From Moraxella sp. (GTDB lineage Bacteria > Pseudomonadota > Gammaproteobacteria > Pseudomonadales > Moraxellaceae): DNA of 51,289 bases. The stretch is from the NCBI GenBank assembly GCA_030528385.1, contig JAUMYZ010000015.1:1-51289 (forward strand), given 5' to 3'. Below the pieces are notes generated by a model. The model did no database searches. It was not told the origin of the DNA and saw nothing but the letters and a program-made list of their open reading frames with translations. How positions within the stretch are numbered: position 1 is the first letter of the stretch; the number at the start of each line of letters is the position of its first letter. The position numbers and the translations under genes are program-made. Shown one piece after another: positions 1 to 51,289 of the stretch.

Positions 1-355
1 CTTGGCAGTTGTTAAAAACAACGGTAAATACGGCTTTATTGATAAAACGGGTAAGGTAGTTATCCCTTTAAAGTATGATGACTTTGAGAAAAGTTTTTAC
101 GGTGGTCGCATCTTTGCCGAAGTCAAGCGTAACGGACGTACATATTATGTGAGCAGGCTTGGCGATGAATACACAGCGGTCGGTTCGGTATCAGAAGGTT
201 TGGTATGGGTGGGAAATAATAATAAATACGGCTATGTTGATACAACAGGCAAAGTGGTTATTGCTCTGCAGTATGATGATGCTTGGAGTTTTTCCGAAGG
301 CTTGGCAGTTGTTAAAAACAACGGTAAATACGGCTTTATTGATAAAACGGGTAAG
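1..355 (+). repeat. 55-bp identical direct repeat inside WG gene
   Basis: Bases 1-55 and 301-355 are identical and in the same reading frame, with a 300-bp period that corresponds to 100 codons. They encode one WG repeat unit. The left copy may extend beyond the window. Identity this long between protein repeats indicates a recent duplication or gene conversion within the gene. Confidence 0.9.
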
Positions 356-724
356 ATGGTAATTGCACCACAGTATGATCATTATTCGCATTTTAAAAAC
401 GGTCAAGCCAAAGTTGGACTAGATGATGGCAAAACACCTAGAGATTTTTATATTGATAAAACAGGTAAAATCCTAACTAAACGCTCATCACTGGCAGAGT
501 TTCGTAAAAAACTTGCCCAAGGTGATGATGTTCGTTATAAGACCAGTAATGATGGTGGCAAGGGCATGATTTTTGAAATCAAAGGCAATCTGGTGCAGGT
601 GCAGACCACCGAAAGCCAATGCACCCAAAGAGACTACAAGGGCAGCTGCCAAAACTATGTCAAAAATCCTGTGGCTAAATGGGTGAAACGTAGTGAGATT
701 TATCCGAGCACTCATTTTGATTGA
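2..724 (+). CDS. WG-repeat protein, 5' end cut by window edge
   Basis: This is the C-terminal part of a WG (KWG)-repeat protein; the open frame runs in from the left edge, so the true start is outside the window. About four repeats are visible, built on the pattern GKYGFIDKTGKVVI followed by a YDD/YDH motif, at residues 1-29, about 70-95, 97-125 and a weaker one to 160. The last 80 residues (after about 160) are non-repetitive, basic, contain two Cys and end in KWVKRSEIYP, which suggests a separate C-terminal domain. WG repeats are thought to form beta-rich scaffolds; no enzymatic role can be read. Two repeats are identical over 55 bp at DNA level. A terminator-like hairpin follows the stop. 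Identification of the repeat family is firm; the function is unknown. Confidence 0.85.
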   Translation: MAVVKNNGKYGFIDKTGKVVIPLKYDDFEKSFYGGRIFAEVKRNGRTYYVSRLGDEYTAVGSVSEGLVWVGNNNKYGYVDTTGKVVIALQYDDAWSFSEGLAVVKNNGKYGFIDKTGKMVIAPQYDHYSHFKNGQAKVGLDDGKTPRDFYIDKTGKILTKRSSLAEFRKKLAQGDDVRYKTSNDGGKGMIFEIKGNLVQVQTTESQCTQRDYKGSCQNYVKNPVAKWVKRSEIYPSTHFD

Positions 725-748
725 TGATTTATCTATATAAAGATAAAG

Positions 749-776
749 CGACAGACCATCATGGTTTGTCGTTTTT
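749..776 (+). terminator. Rho-independent terminator after WG gene
   Basis: An 11-bp stem CGACAGACCAT / ATGGTTTGTCG with one G-T type mismatch and a one-base loop core is followed by five T residues. It lies 25 bp after the stop of the WG-repeat gene and insulates it from the following ketoacyl synthase gene. Confidence 0.75.
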
Positions 777-909
777 GCGTATAGTTATCTGATAAATTTC
801 GTGGACAGTTGTATTTTTACAATTTGTTACTTAATTTTGTGGTACAATGCAGGGCAGTTTGGTTTATCTGTGTACAGATGGGCTTATTTTGAGATTGACA
901 GGAGTTTTT

Positions 910-2055
910 ATGAGCATTTGTATCACTGCCACAGGACTGCATATCCCCAAGGACAAAATCAGCAACGAAGAGTTGGTTACGGCGTTTAACGCTTATGTGG
1001 ACAATTATAACGCCCAAAACAAACAAGCCATTGAGCGTGGCGAAAAGGTGGCACTACAGCACTCTACGGTGGAATTTATCCAAAAAGCGTCAGGGATTAA
1101 ATCACGTCATGTCATTGATAAAAAAGGGATTTTAGACCCAGAAGTGATGGCACCGATTTTCCCAGCGCGCAAATTGGGTGAAGAGCTGTCAGTGATGGCA
1201 GAGATGGGGGCGGACGCACTCAATCAAGCGCTCGCCAATGCGGGGCTGACGGCAGATGATTTGGACGGCATTATCTGTGCTTGCTCAAATTTTCAGCGCA
1301 CTTACCCTGCCATTGCCATTGAGATTCAGCACGCCATCGGCATGACACATGGCTTTGCTTATGACATGAATGTGGCGTGCAGTGCGGCAACCTTTGGCAT
1401 TGCCCAAGCGGTGGGCAGTATCAAGGCAGGCTTGGGGCAAAAAATCGCCGTGGTCAATGTGGAAATCCCGTCGGCACATCTAAACTGGCGTAATCGCGAT
1501 AGCCACTTTATTTTTGGCGACATTGCCGCAGCGACCATCATTGAGAAGCTAGACACGCCCAAGGGTTATGAAGTGCTAGACAGCAAACTGTGGACGCAGT
1601 TTTCTACCAACATCAAAAACGAATATGGCTTTATGGATAGAAGTGAGTCCTTAGCGTCTGGCGTGCCCATGCACCACGACATCAAAGAGCCCGTTACTGA
1701 CAAGCTGTTTTTGCAAGAAGGGCGTAAAGTGTTTCGTGAAGTCTGCCCAAAGGTGTCGGAGATTATCAGCACCCATTTGGCAGAAAATCATATCGCGACC
1801 GATAAGGTTAAGCGTCTGTGGCTGCACCAAGCCAACATCAATATGATTGATTTGATATTGCGTACTGTGGTGGGTAAAGACGCGGACAAGTCCATCGCCC
1901 CCATTGCCATCAGCGAGTATGGCAACACCAGTTCAGCAAGCCCGATGATTGCCTTTCATGAGCACCAAGACGGCGTAGAAAGTGGCGATTTGGGGGTGAT
2001 TTGCTCGTTTGGGGCAGGGTACTCTATCGGTTCGGTGATTGTCAAAAAGGTCTAA
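910..2055 (+). CDS. Beta-ketoacyl-ACP synthase III family protein (FabH-like)
   Basis: This 381-residue thiolase-fold protein should condense an acyl-CoA starter with malonyl-ACP. The KAS III triad is visible: Cys157 in NVACSAATFG, His306 in LHQANINM and Asn339 in YGNTSSAS. It is longer than canonical FabH (about 317 residues) because of an N-terminal insertion around residues 30-90; this and motifs such as RDSHFIFGD resemble the long FabH-like group that includes Pseudomonas aeruginosa PA3286, which uses medium-chain acyl-CoA from beta-oxidation. I chose the ATG at 910 because AGGAG sits just upstream (900-904); an upstream in-frame ATG at 847 would add 21 residues without homology. A TACAAT hexamer at 843-848 could be a -10. 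Whether it is the only KAS III of the cell cannot be judged here. Confidence 0.88.
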   Translation: MSICITATGLHIPKDKISNEELVTAFNAYVDNYNAQNKQAIERGEKVALQHSTVEFIQKASGIKSRHVIDKKGILDPEVMAPIFPARKLGEELSVMAEMGADALNQALANAGLTADDLDGIICACSNFQRTYPAIAIEIQHAIGMTHGFAYDMNVACSAATFGIAQAVGSIKAGLGQKIAVVNVEIPSAHLNWRNRDSHFIFGDIAAATIIEKLDTPKGYEVLDSKLWTQFSTNIKNEYGFMDRSESLASGVPMHHDIKEPVTDKLFLQEGRKVFREVCPKVSEIISTHLAENHIATDKVKRLWLHQANINMIDLILRTVVGKDADKSIAPIAISEYGNTSSASPMIAFHEHQDGVESGDLGVICSFGAGYSIGSVIVKKV

Positions 2056-2065
2056 ATCGTGTCAT

Positions 2066-2103
2066 GGACAAACAAAGCGGGTGCTGGCGTGTTTTGTTTG
2101 TCC
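2066..2103. repeat. Perfect 11-bp inverted repeat between convergent genes
   Basis: GGACAAACAAA at 2066-2076 and its exact complement TTTGTTTGTCC at 2093-2103 flank a 16-nt GC-rich loop. The repeat lies between the convergent ketoacyl synthase and NadR-kinase genes. No T-tract follows on either strand, so it is not a standard intrinsic terminator, although it may still stop or stabilise both transcripts. Confidence 0.7.
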
Positions 2104-2127
2104 TGATGGGTTGGATTTCCCAACAAA

Positions 2128-2667
2128 TCATGGCGTCAATAACTGCTTGACAGCCAAGACGCGTTGTTGTCTGTCGCCACCAATGCGGTGATAAGCGATG
2201 TTGAATTGGTGTAATTTTTGTATAAAAAACGCTCGCATGTCCGCTCTGCCATTGGGCAAATCTCGCAGTCCATCATCAACCCAGCACACCCCTTGTTCAT
2301 CGGTCAATAGCACCAAATCATAATGCGCTTGTGTTACTGCTTGGACAAGTTTATCGGGACAACGCCCAAAATACCAATAAGCATAAACCATCAACTCAAA
2401 CAAAGCGGTGTCGCAAAACAAATAGCGGTTGGCGATTTTGCTTGTGTGCGTTTCTTGCTGAATTTGACCGATGGCAATCGGCAACAAATCGCCGTATTGA
2501 CAAACATAACCTTGGGGTTTGTTTTTTAGATAATGGCGCATATATTCGCCCACCCAAACGGTATTAAAGTACGCTGCCAAATCTTGACAAAGGGTGGTTT
2601 TGCCTGTGCATTCTGCACCAATAATTGCTATCTTTTTGATGGATGTGGGTGATTGGATAAGGTTCAT
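2128..2667 (-). CDS. NadR-type ribosylnicotinamide kinase / AAA ATPase
   Basis: The 179-residue protein matches the kinase half of NadR, which phosphorylates nicotinamide riboside to NMN in NAD salvage. A Walker A motif GAECTGKTT is at residues 17-25, followed by the NadR-like stretch LAAYF..VGEYMR and a GQ(I)QQE segment near 80; CDTALFELM near 95 fits the substrate and Walker B region. The NMN adenylyltransferase domain of full NadR is absent, so the protein is a stand-alone kinase. The ATG at 2667 is preceded by AAGAAG; the frame stays open upstream to 2760 but that part shows no homology. The gene lies downstream of pnuC on the same strand, 342 bp away, which agrees with a role in riboside salvage. 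Exact substrate is inferred. Confidence 0.8.
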   Translation of the reverse strand: MNLIQSPTSIKKIAIIGAECTGKTTLCQDLAAYFNTVWVGEYMRHYLKNKPQGYVCQYGDLLPIAIGQIQQETHTSKIANRYLFCDTALFELMVYAYWYFGRCPDKLVQAVTQAHYDLVLLTDEQGVCWVDDGLRDLPNGRADMRAFFIQKLHQFNIAYHRIGGDRQQRVLAVKQLLTP

Positions 2668-3009
2668 TTTCTTCTTGGTGGTGTAAAAATACGATGGTAC
2701 TGATAAAATAAAGCATTGCACCCATAAATGCTGCTTTTGCCCAACGGCTGAACAAGCCAAACTGCTTGCTCAAACTGTGGTTACCGATTTGTTTATGGCA
2801 CAACTTTAAGTCGGTTGTATTGGAGCCAATGCCAGATTGACTTGACTTAAAAACAATCCAAATGTGCTTTTTTAAACGATGTTTCTTGTGCTCCCACCCA
2901 ACAAGCCCTTAAATATATCACCCATAAACTTGCCTTTGCAGAGAAAGTAAGTCTGTGTGGTCAGTTTGCATAAGCCAATCTCATTAATTGGGAATTTTGA
3001 ATGCTGGGG
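2668..3009. other. 342-bp gap without an intact gene
   Basis: Between pnuC and the NadR-type kinase gene, several short open frames exist on both strands, for example a minus-strand frame beginning MGDIFKGLLGG near 2920 and a frame over 2690-2803 that predicts one membrane-like segment. None has an SD sequence plus a complete recognisable product. The stretch may hold remnants of a lost gene, but I cannot assign one. No terminator or clear promoter was found. Confidence 0.4.
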
Positions 3010-3696
3010 TCAAAAATAATAATATCCTTGTTCTTGATAGAGTTTTTGCCAATACAGATAAGCGCTGATGGCAATCAGGGTAAATAATGCGTATTGAATG
3101 GACGTAAATATCATGCCCTTATAAAAGTACAAGGGAATGGAAATAAAGTCGGCAACAATCCACACCAGCCAATGCTCAATTTTGCGTCTTGCCATCAGCC
3201 ACATCGCCACCAAAAAAAGCCCTGTGCTGAACATGTCCACATAATCGGTCATGGCAAAATGCCCAAATCCCAAACTGATGTTGTCAAAAGAAAACTGATT
3301 GTTAATCCATGGTTTAATATAATAAACCATGCCCACAAAGATAAAGGTCAGCACAATGATGATGCCAGAAAACAGCCATTCTTGTTTGTTGGTGGTTTCT
3401 ATGGTAGCGATGTGTTTGTTTTGGTTGTTTGACCAATTTATCCAGCCGTACACACTCATGAGAGTATAATAGGCGTTGATGAGCATGTCGCCAAACAATT
3501 GCCATTGCCACAACAGATACACATAAAGCCCTGTGCTTAACAAACCAATAGGATAAGCCAAAATATTGCCGCGCCTAACCAACAAAACACTGATAAGTCC
3601 AAAAATGGCAGCAACAAATTCTAACATCATCAATAATGGCGGATAGTCTTGATATTGGGCGAAAACCCAAGCAAAAAGCTCAGTCAGTATGTTCAT
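3010..3696 (-). CDS. pnuC: PnuC-family nicotinamide riboside transporter
   Basis: A 228-residue inner-membrane protein with about seven hydrophobic segments. It carries the family pattern: an N-terminal W/E-containing helix, LAYPIGLLSTGLYVYLLW, and the conserved YYTLMSVYGWINWS segment near residue 90, while the last helices contain DFISIPLYFYKG. PnuC proteins move nicotinamide riboside by facilitated diffusion; relatives carry thiamine or other vitamins. The adjacent NadR-type kinase supports riboside as substrate. The start ATG at 3694-3696 overlaps the bioD stop in an ATGA, so translation is coupled to bioD, and no SD of its own is seen. Finding it inside a biotin operon is unusual, and a vitamin-precursor transporter of other specificity is possible. 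Confidence 0.9.
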   Translation of the reverse strand: MNILTELFAWVFAQYQDYPPLLMMLEFVAAIFGLISVLLVRRGNILAYPIGLLSTGLYVYLLWQWQLFGDMLINAYYTLMSVYGWINWSNNQNKHIATIETTNKQEWLFSGIIIVLTFIFVGMVYYIKPWINNQFSFDNISLGFGHFAMTDYVDMFSTGLFLVAMWLMARRKIEHWLVWIVADFISIPLYFYKGMIFTSIQYALFTLIAISAYLYWQKLYQEQGYYYF

Positions 3697-4340
3697 AAAT
3701 GTTGGGGGTATATGGGCATGTCCAGCCACAAAGCGTTACAAAAATGCTTGGACAAATGCGCTTTTAGATATTGTTGGGTGCTGCCACTGATTTGTGGGTC
3801 GTCAAAATAAGGGTTATAAACCAAAGCATAAACTGACAAACCGCGGTTGTTGATGGCTTCTAAAGTCAGCAACGTGTGATTGATACTGCCTAATCTGCCA
3901 CAAGTAACCACAATCACTGGATAACCCAAAGTGGCAACATAATCCAGCGTTAATAAATCATTGGTCAATGGTACAAATACACCGCCAGCACCTTCTAATA
4001 AAATGGTATCATATTGCTGGGTTAAAAGATGAGTGCAATGGGTAATGTGATTTGTATCAATGATGACATTATCAATTTGACTGGCTAAATGTGGTGAAGC
4101 TGGCGTAGATAATACATAAGGACAAGTTATGCCATGCTTATCTGATTGGGTCAGTGGCGTATTGGTTAGCTGTCGGTGCTTTTTAATATCTTCGCTAATG
4201 CCTGTATTACCTGTTTGGATAAGTTTTTGGGTGATGACGCTTTGTGTGGGGAAGCGCTCTTTAAAGTGGTTGACTAAAAAGGCGGTGGCGTAAGTTTTGC
4301 CAATGTTGGTGTCAATGCCTGTAACAAAATATGTGGTCAT
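3693..4340 (-). CDS. bioD: Dethiobiotin synthase
   Basis: BioD closes the ureido ring of dethiobiotin from 7,8-diaminononanoate, CO2 and ATP in the cytoplasm. The 215-residue sequence starts TTYFVTGIDTNIGKTYAT, which contains the modified P-loop GIDTNIGKT at residues 8-16. Further family features are QKLIQTG with the catalytic Lys, LLEGAGGVFVPL near 115 and PVIVVTCGRLGSINHTLLT. The ATG at 4338-4340 overlaps the bioA stop in an ATGA, and the gene stop overlaps the pnuC start in the same way. Length is normal (E. coli 225). The longer frame up to 4514 lies inside bioA and is rejected. Confidence 0.94.
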   Translation of the reverse strand: MTTYFVTGIDTNIGKTYATAFLVNHFKERFPTQSVITQKLIQTGNTGISEDIKKHRQLTNTPLTQSDKHGITCPYVLSTPASPHLASQIDNVIIDTNHITHCTHLLTQQYDTILLEGAGGVFVPLTNDLLTLDYVATLGYPVIVVTCGRLGSINHTLLTLEAINNRGLSVYALVYNPYFDDPQISGSTQQYLKAHLSKHFCNALWLDMPIYPQHL

Positions 4341-5662
4341 GGTTTGGTGCGCTGATAAAAAGTGTGTTGATAAAAATAATCGTGAAGCAAACGAATGAGT
4401 TGCTGACACAGATATGCCAATTTGTCGTCGCTGATGACATAAGGGGGCATGATGTACACCAATGTGCCAAAAGGGCGCACCCAAATGCCATAATCGCTGA
4501 CCATTGATTGCCATAGGGGCATATCAACAGGCTCACTCAACTCAATCACCCCAATCGCCCCAAGACAACGCACATCGGCAACTTTGGGCAACTGACAGGC
4601 GGGTATCAGATGGTGTTCAAGTTTTTGTTGCATGGCTTTGGCGATAGCGGATGTGTCGTTTTGGATACACAGCTGCACCGAAGCTAAGCTAACCGCACAC
4701 GCCAAAGGATTGCCCATAAAAGTGGGGCCGTGCATTAGGGCGGGATTGTCGCTGTGATAAATGACTTGGGCAACGCTGGCTGTGGTCAGCATGGCGCCAA
4801 AACTCATATAGCCGCCTGTGAGAGCCTTGCCAATGGTTAAGATGTCGGGCGTGATGTTTGCCCATGCGCAAGCAAACATCTTGCCAGTGCGCCCAAAGCC
4901 TGTGGCGATTTCATCGGCAATGAACAAAACGTCATGGCGCTGACACAACCGATAAAGATACGCCAAAATCTGCGGCGAATAAAAGCGCATACCCCCTGCG
5001 CCTTGAACGATGGGCTCAATGATAAAGCCTGCAAGATGTTGATGGTGTGCGTCAAAAAACTTGTCCATGAGTTGTTGATAATCGGCCGTCAAAGGCGCAG
5101 CAAACCCCATCGGTGGTGGTGGCAAAAAATACTGTACAGGCAGCTGCTGACCGTACAGGCTGTGCATGCCAGTGATGGGGTCGCAAACACTCATGGCGTG
5201 CCATGTGTCGCCATGATAGCCGCAGCGCGTGCTGGCAAAATGGCGTTTGTGGGGCGCAGCTTTGGCGAGCTGATATTGCAGGGCGGTTTTTAGGGCGACT
5301 TCCACCGCCACACTGCCGCTGTCGGCATAAAAAATCTTGTCCAAACCTTGGGGGACGATTTGCAGCAGCGTTTGCCCCAACTCAATGGCGGCTTGGTGCG
5401 TCAGCCCACCAAACATCACATGGCTCATGGACTGTAGTTGTGTGTTGATGGCGTGGTTTAGGGCAGGGTGGTTGTAGCCATGAATGCTTGCCCACCACGA
5501 TGACATGCCATCAATGAGCCACTTGCCGTCATGGGTGCGCAAATAAACATCGTGGGCTTTGTCAATCATGATGTTGGGATAGCTGGGCGGCAAACTGGCA
5601 TAAGGATGCCACAAGTGTTGATGGTCAAAAGATTGTGGTGTGTGCATAGATGTTTGGTTCAT
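4337..5662 (-). CDS. bioA: Adenosylmethionine-8-amino-7-oxononanoate transaminase
   Basis: This PLP-dependent class III aminotransferase makes 7,8-diaminononanoate with S-adenosylmethionine as amino donor. The 441-residue protein has the BioA N-terminus HLWHPYASL, the substrate-site motif GMSSWWASIHGYNHP near 52-66, the PLP-binding FIADEIATGFGRTGKMFAC and the Schiff-base Lys in LTIGKALTGGYMSFG. It is the first gene of bioA-bioD-pnuC. Alternative starts at 5662 and 5647 are both without a clear SD; the first gives the usual length. No bioB, bioF or bioC is in the window. A 7-7-7 inverted repeat lies 115 bp upstream in the promoter region. Confidence 0.94.
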   Translation of the reverse strand: MNQTSMHTPQSFDHQHLWHPYASLPPSYPNIMIDKAHDVYLRTHDGKWLIDGMSSWWASIHGYNHPALNHAINTQLQSMSHVMFGGLTHQAAIELGQTLLQIVPQGLDKIFYADSGSVAVEVALKTALQYQLAKAAPHKRHFASTRCGYHGDTWHAMSVCDPITGMHSLYGQQLPVQYFLPPPPMGFAAPLTADYQQLMDKFFDAHHQHLAGFIIEPIVQGAGGMRFYSPQILAYLYRLCQRHDVLFIADEIATGFGRTGKMFACAWANITPDILTIGKALTGGYMSFGAMLTTASVAQVIYHSDNPALMHGPTFMGNPLACAVSLASVQLCIQNDTSAIAKAMQQKLEHHLIPACQLPKVADVRCLGAIGVIELSEPVDMPLWQSMVSDYGIWVRPFGTLVYIMPPYVISDDKLAYLCQQLIRLLHDYFYQHTFYQRTKP

Positions 5663-5777
5663 GGGGCGCTTGATGGTTGCTCATAAGCAGATTGTCGGTG
5701 AAAACGTCTAAAAAAGCAAGTTTTTCGTTGAGCTGCTGAGCGATTGGCAATTTATTGGTTTTTCTGATGATAATTAG

Positions 5778-5798
5778 AAAATACATGATAAGTATTTT
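5778..5798. promoter_or_regulatory. 7-bp inverted repeat, possible operator upstream of bioA
   Basis: AAAATAC (5778-5784) and GTATTTT (5792-5798) are exact complements separated by seven bases, in the 299-bp region between the divergent bioA and aceE starts. The spacing suits a dimeric repressor. It does not match the classical BirA operator as I know it, though TTGTAAA overlaps its right end. Function is inferred from position only. Confidence 0.35.
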
Positions 5799-5861
5799 GT
5801 AAAAAAATGCTTTATTGCTGGACATTTTTTAAAAAGAATAACATTTTTGTCCAAACTCTTT

Positions 5862-5867
5862 TATAAT
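5862..5867 (+). promoter_or_regulatory. Candidate -10 element for aceEF
   Basis: A perfect TATAAT hexamer lies 94 bp upstream of the aceE ATG. The matching -35 is weak: TAACAT at 5839-5844 gives a 17-bp spacer. No PdhR-like operator could be recognised with confidence. Confidence 0.45.
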
Positions 5868-5961
5868 AACAAGGATTTGCCATGTGTACAAGTTATGACA
5901 GTTGATATTGCACACATTGTTTGTCAAGATTTCTTGACCCAACCTTGAATAGGACAATCTT

Positions 5962-8706
5962 ATGACCATCTATTATAAAGATACCGACCATGTTGAGACC
6001 CAAGAGTGGTTGGACGCGTTTGAATCGGTGATTAAAAATGCCAACAAAGAGCGCGCCCAATTTTTATTAAAAGCGTTGTACAACATGGCGGTACAAGAAG
6101 GCTTGCCCTTTAACCGTTTGGACACCGCTTACATCAACACCATCCCTGTTGAAGATGAGCCGATTTATCCAGGTGATTTGCACATGGAGCGTAAGATTCG
6201 TGCGCTGGTGCGTTACAACGCCTTGGCGATGGTCATGAAAGCCAATCAAAACGACGATGAGTTGGGCGGGCACTTGGCAACCTTTGCGTCATCAGCAACT
6301 TTGTATGAGACAGGGTTTAACCATTTTTGGCGTGCTGCCGACGAGAACTTTGGTGGCGATTTGATTTATTATCAAGGTCATGGTGCCCCTGGCATGTATG
6401 CGCGTTCTTTTTTGGAAGGGCGCTTGTCCGAAGAGCAACTTGGCAACTTTCGTCGCGAAGTGGGCGGCAAAGGCTTGTCCAGCTATCCACACCCGTATTT
6501 GATGCCCGATTATTGGCAGTTTCCTACCGTGTCTATGGGTCTTGGGCCGTTGATGAGCATTTATCAGGCACATATCCAAAAGTATTTGACCAATCGTGGT
6601 TTGCTCAAAGACGAAAACCGTAAAGTCTGGGCGTTTTTGGGCGATGGTGAAACGGACGAGCCAGAGAGTTTGGGTGCCATTTCTATGGCGGGTCGTGAGA
6701 AACTGGACAATCTTATTTGGGTGATTAACTGTAATTTGCAGCGCCTTGATGGTCCTGTGCGCGGCAACGGCAAGATTATCCAAGAACTAGAATCGGTGTT
6801 TCGCGGCGCAGGCTGGCGCGTGATTAAGGTCATTTGGGGCGATAAATGGGACAGTTTGCTTGCCAAAGATGACACAGGCGTGCTCAAACACCGCATGGAA
6901 GAAGTGGTGGACGGTGAATATCAGCTCTACGAAGCGCGTGATGGGGCGTTTACCCGCAGAGAGTTTTTTTGCAAATACCCTGAACTTGAAAAGATGGTCA
7001 AGCACTTGTCCGATGATGAGATTCAGCGCCTAAATCGCGGTGGTCATGACCCCAAAAAAGTGTATGCCGCTTACTGTGAAGCCATGAAAACCAAAGACCA
7101 ACCAACGGTGATTTTGGTAAAAACCATCAAAGGTTATGGGTTGTCTAGCCAAATCCAAGCCGTCAATAAAGCCCACCAAATCAAAAAGCTGGACGAAAGT
7201 GGACTAAAATATTTCCGCGACCGTTTTGATTTGCCATTTACAGACGAACAGCTAAAAGAGTTGCCCTTTTATCGCCCCAGTGAAGACAGCGCCGAGTACA
7301 AATATTTGATGGGTCGCCGCCAAGCATTGGGCGGGCATCTGCCTGCGCGTCGCAGTGGGCACATTGCTTTACAAATTCCAGAATTGTCTGTCTTTGATGC
7401 GGTGTTGCAAGGTTCTAAAGGCAAAGAGCAATCCACCACGATGGTTTTTGTACGTCTGTTGTCATCACTGTTAAAGGATAAAGCGCTCAATAAATATGTG
7501 GTGCCGATTGTTCCTGACGAAGCGCGCACCTTTGGCTTAGAAGGCATGTTCCGTCAGCTTGGCATTTATTCGTCGGTTGGACAAAATTACGTTGCTGAAG
7601 ACGCCGAAGCCTTGATGGGCTATAAAGAAGCCAAAAATGGACACATGCTTGAAGAAGGTATCAACGAAGCGGGGGCGATGAGTGCGTGGATTGCTTTGGC
7701 GACCAGTTATTCGGTCAATGCCTTGCCGATGATTCCGATGTACATTTATTATTCTATGTTTGGTTTTCAGCGCATTGGCGATTTGGCGTGGGCGGCAGGC
7801 GACTGTCAAGCGCAAGGCTTCTTGTTTGGGGCAACGGCGGGTCGCACCACGCTCAACGGCGAAGGCTTGCAGCACCAAGATGGACACAGCCATATCTTAT
7901 TTGGTACCGTGCCCAACTGCGTAACTTATGACCCGTGTTTTGGTTATGAACTGGCGGTGATTATGCACGACGGTTTGCGCCGTATGTATGGCGAAGGTGA
8001 GCGCGTTTATTATTACATCACTTTGATGAACGAAAATTATGACCAGCCTGCCATGCCACAAGGCGCAGAAGAAGGCATTAAGCGTGGCATGTATTTGCTA
8101 GAAGACAATGGCTCAGTCCAAGTACAGCTTTTGGGCTCTGGGGTGATTTTGCGTGAAGTACAAAAAGCAGCGCAAATTTTAGCCAAAGAGTTTGGTATTG
8201 CCGCCAATGTGTGGAGTGTTACCAGCTTTAATGAGCTGACCCGCGATGGCATGGCGTGCGACGATTATAACCGCTTGCACCCAACCGCCCAACAAAAAAC
8301 GCCTTGGGTTACCAGCCAGCTTGCGCCACATCAGGGTATTGTGGTGGCAGCGACCGACTATATGCGCAATTACGCCGAGCAAATTCGCGGTTGGTTGCCT
8401 GACAATCGCTCTTATACGACCTTGGGCACCGATGGTTTTGGGCGTTCTGATTCACGCCAGCAGCTGCGCAGTTTCTTTAATGTCAATGCCGAACACATCG
8501 TGGTGGCAACCCTAAAAGAGCTGGCAGACGATGGACAATTAAGTGCGCAAGTGGTACAAGACGCCATTGAGCGCTTTGCCATTGACGCTGACCAAGCCCC
8601 AGCATGGCAGCCGCAGCCGCATTATGATCATTTCCCAGACGCGCCCCCTGTGTCGGTCAATGCCAATCCGCTGCCTGTGCCCGAACTTGTTGACGAAGAC
8701 AAATAA
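5962..8706 (+). CDS. aceE: Pyruvate dehydrogenase E1 component (homodimeric)
   Basis: E1 decarboxylates pyruvate with thiamine diphosphate and transfers the acetyl group to the lipoyl arm of AceF. The 914-residue length fits the single-chain E1 of proteobacteria (E. coli 887). The ThDP motif begins at GDGETDEPES and ends NCNLQRLDGPVRGN (about residues 228-268). Other family signatures are YYQGHGAPGMYARSFLEGRL near 134-153 and ATAGRTTLNGEGLQHQDGHS near 640. The start ATG has AGGA at 5951-5954, seven bases away. aceF follows after 18 bp, so the two form an operon; no lpd gene follows, so E3 must be encoded elsewhere. Confidence 0.97.
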   Translation: MTIYYKDTDHVETQEWLDAFESVIKNANKERAQFLLKALYNMAVQEGLPFNRLDTAYINTIPVEDEPIYPGDLHMERKIRALVRYNALAMVMKANQNDDELGGHLATFASSATLYETGFNHFWRAADENFGGDLIYYQGHGAPGMYARSFLEGRLSEEQLGNFRREVGGKGLSSYPHPYLMPDYWQFPTVSMGLGPLMSIYQAHIQKYLTNRGLLKDENRKVWAFLGDGETDEPESLGAISMAGREKLDNLIWVINCNLQRLDGPVRGNGKIIQELESVFRGAGWRVIKVIWGDKWDSLLAKDDTGVLKHRMEEVVDGEYQLYEARDGAFTRREFFCKYPELEKMVKHLSDDEIQRLNRGGHDPKKVYAAYCEAMKTKDQPTVILVKTIKGYGLSSQIQAVNKAHQIKKLDESGLKYFRDRFDLPFTDEQLKELPFYRPSEDSAEYKYLMGRRQALGGHLPARRSGHIALQIPELSVFDAVLQGSKGKEQSTTMVFVRLLSSLLKDKALNKYVVPIVPDEARTFGLEGMFRQLGIYSSVGQNYVAEDAEALMGYKEAKNGHMLEEGINEAGAMSAWIALATSYSVNALPMIPMYIYYSMFGFQRIGDLAWAAGDCQAQGFLFGATAGRTTLNGEGLQHQDGHSHILFGTVPNCVTYDPCFGYELAVIMHDGLRRMYGEGERVYYYITLMNENYDQPAMPQGAEEGIKRGMYLLEDNGSVQVQLLGSGVILREVQKAAQILAKEFGIAANVWSVTSFNELTRDGMACDDYNRLHPTAQQKTPWVTSQLAPHQGIVVAATDYMRNYAEQIRGWLPDNRSYTTLGTDGFGRSDSRQQLRSFFNVNAEHIVVATLKELADDGQLSAQVVQDAIERFAIDADQAPAWQPQPHYDHFPDAPPVSVNANPLPVPELVDEDK

Positions 8707-8724
8707 CCCAAATAGGAGAACATC

Positions 8725-10314
8725 ATGGAAATCAAAGCCCCCGATTTGGGTGTGGATAGTGCCGAAGTTGCCGAAATCATGGTCAAAGTTGGCGACAGCG
8801 TCGGTACCAATGACAATATTATGTTGGTAGAATCTGACAAAGCGTCTGTAGAAATTCCTGCAGGCGTTGATGGCACAGTAACTGCCATTTTGGTGAAAGT
8901 GGGTGAGCACATCAGCCAAGGCAGTGCGCTTATTCGCCTTGAAGCCACAGACAGCGCGCAGCCACAGCCTGCCCAGACGCCAGAGCCCCAAAGCGTCCCA
9001 GTGTTGGAGCCCAGCAGCGCTGCTCCAGCTGCTCAGACGCATCAGTTGCCCGATTTGGGGGTGGACAGTGCTATGGTTGCAGAAGTGATGGTGCAGGTGG
9101 GCGAATATGTTGAAGCTGAACAGCCGTTGCTGCTGGTGGAATCTGACAAAGCGTCTGTGGAAGTGCCTGCGCCCAATGCAGGCTTGGTAGAAGCCATTTT
9201 GGTGAATGCCGGCGACAGCGTGAGCAATGGTCAAGCATTTATCACCATCAAATCGCTGTCTGTGGCAGAGCCAGCCGTTACCCAAGTTGCGCCCAAAGAA
9301 CAGACTTCCAAAGAGCCTGCACCAAGCAAAGCAGCCGCGCCTGCACAAGCGCCTACAGACAATAAACTGCCCGAAAGTGAAGTCAATTTGCGCGCCAAAG
9401 ACGTTTATGCAGGGCCTGCGGTACGCAAGCTGGCGCGTGAACTGGGTGTGGACATTGGTCAGGTCAAAGGCACGGCGCTTAATGGGCGCGTCTTAAAAGA
9501 GGATTTGTTTGCTTTTGTTAAAGCGGCGATAAAGCATGCCCAATCTGCGCAGATAGCGACCAGTGTCAGTGCACACTCTGGACTGCCGCTACTGCCTGAT
9601 ATGTCCAACCAAGAGATTTGGGGGGAGTTGGAAATCCAAGACTTGACGCGCCTACAAAAAGTCTCCATTCCACAACTGAACTACAACACCTATTTGCCCC
9701 AAGTTACGCAATTTGATGTGGCGGACATTACCGACACCGAAAAACTGCGCAGCGAGCTTAAGGCTGAATTTAAGGCACAAGGCATTGGTCTGACAATCTT
9801 GGCGTTCATCGTCAAAGCGGTGGCGTATGCGCTTACTCAGCACCCCAAATTTAACAGCCATCTGTCTGACGACAACACCCAAATCATCGTCAGAAAATCG
9901 GTCAATATGGGCATTGCAGTGGCAACCGATGATGGTTTGATTGTGCCTGTCATCAAAGACGCTCAAGCAAAAGGCATCAAAGAACTTGCTGGTGAAATTG
10001 GTGAACTTGCCAAAAAGGCGCGCGACAAAAAACTCTCTGCCAAAGAGCTGCAAGGCGCCAGCTTTACCATTTCCAGTCAGGGCAATTTGGGCGGTACCGC
10101 CTTTACGCCGCTGGTTAATTTTCCGCAGGTGGGCATTTTGGGCATTTCTGAAGCGTCCATGCGGCCGCGTTGGAATGGTTCAAGTTTTGAGCCACGTTTG
10201 ATGTTGCCTTTGTCGTTGTCTTATGACCATCGTGTCATCAATGGGGCAGACGCGGCGGTGTTTACGCGCTTTATTGCTCAGCTTTTGGCTGACCCAAGAA
10301 AAATTTTGTTATAA
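8725..10314 (+). CDS. aceF: Dihydrolipoyl acetyltransferase, PDH E2
   Basis: E2 forms the core of the pyruvate dehydrogenase complex and moves acetyl from E1 to CoA. The 529 residues divide into two lipoyl domains, each with the lipoylated Lys in ESDKASVE (about residues 37-44 and 138-145), Ala/Pro/Gln-rich linkers, a peripheral-subunit-binding domain ([15 protein letters not shown] near 231), and a catalytic domain with the [10 protein letters not shown] active-site motif near the C-terminus. The SD AGGAG lies at 8713-8717. The two lipoyl domains are strongly alike at protein level, which creates long antisense open frames that are not genes. E. coli AceF has three lipoyl domains; two is common in related bacteria. 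Confidence 0.97.
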
Positions 10315-10322
10315 AACAAATA

Positions 10323-10349
10323 AAAAGGCGGTGTTTGCCGCCTTTTTTA
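10323..10349 (+). terminator. Rho-independent terminator of aceEF
   Basis: The stem AAAGGCGG / CCGCCTTT with a six-base loop TGTTTG is followed by a T-tract, starting 9 bp after the aceF stop. It is a strong intrinsic terminator that closes the aceEF operon. Confidence 0.9.
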
Positions 10350-10827
10350 TTGGTTGGCAAGGTGTCATCACTTTTGAGTTGTAACAAGCATGTTGGGGTG
10401 GGCAATGGTTTGTGCTTATTGGACATGATGGGCATGAACTGCGTCTTGATGTGTTGTGATACATGGTTTGGCGCTTGCTTGGGTATGCAGACCATCGGTT
10501 TGCTCCGCTCATCTGAGCTTGCCAAACCAAGAATGGCAAATACTAAAAAAGCATTGTGGTCGCCGCTGTTTTGTGTTTCGCTAGATATTTTTGCATTTTA
10601 AATCCAAGAAAATGCCCGAAGAAGTTATTAATGTCTGCAACATTGCGCCATAGACGTTAAAAGCTGGTCATCTGCTGGCTTTATTGGGCAATGTGCCATA
10701 AAAGCCAAATTGCTGCATTGCCATCGTGGGCCGAACGATTTGTTGTTGCTTGGAGAGCAGATTTGTCCAAGCCAAACACACCCTAACCGTGATACCCATG
10801 CAAGTTGGTTGTGTCATGAGCACCAAA
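10350..10827. other. 478-bp stretch without a convincing gene
   Basis: Between the aceEF terminator and the 3' end of ruvA only short open frames appear on both strands. Examples are a plus-strand frame ending near 10601 and a minus-strand 49-codon frame over 10668-10817. None has a convincing SD or recognisable product. Base composition and codon-like texture suggest a possible gene remnant, but I cannot name it. No RNA gene was recognised. Confidence 0.4.
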
Positions 10828-11460
10828 TTAAAACCCTGATAAAATTTTTAAACTCGCCTTTAACAAATTGGACGTGGTCAAATCATCATCAGACAAGGCT
10901 TGTTTGGCGGTTTTGATGGCGGCTTGGGCTTCCTTTTCTTTGTAGCCAAGGCTCACCAAAGCACTTTCGGTTTCGGCGATGACGTGCATGGGGTTTGTTG
11001 TTTGGCTGCTTTCTTGGCTTGGCTGGTGCTTGCCACTGATAAAATCATCATCGCCCATGTTGTCTAGCTTGCCTTTTAGCTCAATGATAAGCCGTTGGGC
11101 GGTTTTTTTGCCGATACCTGCCACACGCGTGAGAGCGGTTTCATCACCATACTCTACGGCTTGATGCAGTTCTTGGGCGGGCAGGGTGGAGAGTATCGCC
11201 AGTGCCATTTTTGCACCCACGCCATTGATTTTAATAAGTTTTTTAAAAATTTCTCGCTCAGCTTTGTCGGTAAAGCCAAAGAGCAAGTGTGTGTCTTCAC
11301 GCACATGAAGATGGGTAAATAAGCTGACGTTCGCTCCCACGCTAAGCGTGCAAAAGGCAGGTATGGGTAATTCAATCTCATAGCCGACACCGCCACTGGT
11401 CATGATGGTGGCGGTGGGAGCAGAAAGATGGGCGACTTGCCCTGCAATCATGCCAATCAT
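10828..11460 (-). CDS. ruvA: Holliday junction branch migration protein RuvA
   Basis: RuvA binds Holliday junctions as a tetramer and loads the RuvB motor. The 210-residue protein has the N-terminal OB-fold (MIGMIAGQVA...GGVGYEIELP), two helix-hairpin-helix motifs (LIKINGVGAKMALAIL near 76-91 and LTRVAGIGKKTAQRLIIELK near 109-128), an acidic linker, and the C-terminal RuvB-binding domain (ALVSLGYKEKEAQAAI). AGGAA precedes the ATG. Neither ruvB nor ruvC is next to it, so the usual ruvAB linkage is not preserved here. Confidence 0.96.
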   Translation of the reverse strand: MIGMIAGQVAHLSAPTATIMTSGGVGYEIELPIPAFCTLSVGANVSLFTHLHVREDTHLLFGFTDKAEREIFKKLIKINGVGAKMALAILSTLPAQELHQAVEYGDETALTRVAGIGKKTAQRLIIELKGKLDNMGDDDFISGKHQPSQESSQTTNPMHVIAETESALVSLGYKEKEAQAAIKTAKQALSDDDLTTSNLLKASLKILSGF

Positions 11461-11610
11461 CGCTTTTCCTCGTTTATCAATAGGTTAAAATTTGGGTACA
11501 ATCATCGTTTTGTGCGACCTGATGAACTTGCCAAATGGCAACATCGTTTATCAATGAGCCATCAGTAGGTTAAAACAACTTTTAATTCTCACAACTTGCT
11601 TTCTACCAAC

Positions 11611-11641
11611 AAAAACAAAACCCAACATAGTGCTGGGTTTT
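11611..11641 (-). terminator. Terminator downstream of fba
   Basis: AAAACCCA and TGGGTTTT at 11617-11641 form a stem around a nine-base loop. Read on the minus strand it is followed by a T-rich run (11611-11615), 17 bp beyond the aldolase stop. It separates fba from ruvA. Confidence 0.8.
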
Positions 11642-11657
11642 GCCAAAATATGTGCGC

Positions 11658-12695
11658 TTATTGATAATATTCCACCATTTTTTCTAGGCTGATGGGGCGA
11701 ATCTTACTGGCGTTACCAGCACTGCCAAAGGCTTCATAACGTGCCACGCAGATGTCTTTCATGGCATCCATACTTGCTTTTAAGTATTTGCGGGGGTCAA
11801 ACTCGCTAGGGTGTTCATTCATAAACTTGCGAATCGCCCCTGTGCTTGCCAAACGCAAATCGGTGTCAATGTTGATTTTGCGTACGCCGTGCTTGATGGC
11901 GTCTACCAGCTGTTCCACGGGTACGCCATAGGTTTCACCGATGTTGCCGCCATTTTCGTTGATGATTTTTAGCCACTCTTGGGGCACAGAGCTCGAACCG
12001 TGCATGACCAGATGGGTGTTGGGTAGGGCGGCGTGAATTTCTTTGATACGCTCAATCGCCAAAATATCGCCTGTCGGTGGGCGGGTGAATTTGTACGCCC
12101 CGTGCGATGTTCCCACGGCAATCGCCAAGGCGTCCACACCTGTATCAGCGACAAAGCGCGTGGCTTCTTCTACGGAAGTCAAAAGCTGACTGTGGTCAAG
12201 CACGCCTTCGGCACCCACGCCATCTTCTTCGCCTGCCATGCCTGTCTCAAGGCTGCCCAGCACGCCGATTTCGCCTTCTACCGACACACCGCAAGCATGA
12301 GCCATCTTGACCACTTCACGAGTAACGCCCACATTATAGTCATAATCGGCAGGGGTTTTGCCGTCTTCTTTTAATGAACCGTCCATCATTACCGAGCTAA
12401 ACCCAAGTTGGATAGAACGCTGACACACCGCAGGGGAAGTGCCATGGTCTTGGTGCATGACCACAGGAATGTGTGGCCACTCTTCAATGGCGGACAAAAT
12501 CAAATGACGCAAAAACGGTGCACCTGCATATTTGCGAGCTCCCGCAGAAGCCTGCACAATCACAGGCGAGTCGGTTTGGTCGGCTGCCATCATGATGGCA
12601 CGCATTTGTTCTAGGTTATTGACATTAAAGGCAGGCAAACCATAAGCGTGTTCGCCTGCGTGGTCAAGTAGTTGGCGTAAGGATACAAGTGCCAT
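11658..12695 (-). CDS. fba: Class II fructose-bisphosphate aldolase
   Basis: This zinc-dependent glycolytic and gluconeogenic enzyme cleaves or forms fructose 1,6-bisphosphate. The 345-residue sequence shows the class II zinc ligands and phosphate-binding motifs: VVMHQDHG near residue 80, VEGEIGVLG near 140, GTSHGAYK near 205, VMHGSSSVP near 235 and INIDTDLR near 280. The ATG at 12693-12695 is chosen because GGAG sits six bases upstream; an in-frame ATG four codons earlier would place this SD inside the coding region. The gene is monocistronic, with its own terminator. Confidence 0.96.
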
Positions 12696-12779
12696 GTGTC
12701 GCTCCAATGAAATTTATATATTGTAACAAATAATTTGGTGTTTATAAATAGCTTGCTAAGATTTATCTGTCATGAAAGG

Positions 12780-12995
12780 CTAAGATTGGTTTTGTTGTTT
12801 TTTGATGAGATGATAAAGCACAGCAAATAAAGGCAACAGCAAAAACAATGCCCAAAAACTTGTCCAAATCACAAAACCTACCAGTGTGCCAAGCATGCCA
12901 ATCACAAGGGTTAACGTCAGCTGAAAGCCACACTCTGCCACAAAACCTGTCAGCAGCTCTTTGGCGGTGGGTTTTGGCTTATTGGGCGTTGTCAT
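12780..12995 (-). CDS. Small two-helix membrane protein, isc operon tail
   Basis: I do not recognise a family. The 71-residue protein has a basic, Pro-rich N-terminus (TTPNKPKPTAKELL), two hydrophobic segments at about residues 22-43 and 45-62, and a charged C-terminus KKQQNQS. It begins five bases after the fdx stop on the same strand, so it is very likely cotranscribed as the last gene of the iron-sulfur operon, where many gammaproteobacteria have iscX. It is not IscX, which is soluble and acidic. Function is unknown. Confidence 0.6.
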   Translation of the reverse strand: MTTPNKPKPTAKELLTGFVAECGFQLTLTLVIGMLGTLVGFVIWTSFWALFLLLPLFAVLYHLIKKQQNQS

Positions 12996-13000
12996 ACAAC

Positions 13001-13339
13001 TTAATGATTTTCTTTGGCGTGATTTAGGGTATATTTGGGAATATAAATGGTCAAATTTTCATCAGCGACAACACACTGGCAAGACAGGCGAGAGTTGGGC
13101 TCTAAGCCCCACGCACGGTCAAGCAAATCCGCTTCTATGTCGTCCATTTCTTCTAAGCTGTCAAAGCCTTGGCGAACCACGACATGACAGGTAGTACATG
13201 CCTTTGACATATCGCAGGCGTGTTCAATTTTGATCCCATGTTCGTGCAAGCCTTCTAGTAGGTTGTCGCCTTCGTTCAGCTCAACGGTTGCACCTTCTGG
13301 GCAAATTTCATGATGGGGCAGTACGGTTACAGTTACCAT
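13001..13339 (-). CDS. fdx: ISC-type 2Fe-2S ferredoxin
   Basis: This adrenodoxin-type ferredoxin donates electrons for Fe-S cluster assembly on IscU. In the 112-residue protein, the cluster ligands are Cys42, Cys48 and Cys51 (motif C-x5-C-x2-C) and Cys87, the same numbering as E. coli Fdx. The ATG at 13337-13339 is preferred because AGAAGTG lies about eight bases upstream; an in-frame GTG at 13348 overlaps that SD. It sits 57 bp after hscA, as in other isc operons. Confidence 0.95.
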   Translation of the reverse strand: MVTVTVLPHHEICPEGATVELNEGDNLLEGLHEHGIKIEHACDMSKACTTCHVVVRQGFDSLEEMDDIEADLLDRAWGLEPNSRLSCQCVVADENLTIYIPKYTLNHAKENH

Positions 13340-13395
13340 AGTATTCACTTCTTTTTAATGTGGTTTAATGTCATTGAGTTTCAATATAAAAATCA

Positions 13396-15252
13396 TCACC
13401 AGTCGCTTGTCTTTGTGCCTGCCAACGCCTGTTTGATGTTTTGGTTCATGATGATGGACGCAAAGTTGTCTGACAAAGGCTTTAATTGGCTAATCGCTGT
13501 GTCTAGCACCGCTTTGTCGTTGCTTTTAATGGCAAAATTGACTTGGCTGATTTTTTCTTGTAAATCAATCTGTTGCTCTTTGTTTAACAGATTGTCAAAC
13601 TCTGATAAAGCCGACTGCAGTGCCAAAATTTCACGCTCGGCTTCTACTTGGGCTTCAATGAGCATACGTTTTTCTTTGTCGGCTTTGGCGTGGATAAATC
13701 CAGCTTTTAATAGCTCTTCTTGCTGTTCTTCGCTCAGTCCATAACTTGGCACCACATCAATTTTGCTGGCGACTTTGGTGGTCAGCTCCATGGCAGAAAC
13801 AGTAAGCTGACCATTGGCATCAATGGCAAAAGTAACTTCCACACGAGCAAGCCCTGCTTTCATGGGCGGGATGCCTGTGAGCGTAAAATTGGCAAGCGTG
13901 CGACAATCTGCCACCGTTTCACGTTCGCCTTGTACCACATGAATGACCATGCCTGTCTGACCATCTGTGTGCGTGGTAAAGGTTTGGCGACGTGCCACAG
14001 GAATGGGGGTGTTACGGGGGATAATCACTTCGGTCAGCCCACCCATCGTTTCAAGCCCCAGCGACAAGGGTGTAACATCAAGCAAAAGCAGATTTTGACT
14101 GTCATTAGAGATGAGCTGATGAGCCAGCCGTGTTGCCCCTAGGGCGACCACTTCATCGGGATTGATGGAGCAAAGGGGGATTTTATCAAAATATGTTTGC
14201 ACCGCATCACGCACAATCGGCATGCGTGTTGAGCCGCCCACCAGCACCACATCGTCAATTGCCATCTTGTCAAGGTGGGCGTCTGTCAGTACTTGTGCCA
14301 CAATCTGCATGCTTCTTTTGATGACAGGCTCACAGATTTGGCGTAACTGCTCATGGGTTAAAAGCGTGGTAAACGGTGTGCCATTGATGTCAATATCTAC
14401 CGATACCGCTTGACGGCTTGATAGGGTTTGTTTGTAGCTTTTGGCAAGGCGAGCTAGGGCAGATTTTTGGGTGCTATCCACGTCTTTGGGGTCATAGCCT
14501 GCCGATTTGATAAAAAAGTTGGCAATCAATCGGTCAATGTCATCACCGCCCAAGGCACTGTTACCCCCTGTTGCCAGAACTTCAAACACGCCATCATTTA
14601 AACGCAAAACCGACACATCAAAGGTACCACCCCCCAAATCGTAAATCAGATAGGTGCCTGTGATGGCAGATTTGTCCAAGCCATAAGCGATGGCGGCGGC
14701 GGTTGGTTCGTTAAGTAGGCGTAAGACAGGCAGCCCAATGCTGGTGGCGGCGTCTTTGGTGGCTTGACGCTGTGCTTCATCAAAATAAGCAGGCACAGTA
14801 ATCACCGCCCCTTGTATGCTGTCAGCAGGTAGGCTGGCTTTGGCGTGATTAAAGAGTTTGGCCAAGATATGTGCCGATGTCTCCACAGGGGATTTTTCAC
14901 CTTGGGCGGTTGCAAAAGCAGGCATATTGTCATCACCGCCAACCAGCTTATAAGGGTGGCTAAATTTAATGTCGGACAGCGAGCGACCCATAAAGCGTTT
15001 GGCAGAGATGATGGTGTTTTTTGGGTCATCAAAAGATAAGGCGTGATGACCGACCACAGGCGTGTCTGATTTGTCGCCATAATAGACCACGCTTGGCAAC
15101 AAAGGCGAGTTGCCAAAAGGCAACACGTCCGCTCGTCCAGACTTGACGACCCCCACCAAAGAATGTGTTGTCCCAAGGTCTATGCCTAGGGCGTATTGGT
15201 GTTCGTGGGGTTTGGTGGATTGGTTGGGTTCGCTGATTTGAAGTAAGGACAT
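13396..15252 (-). CDS. hscA: Fe-S assembly chaperone HscA (Hsp70 family)
   Basis: HscA is the specialised Hsp70 that, with HscB, releases clusters from IscU after binding its LPPVK motif. The 618-residue protein has the nucleotide-binding domain starting GIDLGTTHSLVG at residue 23, the phosphate loop IYDLGGGTFDVS, VLVGGSTRMP, and a substrate-binding domain from DVTPLSLGLETMGG onward. Length matches E. coli HscA (616). It is 128 bp downstream of hscB. The SD is weak. Confidence 0.95.
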   Translation of the reverse strand: MSLLQISEPNQSTKPHEHQYALGIDLGTTHSLVGVVKSGRADVLPFGNSPLLPSVVYYGDKSDTPVVGHHALSFDDPKNTIISAKRFMGRSLSDIKFSHPYKLVGGDDNMPAFATAQGEKSPVETSAHILAKLFNHAKASLPADSIQGAVITVPAYFDEAQRQATKDAATSIGLPVLRLLNEPTAAAIAYGLDKSAITGTYLIYDLGGGTFDVSVLRLNDGVFEVLATGGNSALGGDDIDRLIANFFIKSAGYDPKDVDSTQKSALARLAKSYKQTLSSRQAVSVDIDINGTPFTTLLTHEQLRQICEPVIKRSMQIVAQVLTDAHLDKMAIDDVVLVGGSTRMPIVRDAVQTYFDKIPLCSINPDEVVALGATRLAHQLISNDSQNLLLLDVTPLSLGLETMGGLTEVIIPRNTPIPVARRQTFTTHTDGQTGMVIHVVQGERETVADCRTLANFTLTGIPPMKAGLARVEVTFAIDANGQLTVSAMELTTKVASKIDVVPSYGLSEEQQEELLKAGFIHAKADKEKRMLIEAQVEAEREILALQSALSEFDNLLNKEQQIDLQEKISQVNFAIKSNDKAVLDTAISQLKPLSDNFASIIMNQNIKQALAGTKTSDW

Positions 15253-15380
15253 GATATTTTGGTCTGATAAATTGGCTGGGCAAATGGTACGCGATGTTGT
15301 GGGTTATTGAAATTTGTTGGCAATCTATTGATGTGTTTCATGTGTCGTAGTTATTTGTGGTTTATTTTAACCAAACTTCA

Positions 15381-15926
15381 TCAAACATACAAATCATCGT
15401 CATTGTCTGTATCGCCACTTAGTGCGGTTTGGGATAGGGCGTTGTTGATGTCGTCATATAAATTGGCCAAAAACTTCATTTTTTGGGCAATGGTTTGGGC
15501 GTTGTCCCACTGTTTGTCATTAAATGTTTGATGAAATGCTTTAGCAGTTAGGGCATTTAGCTCGCTGACGCTTTGGGCAATGGCTTGAATGCGTGCGTGG
15601 TCTTTGTCCAAGATGGCGTCTTCTAAGTCCATGCGAAATTGCATCATCTGCATTAAAAATGGCTCATCACCAATGGATTTGTCTGAATTAAACGCCACGC
15701 CCATATGTTCCAATAAATACACCGCACGGCTGTCATTACGGTTTAAAGTGGTGTAAGCGTGATTGATTAGGGCAGTATTTTGCTCGGCTTGTTTGACTTC
15801 ATCGCCCAAAAAATTATCGGGGTGATGTTGTTTTTGCAGTGCCAAAAACCGCTCTTTTAAGACGGTTTTGTCAATGTCAAAAGTTGCGGGCAAGCCAAAT
15901 AAGGCAAAAAAGTCGTTTTGTTTCAT
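15381..15926 (-). CDS. hscB: Fe-S assembly co-chaperone HscB
   Basis: HscB is the J-domain partner that delivers IscU to HscA and stimulates its ATPase. The 181-residue sequence opens MKQNDFFALFGLP, carries the J-domain HPD at residues 35-37, and has the helical C-terminal IscU-binding domain (FLMQMMQFRMDLEDA). The ATG at 15924-15926 follows the iscA stop by one base. The in-frame ATG ten codons upstream lies within iscA and is rejected. The C-terminus is acidic (DTDNDDD). Confidence 0.94.
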   Translation of the reverse strand: MKQNDFFALFGLPATFDIDKTVLKERFLALQKQHHPDNFLGDEVKQAEQNTALINHAYTTLNRNDSRAVYLLEHMGVAFNSDKSIGDEPFLMQMMQFRMDLEDAILDKDHARIQAIAQSVSELNALTAKAFHQTFNDKQWDNAQTIAQKMKFLANLYDDINNALSQTALSGDTDNDDDLYV

Positions 15927-15927
15927 A

Positions 15928-16248
15928 TCACACCGTAAAAGATTCGCCGCAGCCACATTCGCCCGTTTGATTGGGGTTGGTGAATTTAAAGCCAGAGTTT
16001 AGCCCTTCGGTTACATAATCCATCTGCAAACCGTCCAAATACACCAAACTTTTTGGGTCTACAAAAACGCTCACGCCATCATTGTCAAAGCATTCATCGG
16101 TGTCATTGGGCTGGTCTACAAATTCAAGCACATAGGCAAGCCCTGAACACCCTGCCGTTCGCACGCCTACCCGAATACCAACGCCTGTGCCGCGATTGGT
16201 AAGAAACTCTTTGACATGGCTAATCGCTCGCTTGGTTAGGGTAATCAT
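15928..16248 (-). CDS. iscA: A-type Fe-S cluster carrier IscA
   Basis: IscA accepts or delivers Fe-S clusters and iron. The 106-residue protein has the three conserved cysteines: Cys34 in TAGCSGLAY, and Cys98 and Cys100 in GECGCGESF. Length and motif spacing are normal for the family. It lies between iscU and hscB in the standard order, with 27 bp to iscU. Confidence 0.95.
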
Positions 16249-16275
16249 ACGCTCTCCTATGTGTTGATGGGCTGG

Positions 16276-16662
16276 TTAAATGGCAGCAGCTTTGGCTTGA
16301 TAATCTTCAATCGCTGCTTTGATGGCATCTTCTGCCAAAACAGAGCAATGCACTTTGACAGGGGGTAGGGCAAGCTCTTCGGCGATGTCTTTGTTTTTGA
16401 TGGCAGCCGCTTCGTCTAGGGTTTTGCCTTTGAGCCATTCAGTAACCAGTGAGCTTGACGCAATCGCTGAGCCACAGCCATAAGTTTTAAAGCGTGCATC
16501 TTCAATAATGCCATCATCGCCCACTTGGATTTGCAGACGCATGACATCACCGCAGGCGGGAGCACCGACCATGCCTGTGCCAACATTTTTGGCGTTTTTG
16601 TCAAGATTGCCGACATTGCGGGGGTTTTCGTAGTGGTCAATCACTTTGTCTGAATATGCCAT
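16276..16662 (-). CDS. iscU: Fe-S cluster scaffold IscU
   Basis: IscU is the scaffold on which 2Fe-2S and 4Fe-4S clusters are built from IscS sulfur. All ligands are present at the E. coli positions: Cys37 (PACGD), Cys63 (YGCGS) and Cys106 (VHCSV). The HscA recognition motif LPPVK is at residues 99-103. The protein has 128 residues. The gap to iscS is 134 bp, longer than other gaps in the operon, which leaves room for an mRNA processing or regulatory element, though none was identified. Confidence 0.97.
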   Translation of the reverse strand: MAYSDKVIDHYENPRNVGNLDKNAKNVGTGMVGAPACGDVMRLQIQVGDDGIIEDARFKTYGCGSAIASSSLVTEWLKGKTLDEAAAIKNKDIAEELALPPVKVHCSVLAEDAIKAAIEDYQAKAAAI

Positions 16663-16796
16663 AAGTTTCTCTCTTGTGTATTTATTAGGTAATTACTGTA
16701 CTTGCGTTCACTGTCATCAATGCCCCTACTTTGGGCGGGTCAGCCATCACAATCACCGTTTTGATTGAGTAAGGGTGTTTAAGGGCTTAAAATTGA

Positions 16797-18020
16797 TTAG
16801 TGCTCTTGCCATTCCACCTGACTAAAATCCACGCCTTCTTTAAACATGTCCCAAAGTGGCGACAGTTCACGCAGTTTATTCACCGCATCATGGATTTGGG
16901 CAAGCACACGGTCAATGTCTTCTTCGGTGGTGTAGCGACCAATACTAAAACGAATGGACGAATGAGCCAGCTCATCAGGGCGACCAATGGCACGCAAAAC
17001 GTAAGACGGCTCCAAGGTGGCAGACGTACACGCCGAACCTGATGACACCGCCAAATCTTTTAGGCTCATCATCAAACTTTCACCTTCTATAAAGTTAAAG
17101 CTGACATTTAGGATATTTGGCACGCCTTGTTCAAGAGAACCATTAAGATAAACTTCTTCAATGTTTTGTAGCCCTTGCCAGAGTTTATCACGCAGACGCT
17201 TGATGTGGGCGTGGTCTTCGTCAAAACGCTGTATAGACAACGAAAAGGCTTCGCCCATACCGACAATCTGATGAGTAGCAAGCGTGCCAGAACGCATGCC
17301 ACGCTCATGACCGCCGCCGTGTTGTTCGGCTTTAATACGGACACGGGGCTTGCGTCTTACATACAATGCACCGATACCCTTAGGGCCATAGATTTTATGA
17401 GCAGAAAAACTCATCAAATCTACTTTTAAATCATTTAAATCAATCTTGATTTTGCCGACCGCTTGGGCGGCGTCCACATGAAACAGCACGCCTTTGCTGC
17501 GAGTGATTTCGCCGATGGCTTTGATGTCTGTGATGGTGCCAAGTTCGTTATTGACCGCCATTAAACTTACCAAAATGGTGTCATCACGCAGGGCGTTTTT
17601 GACTTGTTCAGGATAAATCAGTCCTGTGCCTGCTTCTGGTTCAAGATAGGTAATGTCAAAGCCTTCTTCTTCTAGCTGGCGGCAAGTGTCCAAAATGGCT
17701 TTGTGTTCAATCTTGGAAGTAATGATGTGCTTACCTTTGCCTTGATAAAAATGAGCCACGCCTTTTAGAGCAAGATTATCAGACTCGGTTGCCCCACTGG
17801 TAAAAACAATCTCTCTGGGGTCGGCCCCAACCGTTTGGGCAATTTGGTCGCGAGCATTTTCAACCGCTTCTTCGGCTTGCCAACCAAAACCATGTGAGCG
17901 AGACGCGGGGTTGCCAAAAATCCCATCAAAAGTCATATAATTGACCATTTTATCGGCAACTTCTTGGGCGACAGGCGTGGTGGCGGCATAGTCTAAATAG
18001 ATTAAGGAAGTTTGGCTCAT
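16797..18020 (-). CDS. iscS: Cysteine desulfurase IscS
   Basis: IscS is the PLP enzyme that takes sulfur from cysteine for Fe-S clusters and tRNA thiolation. The 407-residue protein has the N-terminal [10 protein letters not shown], the PLP Lys in [14 protein letters not shown], and the mobile catalytic Cys in [17 protein letters not shown]. The C-terminal [18 protein letters not shown] is typical of group I IscS. Its ATG overlaps the iscR stop in an ATGA, so it is translationally coupled to the regulator. Confidence 0.97.
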
Positions 18021-18520
18021 GCTGGATTTACCCCAAATAAATTAACGGTTGTGATGTGTGAATGGTTTTTTTCTGCGTTGCGTTGTTCTTGACGGTCGGC
18101 AATGGCGCTGGTGTGGTCAGAATGCAAAAGCTCAGCAAGGGTAACTTGGCTAAGATAGGCTTCAATGTGTGCCGATAAATTGTGCCACAAATCGTGAGTT
18201 AAACACATCGCTCCATCTTGGCAGTTGCCTTTGCCACCGCATTGCATGGCGTTGACACTTTCGTCCACGGCGGTGATGATGCTCATGACGTCAATTTGGT
18301 CAAGTGGTTTGGCAAGATGGTAGCCGCCCGATGCCCCACGAGTGCTATTGACCAAGCCTTTTTTGCGCAGTTTAGAAAAAAGCTGTTCAAGATAAGAGAT
18401 GGAGATAGATTGGCGTTTTGCAATGTCTGACAATGACACCGCGCCTTGATGGCGACTTTCTTGTACTGCCAAATCAAGCAGGGCAGTTACTGCATAGCGT
18501 CCGCGTGTCGTCAAGCGCAT
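18017..18520 (-). CDS. iscR: Iron-sulfur cluster regulator IscR (Rrf2 family)
   Basis: IscR senses cluster supply and represses the isc operon when it carries a 2Fe-2S cluster. The 167-residue protein has the Rrf2 winged helix (residues 1-70) and the cluster ligands Cys94, Cys100, Cys106 (C-x5-C-x5-C) and His109, shifted by two from E. coli. It is the first gene of the operon. GGAA lies nine bases upstream of the ATG. A promoter with near-consensus hexamers and an IscR-like site lie about 80-110 bp upstream, consistent with autorepression. Confidence 0.97.
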
Positions 18521-18536
18521 ATGATACGTTCCAAAT

Positions 18537-18576
18537 TGCCTAGCCTATATCTATAATCATGATTACAAACTAGGCA
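18537..18576 (-). promoter_or_regulatory. Nested inverted repeats in iscR leader
   Basis: TGCCTAG (18537-18543) and CTAGGCA (18570-18576) form a perfect 7-bp inverted repeat enclosing the 12-bp perfect palindrome TAATCATGATTA (18554-18565). The element lies downstream of the predicted transcription start, within the iscR leader. It could be a second operator or an RNA hairpin. It does not match the IscR type 2 consensus as I know it. Confidence 0.55.
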
Positions 18577-18595
18577 TGGGTGAATGAATGGCGGT

Positions 18596-18624
18596 ATTAT
18601 AATAATCCCTAGTAAAATAGTCAA
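18596..18624 (-). promoter_or_regulatory. iscR promoter
   Basis: On the minus strand, TTGACT (18619-18624) and TATAAT (18596-18601) are separated by exactly 17 bp, a near-consensus sigma-70 promoter. Transcription would start near 18589, giving a leader of about 68 nt before iscR. Confidence 0.8.
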
Positions 18625-18628
18625 GATT
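18604..18628 (-). promoter_or_regulatory. Type 1 IscR-like binding site over -35
   Basis: This 25-bp imperfect palindrome reads GACT-ATTTT-ACTAGGG at its core on the minus strand. It agrees with most positions of the E. coli type 1 IscR consensus as I know it, notably GACT and the A/T-rich spacer. It covers the -35 hexamer, the position expected for autorepression. Confidence 0.65.
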
Positions 18629-18757
18629 GTTTTTGTGCTTTTTCATCAATTTGTTTGATTAAAAAAACCAAAGAATAATTGCTGGGGCAGGATAGCAGAT
18701 GAAAATTTTGTTTATTTGCATTAAAATGAAAATAACAGCCTAAAAAAGATACAAGCC

Positions 18758-19456
18758 ATGCAAAGAAAAGCAATTATTATTGGAGCAACAGGACGTGTGG
18801 GGCAGGCGCTGGTACAAGAGCTAAGCTCGCTGTATGAAACTGTGATTGTCATTGCGCGTACGCCACCAAAACTGATGAGTAAAAACATGCAATTTTATGC
18901 GTTGGTGGACTTTGAAAACCTACAAAGCACCTTATCCGCCATCGTGCTTGATGACAAAACGGACGCTTTTTGTTGTTTGTGGGCACAAAGCACCAACAGT
19001 GAAATGCTGCAAAAGATACATTATAAATACCCCCAACAGTTTGCCCAGCTTTGTTATGACAAAGGCGTGCGTTCGCTGTTTTTGCTTTCTAAGGCGGGCG
19101 CTGATGTGCACGCCACCAACGCAGTGCTGCAAGCAAGGGGCAAACTGCACCAAACGCTTAGCGCCATGCCTTGGCAGCATTTATTGATATTTATGGTGGA
19201 TAAAGTGGCTTTGGCAAAGGAATTGTCGCTTAGGGGTTTGGGCAAAAGGGCGCTGTATTTTGCTTGGCAGTTGTTGCTTGCTGATAAGCCCTTAACGCCC
19301 ACACAAATTGGGGTGAGTATGGCGCTGCACGCTTTTTATATTCATTATCAAAAATATCAATCACCATCAGACAAGCCGCCCGACGCTCAGCGCGTTGAAT
19401 ACATCAGCCACAAGCAAATGCTTTTGATGACAGAAGTTTTGTCAGCTAAGCGGTAA
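18758..19456 (+). CDS. NAD(P)-binding oxidoreductase-like protein
   Basis: A 232-residue Rossmann-fold protein of the atypical short-chain dehydrogenase type (HTATIP2/NAD(P)H-binding group). The dinucleotide motif GATGRVGQ is at residues 8-15, preceded by the strand AIII. The segment CLWAQSTNSEM near 70 and SLFLLSKAGADVHATN near 107 correspond to the central strands. A complete catalytic Tyr-x3-Lys was not identified with confidence, so substrate and activity are unknown. The gene stands alone, divergent from the isc operon and 112 bp before gyrA. Confidence 0.7.
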   Translation: MQRKAIIIGATGRVGQALVQELSSLYETVIVIARTPPKLMSKNMQFYALVDFENLQSTLSAIVLDDKTDAFCCLWAQSTNSEMLQKIHYKYPQQFAQLCYDKGVRSLFLLSKAGADVHATNAVLQARGKLHQTLSAMPWQHLLIFMVDKVALAKELSLRGLGKRALYFAWQLLLADKPLTPTQIGVSMALHAFYIHYQKYQSPSDKPPDAQRVEYISHKQMLLMTEVLSAKR

Positions 19457-19524
19457 ATGATTGATATTTCAAGCAATTATAGGGTTATCGCCCCACAAAA
19501 AACTCACTAAAGCAGACAAATTTG

Positions 19525-19533
19525 TGTTATAAT
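19525..19533 (+). promoter_or_regulatory. Extended -10 promoter for gyrA
   Basis: TGTTATAAT at 19525-19533 is a perfect extended -10 (TGn plus TATAAT), 36 bp before the gyrA ATG. The -35 region is poor (around CACTAA at 19505-19510), which extended -10 promoters tolerate. Confidence 0.6.
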
Positions 19534-19568
19534 GTTGCCCTTTGTAAAAAAACACCTAAGGATTTTTT

Positions 19569-22253
19569 ATGACCGATAGTGTTACGCCTGTTGGCATTGT
19601 TGATGAGTTAAAGCAATCGTACCTTGATTATGCCATGAGCGTGATTGTTTCTCGTGCACTGCCCGATGTGCGCGATGGCTTAAAGCCAGTGCATCGGCGC
19701 GTGATGTATGCCATGCACGAGTTGTCCAACGATTATAACAAACCTTATAAAAAGTCTGCGCGTGTGGTTGGTGATGTGATTGGTAAATACCACCCACATG
19801 GTGATACGGCTGTGTATGATGCCATCGTGCGTTTGGCGCAGCCCTTTAGCATGCGTTATATGCTTGTTGATGGTCAAGGAAATTTTGGTTCGGTGGACGG
19901 CGACCCACCAGCGGCCATGCGCTATACTGAAGTGCGCATGCAAAAACTCACCCAACAAATGCTTGCCGACCTTGACAAAGACACGGTGGATTGGGAAGAC
20001 AACTACGATGGCTCTGAAAAAATGCCGTCGGTGCTGCCTGCGCGGGTGCCAAATTTGTTGGTCAATGGCTCAACGGGCATTGCGGTGGGCATGGCAACCA
20101 ACATGGCGCCACACAACTTAACCGAAGTCATCAATGCGTGTTTGGCTTATGTGGACAATCCTTTGATTGACGTTGATGGGTTGATTGCTCATATCAGTGG
20201 CCCTGATTTTCCGACAGGCGGTATTATTTATGGGCGCAGCGGTATCGTGGATGCTTATCGTACGGGTAAGGGGCGTCTGCACATTCGTGGGCGTTATGAG
20301 ATTGAAAACATGGAAGGCAACAGTAAAGACAGAGAGCGCATTGTTTTTACCCAAATCCCTTACCAAGTCAATAAAGCCAAATTGATTGAGCAAATCGCCC
20401 AGTTGGTCAATGACAAAAAAATAGAAGGCATCACAGGGGTGCGCGACGAGTCCGACAAAGAAGGCATGCGCATTGCCATTGACTTGCGCCGCGGCGAAAA
20501 CAGCGAAGTGGTGGTGAACAATTTGTTTAATCAAACCGCTTTGGAGTCCAGCTTTAGCATCAACATGGTGGCGCTTGATAATGGACAGCCGCGTTTGATG
20601 ACTTTACAAGATTTGATTGCAAGTTTTATCCGTCATCGCCAAGAAGTAGTAACGCGCCGCACCACCTTTGAATTAAACAAAGCCAAAGTGCGCGGACATT
20701 TATTAGAAGGCTTGAGCATTGCCCTTGCCAATATTGATGAAGTCATCACAACCATCAAGCAATCGGCCAACCGCAACCAAGCGCGCGACAATTTATTGGC
20801 ACGCATTTGGCGGTCAGGTGACGTGGTTGCCATGCTACAAGCGGCAGGCGCCAGTTCGGTGCGTCCTGACATCATTGATGGTGAAGATTTGAACGCGCCG
20901 TTTGGATTGATTGAAAATGATACGGCTTATCGCCTATCACCGCAGCAGGTTGGGGCGATTTTGGACATGCAGCTGCACCGCCTGACGGGTCTTGAACAGG
21001 ACAAACTGTCTGCAGAATATCAAGAAATCTTAAGAGAGATTGCCCACTTGATGTTGATTTTGTCGGATTTTGGGCGCTTGATGGCGGTCATTCGTGATGA
21101 GCTTATCCAAATCCGCGACAATTTTGGCGATGAGCGCAAAACCGACATTATAGACGCGCGCCATGATTTTAACCGCGAAGATTTAATCCCTGAACAAACC
21201 GTGGTACTGACCGTTTCGCGCACAGGTTATGCCAAGACCCAGCCCATTGGTGATTATCAAGCCCAAAAACGTGGTGGCAAGGGTCGCTCGGCAACCAGTA
21301 TGAAAGAAGATGACGTGATTGAGCATTTGCTGGTTACCAGCACCCACGCAACGATTTTGTGCTTTACCAATACAGGGCGGGTGTTTGGTTTGCGTGGTTT
21401 TGAAGTGCCGCTGGCGTCTCGCGGCTCAAAGGGGCGTCCATTGGTGAACTTAATCAACCTAGAAAGCGACGAAACCGTTACTGCCATTTTGCCTGTGGAC
21501 AGCCTAAAAGACGACGATAAATTTGTCTTTTTTGCCACCGCCAGCGGTACGGTCAAGCGGGTGGCGCTGTCGGCTTTTGCCAATTTGCGTGCGATGGGCT
21601 TAAAGGCGATTAATCTTGCAGAAGGCGACAGTCTCATCGGCGTGGCTTTGACCGATGGCAACCAAGAAATCATGCTCTTTAGCAACGAAGGCAAGGCCAT
21701 TCGCTTCAAAGAAGGCGTGGTACGCGTGATGGGGCGTGCGTCTGCAGGCGTGCGCGGCATGAAAGTGAGTTTGCTTGCCAACTTGGGCTTTGATGACGAC
21801 GATGTCCAAAACGATGGCGATGACGGTGATGAGAGTGCCTTTGCGGTCAGCCGCGTGGTGTCGCTATTGACCGCAGAGCCCGACAGCCCACACCAAGTGT
21901 TGTGTGCTTGCGAAAACGGCTATGGCAAACGCACGCCGATTGCCGATTTTACCCTAAGAGAAAATCGCGGCTCACAAGGCAATATCGCCATCAAAACTTC
22001 AGAGCGCAACGGTCAGTTGGTCAAAGCGGTTTTGGTAACTGGCGATGAAGACGTGATTTTGATTTCTGATAAGGGCACGTTGGTGCGCACGCCTGTTGCT
22101 GACATCATGACCGCAGGACGCAATGCCCAAGGGGTCAAACTCATTCGTATTGCTGACGAAGAGACGTTGGTGGGGATTGCTTGTGTGGAGCACGAAGAAG
22201 CAGAAGAAGACGCGCAGCCAGAGCAATCGGCTGCCCAAGACAACAACGATTAG
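19569..22253 (+). CDS. gyrA: DNA gyrase subunit A
   Basis: GyrA is the DNA-cleaving subunit of gyrase, which introduces negative supercoils. The 894-residue protein has the catalytic Tyr119 in RYTEVRM, the quinolone-determining region [13 protein letters not shown] with Thr80 and Asp84 (equivalent to E. coli Ser83 and Asp87), and the GyrA box QKRGGKG near residue 565 that is required for DNA wrapping. The C-terminal beta-pinwheel follows, ending in a Glu/Asp-rich tail. Thr at position 80 is, to my knowledge, the normal residue in Moraxella. AAGGA precedes the ATG by seven bases. The gene converges with dnaG, 13 bp apart. Confidence 0.98.
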
Positions 22254-22266
22254 TCGCTTTTGTTGT

Positions 22267-24225
22267 TTATTTGCCGCGTTCTAGCAGTGTTGCCACGCTG
22301 TTTTTGGTGTGGGTACTGTCCCAGTACACCAGCGCTTGTAAGCGGCGTTTGTAAATTTCTGATATGATGAGATTGTCGCTGTTTTTGTGTTGTTTTTTGA
22401 AGTGATTTTGCAAAATTTGACACAACAATTCATGAAACAGCAGTCGCACATCGCCCAATGTGTGCTGCTGCGTCTGATAAAAAAACTCCTGCCATTCTTT
22501 GCTTAAGTTGTTCTGTAATGCGGTGGGCAGACTTGCCAGCAACAAATGCGCCCGCTCATTGATGGCGCTGATGCTTTGGTTTTGGGTGTCAAAATCAATC
22601 ACGCCTTGTTGTGCTTGGGTCAAAATGGTTTGGATGGTGGTTACCAGCTCAGCAAGCATGGCGTTATCTAAGGTGTGCCAAGTGGGCAAAGCGGGCGCAT
22701 CAATGCCCAGTTTTTCCAGTCTGTCCATGTAGGGTTGATGGCTTTGGTGGACGTTGGCGCTGTTTAAGATGTTATTTAGGGGGTCGTCTTGTAGGAGTTG
22801 CGGTGCGTACAACAGACACAAACAAAGCTGGGTGTTGCCATCGATGTTGCCTTGGTAGTTGATGAGTTTGCTGGATTTGTTGGTTTTTTTGCCGCTAAGT
22901 TTTTGATAAATATCGTTATTTAGCCACCATTTAAAACTAGAGCCCTTGGGGAGCTTTTGGGTGAGCTCTTTGAGTGTTGCCATCGCTGCGGCTTTGTTTT
23001 CAGGTTGGCTTAGGTCATAATTTTGTTCCAAAGTGGCAAAAATATAATCCGACGTGCTAAGCGCCCCTGCAATGGCGGCTTGCATGGCGTGGACGCCATG
23101 GGCTTTGATGTAGGTGTCGGGGTCATGATTGTTGGGCAAAGTCAAAAACTTAAGCTGCTTGCCATCGGGCAAAACGGGCGCGGCAACTTCTAAGGCTCGC
23201 CAAGCCGCTCTTTGTCCTGCTCCATCACCATCAAAGCACAAGGTGAGCGTGTCATTGTACTTTAAAAGACTGGCAATTTGTCTTTCGTTGGCGGCCGTTC
23301 CCATCGGCGCAACTGCTCCATAAATCCCCGCTTGGTGCAGAGCAATCACGTCCATATAACCTTCTACCAGCAAGTAACTGCTGGCTTTGGCTTGACGGGC
23401 TTCATGCAGCCCATACAAAACGTGCTGTTTGCTAAACACAGGCGATTCTGATGAGTTGATGTATTTGGGCAGTTCATCGCCCAGCGCTCGCCCTGCAAAG
23501 CCAATCACACGCCCTTGTCGGTCTTTGATGGGAAAGATGACGCGGTCTCGCAACAAATCAAAGTTGCGCCCCTTTTGGGAAGTGCGTATCAGTCCAAGAA
23601 TTTTTAGACCGTCAATGTCATTGCCAAAGGCTTGTTCTAGGTGCTGCCAGCCTGCAGGCGCATAGCCCAGATTAAAATTGGCGATGGTGGCTTGGGTCAA
23701 TCCCCGCGACAAAAAGTATTGTTTGGCAGCAGGTGTTTTGTGTAGCATGTTCTCATAATAGCGACAAAGCTGCTCCAAGAGCTGATAAAGATTGCCTTGC
23801 TGGGTGTTTGGCTGTGTGGTTGGTTGGGCGGCAACGACAGTTGTGTTGGCAGTTTTAAGGGGTGGCGGGGCATTGGGCGCTGGCGTGGGCGACAGAGTTT
23901 TTTGGTAAAAGACCTTTTGGTTGGTGTCATCGTCTTTGGGCAGGTCAATGCCTGTTTGTTCGGACAAAAATTCGGCGGCTTCTATAAAGCTCATGCGTTC
24001 AAATTCACGCAAAAACGTGATGGGATTGCCGCGCACGCCACAACCAAAACAATAATACAAATTGGTTTGTGGATTGACATAAAAAGACGGTGTTTTTTCG
24101 CCATGAAAAGGGCAACACCCCTTAAATTCGCGTCCTGCAGGTTTTAAGGTGGTGTGTTTGCGTATCATTGCCACCAAATCGGCTTGGCTATTTAGTCGTT
24201 CCAAAATGGTGTCAGGGATACGCAT
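22267..24225 (-). CDS. dnaG: DNA primase
   Basis: DnaG makes the RNA primers for replication. The 652-residue protein has the N-terminal zinc finger (Cys38, His41, Cys59, Cys62; CCPFHGEKTPSF...YYCFGCG), the RNA polymerase core with LVEGYMDVIAL (Toprim Glu) and LCFDGDGAGQRAA (Toprim Asp), and a helical C-terminal DnaB-binding domain. Between residues 105 and 145 there is a Pro/Thr/Gln-rich linker longer than in E. coli. It follows bamD after 12 bp with no clear SD, so it is probably coupled to bamD. The rpsU-dnaG-rpoD arrangement of E. coli is not kept. Confidence 0.97.
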   Translation of the reverse strand: MRIPDTILERLNSQADLVAMIRKHTTLKPAGREFKGCCPFHGEKTPSFYVNPQTNLYYCFGCGVRGNPITFLREFERMSFIEAAEFLSEQTGIDLPKDDDTNQKVFYQKTLSPTPAPNAPPPLKTANTTVVAAQPTTQPNTQQGNLYQLLEQLCRYYENMLHKTPAAKQYFLSRGLTQATIANFNLGYAPAGWQHLEQAFGNDIDGLKILGLIRTSQKGRNFDLLRDRVIFPIKDRQGRVIGFAGRALGDELPKYINSSESPVFSKQHVLYGLHEARQAKASSYLLVEGYMDVIALHQAGIYGAVAPMGTAANERQIASLLKYNDTLTLCFDGDGAGQRAAWRALEVAAPVLPDGKQLKFLTLPNNHDPDTYIKAHGVHAMQAAIAGALSTSDYIFATLEQNYDLSQPENKAAAMATLKELTQKLPKGSSFKWWLNNDIYQKLSGKKTNKSSKLINYQGNIDGNTQLCLCLLYAPQLLQDDPLNNILNSANVHQSHQPYMDRLEKLGIDAPALPTWHTLDNAMLAELVTTIQTILTQAQQGVIDFDTQNQSISAINERAHLLLASLPTALQNNLSKEWQEFFYQTQQHTLGDVRLLFHELLCQILQNHFKKQHKNSDNLIISEIYKRRLQALVYWDSTHTKNSVATLLERGK

Positions 24226-24237
24226 GCTTGAGATGGG

Positions 24238-25203
24238 TTATTGATTGGGCAGTTGTAATTGGGCGGCGTCTTTGATGACTTGGGTATAAGTGGCGCCATG
24301 ATAACTGCCGACATTGCCAGTATTGTCGGTGGCTTGAGCAAGTCTGCCAAAGCTAAGTTTGGATAAGGCCTTTTTGCCCAGTGAGCGCCCATCGCCGATT
24401 TTGACGTTGCCACTGCTGTCTAAGTACTGTGGATAGTTGATTTGTAACAATGTTTTGTATTGGTTGGCAGTCTCTTTTAGACCCAATTTTTCGTTGCTGT
24501 GAGCCAAAATCGCCATCGCTTCAGGCACACCCGTGGATTGGGGGTAATATTGAAACACCCATTTGGCGCGGTTGGCAGCGGCAACATAGGCTTTGCGTTT
24601 AATGTACCAACGTGCTGCCACCAGTTCATGTTCGGCAAAGTCGTTGTAGATGGCGGTCATGCGCTGTGCCGCGTCGGGCGCGTAGACGCTCTGGGGAAAC
24701 TGAGTGATGAGCGTGTTAAAATCGGCAAATGCCAAACGCAAATAAGCGGTGTCGCGTTGTGATTGGTCTAAGTTAAACAGCCGAGACGCTTTGGGTGCGC
24801 CCCCCATGTTGGTTACCCCTTGTACATACAAGGCATAGTCAATATGTTTGCTGGTTGGGTAAGAGCGGATAAACTCTGCGCTGCTGCTGGTTGCCGCTTC
24901 ATAATCTCCTGCTTGATGGTGGGCGTAGACCAAATCAAGCAAGGCTTGCTGGGCGTATGTGCCTGTGGGATAAAAAGTGCGAATGTTGTTTAGTGCACCG
25001 ATGGCTTCACGATAGCGCTCTTTTTGTAGGGCATTTTGGGCGTCTTGATAATAGTTGGCTTCACTCTTTTCGGCGCTAGCAATTACTGGGTTGTCTTTTT
25101 TGCCTGTGATGCTTTTTAGGGTGGAGCAACCCGTCAGCAATGTCAAACTTGCAGCAACTGTGATAAGCGTGGTTTTTATTGGGCGAGCCAAACGTACATT
25201 CAT
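24238..25203 (-). CDS. bamD: Outer membrane assembly lipoprotein BamD
   Basis: BamD is the essential periplasm-facing lipoprotein of the BAM complex that inserts outer membrane proteins. The 321-residue precursor has a signal peptide with the lipobox LLTGC (Cys26) and TPR-like repeats (EANYYQDAQNALQKERYREAI, QALLDLVYAHHQAGDYEAA). The family signature YALYVQG near residue 122 and the QRDTAYLRLAFADFNTLI segment are present. AGGA lies seven bases upstream of the ATG. It is the first gene before dnaG and diverges from rluD. Confidence 0.94.
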   Translation of the reverse strand: MNVRLARPIKTTLITVAASLTLLTGCSTLKSITGKKDNPVIASAEKSEANYYQDAQNALQKERYREAIGALNNIRTFYPTGTYAQQALLDLVYAHHQAGDYEAATSSSAEFIRSYPTSKHIDYALYVQGVTNMGGAPKASRLFNLDQSQRDTAYLRLAFADFNTLITQFPQSVYAPDAAQRMTAIYNDFAEHELVAARWYIKRKAYVAAANRAKWVFQYYPQSTGVPEAMAILAHSNEKLGLKETANQYKTLLQINYPQYLDSSGNVKIGDGRSLGKKALSKLSFGRLAQATDNTGNVGSYHGATYTQVIKDAAQLQLPNQ

Positions 25204-25404
25204 GACAAAATCCTAACTTATGATTCATCGTCAGCCAAATCTCTGACAAAATATTGGCTAGTTTACCATAAAACCCAAGAAAAAATCGCCAAATTTTGTG
25301 GATTTTGTCGGATTTGTTCGTTGTTGTTAATGAAAGGGATTTTGTGGGAATATGGACAAGTTGTGATAAAATGGTGGGTTATCAGCAGCAATAGAAGTAC
25401 TCAT

Positions 25405-26415
25405 ATGTGTGCGTGTGAACATGTTTTGTCCGATGTGTCGGTTTTTGATGTTTTAGATGAGTCAAGTGCCGATGTTTTTTTGCAACATCAAGTCAATAAA
25501 GACCAAATTGGCACACGTTTGGATAAACTTTGTACAGATGTTTTTGATGGTTTTTCACGGGCGCAGATACAAGGGTTTATTGATGATGGCAGTTTGGTGG
25601 TCAATGGCATGCCCCAAAAAAGCAAATACCGTGTCAAATCAGGCGATGTGCTGACTTTAACGGCACTGCCAGACAACCACAGCGAAGATTTGCCCGAAAA
25701 CATCGCACTTGATGTTGTTTATGAAGACGATGACGTGGTGGTGATAAACAAACCAGCAGGACTGGTGGTGCACCCTGGGGCGGGTAATCGCACAGGCACG
25801 CTGGTCAATGCTTTGCTTTATCGTTATCCAAATAACGCCCATTTGCCCAGAGCAGGACTGGTTCATCGTATTGATAAGGACACATCAGGGCTGCTGATTG
25901 TGGCTTGTACCAAATCCGCCCAGCTTGATTTGACTGAGCAATTAAAAAACAAATCGGTGTATCGTGAGTATGTGTGCATTGCCACAGGCGTGCCAAGTGA
26001 GATTTTGCGTCATGCCACCATTGATTTGCCGATTGCTCGCCATCGCATGCATCGCACCAAAATGGCGGTTGTGGGCGGCGGCAAACCTGCCATCACTCAC
26101 ATCACACACGCCAGCTTGCTTGGCACGCATTATAGTTTGCTTCATGTTTGCTTAGAAACAGGACGCACTCACCAAATCCGTGTGCATTTGTCCCATGTTG
26201 GTCATGCTTTGTTGGGCGATAAAGTTTATGGCAAAGCACCAAAATCAGGACTTGACAGCCACATTCGCCAAGCGGTGCTAGATTTTCCACGTCAAGCCTT
26301 GCACGCTCATAAATTGGGTTTTGTTCACCCCACCACGGGCAAATCGCTGACATTTAGTGCCAATTTGCCATCTGATATGGTGGAGATGATTGCGATATTG
26401 CAGGATAATTCTTAA
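25405..26415 (+). CDS. rluD: 23S rRNA pseudouridine synthase RluD
   Basis: RluD isomerises uridines in helix 69 of 23S rRNA. The 336-residue protein has an S4 domain (GTRLDKLCTDVFDGFSRAQIQGFIDDG, about residues 35-61) and the RluA-family catalytic motif GLVHRIDKDTSGLL with the catalytic Asp, then LETGRTHQIRVHL. I chose the ATG at 25405 with AGAAG about seven bases upstream; the frame is open to 25321 but that part overlaps the promoter region. TGATAAAAT at 25364-25372 is a possible extended -10. RluC or RluA specificity cannot be excluded, though adjacency to bamD and pgeF is the usual rluD context. Confidence 0.92.
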   Translation: MCACEHVLSDVSVFDVLDESSADVFLQHQVNKDQIGTRLDKLCTDVFDGFSRAQIQGFIDDGSLVVNGMPQKSKYRVKSGDVLTLTALPDNHSEDLPENIALDVVYEDDDVVVINKPAGLVVHPGAGNRTGTLVNALLYRYPNNAHLPRAGLVHRIDKDTSGLLIVACTKSAQLDLTEQLKNKSVYREYVCIATGVPSEILRHATIDLPIARHRMHRTKMAVVGGGKPAITHITHASLLGTHYSLLHVCLETGRTHQIRVHLSHVGHALLGDKVYGKAPKSGLDSHIRQAVLDFPRQALHAHKLGFVHPTTGKSLTFSANLPSDMVEMIAILQDNS

Positions 26416-26432
26416 ATCAATTGGAAAATCAA

Positions 26433-27230
26433 ATGTTTCATATTTTATATCAAGACAGCCATAGGCTGATTGTTCAAACCCATGCAGGCGATTTTGACAA
26501 ATGGGGCGATGATTTATATGGAGAGTTTAATGTCGCTTTGCATGTTTTGGATAATAACGAGCGTGTGTTAAGCAATCGTTTGGCTTTATTGGAAAATTTA
26601 AATAAGCTAAATACCAGTCAGCCAATCCAAGAAATCCATTGGTTAAACCAAATCCACGGCGATAACGTGGTGCCTATTGACAAACATCAAATGTCGCCCC
26701 CAAATGCCGATGCGCTCATCACAGACAAATGTGGTGTTGGTTTGTCCATCATGACAGCAGATTGTGTGCCGATTGCTTTGTTTAATGATGGCGCAAGAAC
26801 TCACCAATCACAAATCGCCTGTATTCATGCAGGTTGGCAGGGGCTGACAAAAGGCGTTATCAAAAATACCGTCAGCCAGTTTGAGACTAAACCCATCAAA
26901 GCGGTGATTGGGGCGTGTATCAGTCAGGCAAATTATGAGACAGACAACACTTTGGCAAATACCATTGTTCAAAGCGTGATTGATAACTCCTTGGTGGACT
27001 TGTTTTTTGATGAGCTGTACCAACAGATTGTCATGGATAAATCAGATGGTAAATGCCTGATGGACATTGTTAAGCTGACCAAATTACAACTGGCTCATTT
27101 AGACATTGAGCTGATAAATCATGATGTGCCATGCAGTTATGATGTGCCAAATTTATATTCTTACCGACAACAAACCCATGCCAAAAAGTCCGCCACAGGG
27201 CGTATGGCGATGATGATTGCTCAATTTTAA
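26433..27230 (+). CDS. pgeF: Peptidoglycan editing factor PgeF (YfiH/DUF152)
   Basis: PgeF-type multicopper-oxidase-like proteins remove misincorporated serine-containing muropeptide precursors in E. coli and are also annotated as polyphenol oxidases. The 265-residue protein keeps the metal-site residues: His in LNQIHGDNVV, Cys in MTADCVPIAL and His in IHAGWQGL. GGAA lies six bases before the ATG at 26433; a TTG four codons earlier is less likely. It follows rluD by 17 bp, the standard bamD/rluD/pgeF neighbourhood. Confidence 0.92.
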   Translation: MFHILYQDSHRLIVQTHAGDFDKWGDDLYGEFNVALHVLDNNERVLSNRLALLENLNKLNTSQPIQEIHWLNQIHGDNVVPIDKHQMSPPNADALITDKCGVGLSIMTADCVPIALFNDGARTHQSQIACIHAGWQGLTKGVIKNTVSQFETKPIKAVIGACISQANYETDNTLANTIVQSVIDNSLVDLFFDELYQQIVMDKSDGKCLMDIVKLTKLQLAHLDIELINHDVPCSYDVPNLYSYRQQTHAKKSATGRMAMMIAQF

Positions 27231-27240
27231 TCCCATCTGA

Positions 27241-28164
27241 ATGATAGTTCGTGAAAAATCCAACAGTCTGGCTTTGTTATTTATGTGGCGTGGGACGATA
27301 TTGCCCAAAGTGTTGCCCATGACCGTCATGTTGATGTGTGTGTCCATGATAGCGTGGGGATTGTCGTATTATCAAGTTTATACTGTCAAGAGCGTGCCTG
27401 TGATTGGCTTTACGGTGCTGGGTGTGGTGCTGTCGGTATTTTTAAGTTTTAGAAATAGTGCCTGTTATGACAGATGGTGGGAAGGGCGTAAATTGTGGGG
27501 TGCGTTGGTGGCGAACACTCGCCATTTGACCAGAGACAGCCATTTTTTGAGCAAAGACGACCGCCAAGCGATATTGGTGGACATGCTGATTTTTGTGAAT
27601 TTATTAAAAGACAGATTGCGACATCAACAACTGTCTGCCGATAATTTTGCCCAATATTTAAATCTTTGTGAAAAACAAAAAGACGACCTAAACACGCTCA
27701 TCAGCACTCACATCAATGCTCCACAAGTGATGTTAGAGCGTATGCAAATTCGCCTGATGAATGCCGTCAAAACAGGACAAATCAGCGACATGATTTATGT
27801 GAGCATACAACGTCATGTGGTGGAGATGGGCAGCATTCAAGCAGGGTGCGACCGCATTCATAGCACGCCTGTGCCTTTGCCGTATTCGGTATTGCTACAT
27901 CGGGCGGTGTTTTGTTTTTGTTGGCTGTTGCCTTTTGGGGTGGGTGGCGTGCTTGGGCTGTGGACGCCGCTTTTGGTGGGGCTGGTGGCTTATTTGTTTT
28001 TGGGGCTTGATGAGCTGTCCAAAGAACTAGAAGAGCCATTTGGTGTGGCACAAAACGATTTGCCCTTAGATGCCATGACACGGCTGATGGAGCGTGAAAC
28101 CTTGGCGTTATTGGGGTGTCAGCTACCGCCCGTCATCGCACCACGTCATTATTATTTGTCATAA
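27241..28164 (+). CDS. Bestrophin-family (YneE) membrane channel protein
   Basis: A 307-residue inner-membrane protein of the bestrophin/UPF0187 family, which forms pentameric anion or cation channels. Visible features are the N-terminal MWRGTILPKVLP, helix 1, the conserved RNSACYDRWWEGRKLWGALVAN segment after helix 2 (about residues 77-98), a cytosolic helical middle, and two further helices ending GLWTPLLVGLVAYLFLGLDELSKELEEPFG. The C-terminal ELEEPFG motif is a family hallmark. It starts 10 bp after pgeF, so it is probably cotranscribed, though its SD is weak. Ion selectivity is unknown. Confidence 0.87.
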   Translation: MIVREKSNSLALLFMWRGTILPKVLPMTVMLMCVSMIAWGLSYYQVYTVKSVPVIGFTVLGVVLSVFLSFRNSACYDRWWEGRKLWGALVANTRHLTRDSHFLSKDDRQAILVDMLIFVNLLKDRLRHQQLSADNFAQYLNLCEKQKDDLNTLISTHINAPQVMLERMQIRLMNAVKTGQISDMIYVSIQRHVVEMGSIQAGCDRIHSTPVPLPYSVLLHRAVFCFCWLLPFGVGGVLGLWTPLLVGLVAYLFLGLDELSKELEEPFGVAQNDLPLDAMTRLMERETLALLGCQLPPVIAPRHYYLS

Positions 28165-28167
28165 TTG

Positions 28168-28176
28168 TGCTATAAT
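28168..28176 (+). promoter_or_regulatory. Extended -10 promoter for DUF1315 gene
   Basis: TGCTATAAT at 28168-28176 is a perfect extended -10 directly after the bestrophin gene, with a weak -35 (ATTATT at 28148-28153, spacer 17). It would give a leader of about 95 nt before the DUF1315 gene. Confidence 0.5.
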
Positions 28177-28276
28177 TGGGGTCTATTGAGCGTTTATCGT
28201 TGTCGTAAAAAACAATTTGCAAAATAAAAATGTGTTATCAATGCTTAACATGCCCCATTTTAATTTGGAGTAATTT

Positions 28277-28567
28277 ATGAACAAACAAGACATTTTAAAC
28301 AGCCTAAGCCCCGAGATTGTCGCCAAATTTCGCACCGCCATTGAGATTGGCAAATGGGATAATGGCGTGCGTTTGACCGATGAGCAACGCCAAACCTGTA
28401 TGCAGGCGGTGATGGTGTGGGAGCATGAGTATTTGCCTGTACATGAGCGTACAGGGTACATTGAAAAGCCCAAAGACGATAAAGGCAACACTGTCGGCGA
28501 TGACTGTGATGTGGAGCATGAACATCATTATCCCAATATTGAACAGCCTGTTAAGTTTAAGGCATGA
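28277..28567 (+). CDS. DUF1315 (YeaC-like) protein
   Basis: A 96-residue soluble acidic protein. The N-terminus aligns with E. coli YeaC: SPEIVAKFRTAIEIGKWDNGVRLTDEQRQTC followed by a VMVWE motif. Function of the family is unknown. GGAG lies about eight bases before the ATG. It appears to be a single-gene unit with its own extended -10 promoter. The C-terminal 35 residues are rich in His, Asp and Glu. Confidence 0.82.
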   Translation: MNKQDILNSLSPEIVAKFRTAIEIGKWDNGVRLTDEQRQTCMQAVMVWEHEYLPVHERTGYIEKPKDDKGNTVGDDCDVEHEHHYPNIEQPVKFKA

Positions 28568-28591
28568 TAGAAAATATGGGTTAAATCTTGG

Positions 28592-29074
28592 TCAATAAAA
28601 GTGATACAGATGTGTTGTTATTGGCTTAGGGATTTTTAAAACTTCCCATGTGTGTTTGCCATCATGGAGTGCCACAACCTGCCGACTGAGTAGAAGCAGC
28701 ACAGCATCGTATTGTCAAGCCAATCATCTAAGTGCTGACAAGGCGTGGGCAAGGAGATTTACACAAAAAACGCAAATTCATCTTGATTGAGCAGTATCCA
28801 AGCAACATCACCATGTAAGGCTTTGATTTTTTGGATAAAAATTGCCGTACGATGGCGTGTTGTGAATGATACAGCTGGTTATCATAAAAGACAAACGATG
28901 TTATGGGTTTGTTGTCATCATACCAAATCCCTGATTGTCTAAATTTATTAAACAGTGGCTCACCACTTTTGTCATCGGCATGGACAATGTTGCCAATGTT
29001 TAAAAAATCAAACCTTTGTTGCAGTATTTGTTTGGTGTGATAAATTTTAAGTTGTCGTATTTTTGGCTCATCAT
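28592..29074 (-). pseudogene. Decayed unidentified gene with several frameshifts
   Basis: No intact frame exists here, but three minus-strand segments in different frames read as continuous protein. Segment 1 starts at the ATG at 29074 (MMSQKYDNLK) and needs a -1 shift near the T-run 29045-29048. Segment 2 (IYHTKQILQQRFDFLN...YDNQLYH) needs a second -1 shift near 28865. Segment 3 (FTTRHRTAIFIQKIKALHGD... FAFFV) stops at 28759. Joined, they give about 105 residues. A further stretch over 28592-28711 (YDAVLLLL...KHTWEVLKIPKP) may be the rest of the same gene or another remnant. I recognise no family. Both lesions look like single-base losses in short runs, so sequencing error is the alternative. 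Confidence 0.5.
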
Positions 29075-29093
29075 TTGCTCTGATGTTTGTGCA

Positions 29094-30725
29094 TCATATC
29101 AGCACCCGCCACAGCACAAAGCCCATCGCCATCAGGTGAAACATCACCCCTACCCACCACACAGGCACGGTCAGCCCTATGGCAATCAAGCCCAAAAACC
29201 CACCAAACGCCACCCAATCATGGCGTTTTTGGTTTAAAAAATCCGCCCTTAGGGCTTGCAGTTCGCGTAAGTTTTTGTCTTGTCTTGCCCCAAGTGTGGC
29301 AAGCGATTGGATGCTTTGAATGGTAAATTTGGGCAGTTCGCTGGCGGACAATAAATGCTCTGGCAATCTGTCTTGTAGTCTTTCTAGGTGTTTGATGGGG
29401 TCTAGTTGGTCTTTGACCCAAGTGGTGAGTATCGGTTTGGCAAGCGACCAAATGTCCAAATCAGGATACAGCTCACGCCCAAGCCCTTCTACATGAACCA
29501 AGGTTTTAAGTAGCAACATGAGCTGGGGTGGTATGCTCATCTGATGACGCCGAGCGATGGAGAGAATCTCAAACAAAATCCCTGCAAAATCAAGCTCACT
29601 CATCGGTTTTGATACCATAGGACTGACGGTGCGAGCCATGTCTTGAATCAGGGCGTGTTTGTCGGCTGATGGCGGTATCCAACCTGCTTGACTGATGATG
29701 TCCACCAGCGTGGTGTAGTTGCCATTCATCACCGACAGCAGCAGGCGAGCCACAACCAATTGGTCGTCTTTGGCAAGCTCACCCATGATGGCACAATCTA
29801 GCCCCAAATATCGTGGTTTTGCTACCGCTTGTCCATTTGGCAAGGTTTCCACAAAGATGTTCCCTGGGTGCATGTCAGCATGAAAAAAGTTATCGCGAAA
29901 CACTTGGGTAAAAAAGATGGTCAGGCCATTTTTGGCAAGCAAAGCCCTGTCATAGCCAAGGGCATCAAATTTATCTGTCTGAGAAATTGGTACGCCAAAA
30001 ATACGCTCTGACACCATGACCGATTTATTTGCCATGTACACTTGTGGCACATAAATCAGCGGTGAGTTTAAAAAGTTGTTACGCATTTTGGTGGCGTTGG
30101 CGGCTTCTAAGGTCAAATCAAGCTCATTGAGCATGATTTGCCGATAGTCTTCTACAATATTGATGATGTGTATTGCACGAGCCGACTCCAAGCGAGCCGA
30201 CAGCCAGCTTGCCAATTCACGCAGTAGTTCAAAGTCTTTGATGATGATGGGTTTGATGTCAGGGCGGACGACTTTAACCACCACTTCACGACCATCGGGC
30301 AGACAAGCGGTATGCACTTGGGCAATACTGGCGGCGGCAAGGGGCTTGTTGTCAAACCGCACAAACAGTTCATCAACCGATTTGCCAAGCCCTGTTTTGG
30401 GGTGTTGGATTTCTTGTTTTAGGATTGCCACATCAAAGGGGGCGACTTTGTCTTGTAGTAGTGATAGCTGAGCGATGATGTCAGGTGGCAACAGGTCAGA
30501 GCGGGTGGAGAGCAGTTGCCCAAGTTTTAAAAACAGCGTGCCCATTTCTTCTAAGGCGAGCTTAATGCCCAAGGGGTTGTGTTTTTTGCCAAAGCTGGCT
30601 GGGTGTGAGCGCATGAGTTTGGCAAGCGGGGCAAGCTCGGGTATGTTGACAAAATGAGTGTCTAGCCGATGTTTGGCAGCAATGCGATATAGGTTAAGCA
30701 GGCGTTTTCGGTGAGCGATGAGCAT
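29094..30725 (-). CDS. ubiB: Ubiquinone biosynthesis regulatory kinase-like protein UbiB
   Basis: UbiB is an atypical kinase/ATPase of the ABC1/ADCK family needed for ubiquinone synthesis, bound to the inner membrane. In the 543-residue protein, the family motif LFLKLGQLLSTRSDLLP (KxGQ) is near residue 65, the AAAS nucleotide loop is in LAAASIAQVHTACL, VVVKVVRP carries the ATP Lys, and FFHADMHPGNIF is the catalytic loop. Two C-terminal hydrophobic helices (AFGGFLGLIAIGLTVPVWW and VGVMFHLMAMGFVLWRVL) anchor it. It follows the broken ubiJ-like frame by two bases and ubiE beyond that, the E. coli order ubiE-ubiJ-ubiB. tatABC is not downstream. Confidence 0.94.
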   Translation of the reverse strand: MLIAHRKRLLNLYRIAAKHRLDTHFVNIPELAPLAKLMRSHPASFGKKHNPLGIKLALEEMGTLFLKLGQLLSTRSDLLPPDIIAQLSLLQDKVAPFDVAILKQEIQHPKTGLGKSVDELFVRFDNKPLAAASIAQVHTACLPDGREVVVKVVRPDIKPIIIKDFELLRELASWLSARLESARAIHIINIVEDYRQIMLNELDLTLEAANATKMRNNFLNSPLIYVPQVYMANKSVMVSERIFGVPISQTDKFDALGYDRALLAKNGLTIFFTQVFRDNFFHADMHPGNIFVETLPNGQAVAKPRYLGLDCAIMGELAKDDQLVVARLLLSVMNGNYTTLVDIISQAGWIPPSADKHALIQDMARTVSPMVSKPMSELDFAGILFEILSIARRHQMSIPPQLMLLLKTLVHVEGLGRELYPDLDIWSLAKPILTTWVKDQLDPIKHLERLQDRLPEHLLSASELPKFTIQSIQSLATLGARQDKNLRELQALRADFLNQKRHDWVAFGGFLGLIAIGLTVPVWWVGVMFHLMAMGFVLWRVLI

Positions 30726-30727
30726 GA

Positions 30728-31079
30728 CTAAAAATATAAATAAAAGCGGTCAAGCAGGGCTTGGCTTTTTGGGTGGGTGTGTATGATGGCTACATTGCCT
30801 GTGATGGCTATTGATGAACATCGGTATCATTGGTCAGGCACGCCATCAGCTCTTGTAAGCTGGCAGTGCTCAATGTGCCATCTGTGTCATCAGACAAAGC
30901 AGATGGTGCAGGCTCAAAGCGGACGTCAAACACCACATCACCAAGCCATGAAGCAAAATCGCCCCAATATGAATACGCAAAGTTTTGCCAATCAAAGGGG
31001 CTTTGTCATCATCGCTTGGGTCATCAAACAAGTGATTAATGGTGGTTTTTACAATGCCAAGAGCCAGCACAGTCAGCAT
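30728..31079 (-). pseudogene. ubiJ: Frameshifted UbiJ-like accessory factor
   Basis: UbiJ is the SCP2-domain lipid-binding factor of the ubiquinone synthesis complex. The frame starting at 31079 (MLTVLALGIVKTTINHLF ... LIGKTLRIHIG) resembles a UbiJ N-terminus but leaves frame at the C4 run 30962-30965. A -1 shift restores DVVFDVRFEPAPSALSDD...LQELMACL, and a second -1 shift near 30811 restores AITGNVAII up to a TAG two bases before ubiB. Joined, this is about 117 residues, shorter than E. coli UbiJ (201), so the C-terminal part also seems lost. Position between ubiE and ubiB supports the identity strongly. Alternatives are a divergent short UbiJ with sequencing errors at the two runs. Confidence 0.65.
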
Positions 31080-31087
31080 GATTATCT

Positions 31088-31951
31088 TTAACGGGGTTTA
31101 AAACCACGATGTACCGCCACGATACCGCCGGTTAAATTGTGATAATCACAATTGACAAAACCTGCTTGCTCCATCATCTGTTTTAACGTGGCTTGGTCGG
31201 GGTGCATGCGAATACTTTCTGCCAAATATTGATAACTGTCGCCATCGCCTGCCACGATTTTGCCCATGAGTGGTAGGGCGGTAAAGGAGTATAGGTCGTA
31301 GGCTTTGGACAGTGGCTCAAACACAGGTTTGCTAAACTCTAACACGAGCAGTCGCCCACTTGGTTTTAGCACTCGCCACATGGCTTCTAGGGCTTTTTGT
31401 TTGTCGGTAACGTTACGCAGTCCAAAGCTGATTGTTACCAAATCAAAAGAATTGTCATCAAAGGGCGTGAGCGTTTCGGCATTGGCAAGTACAAAATCCA
31501 CGTTGTTACAGCCAGCATTAATCAGGCGAGTACGCCCAACTTCTAGCATGGCTTCGTTAATGTCAGAAAGCACCACGCGTCCACTTCGCCCCACTTCTTT
31601 GCTAAATGCTTTTGCCAAATCGCCCGTGCCGCCAGCAATATCAAGCACATTTTGACCGGCACGCACGCCACTCATTTTGATGGCAAAACGCTTCCACAGC
31701 CGGTGAATGCCAAAGCTCATCAAATCGTTCATGATGTCATATTTACTGGCAACAGACGTAAACACTTGTCCGACTTTGGCTTCTTTGTCATGAGCATTGA
31801 TGGTTTGGTAGCCAAAATGCGTGGTTTCGCCCACATTTTTAGAATAACGGTTGTCAGCTTGCTCGCCTGCGGGTGTTTGCATGGCGGATTGTCCTTGGGG
31901 CGTGCCGGTGGGGAGAATGTTGGGGTTGGTAAAATCGTTGTCGGTGCTCAT
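31088..31951 (-). CDS. ubiE: Ubiquinone/menaquinone C-methyltransferase UbiE
   Basis: UbiE is the SAM-dependent methyltransferase that methylates the quinone ring at C2 in ubiquinone and menaquinone synthesis. In the 287-residue protein, the SAM motif [12 protein letters not shown] is near residue 102 and the family signatures [14 protein letters not shown] and [15 protein letters not shown] are clear. I use the ATG at 31949-31951, with GGA about eight bases upstream; a TTG 15 codons earlier is possible. Even so, about 35 residues rich in Thr, Gly and Gln precede the region matching E. coli UbiE (251 residues). It begins the ubiE-(ubiJ)-ubiB operon. Confidence 0.94.
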
Positions 31952-32043
31952 GTGTTGTCCAAATCTTGGTAATAAAATACGCTTATTATACGACAAATAA
32001 GCACATTTTTGGGAATTATTGATGGACGTTGCTTTGTCTATAC

Positions 32044-32070
32044 AAAAAACCCAGCGATAAAGCTGAGTTT
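32044..32070 (-). terminator. Terminator downstream of the acidic paralogue pair
   Basis: On the minus strand AACTCAGC and GCTGGGTT (one G-U pair) form an 8-bp stem around a six-base loop, followed by six T residues. It ends transcription of the genes at 32.1-32.9 kb before ubiE. Confidence 0.8.
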
Positions 32071-32095
32071 GGGGTTAATTTGAGCTGGTAAACTT

Positions 32096-32565
32096 GGGTC
32101 AATACACATCAAAATAGGCGTAATAGTCTATGTCAAAAACAGTGGACAAACGCTCTAAAATGCCAGCCGACTTGGCAGTAAATGACAAATCCACTTTATC
32201 ATTTTCATCATGAAATGGCACATAAACATGAATAATACTTTGTTCATGTTTATCAAAAAATGCGATATTTTGGTGATAATCAATAACACCAATAGCGTAT
32301 TCAAGCCAATCACCAAAGCTGTCGCTTTCACCTTTAATGTGCAGATAAATCCTATCGCCATTCTTGGAGAATGAAGTGCTTAAAGCATCATGGCTATTTG
32401 CATGGTTTAACACTTCTTCTTGGTGGCAAATCTCAAAAGCAATTACCCAATCTATTTTAAAAGTTATCATGATGGTGTCTTATGGTCTATTATCAAGCCT
32501 TTGTAATTTTTTGATGACTTGGTGGGTCAATACACATCAAAATAGGCGTAATAGTCTATGTCAAA
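32096..32565. repeat. 42-bp identical direct repeat at 3' ends of paralogues
   Basis: Bases 32096-32137 and 32524-32565 are identical. They encode the last 12 residues and stop of both paralogues plus three to four bases beyond. The rest of the two genes is much more divergent, so the identity points to recent recombination, gene conversion or cassette exchange using this end. Confidence 0.9.
32099..32470 (-). CDS. Small acidic protein, tandem paralogue 1
   Basis: I do not recognise a family. The 123-residue protein is acidic, soluble and has no signal peptide. It shares its whole plan with the frameshifted gene upstream at 32527-32896: an N-terminal strand ending in AFEIC, a central GDWLEYAIGVIDY motif near 60, an FF pair, a VPFHDEN segment, and an identical C-terminus FDIDYYAYFDVY. 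Small acidic proteins duplicated in tandem with variable bodies are often immunity proteins, but no toxin gene is nearby, so this is only a guess. The start SD is weak. Confidence 0.6.
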   Translation of the reverse strand: MITFKIDWVIAFEICHQEEVLNHANSHDALSTSFSKNGDRIYLHIKGESDSFGDWLEYAIGVIDYHQNIAFFDKHEQSIIHVYVPFHDENDKVDLSFTAKSAGILERLSTVFDIDYYAYFDVY

Positions 32566-32896
32566 CAGTACAGACAACTGACGTAAAACAATGGCATGTG
32601 TGGCATGAAACAACAAATCGGCAGTTTGATGATTTTCATCAAATGGCAAATTTAAGTGCAAAATACCACTGTCTATTTTTTTTAAAAAAGTCTTTGTGTT
32701 TGGTATAATCAATCAAAGACAGGGTTTCATTCAGCCAATCGGACAATTTGTCAAAGGATTTGTGGTTAAAGATGAGAAGTATATCGTCATTTTCTACACA
32801 CAATTCTATCAAATGGGGATAGTGATGATTTTTTAGCCAAGTTTCAACATCAGTACGATAGTCGGCTCTAAAACAAAGGGTTAAATCGGCTTTCAT
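32527..32896 (-). pseudogene. Tandem paralogue 2, interrupted at an A8 tract
   Basis: This is a paralogue of the preceding entry, split by a frameshift. The first frame (ATG at 32896, KADLTLCFRADYRTD) runs through SDWLNETLSLIDY and DFFKK, then leaves register in eight A residues (minus strand; plus T-run 32676-32683). The second frame resumes IDSGILHLNLPFDENH and ends in the identical FDIDYYAYFDVY. Seven A residues would give a continuous 122-residue protein with exactly the same FF-to-PF spacing as paralogue 1. The state may be a +1 mutation, a phase-OFF variant, or corrected by slippage or -1 frameshifting on the A-tract. It could also be an assembly error. Confidence 0.7.
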
Positions 32897-32944
32897 TGTC
32901 TTTATGGAGCTGTGTTGGTTAAATTTGGTGTTTGGTGAATTTGC

Positions 32945-33889
32945 TCACTTTTTATCAAACTGATTTTGGCACAGTTTAATAAATTCTTGTCCAAATTTAC
33001 GAATGTCGCTGTCATCACGCACGGCAATCCAACTGGTAAACCGACCAAAATGCGTAATCGGAATGGCAACCAAATCAGAATAGTGCTTGGGCTCGTAAGC
33101 CATCTCGGCGATGATACCCACACCAAGCCCCGCCGACACATAAGTGCTAATCACATCAGAGTCCAAGGCAGACAAAATCACATCAGGGGTCAAACCTGCC
33201 TTGGCAAAGGCTTTATCTATCGCACTTCTGCCTGTAAAACCGCCATGATAAGTAACGATGGGATAGCTTGCCAATGTTGGCAAATCCACGCTGTCCACCA
33301 TGTCTGCAAACTGGGCAAGTTCATGGTCTTTGGGCACGATGACCACGTGCGACCAGTCGTAGTAGCGATGACAACGAAGCACGCTGTTGTTTAACAGACT
33401 TTCGGTGGCAATGCCAATGTCCGCTTGCCCACGAATGACCATTTGGGCGATGGTTTCGGGGTCAGCTTGTTGTAAAATCAGATTAACCTTGTTAAATTTT
33501 TTACGAAAGGTCTTGACGATGCTGGGCAATACATAACGGGCTTGGGTGTGGGTGGTGGCAACGGTAAGCGTGCCTTCTTGGGCATTATTAAAGTCAAGGC
33601 TTAAATTTTCTATGGTGCGAATTTCAGCAAAAATCGCTTCAATGTGGGGCAGCAGTGCCTTACCAATGGGGGTAAGTCCCGTTAGGCGTTTGCCTTGGCG
33701 GGTAAAGACGTCGGTTTTAAGCTGATTTTCTAGGGCGGCGATTTGCTTGGACAAGCTAGATTGACTGGTGTGCAGTCTTTCGGCGGCTTGGCTAAGGTTA
33801 TAACCATTAACCACTGTGTGCCAAACGGTCTCAAGCTGTTTGAGCTGAATTTGTAAGTGTTTTTGGTTAATCACCACATCAATCGCCAT
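32945..33889 (-). CDS. CysB-type LysR-family regulator
   Basis: A 314-residue LysR-type transcription factor. The N-terminal helix-turn-helix (LSQAAERLHTSQSSLSKQIAALENQL, about residues 29-54) and the KxLTxxTPxGxALLP linker resemble CysB/Cbl, the activators of sulfate and sulfonate assimilation that respond to N-acetylserine or adenosine phosphosulfate. The effector domain shows TVATTHTQARYVLP, a CysB-like segment with the TTHTQARY motif. AGGA lies eight bases before the ATG at 33887-33889; the longer frame to 33976 lacks support. Whether it is CysB itself cannot be settled without regulon data. Confidence 0.85.
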   Translation of the reverse strand: MAIDVVINQKHLQIQLKQLETVWHTVVNGYNLSQAAERLHTSQSSLSKQIAALENQLKTDVFTRQGKRLTGLTPIGKALLPHIEAIFAEIRTIENLSLDFNNAQEGTLTVATTHTQARYVLPSIVKTFRKKFNKVNLILQQADPETIAQMVIRGQADIGIATESLLNNSVLRCHRYYDWSHVVIVPKDHELAQFADMVDSVDLPTLASYPIVTYHGGFTGRSAIDKAFAKAGLTPDVILSALDSDVISTYVSAGLGVGIIAEMAYEPKHYSDLVAIPITHFGRFTSWIAVRDDSDIRKFGQEFIKLCQNQFDKK

Positions 33890-34135
33890 AAGATGTATCC
33901 TTTGTATTGTTTGTTGGGTGCGCTCATTATAAAAGCGTGTTGCTAAAAATAAAGTGCCAAATCTGATAAATGTCATGCAAAAATAGAATAAGCAGATGGA
34001 TTTTGTTGTGATTGCAGAATATCAGAACGGTCGTTTTGTTTTGAAAGATGGGCTTTTTAGGCGATTTGTAAAAATGCTTTGTATCTTATCAAATATCGTC
34101 TAAAATGGCGATTTATTTGTAGATGTGATGACAAA

Positions 34136-35725
34136 ATGACAGCGACAAATACACCCCAATCCCAAGTGAGCAGCTGGCAGGCGTTTAAATTGGCGTATGT
34201 CAATCGTCAAGCCTTGGCAATGCTGTTTTTGGGGTTTTCGGCAGGGATACCAATTTTACTGATTTTTAGCAGTTTGGGGCTGTGGTTGCGTGAAGCGGGT
34301 ATTGACCGAGCCACCGTAACCATGTTCAGTTGGGCGGCTTTGGGCTATTCTTTTAAATTTATTTGGTCGCCTTTGGTAGATACGCTGCCTTTACCAATAA
34401 TAAATCGGTGGTTGGGGCACAGACGTTCTTGGCTCTTTTTTACCCAAGTGATGGTCATCATCGCCATTTGTGTGATGGCAAATACCGACCCTGTGGGCAA
34501 CGCACTGACAGTGATGGCGATGGGCGCGGTGCTTTTGGGTTTTGCATCGGCCACCCAAGACATTGTCATTGACGCGTATCGGATTGAGTGTGCCGCCAGC
34601 GAGCAACAGACCGCCTTGTCGGCTTGTTATGTGGGCGGTTATCGCATTGGTATGATTGTCTCAGGGGCAGGCGCGTTGTATTTGGCGGACTTTTTTGGCT
34701 CAACCGAAGCGGCTTATAGTTATGCAGCGTGGCAAAAAACCTACCTAATAATGGCAGCAACCATGCTCATTGGGGTGGCAACAACACTGTCCATTCGTGA
34801 ACCACAGTTTAGGGTGAACAAAGCCACCTTGCCAACGATGGATTATGTGCGTTTGGTGGCGGTGTTTGCTTTGTCGGTGGTTGCCTTTATTATCGCATAT
34901 CGTTGGTTGGGGGGGGTGTTGCCAGAGACTGACGGTGTTGGTCTGGCTTTTTTGCTTGGCTGCGTGCAGTTTGTTGGCAGTGGCGTGGTGATGGCAACTG
35001 TTGGGCTGCTGCTGGTACAAACAGGCGTGGTTGCCAAACAAGTTGCCAATGAGACATGGATAACGCCGATTACTGACTTTTTTAAGCGTTATGGCAAAAA
35101 AGCCATGTTGGTGCTGGCATTGATTGGCCTGTATCGCATTTCTGACATTGTGGCGGGCAACATCTCCAACTTGTTTTATCAAGACTTAGGATTTAGCAAA
35201 ACCCAAATTGCCGACGCTGTCAAGGTGGTGGGGGTGATTTCGTCCATTGGCGGCGCTTTTGTTGGGGGGTGGGTTGCCCAAAAAATCGGCGTGATAAAAG
35301 CGATGATGGTTGGGGCGATATTGGCTTGTATCACCAATTTGTTATTTATTTTGCTGTTTTATGCCACCAACATTGCTACGATGTATGTGGCGGTGATTTT
35401 GGATAATTTGGCGGCAGGTTTGGCAACGGGCGTATTTATTGCCTTTTTGTCGGCTTTGACGTCTATTCGCTTTACGGCGGTGCAGTATGCCTTGTTTTCA
35501 TCACTGATGACTCTGTCGCCCAAGATTTTGGGGGGGTATTCAGGGGCGATTGTGGAAGCGACCAGTTATCCTGTCTTTTTTATGATTACCTTTTTGATGG
35601 GCGTGCCTGTGTTGTTGTTGGTGTATTTGGTGGGCAAATACATTGATTTGGGCGATGACAAATTGACCTTTAATGATGAACAAAATAACAAATCCCACGA
35701 TAACTCAAATAAAAAAACAGTATAA
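34136..35725 (+). CDS. ampG: AmpG-family muropeptide MFS transporter
   Basis: AmpG imports GlcNAc-anhydro-muropeptides released during cell-wall turnover, feeding recycling and, in some bacteria, AmpC induction. The 529-residue protein has about 14 hydrophobic segments. AmpG features include FLGFSAGIPILLIFSSLGLWLREAGI, the SFKFIWSPLVDTLPLP stretch and ATQDIVIDAYRIE. The ATG at 34136 is chosen; an in-frame TTG 19 codons earlier is unsupported. Its SD is weak. The 3' end overlaps prmC by 53 bp. The start of an overlapping operon ampG-prmC-moeB-like-ABC1 is likely. Confidence 0.9.
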   Translation: MTATNTPQSQVSSWQAFKLAYVNRQALAMLFLGFSAGIPILLIFSSLGLWLREAGIDRATVTMFSWAALGYSFKFIWSPLVDTLPLPIINRWLGHRRSWLFFTQVMVIIAICVMANTDPVGNALTVMAMGAVLLGFASATQDIVIDAYRIECAASEQQTALSACYVGGYRIGMIVSGAGALYLADFFGSTEAAYSYAAWQKTYLIMAATMLIGVATTLSIREPQFRVNKATLPTMDYVRLVAVFALSVVAFIIAYRWLGGVLPETDGVGLAFLLGCVQFVGSGVVMATVGLLLVQTGVVAKQVANETWITPITDFFKRYGKKAMLVLALIGLYRISDIVAGNISNLFYQDLGFSKTQIADAVKVVGVISSIGGAFVGGWVAQKIGVIKAMMVGAILACITNLLFILLFYATNIATMYVAVILDNLAAGLATGVFIAFLSALTSIRFTAVQYALFSSLMTLSPKILGGYSGAIVEATSYPVFFMITFLMGVPVLLLVYLVGKYIDLGDDKLTFNDEQNNKSHDNSNKKTV

Positions 35726-36530
35726 AAACAGCGCTTTGCCAGCGCATTGGTGGCAATCTTGGCTGCTTTTTGTGCTTGATAAGCCCAGCAGCTTTTTGAT
35801 TACCGATGGCGCATACGTGCTCAGCGATGATGAACATCAAGCGTTTTTGGCAGGCATTGAGCGCATGATGGCAGGCGAGCCGTTGGCATATTTGTTTGGT
35901 TATCAGGCGTTTTGGGGGAGAGATTTTTTGCTCAATGCGCACACGCTTATCCCCAGAGCAGACACAGAATTGTTGGTGGCAACGGCATTGTCCCACTTAC
36001 AAAGCCGTCAGATAACCGCGCCATCTGTTCTGGATTTGGGCACAGGCTCTGGCTGCATTGCCATCACCCTTGCCAAAGAATTGCCCAATGCCACAGTGTT
36101 GGCGGTGGATTGCGCTGCGTCAGCCCTAGGTGTTGCCCGAACAAATGCCCAGCGCCTACAAGCCCACAACTGCCAATTTTTGCACAGCGATTGGTTTGAT
36201 AAAGTGGTGGGGCGCTTTGAAATGATTGTTGCCAATCCGCCATACATCGCCAAAGACGATGTGCATTTGTCGGCATTGCACGCTGAGCCTATCGGCGCTT
36301 TGGTGGCGGACAAGCAAGGTTTGGCGGACATTGAGCGGATTGTTGGCTGTGCCAAAGACCATCTAAGTGCTGGCGGTATGTTGGCGATAGAGCATGGGTA
36401 CAATCAAGCCAAGCAAGTGCGTCAGTTGTTTGCTCAAGCGGGGTTTTGTCAAGTGCGCACCATAAAAGACTATGGTGGCAATGACAGAGTAACGACAGGA
36501 ATGTGCGATGACCGACTTAAACGACGATGA
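35673..36530 (+). CDS. prmC: Release factor glutamine methyltransferase PrmC
   Basis: PrmC (HemK) N5-methylates the Gln of the GGQ motif in RF1 and RF2, which is needed for efficient termination. The 285-residue protein has a helical N-terminal domain, the SAM-binding motif DLGTGSGCIA at residues 121-130 and the substrate-binding NPPY at 188-191. The first ATG pair (35673/35676) lies 53 bp inside ampG; no later start fits the N-terminal domain. Its substrate RF1 is encoded at 44748 in this window. In E. coli prmC is linked to prfA; here the two are 8 kb apart. Confidence 0.95.
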   Translation: MMNKITNPTITQIKKQYKNSALPAHWWQSWLLFVLDKPSSFLITDGAYVLSDDEHQAFLAGIERMMAGEPLAYLFGYQAFWGRDFLLNAHTLIPRADTELLVATALSHLQSRQITAPSVLDLGTGSGCIAITLAKELPNATVLAVDCAASALGVARTNAQRLQAHNCQFLHSDWFDKVVGRFEMIVANPPYIAKDDVHLSALHAEPIGALVADKQGLADIERIVGCAKDHLSAGGMLAIEHGYNQAKQVRQLFAQAGFCQVRTIKDYGGNDRVTTGMCDDRLKRR

Positions 36531-37269
36531 ACTTTTGCGCTATTCTCGGCAGATTTTGTTGGATGGCTGGGACATGGACGCCCAAATCAACCTAAAAAAC
36601 AGCCGTGTGCTTATCGTTGGGGTGGGGGGCTTGGGCTGTCCTGTGTCGCAGATTTTGGTGCGCGCAGGCGTGGGGTGCGTGTATGTGTTGGATTTTGATG
36701 TGATTGAGCAAAGCAATTTGCAACGCCAAACTTTGTTTGGCGACCAAGATGTCGGCAAGCACAAAGCCCTTGTCGCCACAAACGCCCTAAAAAAACACAA
36801 CCCACTGATTGATGTGCATTGCTTGCCAATCAGACTTGACCAAAAGAACATACACGACGTCTTAAAAACAGATGAGTTTGATTTGTTGATTGATTGTACT
36901 GATAATTTTGCCATTCGTGATTTGCTCAATAAAACGTGTCGTAAGAAAAATTTGCCACTGTTGTCTGCTTCGGCGATTGGTGAAGTCGGACAAATTGCCT
37001 TGTTTACCAAAGAGACGGGTTGTTATGGTTGTTTGTTTGGTGATGACGATGGCGACACCCAAACGTGCGCCACTTCTGGGGTGTTGTCCAGCACCGTGCA
37101 TGTCATCGGTTCAATGAGCGCCCAAGTTGCGCTGGATTTTTTGGGCAGGGGCAACAATCCCATTGCAGGGCAGTTGTTGCTTTGGCAGGGCAAAACCATG
37201 ACCCTAAAAAAAGTGGCATTTATGCCCAATCAAAGTTGCCCTGTTTGCCAGCCTTTACCAGACAAATAA
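36508..37269 (+). CDS. moeB: ThiF/MoeB-family adenylyltransferase
   Basis: An E1-like enzyme that adenylates the C-terminal Gly-Gly of a small sulfur carrier protein such as MoaD (molybdopterin) or ThiS (thiamine). The 253 residues start LNDDELLRYSRQILL, followed by the ATP motif VGVGGLGCPVSQIL near 37-50 and DFDVIEQSNLQRQ. Two zinc Cys pairs, CYGC near 172 and CPVC near 245, are present, and TCATSG includes the likely catalytic Cys. AGGA at 36496-36499 is eight bases upstream, and the gene overlaps prmC by 23 bp. Carrier specificity cannot be read, so the symbol moeB is tentative. Confidence 0.85.
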   Translation: MTDLNDDELLRYSRQILLDGWDMDAQINLKNSRVLIVGVGGLGCPVSQILVRAGVGCVYVLDFDVIEQSNLQRQTLFGDQDVGKHKALVATNALKKHNPLIDVHCLPIRLDQKNIHDVLKTDEFDLLIDCTDNFAIRDLLNKTCRKKNLPLLSASAIGEVGQIALFTKETGCYGCLFGDDDGDTQTCATSGVLSSTVHVIGSMSAQVALDFLGRGNNPIAGQLLLWQGKTMTLKKVAFMPNQSCPVCQPLPDK

Positions 37270-37281
37270 CAAAAAAGGTGC

Positions 37282-38613
37282 ATGATGAAAAAATCTCCAT
37301 TAGCTGTTGCCAAAAAGGGCTTGGTCGCCACTGCCAATATGTTTGGGCGTGTCCAAAAAACCGCCAGTGTGGCGGGGTTATCGGCACTGCGCGTTGCCAA
37401 AGGCGAAAAGTTGGACGCTTATTTATTAAAAGAAGCCTTTGAGCAAATGGGCGTAACCTATATTAAGTTGGGGCAGTTTATTGCCAGCACGCCGTCCATT
37501 TTTCCCAGAGAATATGTGTTGGCATTTCAAGACTGCCTTGACCAAACCGCGCCTGTGCCCTTTGCCGTCATTCGCCAAGTGCTGGTGGATGAGTTGACAA
37601 CCAACAAGACATCGCTTGATGACATTTTTGCGTGGATTGACCCTGTGCCACTGGCGTCAGCCAGTATTGCTCAGGTGCATAAGGCCACCTTAAAAAACGG
37701 TCAGCAGGTGGCATTAAAAGTACAAAAACCCGATGTCGCCACCATCATTGAAACCGATTTGGGGGTGTTGCACAGCGCCTTTTGGGTAATAGAAAAGCTC
37801 TTGCCATCAATGCGCGCCGCCAACCTTGCGCCCATCATTGATGAAATGCGCAGTCGCATGGTTGCTGAGACCGATTTTTTGGCAGAAAGTCGCCACATTG
37901 ACAACTTTTTGACATACCTAAAACAAACTGGCAATACAGACGTGGTTGCGCCAGTGGTTCATCGTGCGTTGTCCACCAAGCGGGTGCTGACAATGACGTT
38001 TTTAGATGGGCGTTCGCTGATTGATGATGGGTTGGGGCTGACCGCTGAGCAAGCCAAGCAAGTGATGAGCACTGTGCTGGACACTTGGTTTTTGTCGCTG
38101 ATGATGACGGGGGAGTTTCATGCCGACTTGCACGCGGGCAATTTGATGTTGCTAAACAACGGTCAAGTTGCCTTTTTGGATTTTGGTTTGGTGGGTGTGA
38201 TTGACCCAGCCAGTTTGCAGGCGTGTTTTGCCTTGGTGCAGGCGCTACAGCTCAACGATTATCAAGGTATGGCACAAGCGATGGTGAGCATTGGCATGAC
38301 CCACACGATGGACAAGATGGACGTTGATGGGCTGGCAGATGACCTAAAACGCATGTTGGGCAAAATCAATCCCAGCCAGCACAATCACAGCGACACCCAG
38401 CAGACCGACCATCTCAACACATTGATGTTGGAAATGGCAGACGTGGGCAAGCGTCATGGCATTCATTTTCCTAGAGATTTTGCGTTATTGACCAAACAGC
38501 TGCTGTATTTTGACCGTTTTATGTTGACTTTGGCGCCTGACATGGAACTGTTTGAAGGTCAGCGCATGACAATCATACAAGACGTCAGTCCATCGGTAAA
38601 CCCAGCCAATTAA
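37282..38613 (+). CDS. ABC1/ADCK-family (AarF-like) kinase-like protein
   Basis: A second UbiB-family atypical kinase in this window. The 443-residue protein has the KxGQ motif in YIKLGQFIASTPSIFP near 56, the alanine-rich loop LASASIAQVHKATL near 130, VALKVQKPD with the ATP Lys, FHADLHAGNLMLL as catalytic loop and FLDFGLVG as metal-binding motif. It has no C-terminal membrane helices, unlike UbiB at 29094-30725, so it is likely a soluble or peripheral relative of ADCK type. It begins 12 bp after the moeB-like gene (SD AAGG). Substrate is unknown. Confidence 0.87.
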   Translation: MMKKSPLAVAKKGLVATANMFGRVQKTASVAGLSALRVAKGEKLDAYLLKEAFEQMGVTYIKLGQFIASTPSIFPREYVLAFQDCLDQTAPVPFAVIRQVLVDELTTNKTSLDDIFAWIDPVPLASASIAQVHKATLKNGQQVALKVQKPDVATIIETDLGVLHSAFWVIEKLLPSMRAANLAPIIDEMRSRMVAETDFLAESRHIDNFLTYLKQTGNTDVVAPVVHRALSTKRVLTMTFLDGRSLIDDGLGLTAEQAKQVMSTVLDTWFLSLMMTGEFHADLHAGNLMLLNNGQVAFLDFGLVGVIDPASLQACFALVQALQLNDYQGMAQAMVSIGMTHTMDKMDVDGLADDLKRMLGKINPSQHNHSDTQQTDHLNTLMLEMADVGKRHGIHFPRDFALLTKQLLYFDRFMLTLAPDMELFEGQRMTIIQDVSPSVNPAN

Positions 38614-38965
38614 AGACGGGTAAAAAGTAAAAAGCGCCGTGATGAGCAAATGTCTGCCTTGAGCCCAAAAATACGCCCCTAACGTGTGTCAAGATGTGCT
38701 GTGTTCTGTCTTTGACACAGTTGGGGCAAAACGACAAGGTGGTTGATAAAGTTTATTAAATATAAAATTTGCCCAGATTGTGCCTTTAAAATAGGCTTTA
38801 GGAGCTTAAGTAATGAAATTTGCGGGGTGGCTGTGTTTTACTTGTTTCAAGAAAGTGAATTTTTTGTTATTATAAAGTCGTTTTATGATTAAAATTATTG
38901 CCATCTTAACTGATGGTATAGGTTATGTTACAACCGTTGTTTTTAAGCAACATAAGGATAAGGTT
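38614..38965 (+). other. 352-bp leader region of the DASS gene
   Basis: No complete gene is seen. The DASS reading frame continues upstream to an ATG at 38885, but that ATG has no SD. TATAAA at 38871-38876 is a possible -10 without a good -35. TGTGTCAAAG-like and GACACAG motifs around 38690-38720 form no convincing terminator. Confidence 0.4.
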
Positions 38966-40405
38966 ATGAGCAGTAACAATAATAAACCAACCGATTTGTC
39001 ATTGGAGACAGACTTTAAGGGTGATAGCGACAGTACGCCACCGTCTGGCTCATTGCCCGAAGGTGCTTTGCGTGGCGTAATCATTACCGTCGTGGCGGCG
39101 ATTGTCTCATATGGGCTTTATGGCATATTTCCCTTTGATGACATGGTCAATCGCGGACTGGCTTTGTTGATATTTGTGGGCGCGTTGTGGCTGACCGAAG
39201 CCATTCACGTTACTGCCACCGCCATTTTGGTGCCGCTATTGGCGATGCTGATGGGCATTCCTGAGTTTGACACCAAGCAGGCATTGGCAAGTTTTGCCGA
39301 CCCGATTATTTTTGTCTTTTTTGGGGGTTTTGCCTTGGCAGCAACCATGCACGTTCAAAAGCTGGACAAAAAAATCGCTGTTGGCTTGATTGGCATGGCG
39401 GGCGGTCATTTGGGTGCGGCGGTGGTGCTGATTTTTGCGGTAACGGCGGTATTGTCTATGTGGATTAGTAACACCGCCACCGCAGCGATGATGTTGCCTT
39501 TGGCGCTGGGTTTGCTTGGTCAGATTGACAAACAAAAAGACCGCAACACCTTTATTTTTGTGTTGCTGGGCATTGCTTATTCTGCCAGTATTGGTGGTCT
39601 GGGCACATTGGTTGGTTCACCGCCCAACGCCATCGCCGCCAAAGAATTGGGGCTAGATTTTGCAGGCTGGATGAAGTTTGGTTTGCCCATCATGATGGTT
39701 TTGATGCCTGTGCTGTTGGGTGTGATGTATGTGGTACTAAAACCCAAACTCAACCAAAAAGTCATCATTGAACAAGAAAACATTCCTTGGACATTGCCGC
39801 GCATTTTGACCATCGTCATCTTTGTGATTACCGCGCTAAGCTGGATATTTGGTAAGCAGTTGGGTGAGATGTTCTCCTTTAAATCGCCCGACACGGTGAT
39901 TGCGTTGTTTGCTGCGGTGGCGGTCTTGGCGTGTGGTTTGGTCAGCTGGCGACAAGTGTCGGACAACACCGACTGGGGCGTGCTCATGCTCTTTGGTGGC
40001 GGTATTGCGCTGTCTAATGTGATGAAGCATTCTGGAGCGTCCAAAGTGTTGGGCGAGCAGATTGCCACCATGCTGGATGTGGCGCCTGTGTTTGTGGTGA
40101 TTTTGGCGATTGCTGCCTTTATTATTTTCTTGACCGAATTTACGTCCAATACCGCATCGGCGGCTTTGCTTGTGCCTTTGTTTGCGCCCATCGGCGTGCA
40201 GCTTGGTTTGCCGCCTGAGTTGCTGGTCATTGTCATTGGCATTGGGGCGTCGTGTGCCTTTATGTTGCCCGTAGCAACGCCACCTAATGCCATCGTGATG
40301 GGCACAGGCTACATCAAACAAAAAGAGATGATGAGCGTTGGGTTTATTTTAAATCTGATTGCCATTGTCATTGTGGCGGTTTGGGCGTATTTCTTTTTGA
40401 TGTAA
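38966..40405 (+). CDS. DASS-family (SLC13) dicarboxylate/sodium symporter
   Basis: A 479-residue inner-membrane carrier of the divalent anion:sodium symporter family, likely for succinate, malate or related anions. About 11-12 hydrophobic segments are visible. The two SNT sodium-site motifs are present in MWISNTATAAMMLPLALG and FTSNTASAALLVPLF, each followed by a Pro-containing loop (SPPNAI and TPPNAIVMGTGYI). The ATG at 38966 has AAGGA about seven bases upstream and is preferred over 38885. The N-terminal 40 residues are polar and Ser/Asp/Pro-rich. Substrate cannot be fixed from sequence; sulfate or citrate is possible. Confidence 0.88.
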   Translation: MSSNNNKPTDLSLETDFKGDSDSTPPSGSLPEGALRGVIITVVAAIVSYGLYGIFPFDDMVNRGLALLIFVGALWLTEAIHVTATAILVPLLAMLMGIPEFDTKQALASFADPIIFVFFGGFALAATMHVQKLDKKIAVGLIGMAGGHLGAAVVLIFAVTAVLSMWISNTATAAMMLPLALGLLGQIDKQKDRNTFIFVLLGIAYSASIGGLGTLVGSPPNAIAAKELGLDFAGWMKFGLPIMMVLMPVLLGVMYVVLKPKLNQKVIIEQENIPWTLPRILTIVIFVITALSWIFGKQLGEMFSFKSPDTVIALFAAVAVLACGLVSWRQVSDNTDWGVLMLFGGGIALSNVMKHSGASKVLGEQIATMLDVAPVFVVILAIAAFIIFLTEFTSNTASAALLVPLFAPIGVQLGLPPELLVIVIGIGASCAFMLPVATPPNAIVMGTGYIKQKEMMSVGFILNLIAIVIVAVWAYFFLM

Positions 40406-40420
40406 CAAAAAATTACGCTT

Positions 40421-40454
40421 AAAAAAGACGCTCTTGACAAAAGGGCGTTTTTTG
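40421..40454 (+). terminator. Terminator after DASS transporter gene
   Basis: GACGCTCTT and AAGGGCGTT (one G-T pair) form the stem around a short loop, flanked by an A-run and a following T-run. It starts 15 bp after the stop. Confidence 0.85.
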
Positions 40455-40593
40455 TTACCGAACAGTTGCTTTGGTTCATTTTTGATAAATAAAGACAATT
40501 GTATGTTGTCGTGTTTATTGCTATGATAGCGAGCAATTTTTGTACATCTGTTCTTGATGGTGTACCCCTGATTGGTGGGTCAATGGTCTTATA

Positions 40594-41706
40594 ATGAATA
40601 CACAGTTACTAAAAATGCGTGCTTTGTTGGCAGGTTGCCTATTGTGGGTGTTGGGCATGGCTGGCTGCTATTCGCCCGAAATGACAGAATCCGCCCAAGC
40701 CAGTGAAGAACCTCACACTAATGTGAGCACGCAGCTTCCCCCAGAGCCCCCCGTTATGGAAGTCAAACGCCGACCCAACGTCAGTCAGCAGTTTGTGGGC
40801 ATTGACTTGGTGAGTGTGCGTCTGGCAAGCGCGCTTGATGAGTTGCCCTACGAAACCCAAACGCTTGATGACTATGCCAAAACGGTCAATGTTGCCAGTT
40901 GGTCGCCACCAGCACAAGGACAAGCGCCAGACACGGCGGTGGTGTTGCGCATTCAGGCGCTGCTAAATTGGCACCATCATGCCGTGGGCGCGGTTGATGG
41001 CAAAATGAGCAAAAACACCATCAAAGCCATGAACGTCTTTCAAGAAACAAAGGGGCTGACAATCACCGATACGATGGATTTGCCAACTTGGCAAGCGTTG
41101 TTGGCAGATGATGAGCTTGCCAGCCAACCCGTTTTGGTGCATTATACTTTGACTGCCGAAGACGTCAGAATTTATGGCGGGCGCAGCAGTTATCGCAGTG
41201 TCAGTGAAGCGGTCGCCGAAAAATTTCATATGAGTCAGTCTTTGCTCAAATCGCTCAATCCAAACACGCCACTAAAGGCGGGCAACACCATCACGGTGTA
41301 CAATCCTTATCAGCCCAACGAAATCGCTGTGGCAAAGGTCAAAATCAAGCGCAAAGAAAACATTTTGTATGCTTATGATAAAGACGATAAGTTGGTTGCC
41401 AGCTATCCGACCACCATCAATCAAGCACGCACACCAAAAGGCACTTATAAAGTAACCAGCCGAGTGATAGACCCGTCTTATAACAAGGATTTTCGCAACA
41501 AAAAAGGCGTGATTGCACCTGGCCCTAACAATCCTGTGGGTCGGGTGTGGATTGGGATTAGCAAGCCCAGTTTTGGCATTCATGGCAGCCCAGAGCCCGA
41601 AAAAATCAGCCGCCAGACTTCGGCAGGGTGTGTGCGTTTGACAAATTGGGACGCTTTGGGCTTGTTTGGGGCGATAGAGCATGAAGCGGTGGTGGAGTTT
41701 ATTTAA
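40594..41706 (+). CDS. L,D-transpeptidase lipoprotein (YkuD) with PG-binding domain
   Basis: A 370-residue envelope enzyme that should form or exchange L,D cross-links in peptidoglycan. The signal peptide ends in the lipobox GMAGC (Cys25). A PG_binding_1-type domain (VLRIQALLNWHHHAVGAVDG...LPTWQALL) spans about residues 110-170, and a LysM-like segment (SVSEAVAEKFHMSQSLLKSLNP) about 200-240. The YkuD catalytic motif is His in FGIHGSPEPEKI followed by SAGCVRLTNWD with the nucleophilic Cys, at about 325-350. Its stop abuts the convergent yjjB stop with no bases between. LdtA-like anchoring of Lpp cannot be assumed. Confidence 0.9.
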   Translation: MNTQLLKMRALLAGCLLWVLGMAGCYSPEMTESAQASEEPHTNVSTQLPPEPPVMEVKRRPNVSQQFVGIDLVSVRLASALDELPYETQTLDDYAKTVNVASWSPPAQGQAPDTAVVLRIQALLNWHHHAVGAVDGKMSKNTIKAMNVFQETKGLTITDTMDLPTWQALLADDELASQPVLVHYTLTAEDVRIYGGRSSYRSVSEAVAEKFHMSQSLLKSLNPNTPLKAGNTITVYNPYQPNEIAVAKVKIKRKENILYAYDKDDKLVASYPTTINQARTPKGTYKVTSRVIDPSYNKDFRNKKGVIAPGPNNPVGRVWIGISKPSFGIHGSPEPEKISRQTSAGCVRLTNWDALGLFGAIEHEAVVEFI

Positions 41707-42153
41707 TCAGACGATTGGCTTTTTGCGATAAAACAAAATGCCAGGCACAGACAGCCCGAGCACCAAAGCCGAGATGATAAAAATCGCTTCAAAAAAGTAG
41801 CTCATCATCTGCGTAAAAAGCGCCATACTAAAGCCAAAATAGCCAATTTGCACCATGCTGACCATGGCTTTGTATGCCACAATGCCAGGCATGAGACAAA
41901 TCACGCTTGGCACAATCAGCGCTTTGGGTGGCAAGCCTTTTTGTTGGGCAAAATACACCCCCAAAAAACTGGCAAACATCGCGCCAAAAAAGGTCGCCAC
42001 CGCCAAATGAATGCCCAACGACACCATCAGCAGCTTGGTAGTAAAGCACAATGCGGTCATCGTCAAACACAGTGCGATATAGCGCTTTGGCAAGGTAAAC
42101 ATCAGACACCAACCAAAAGTGATAAGACAGCTTAATACAATTTGTGTCATCAT
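41707..42153 (-). CDS. yjjB: ThrE/YjjB-type exporter subunit
   Basis: YjjB is the small half of the YjjPB exporter (succinate in E. coli), related to the C-terminal half of the threonine exporter ThrE. The 148-residue protein has about four or five hydrophobic helices and the family segment PKRYIALC...TFFGAMFASFLGVYFAQQKG followed by VPSVICLMPGIVAYKAM. Its start at 42151-42153 overlaps the yjjP stop in an ATGA; a second ATG at 42150 is possible. Pairing with yjjP next door supports the assignment. Confidence 0.88.
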   Translation of the reverse strand: MMTQIVLSCLITFGWCLMFTLPKRYIALCLTMTALCFTTKLLMVSLGIHLAVATFFGAMFASFLGVYFAQQKGLPPKALIVPSVICLMPGIVAYKAMVSMVQIGYFGFSMALFTQMMSYFFEAIFIISALVLGLSVPGILFYRKKPIV

Positions 42154-42932
42154 GACAGTCCCCAATGTGGAATGCCCAGCAATATCAAAGCAATGACAGT
42201 GCCAACACATGCCGATAAAGTGAGCATGGACGCAAACGTCCAGCGGCCAATGCCCATGTTGATATAACCTTTTAAAATGTCTGACAAAGAGTTAATGATG
42301 GGAAAGCCAGGCACCAGCAGCAAGATACTGGACGCCACTGCGACGTCTGCGTTGATGCCCAAATGCAAAAAATAAGCAACCGCCCCCAGTAAGGTGGCAA
42401 TAAATGCCGTAAGCATGGCAACCACAAAGGGATTAAAATGATGGCTTGCCAAATACAGCCTGACACGCATGGCACAAAAACTTGCCAATAAAGTTACCAA
42501 AGCAATCGCCCAATCATGGCTGTGCAAATAAGCAAAACTGGCACAAGACAAGCCCACAAAAAATGCCATCAGATTGTCAGGATAAGTGCTGCGGTCAATG
42601 GCGTCAAGCCTACGTTCAACGTCTGTGGCAGAATTTTCATCACAGCGGTGGCGTTCCATGTCCAAGACGATTTGCTGGATTTGTACCAAGATACTGACGT
42701 TGATGCCTTGGTGAATGGTGTTTCTGGCGGTGGTGATACAAGAGCCGTTGTACAAAGTGGTCAGCGTGATGGCGTTAAATGACAACGCACATTCTACGCC
42801 ACTGACGCCCAGCGACATGCCCAAACGTTTGGTCAAATCCACCACCACCACTGATTCTGCGCCATACTGCATCAGTAGCAAAGCACAGCGCACGCACAAT
42901 CTGGTAATGCGTTGTTGTTGCTCATAGGGCAT
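42150..42932 (-). CDS. yjjP: ThrE/YjjP-type exporter subunit
   Basis: YjjP is the large half of YjjPB. The 260-residue protein aligns along its length with E. coli YjjP: ITRLCVRCALLLMQYGAES at the N-terminus, SNAI-like FNAITLTTLYNG, then GLSCASFAYLH and SILLLVPGFPIINSLSDILKG near the C-terminal helices. The start is uncertain: I use the ATG at 42930-42932, which has no SD; GTG or TTG codons upstream in the same frame, up to 43055, are alternatives. yjjB follows with a 4-bp overlap. Substrate in this organism is unknown (dicarboxylate or amino acid). Confidence 0.88.
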   Translation of the reverse strand: MPYEQQQRITRLCVRCALLLMQYGAESVVVVDLTKRLGMSLGVSGVECALSFNAITLTTLYNGSCITTARNTIHQGINVSILVQIQQIVLDMERHRCDENSATDVERRLDAIDRSTYPDNLMAFFVGLSCASFAYLHSHDWAIALVTLLASFCAMRVRLYLASHHFNPFVVAMLTAFIATLLGAVAYFLHLGINADVAVASSILLLVPGFPIINSLSDILKGYINMGIGRWTFASMLTLSACVGTVIALILLGIPHWGLS

Positions 42933-43097
42933 ATAGGGCAAGGGGGTTTTGGTGGCTGTTGCAGAATTCAAGGCGCTACCCACGACGGTTGGTTGTATGG
43001 CACTATTGTAAAACGAAAATATTGAAAAATCATAAAAAATTAGCCAAACGAACAAAAATTTTGTATGATAATTTTATTTTGATTATTTGGAATTATC

Positions 43098-43556
43098 ATG
43101 GAAGCGTTTTCTTTGCATTCTTTGCTGATGACGTCGCTACTGGCACTTAATCCGACCGCCCAACCTGCCCAAGAAGCCAAAATTGAAGTTTATGAAATTC
43201 CTGCGATGGCGGGATTGTGGCAAGTTGCCGAAGAAACCACGTCAGCCGATGAGACGGTTTGTGTTGAGCGTTATAATTTTGGCTTAAAAGGTCATGTACA
43301 AACCACCAGCGGCGGCGAAATCACTTATGGGCAGTATCGCTATGCTCATCAAGAAGAAGGTTTGCCAATTTTGGCGGTAAAAACCATTTATGACAATAAT
43401 GCTCCCGATTGTATGGGCAGTCAGATTGACCAATCGGGGCATACCTTTGCCACTTTTGTTGCCTTGAATAATCGCCATGACCCCAGTTTAATGCGGTGGT
43501 GTAACGACAAAGAAGGTCAAACGTGCCCTATAACATTGCAGCGGGTGTTGCCTTAG
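43098..43556 (+). CDS. Predicted secreted/periplasmic protein, unknown function
   Basis: I do not recognise a family. The 152-residue protein starts with a hydrophobic segment that may be a short signal peptide (AFSLHSLLMTSLLALNPTAQPAQA-like, residues 1-25), followed by an acidic domain with four Cys (VCVERY, PDCMGS, RWCND, TCPIT), which may form two disulfides. It is a single gene divergent from yjjP. Role unknown. Confidence 0.6.
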   Translation: MEAFSLHSLLMTSLLALNPTAQPAQEAKIEVYEIPAMAGLWQVAEETTSADETVCVERYNFGLKGHVQTTSGGEITYGQYRYAHQEEGLPILAVKTIYDNNAPDCMGSQIDQSGHTFATFVALNNRHDPSLMRWCNDKEGQTCPITLQRVLP

Positions 43557-43612
43557 TCGCGATTTGTGTGTAAATTTTCATAATAAACCGTGTTGCGTCT
43601 CAAAAATGGGTG

Positions 43613-43618
43613 TATAAT
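43613..43618 (+). promoter_or_regulatory. Candidate -10 element for trmL
   Basis: TATAAT preceded by GGTG lies 26 bp upstream of the trmL ATG; TTGCGT (43593-43598) is too close to be a good -35. Transcription would start about 20 bases before the gene. Confidence 0.4.
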
Positions 43619-43643
43619 GGAGCATTTGTGCCATTGATTGTCT

Positions 43644-44171
43644 ATGAATCACATTCATATTGTTTTATACACGCCCAAAATCCCCAATAATACAGGCAAT
43701 GCCATACGTTTGTGTGCCAATACAGGGGCGACACTACATTTGGTGAAACCGTTGGGTTTTGAGCTTGATGACAAAAAGCTAAAGCGGGCGGGACTGGATT
43801 ATCATGAATACGCCAATATGCAGGTGCACGAGAATTGGCAGGCGTGTTATGAGCATTTGCGTGAGCAAGGCGTGGCTACGGTGGTGGCTTTGACCACCAA
43901 GTTTAGTCGCCCCTTTTATGAGTATCCGTTTGATAAGACGGGCGGTTCGGTGGCGTTGGTGTTTGGCTCTGAAACCGATGGTTTGCCCCAAACGGTGCGT
44001 GATGACATCGGTGAGCCAAATTGGCTCAGATTGCCCATGCTTCCTGATTCTCGCAGTTTAAATCTGTCCAATAGTGTGGCGATTTGTTTGTATGAAGTGT
44101 GGCGACAATTGGGCTTTGTTGGCGATGTGGGGCAAAGCGTGGGCTATCATCGCTTAAGTTCAAGACCTTAG
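43644..44171 (+). CDS. trmL: tRNA (cytidine(34)-2'-O)-methyltransferase TrmL
   Basis: TrmL is the SPOUT-class methyltransferase that 2'-O-methylates the wobble base of tRNA-Leu isoacceptors. The 175-residue protein shows the trefoil-knot pattern: IVLYTPKIPNNTGNAIRLCANTGA at the N-terminus, LVFGSETDGLP near 112 and LPMLPDSRSLNLSNSVAICLYE near 135. Length matches E. coli (157) with a short C-terminal extension. The ATG at 43644 is preferred to a TTG two codons upstream. Confidence 0.94.
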   Translation: MNHIHIVLYTPKIPNNTGNAIRLCANTGATLHLVKPLGFELDDKKLKRAGLDYHEYANMQVHENWQACYEHLREQGVATVVALTTKFSRPFYEYPFDKTGGSVALVFGSETDGLPQTVRDDIGEPNWLRLPMLPDSRSLNLSNSVAICLYEVWRQLGFVGDVGQSVGYHRLSSRP

Positions 44172-44182
44172 GTGGGTAGGCT

Positions 44183-44665
44183 ATGAATACTTTTCAAAGA
44201 CTGGTGTTGTTCTTGTCTGTTGTTTTGTTGGGCGCTTGTGGTCAGGACGCACACGTCAGCAAACCTGCTCAAACCGATATGGCGGATTTTGTGGGCTGTT
44301 ATACCATCAACCAGCAGTCGCCCGCCCAAATCAAAATCAGTCAGCAAGAGCATGGATACGTCATGCAAATGAAAGAGCCACAAGGGGCAAGCGCGGTGTG
44401 GGACAAGCCTGAGCGGCTGGAAGTGCTCAATGTGGACAGTGCTTGGCAGTTTTTTGCGGTCAATAAACTGGACATCAATAAATCCGATGTGGAAGCGGTG
44501 TTGGCTCGCCCTGACAAGATGATGGTGCTTGCCAAAATCAAATCCACCAGCAAAAACATCAATCCACGACTGGACAGTGCTTTTGTGGTGTATATTTTTC
44601 GCGGTTCAAACACCATTTATCAGGTGCCATGTGATGACACGCCGATAACTTTTTCTCATCATTGA
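44183..44665 (+). CDS. Predicted lipoprotein, unknown function
   Basis: A 160-residue precursor with a signal peptide and lipobox LLGAC (Cys19). The mature part has a Cys pair (VGCYTI and VPCDD) and alternating beta-like segments. The residue after Cys is Gly, which gives no inner-membrane retention signal, so it may go to the outer membrane. I recognise no family. It begins 11 bp after trmL and may be cotranscribed; prfA follows 82 bp later. Confidence 0.6.
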   Translation: MNTFQRLVLFLSVVLLGACGQDAHVSKPAQTDMADFVGCYTINQQSPAQIKISQQEHGYVMQMKEPQGASAVWDKPERLEVLNVDSAWQFFAVNKLDINKSDVEAVLARPDKMMVLAKIKSTSKNINPRLDSAFVVYIFRGSNTIYQVPCDDTPITFSHH

Positions 44666-44747
44666 TGATGATAAAGATATGCAAATTTCCCCAAAATATG
44701 GCAAAATAGCACATTTATATTTATCTTAATCAAAGCAAATTAACACC

Positions 44748-45827
44748 ATGAAAGACAGTTTACGCCACCGCCTAGACCAGATGGCAGACAGATTTGAAGA
44801 AGTTACCGCCCTGTTATCCGACCCTGATACCATCAGCGACAGCAAAAAATTTCGTGCCTTGTCGGTGGAGCACAGCGATTTGTCTGAAGTGGTGGACGCA
44901 TGGCAAGCCTTTGTACAAGCCGAAGCTGATTTGGCGACCGCCAACGAAATGCTTGGCGACCCTGATTTAAAAGAGTTGGCAGCCGATGAGATAGAAACTG
45001 CCAAGCAAGCGATTGCCGATTTGGGCGATAAGTTAAATCTGCTTATGCTCCCCAAAGACCCCAATGATAAAGCCACCGCCTTTTTGGAAATCCGAGCGGG
45101 TACAGGCGGTGATGAAGCGGCGATTTTTAGTGGCGATTTGTTTCGTATGTACCAAAAATATGCCCAAGCCCAAGGCTGGCAAGTGGAAGTGCTGTCCGCC
45201 AACGAAGGTGAGCATGGCGGCTATAAAGAAATCATCACCCGAGTGTCAGGCACGGGCGTGTATGGACGGCTCAAATTTGAAAGTGGGGCTCACCGTGTTC
45301 AGCGCGTGCCTGCCACCGAAAGCCAAGGGCGAGTGCATACGTCTGCTTGCACGGTGGCGGTGATGCCCGAGATTGAGATTGACGACACGGTGGAGATTAA
45401 CCCCAGCGACCTACGTATTGACACTTTTCGTTCTAGCGGGGCGGGCGGTCAGCATGTCAATACCACCGACTCTGCGGTGCGTATTACCCATATTCCCACA
45501 GGCGTGGTTGCCGAGTGCCAACAAGAACGCTCTCAGCACGCCAACAAAGATAAAGCCATGAAAATGCTCATCGCCAAAATCGCTCAAGCCAAAGTACAAG
45601 CCCAAGTAGATGCGTCCAGCGAAATGCGACGTAATTTGGTCGGCTCTGGTGATAGAAGCGAGCGGATTCGCACTTATAGCTATCCGCAGGGGCGTATGAC
45701 CGACCACCGTATCAATTTAACCTTGTATAAATTGGACGCCATTATGGAAGGCGATTTGGGCGAATTGCTAGACAGTTTGCTGCGTGAACATCAAGCCGAT
45801 TTGATGGCAAGTGTGGGCGGGGAGTAG
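44748..45827 (+). CDS. prfA: Peptide chain release factor 1
   Basis: RF1 reads UAA and UAG and hydrolyses the peptidyl-tRNA ester. The 359-residue protein has the codon-reading PAT at residues 188-190 and the GGQ at 233-235, exactly the E. coli positions. Gln235 is the substrate of PrmC, also in this window. The N-terminal coiled-coil domain (residues 1-110) and the AGTGGDEAA motif near 117 are typical. prmC does not follow immediately as in E. coli; a short ORF and a PLD-like gene do. Confidence 0.97.
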
Positions 45828-45858
45828 CCAAACCAAGTAGCTAAATAAAAGGGGCGTG

Positions 45859-46011
45859 ATGGAACAGATTGTGGTGATTGAGCAATTACAAGCAGATTTA
45901 AATGCCATTGACAGATTGTTATTAGCCCAAACCCAAAGCGAAAATTTTTATTTTTTAGCGGCAGATACGTTGATTTTAAATTATGATTTTATTATTGATG
46001 TTAGGGCTTAG
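45859..46011 (+). CDS. 50-residue hypothetical protein
   Basis: A 50-residue ORF begins with ATG at 45859, preceded by AGGGGCG about six bases upstream, and ends at TAG 46009-46011. The sequence (MEQIVVIEQLQADLNAIDRL ... IIDVRA) is acidic and could be helical with an aromatic middle. It follows prfA by 31 bp and precedes the PLD-like gene by 31 bp, so it may be cotranscribed with it. No family is recognised; chance ORF remains possible. Confidence 0.45.
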   Translation: MEQIVVIEQLQADLNAIDRLLLAQTQSENFYFLAADTLILNYDFIIDVRA

Positions 46012-46042
46012 TTTTTATTTTTAAAAATATAGAGAACATAGT

Positions 46043-46804
46043 ATGGCAAAGTTTTTAAATACCAGTGGCACAACCTATCACCTAGAAGAGCTGATTAAAA
46101 AAGCAACGGATAGGCTTGTATTGATTAGCCCTTATTTGCAATTTAACGAGCGTATCAAAGAATTGCTTGAAGATAAAAATCGCCTAAAAATTGATATTCG
46201 CATTGTCTATGGCAAAAGTGAATTGTCGCCCCAAGAAATTAACTGGTTAAAAGATTTGAGTTTTGTGCGTACCAGTTTTTGTAAAAACTTGCACGCCAAA
46301 TGTTATTTAAACGAACATGAATGTATTATTACCAGTTTAAATTTGTATGAATTTAGCCAAGTCAATAATAACGAAATGGGCGTGTTAATTAGCAAAAATG
46401 ATGATGGGCAATTGTATGCCGATACTTATGAAGAAGTACAACGCATTATTCGTATCAGTGAAGAAGTAAGATGGTCTGCCGACAGTCAATCATCAACCTA
46501 TCAGCAAAACAACCAACAATCCACCAAGCCAAAAAATAAAAAATACGATAAGATTACCACCGCTAAATTGGCAGAAAAGTTTGCTATTGATAGCAATGAA
46601 TTTCGCCAACTATTGCACGATAATGGCTATATTGAAATTAAAGGCAAACATGATTATTTGACCAATAAAGGTCGTGAAGTGGGCGGTGAAGTCAAAAAAG
46701 GACAATTTGGTTATTTTATTGTATGGTCGGTGGATTTAGAGATTGATTTTGAAGACAATCAGCAAACATTTGCTGAGAAGTTGTTAAGCCTATTTAAGTT
46801 TTAA
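46043..46804 (+). CDS. Phospholipase D-like domain protein
   Basis: A 253-residue protein with one PLD-type half-site: His84 and Lys86 in NLHAKCYLNEHE (HxKx4E in place of HKD), then the downstream SLNLYEFSQVNNNEMGVLI segment typical of PLDc_2 nuclease-like domains. The N-terminal DRLVLISPYLQFNERIKELL also fits this superfamily. A basic Gln/Asn-rich linker (residues 145-165) leads to a helical C-terminal part (KLAEKFAIDSNEFRQLLHDN) that may bind DNA. Such proteins include nucleases and defence-related enzymes, acting as dimers. The gene looks more AT-rich than its neighbours prfA and lysS, a hint of acquisition. Activity is not proven. Confidence 0.7.
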   Translation: MAKFLNTSGTTYHLEELIKKATDRLVLISPYLQFNERIKELLEDKNRLKIDIRIVYGKSELSPQEINWLKDLSFVRTSFCKNLHAKCYLNEHECIITSLNLYEFSQVNNNEMGVLISKNDDGQLYADTYEEVQRIIRISEEVRWSADSQSSTYQQNNQQSTKPKNKKYDKITTAKLAEKFAIDSNEFRQLLHDNGYIEIKGKHDYLTNKGREVGGEVKKGQFGYFIVWSVDLEIDFEDNQQTFAEKLLSLFKF

Positions 46805-46836
46805 TTCAATTTTTATGAAAATTTAAGGTTTTTATT

Positions 46837-48363
46837 ATGACCAATCATAATGAGCAAATCCAAGACACCAATCAACTGATAGCCCAACGCCTTGAAAAAT
46901 TAGACGTATTAAAACAAAAAGCAAGCGAGCAGAGCAAAACCGCTTATCCCAACACCTTTAAGCCTAATACCTTTTGTGCCGATTTGCAAGATAAATTTGA
47001 CGGCATAGACAAAGCCACCATTGAAAATGACGTGGCACAAGGCAATAAAACGTCTGTGAAAGTGGCAGGGCGTGTCATGCTCAATCGTGGCTCGTTTATT
47101 GTCTTGCAGGACATGACAGGGCGTATACAGTTGTATGTGGACAGAAAAGGCTTGCCTGCTGACACCTTGGAGCTGATTAAATCGCTGGATTTGGGCGATA
47201 TTGTGGGGGCAAGTGGCTATATTGGACGCTCTGGCAAGGGCGATTTGTATGTGCATTTAGAAGGCTTTGAGCTTTTGACCAAATCCTTACGCCCCTTGCC
47301 CGATAAATTTCATGGGCTGGCTGATACCGAAGCCAAATACCGCCAGCGTTATTTGGATTTGATGGTCAATGAAGACACCCGCAAAACCTTTGCCATTCGC
47401 TCGCAGGTGGTGGCGGGCATTCGTCAGTTTCTGCTGTCTGAACGCTTTATGGAAGTAGAAACGCCGATGATGCATGTGATTCCTGGTGGGGCGGCTGCCA
47501 AACCCTTTGTTACCCATCATAATGCCCTTGATATGGAGTTGTTTTTGCGTATCGCCCCAGAGTTGTACCTAAAACGCCTTGTGGTGGGGGGCTTTGAGCG
47601 GGTGTTTGAGATTAACCGCAACTTTCGCAACGAAGGCGTGTCCACTCGCCACAATCCTGAATTTACCATGATTGAGTTTTATCAAGCCTACGCCGATTAT
47701 ACCGATTTGATGGCATTGACCGAGCGTATGCTCGAACAACTGGCAGTGGACATTTTGGGCAGTACCGATGTGCCTTATGGCGATGAAGTGTTTAGCTTTA
47801 AAGCCCCATTTGCCAAAATCACCATGTTTGATGCGGTTTTAAAATATAATCCCAATTTGACGGCGGACAACCTAAACGACCGTGAATTTTTGGCACAATT
47901 TGTTAAAAATGAGCTAAAACAAGAAGTTAAGCCGTCCTTTGGCTTGGGTAAATTACAAACCATCATCTTTGAAGAAACGGCAGAAACCCAGCTTCGTCAG
48001 CCGACCTTTGTTACCCAATATCCTGCCGAAACGTCGCCACTGGCACGGCGCAATGATGACAATGGGCACGTTACTGACCGCTTTGAGATGTTTATTGGTG
48101 GGCGTGAGTTGGCAAATGGATTTAGCGAGCTAAACGACCCCATTGACCAAGCCGAGCGTTTTCGCCAGCAGGTCGCCGAAAAAGACGCAGGCGACGATGA
48201 AGCCATGCACTACGATGCCGATTTTGTAGAAGCCTTAGAATATGGCTTGCCACCGACTGCTGGCGAAGGCATTGGCATTGACCGCCTTGTCATGCTCTTT
48301 GCCAATGCTCCTAGCATTCGTGATGTGATTTTATTTCCGCATATGCGTAAAAAGGACGGCTAA
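46837..48363 (+). CDS. lysS: Lysyl-tRNA synthetase, class II
   Basis: LysS charges tRNA-Lys. The 508-residue protein has the N-terminal anticodon-binding OB domain ([22 protein letters not shown]), class II motif 2 [20 protein letters not shown] and motif 3 [13 protein letters not shown] near the C-terminus, plus the typical [18 protein letters not shown]. Length agrees with E. coli LysS (505). It begins 32 bp after the PLD-like gene. A terminator follows. Confidence 0.97.
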
Positions 48364-48383
48364 ATCATCTGTGTTTTACAAAT

Positions 48384-48409
48384 AAAAACTTGCGATAAGG
48401 CAAGTTTTT
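48384..48409 (+). terminator. Rho-independent terminator after lysS
   Basis: AAAAACTTGC and GCAAGTTTTT form a perfect 10-bp stem with a six-base loop GATAAG, 21 bp after the stop of lysS. The stem ends in a T-run. Confidence 0.9.
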
Positions 48410-48446
48410 GTTTCTATGTCAATGTAAATGCACATGGGACTGACAA

Positions 48447-48581
48447 GTGTTGGATTTTGTGATTAGGGTGGTAAAATTTGTGGTGGAAGAATGGTTGATG
48501 TATCGTTATTTTAGATATTATCTTTTGGCGATTATCATTTGTTTGATGATATTTTTCTTTTTTATTCATCAATCACCTTAA
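48447..48581 (+). CDS. Possible small single-helix membrane protein
   Basis: A frame from a GTG at 48447 (or ATG at 48498) to TAA 48579-48581 encodes up to 44 residues with one strongly hydrophobic segment (YYLLAIIICLMIFFFFI). It lies in the 260-bp gap between lysS and the antiporter gene. No convincing SD and no known family; it may be chance. Confidence 0.25.
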   Translation: MLDFVIRVVKFVVEEWLMYRYFRYYLLAIIICLMIFFFFIHQSP

Positions 48582-48623
48582 TTTGATGTCAGTAAAAAAT
48601 GCCAATAACCACAGGTAAATATT

Positions 48624-50111
48624 ATGGGTAGTTTTATATTTTTACAAATCTGTGTGGTGGTGTGTTTGGTGTCAATCACGACCACATTATTTAATAAGCG
48701 TTTTTTAAATCTGCCCCAAGCCATTGGCGTGCCAATTGTGTCGGCATTATTGGTATTTTTATTACAATGGGCAGCAACCTTATTAAATGGCAATCAGTTT
48801 TTTAGTATCAATATTGAAGCCATAGAACAAACGGTGCGCAATATTGATTTTTATGATTTTTTAATCAATGGGGTGATTTGTTTTATTTTGACGGCTTCTG
48901 CCCTAAAGTTTAAAGTCTCGGATTTAAGAAATCATTGGAAGCCCATCGGCATTCTGGCGACTTTGGCATTGCTGTTGTGTGCGTTGGTTTTTGGGTTGTT
49001 GGTTTTTGCTTATCAATACATGACGGCCAATTATGTGCCTTTGATTGTGCTGCTGCTCTTGGGCTCGGCGTTGGGCGCAACCGACCCCATCGGTATCAAA
49101 GGCGTGCTAAGCTCCATCAAAGCGCCAGAGCATTTGATGATTAAGCTAGAAGGCGAATCATTGTTTAATGACGCCATGTGTATTGCTATTTTTATGACCA
49201 TTTTAAAAGTGGTGCAAGGCGCTGAGTTTGCTTTGTTGCCTGCGATGAACCATTTGGTTTATGAAATCCTTGTGGCAATCATCATCGGCACGGTTTTTGG
49301 CAAAATCGCTTTGTACATTTTAAAGGGCGAAAACGAAACAGAATCGCTCATCTTGACCACAGCGATATTGGCAGCGGGCTCTTATTTGGTGGCGCTTTAT
49401 GCTCATGCTTCGGCACCCATCGCTTGTGTGATTGGCGGTTTGATGGTGGGCAATCGCTGGCAAGAGATTTTGGACAAACAAGACATTGATGAAGTCAATC
49501 ATTTTTGGCACACCATTGAAGGGATTATCAATTCATTCTTGTTTACGCTCATTGGGCTTGAGCTGTTTATTTTGGATTTAAATTTGGCGCTTGTTGTTGG
49601 TGGTGTGGTGGTTTTTGTGTTGCTGCATTTGGCACGCTTTGTTGCCAATTTTACCGCTTTTGCTTTGTTTCCGTCGGTGCGAAAAAACGCTTATAAAGGC
49701 AGTTTAGAGATTTTGTCATGGGGCGGGGTGCGCGGCGGCATTTCTTTGGCGCTGATTTTGGCGGTGGCAAACGTACCGCAACTTTCACAATATACCAACA
49801 TTTTGATTGGTTACACCTTTATTGTGGTGCTTTTGTCGGGTGTGGTGTGCGGGCTTGGCTTGCCTGCCGTCATCAATGCGTTTTATTACAATCCAGATGA
49901 GCCAAAGACAGGGTTTATGGGCTGGTATCAGGGTGTTATCCATAAAATCATGAATCGGTCAAAACGCTTGTACATTTTACAAGAAGACCAAGACGGCAAT
50001 CAAGTGATTGCTTTGTATGAACCGACGCCCAAAGAGCGAGAAGCGTTGCCAAAATACAACGATGTGGCGCACGAAACCCCAGACACGCTCAATCATCCTG
50101 ACAGATTTTAA
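48624..50111 (+). CDS. NhaP-type Na+/H+ antiporter (CPA1)
   Basis: A 495-residue inner-membrane antiporter of the monovalent cation:proton antiporter-1 family that exchanges Na+ or K+ for protons. About 12-13 hydrophobic segments are visible. Family motifs are GATDPIGIKGVL near 153 (the ion-binding Asp), EGESLFNDAMCIAIF near 176, and WGGVRGGISLALIL near 370. The last 75 residues are hydrophilic and cytosolic. dnaX begins 30 bp later. Ion specificity is not deducible. Confidence 0.9.
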   Translation: MGSFIFLQICVVVCLVSITTTLFNKRFLNLPQAIGVPIVSALLVFLLQWAATLLNGNQFFSINIEAIEQTVRNIDFYDFLINGVICFILTASALKFKVSDLRNHWKPIGILATLALLLCALVFGLLVFAYQYMTANYVPLIVLLLLGSALGATDPIGIKGVLSSIKAPEHLMIKLEGESLFNDAMCIAIFMTILKVVQGAEFALLPAMNHLVYEILVAIIIGTVFGKIALYILKGENETESLILTTAILAAGSYLVALYAHASAPIACVIGGLMVGNRWQEILDKQDIDEVNHFWHTIEGIINSFLFTLIGLELFILDLNLALVVGGVVVFVLLHLARFVANFTAFALFPSVRKNAYKGSLEILSWGGVRGGISLALILAVANVPQLSQYTNILIGYTFIVVLLSGVVCGLGLPAVINAFYYNPDEPKTGFMGWYQGVIHKIMNRSKRLYILQEDQDGNQVIALYEPTPKEREALPKYNDVAHETPDTLNHPDRF

Positions 50112-50141
50112 CAACAACTATAATAAACAAAAGGTACACTA

Positions 50142-51289
50142 ATGGCACAATATCAGGTCTTGGCTCGCAAATATCGCCCCAAAGATTTTTCTCAGTTGGT
50201 GGGACAATCCCACGTCTCTGTTGCGCTGTCCAATGCCATTGATTCTGGGCGCATTCATCATGCGTACTTGTTTACGGGCACTCGGGGTGTTGGCAAAACC
50301 ACCATCGCGCGCATTTTGGCAAAATGCCTAAACTGTGAAACAGGCATTACCAGCAAGCCTTGTGGTGTGTGTGATGCCTGTGTCAGTATTGATGGCGGAA
50401 GGTTTATTGATTTGATTGAGATTGATGCCGCTTCTCGCACCAAAGTAGAAGATACCCGAGACCTGTTGGAAAATGTGCCCTATGCTCCCACGCATGGTCG
50501 CTACAAGGTTTATTTGATTGATGAAGTGCACATGCTTTCCACGCACTCATTTAATGCGCTGCTTAAGACCTTAGAAGAGCCACCCGAGCACGCCAAGTTT
50601 ATCCTAGCCACCACCGACCCCCAAAAACTGCCCATCACCATCATTTCGCGTTGCTTGCAGTTTGTGTTGCGCCCACTTTCTCAAGAAGCGCTCTGTCAGC
50701 ATTTGGCGCACATTTTGTCTGATGAACACATCGGTTATGACGACGCTGCGTTGTGGCAGCTGGCTCAATCCGCCAAAGGTTCGGTGCGCGATGCTTTGTC
50801 CTTGACCGACCAAGCGATTGCTTTTGGTGGTGGTCATCTTGGCATAGGCAGTGTGTTACAAATGCTTGGCTTGGTGGACAGTTTGGACGTCTTGACGCTC
50901 ATTCGGGACATTGTGTCGGACAATCGTCAAAACGTTGCTGCCCACATTGAGCGCATGCGCGCACAAATGGTGGATGCGGTGGCGGTGCTTGATACGTTGG
51001 TGGACAGTTTTCATCAGTTGGCGTTGTTGCAGATATTGCCTGATGTGCCTTTGGACATGAACCAAACACAGCAGCAGCATTTTTTGGCGCTGGCACGCAG
51101 CATTCCTAGCGATGTTTTGCAGCTGTATTATGAAATCAGCGCCAAATCCAGAGACGGCGTGCGTTTGGCGACCACTCCCATGCAGGCGCTGGAGATGGGT
51201 ATTTTAAGGCTGTTGGCATTTCGTCCATTGACCAATCACGAGACGGTGATTTTAACTCAACAGATTGAAAATTCAGAGATTGAAAATTC
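50142..51289 (+). CDS. dnaX: DNA polymerase III tau/gamma subunit, 3' end outside window
   Basis: DnaX forms the clamp-loader ATPase and tau, which tethers polymerase cores. The frame opens with MAQYQVLARKYRPKDFSQLVGQ at 50142 and is still open at the right edge, with 382 codons present. The Walker A GTRGVGKTT is at residues 46-54, the zinc-binding cysteines at about 62-80 (CLNC...KPCGVCDAC), the DEVHMLS Walker B follows, and the Ser-Arg-Cys sensor-like ISRCLQF lies further on. SD AAAGG lies about nine bases upstream. Domains I-III are covered; the tau-specific region is outside. Bases at the very end repeat an ATTGAAAATTC unit. Confidence 0.96.
   Translation, partial: MAQYQVLARKYRPKDFSQLVGQSHVSVALSNAIDSGRIHHAYLFTGTRGVGKTTIARILAKCLNCETGITSKPCGVCDACVSIDGGRFIDLIEIDAASRTKVEDTRDLLENVPYAPTHGRYKVYLIDEVHMLSTHSFNALLKTLEEPPEHAKFILATTDPQKLPITIISRCLQFVLRPLSQEALCQHLAHILSDEHIGYDDAALWQLAQSAKGSVRDALSLTDQAIAFGGGHLGIGSVLQMLGLVDSLDVLTLIRDIVSDNRQNVAAHIERMRAQMVDAVAVLDTLVDSFHQLALLQILPDVPLDMNQTQQQHFLALARSIPSDVLQLYYEISAKSRDGVRLATTPMQALEMGILRLLAFRPLTNHETVILTQQIENSEIEN

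Follow-up and report, generated by a model that had tools for sequence, protein, structure and literature searches.

Two related genes lie on the minus strand of the window, by which I mean the whole 51,289-nt stretch of DNA analysed here, between a gene that I take to encode a LysR-type regulator and one that I take to be ubiE, both names being judged from the sequences and not drawn from a family scan. The genome (G000) is a 2.05-Mb draft in 20 contigs, 99.98% complete, and the original prediction had placed both copies at the right coordinates. The features discussed below are:

32945..33889, minus strand: presumed LysR-type regulator gene, upstream flank; 314-aa form, start adopted from a relative
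32527..32896, minus strand: copy 2 as a whole, upstream of copy 1 and split at an A8 tract
32639..32896, minus strand: copy 2, 5' ORF, 85 aa; in-family until the tract, then an out-of-frame tail
32527..32712, minus strand: copy 2, 3' ORF as listed, 61 aa, TTG start; in-family from the tract on, without further break
32676..32689, minus strand: T6A8 stretch of the coding strand (A8 at 32676-32683), where the frame of copy 2 breaks
32523..32565, minus strand: 3' end of copy 2, 43 nt that copy 1 repeats without difference at its own end; probably a gene-conversion tract
32099..32470, minus strand: copy 1, a single intact ORF, 123 aa, acidic, pI 4.7; likely a cytosolic immunity protein
32095..32137, minus strand: 3' end of copy 1, probable conversion donor; in the relative Moraxella sp. 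VT-16-12, copy 1 closes with these 43 nt too
32047..32070, minus strand: terminator-like hairpin 3' of copy 1; weak, with 1 found against a mean of 0.8 in shuffles
31088..31951, minus strand: presumed ubiE, downstream flank

Outside the 43-nt identical stretch at their 3' ends, the two copies differ widely. Nevertheless, BLASTP matches copy 1 to copy 2 on either side of the break, at 48% over 54 aa with the 3' ORF (E 2e-16) and at 39% over 28 aa with the 5' ORF (E 5e-6), each as a single comparison, and judged by these alignments the copies are paralogous beyond chance, which bears out both the single family and the duplication that had been proposed. The equal spacing claimed from the FF to the PF motif was also found, at 14 residues in copy 1 and in the uninterrupted copy 2 of VT-16-12, whereas the identical C-terminal coding stood in substance but not in length, being 43 nt (39 of them coding, stop included) instead of 42. 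Searches of Pfam, NCBIfam, PHROGs and PADLOC with the family gave no credible match (only Pfam and PHROGs rows with E values from 0.017 to 0.13), the single match among PDB sequences was a designed binder at E 0.2, and the structure model predicts a common fold at low confidence. The family is therefore still unassigned by name, as originally stated, but the gene neighbourhoods of its relatives give it a likely function.

Distribution and divergence of the pair

Among 22 genomes of the genus, the window's own included, copy 1 as query found a match in three, namely the window's own, VT-16-12 (G011, contig NZ_NKHK02000007.1) and G018, and the 5' ORF of copy 2 in two, the window's own and VT-16-12. 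The latter has the same gene order, a copy 1 that is 85% identical to the window's and a copy 2 that reads through in a single open frame; G018 has only a homologue of copy 1 (65%) at the locus, and another gene occupies the slot of copy 2. A ubiE match is present in 21 of the 22 genomes and the LysR gene within the fetched 1.5-kb flanks in four (the three just named and G008), and in G008 the LysR gene and ubiE stand 65 nt apart, which is the empty site. A profile built from four family members reached four of 348 Moraxellaceae genomes, these being the same three Moraxella genomes and G170, from another genus, where two homologues lie in tandem (E 6.6e-11 and 2.3e-4 with the family profile); in direct BLASTP, the copy 1 homologue of G018 matches the second of these at E 1.4e-12.

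Comparison of the window with VT-16-12 gives dS values of 0.91 for the LysR gene, 0.29 for ubiE and 0.47 for copy 1, and with a pairwise omega (dN/dS) of 0.17 copy 1 looks to be under purifying selection. In copy 2, the 71 codons before the tract have a dS of 0.025, with 1 synonymous and 2 non-synonymous changes, and the 36 codons after it a dS of 0.24. The 5' part of copy 2 (32684-32896) is 98.6% identical between species, as against 87.3% for copy 1, 85.1% for LysR and 92.9% for ubiE, and the binomial probability of as few as 3 differences in 213 sites would be 1.5e-9 at the divergence of copy 1 and 1.3e-4 at that of ubiE, values to be read with the segment having been chosen post hoc. In 90-nt windows, ubiE also reaches 96.7% identity, against 98.9% in the 5' part of copy 2, and the contrast between the two sides of the tract (3/213 versus 8/108 differences, p 0.008) is modest. 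Taken as a whole, the pattern suggests that the 5' part of copy 2 was recently exchanged between lineages by recombination.

The 3' end of copy 2 appears to have a different history. Its last 43 nt in the window are those that end copy 1 in both the window and VT-16-12, and the identity is best accounted for by a short gene conversion in which, within the window's lineage, copy 1 was the donor, an event that the alignments make probable. Copy 2 of VT-16-12 has a different end, which aligns as 13 nt shorter, and this tail may reflect a deletion, with either end possibly ancestral. The C-terminus of that copy, on which the shared-family reading had been made to turn, is homologous beyond the tract, and its last dozen residues differ.

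The frame break in copy 2

The 5' and 3' ORFs of copy 2 lie in different frames and part at the A8 tract, exactly where the break had been predicted; on the coding strand the eight A residues (T8 on the plus strand) are preceded by T6. No other A or T homopolymer in the window is as long, 15 having seven residues and 99 having six, and since the fall-off in run length predicts about one A/T run of eight, the existence of this one is as expected. The tract of VT-16-12 differs in length by one, and its copy 2 is uninterrupted. Decay is the probable cause of the break, and the break looks young, as the 3' piece is otherwise open; from the letters of one assembly, decay seems likelier than either a homopolymer error or phase variation.

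If the homopolymer had been misread in sequencing or assembly, copy 2 would actually be intact, and such an error, rather unlikely in my estimate, would agree with a sole break that consists of a one-base homopolymer difference and with the closeness of the rest of copy 2, bar its last residues, to VT-16-12 (98.6% before the tract and 92.6% after it), but the judgement is made from the assembled letters of a 20-contig draft. An immunity gene that is phase-variable, with the A8 slipping at replication and a population mixing cells that have copy 2 in frame with cells that have it out of frame, would similarly fit a 3' piece without further break and a tract that is one off that of VT-16-12 and longer than any other A or T run in the window; I nonetheless hold it to be scarcely probable, since the run-length counts of the window predict about this many such tracts, the comparison rests on one genome per species, and copy 2 of VT-16-12, with its different and shorter 3' end, may be decaying too. 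Eight A residues are also short for a contingency tract. Recoding would yield the full-length product through either a programmed -1 frameshift of the ribosome or slippage during transcription. In its favour, the coding strand is A-rich and slippery at the tract, but a ribosome shifted there by -1 would meet a stop immediately, and it is the +1/-2 frame that holds the 3' piece, so that +1 or -2 would be required and the -1 frameshifting first proposed is not supported; VT-16-12, furthermore, needs no shift to encode the protein, so that the recoding does not look conserved and recoding of either kind is exceedingly improbable, slippage of the transcript at the tract sharing this estimate and being compatible with the sequence alone.

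Elsewhere in the window there is a G8 tract at 34909-34916, the only run of eight G or C, which is a candidate contingency tract and lies inside an ORF (34079-35725) that presumably encodes an AmpG-like permease.

Ntox33 genes beside the family in relatives

The neighbourhoods of the relatives point to the likely function. In G170, two family homologues lie directly downstream of a gene whose 292-aa product begins, by eye, like a signal peptide and in its last 58 residues matches Ntox33 (Pfam PF15533) at 34.3 bits, or at 38.6 bits for the domain alone, against a cut-off of 28.4; the stop of this toxin gene overlaps the ATG of the first homologue (with the start as taken here) and the second homologue is next. 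In G018, the gene in the slot of copy 2 encodes a secreted-looking, Ntox33-like protein of 95 aa and ends 22 nt before the copy 1 homologue. This protein matches the G170 domain at 50% over 52 aa (E 1e-14; E 2.1e-11 in the genome-wide search), is without the last residues of the Ntox33 domain, and by itself gives no Pfam match at E 1.

A second site in G018 carries an Ntox33-like stretch (36%, E 6.3e-6) broken by two stops, and behind it four fragments of the family in colinear order, which rank first to fourth in a six-frame scan over 12 kb; individually they are weak, at E 1.9e-4, 0.0053, 0.033 and 0.13 with the next match elsewhere on the stretch at 0.15, and a single-protein tblastn reaches only E 0.03 for them. 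The site (L063, about 6619-7169) has the form of a decayed toxin-immunity unit between genes that I take to be cytochrome b-like and ahpF-like. With the G170 domain as query, the 348 Moraxellaceae genomes yielded four places in three genomes, one in G170, two in G018 and one in G216. The last of these (E 0.0063) was dropped as it falls inside a 499-aa ORF of another kind, and its 3.2-kb locus contained no family member, the best match there being at E 0.39. A family member therefore follows the Ntox33-like sequence at all three places kept of the four found, or at three of four if that in G216 is true Ntox33; the three sites come from two genera but only two genomes, and one of them is a pseudogene.

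Zhang et al. described Ntox33 in 2012 as an alpha+beta domain with the motifs [DN]xHxxK and DxxxD, and the immunity entry in that passage of their survey is '-', so the present family would be one (PMC3482391); a passage of a Morganella survey calls the domain a predicted RNase (PMC13129497). The proteins of the relatives are likewise secreted-looking with a basic C-terminal domain, that of G170 lies above the Pfam cut-off, and by eye each of the two has one motif exact: DAHDLK in G170, where G018 has GPHQIK, retaining H and K with G as its first residue, and DKLKD in G018, which aligns with NKISD in G170, N standing for the first D. The full-length immunity proteins have pI values of 4.5-5.7 and no signal peptide (by eye), as against 8.7-9.8 for the toxin domains. 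No PDB sequence matched the G170 toxin protein below E 0.04.

The G170 protein (L040, 7590-8468) has a further likeness, in that its residues 46-195 match at 29% (E 4e-6) a TspB-related protein encoded on pA19P2, a small Psychrobacter plasmid that also bears II/X replication, DUF2523 and Zot-domain genes. Genes of these three kinds are carried by filamentous phages, and it is possible, to go by this match, that this polymorphic toxin has a leader of the phage adsorption-protein kind.

Another partner has been put forward for this type of toxin: a part of a study of a Salmonella Rhs-Ntox33 protein proposes a DUF4279 (PF14106) protein, which, like members of the present family, is small and has its gene next to one for Ntox33 (PMC13304343). 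When the family was compared with profiles of 14 of 16 fetched DUF4279 member domains (the other two, as excised, gave no clean translation), or of 5 of them, the C-terminal stretches aligned in register in some comparisons, and the six hhalign runs gave probabilities of about 1% or less with E values of 0.05-0.33, which are not significant. One DUF4279 member had no relative among PDB sequences.

The orphan-immunity reading

In the window's genome, the G170 Ntox33 domain found 0 first-look candidates, and searches with PF15533 (at E 0.01) and with a two-row toxin profile (at E 0.001) had candidates but no match. In wider searches, PF15533 found 0 of 369 genomes of the class and the two-row profile 0 of 378 of the phylum, samples that gave no known positive, so that these two counts neither support nor refute the reading. 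The original prediction had noted that no toxin is present, which agrees with the searches of this genome, but its relatives supply an Ntox33 partner, and the guess that small acidic tandem proteins might be immunity proteins is backed by homologues that adjoin Ntox33 genes. With no Ntox33 match in the genome and toxin adjacency in the relatives, I read the pair as orphan immunity genes of an Ntox33-kind polymorphic-toxin system, with a probability of about 0.78, a cognate toxin of another type being possible.

A lineage-specific family of small proteins, unrelated to immunity, might have come to adjoin Ntox33 genes by chance in two genomes, and the rarity of the family, its lack of named relatives and the low-confidence model of a common fold would suit this; however, there are three Ntox33-like sites in two genera, the family follows at each, and the genes overlap or nearly abut at two of the three, which makes coincidence decidedly unlikely. 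At the other extreme, it would be bold to claim everything at once, that is, a new Ntox33 immunity family, orphaned between housekeeping genes and swapped among Moraxella species, with one member switched by a slipping A-tract and the family in another genus guarding a toxin with a filamentous-phage adsorption-protein-like leader, and I give this full combination very little credence.

Orphan immunity genes have a known counterpart in the T6SS arrays of Vibrio cholerae, for which part of the published account describes old effectors replaced, immunity genes kept and frequent homologous recombination, leaving immunity genes in a row without a toxin as in the window's pair (PMC5361080). The pair differs from these arrays in having no secretion cluster noticed beside it, in the type of toxin, in consisting of two copies only, one of them broken, and in being seen between species and not strains.

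Under the orphan-immunity reading, a secreted protein ending in an Ntox33 domain would be followed at once by one or two family genes, as in the relatives, and their small, acidic, cytosolic product would block the basic toxin domain by binding to it. The window's lineage would lack the toxin gene and have retained the immunity genes between the LysR gene and ubiE, where they perhaps protect against toxin-bearing neighbours. Copy 1 would be held by the purifying selection indicated by its dN/dS; copy 2 would probably be in recent decay, a change in homopolymer length having broken its frame, and its end would have been overwritten by the short conversion from copy 1. I infer the neutralisation, the RNase activity, the protection, the decay and the order of these events from the genes as they now stand.

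For Ntox33, the family would provide a testable immunity partner where the survey passage lists none (PMC3482391). The locus itself would show clearly, on a small scale, how orphan immunity genes flanked by housekeeping genes are retained, decay and are probably swapped, with one of the two copies most likely put out of frame recently by ordinary decay. Furthermore, it suggests that small proteins encoded in tandem and bearing no family name can be the products of hidden orphan immunity genes, and that the neighbourhoods of their relatives can reveal them.
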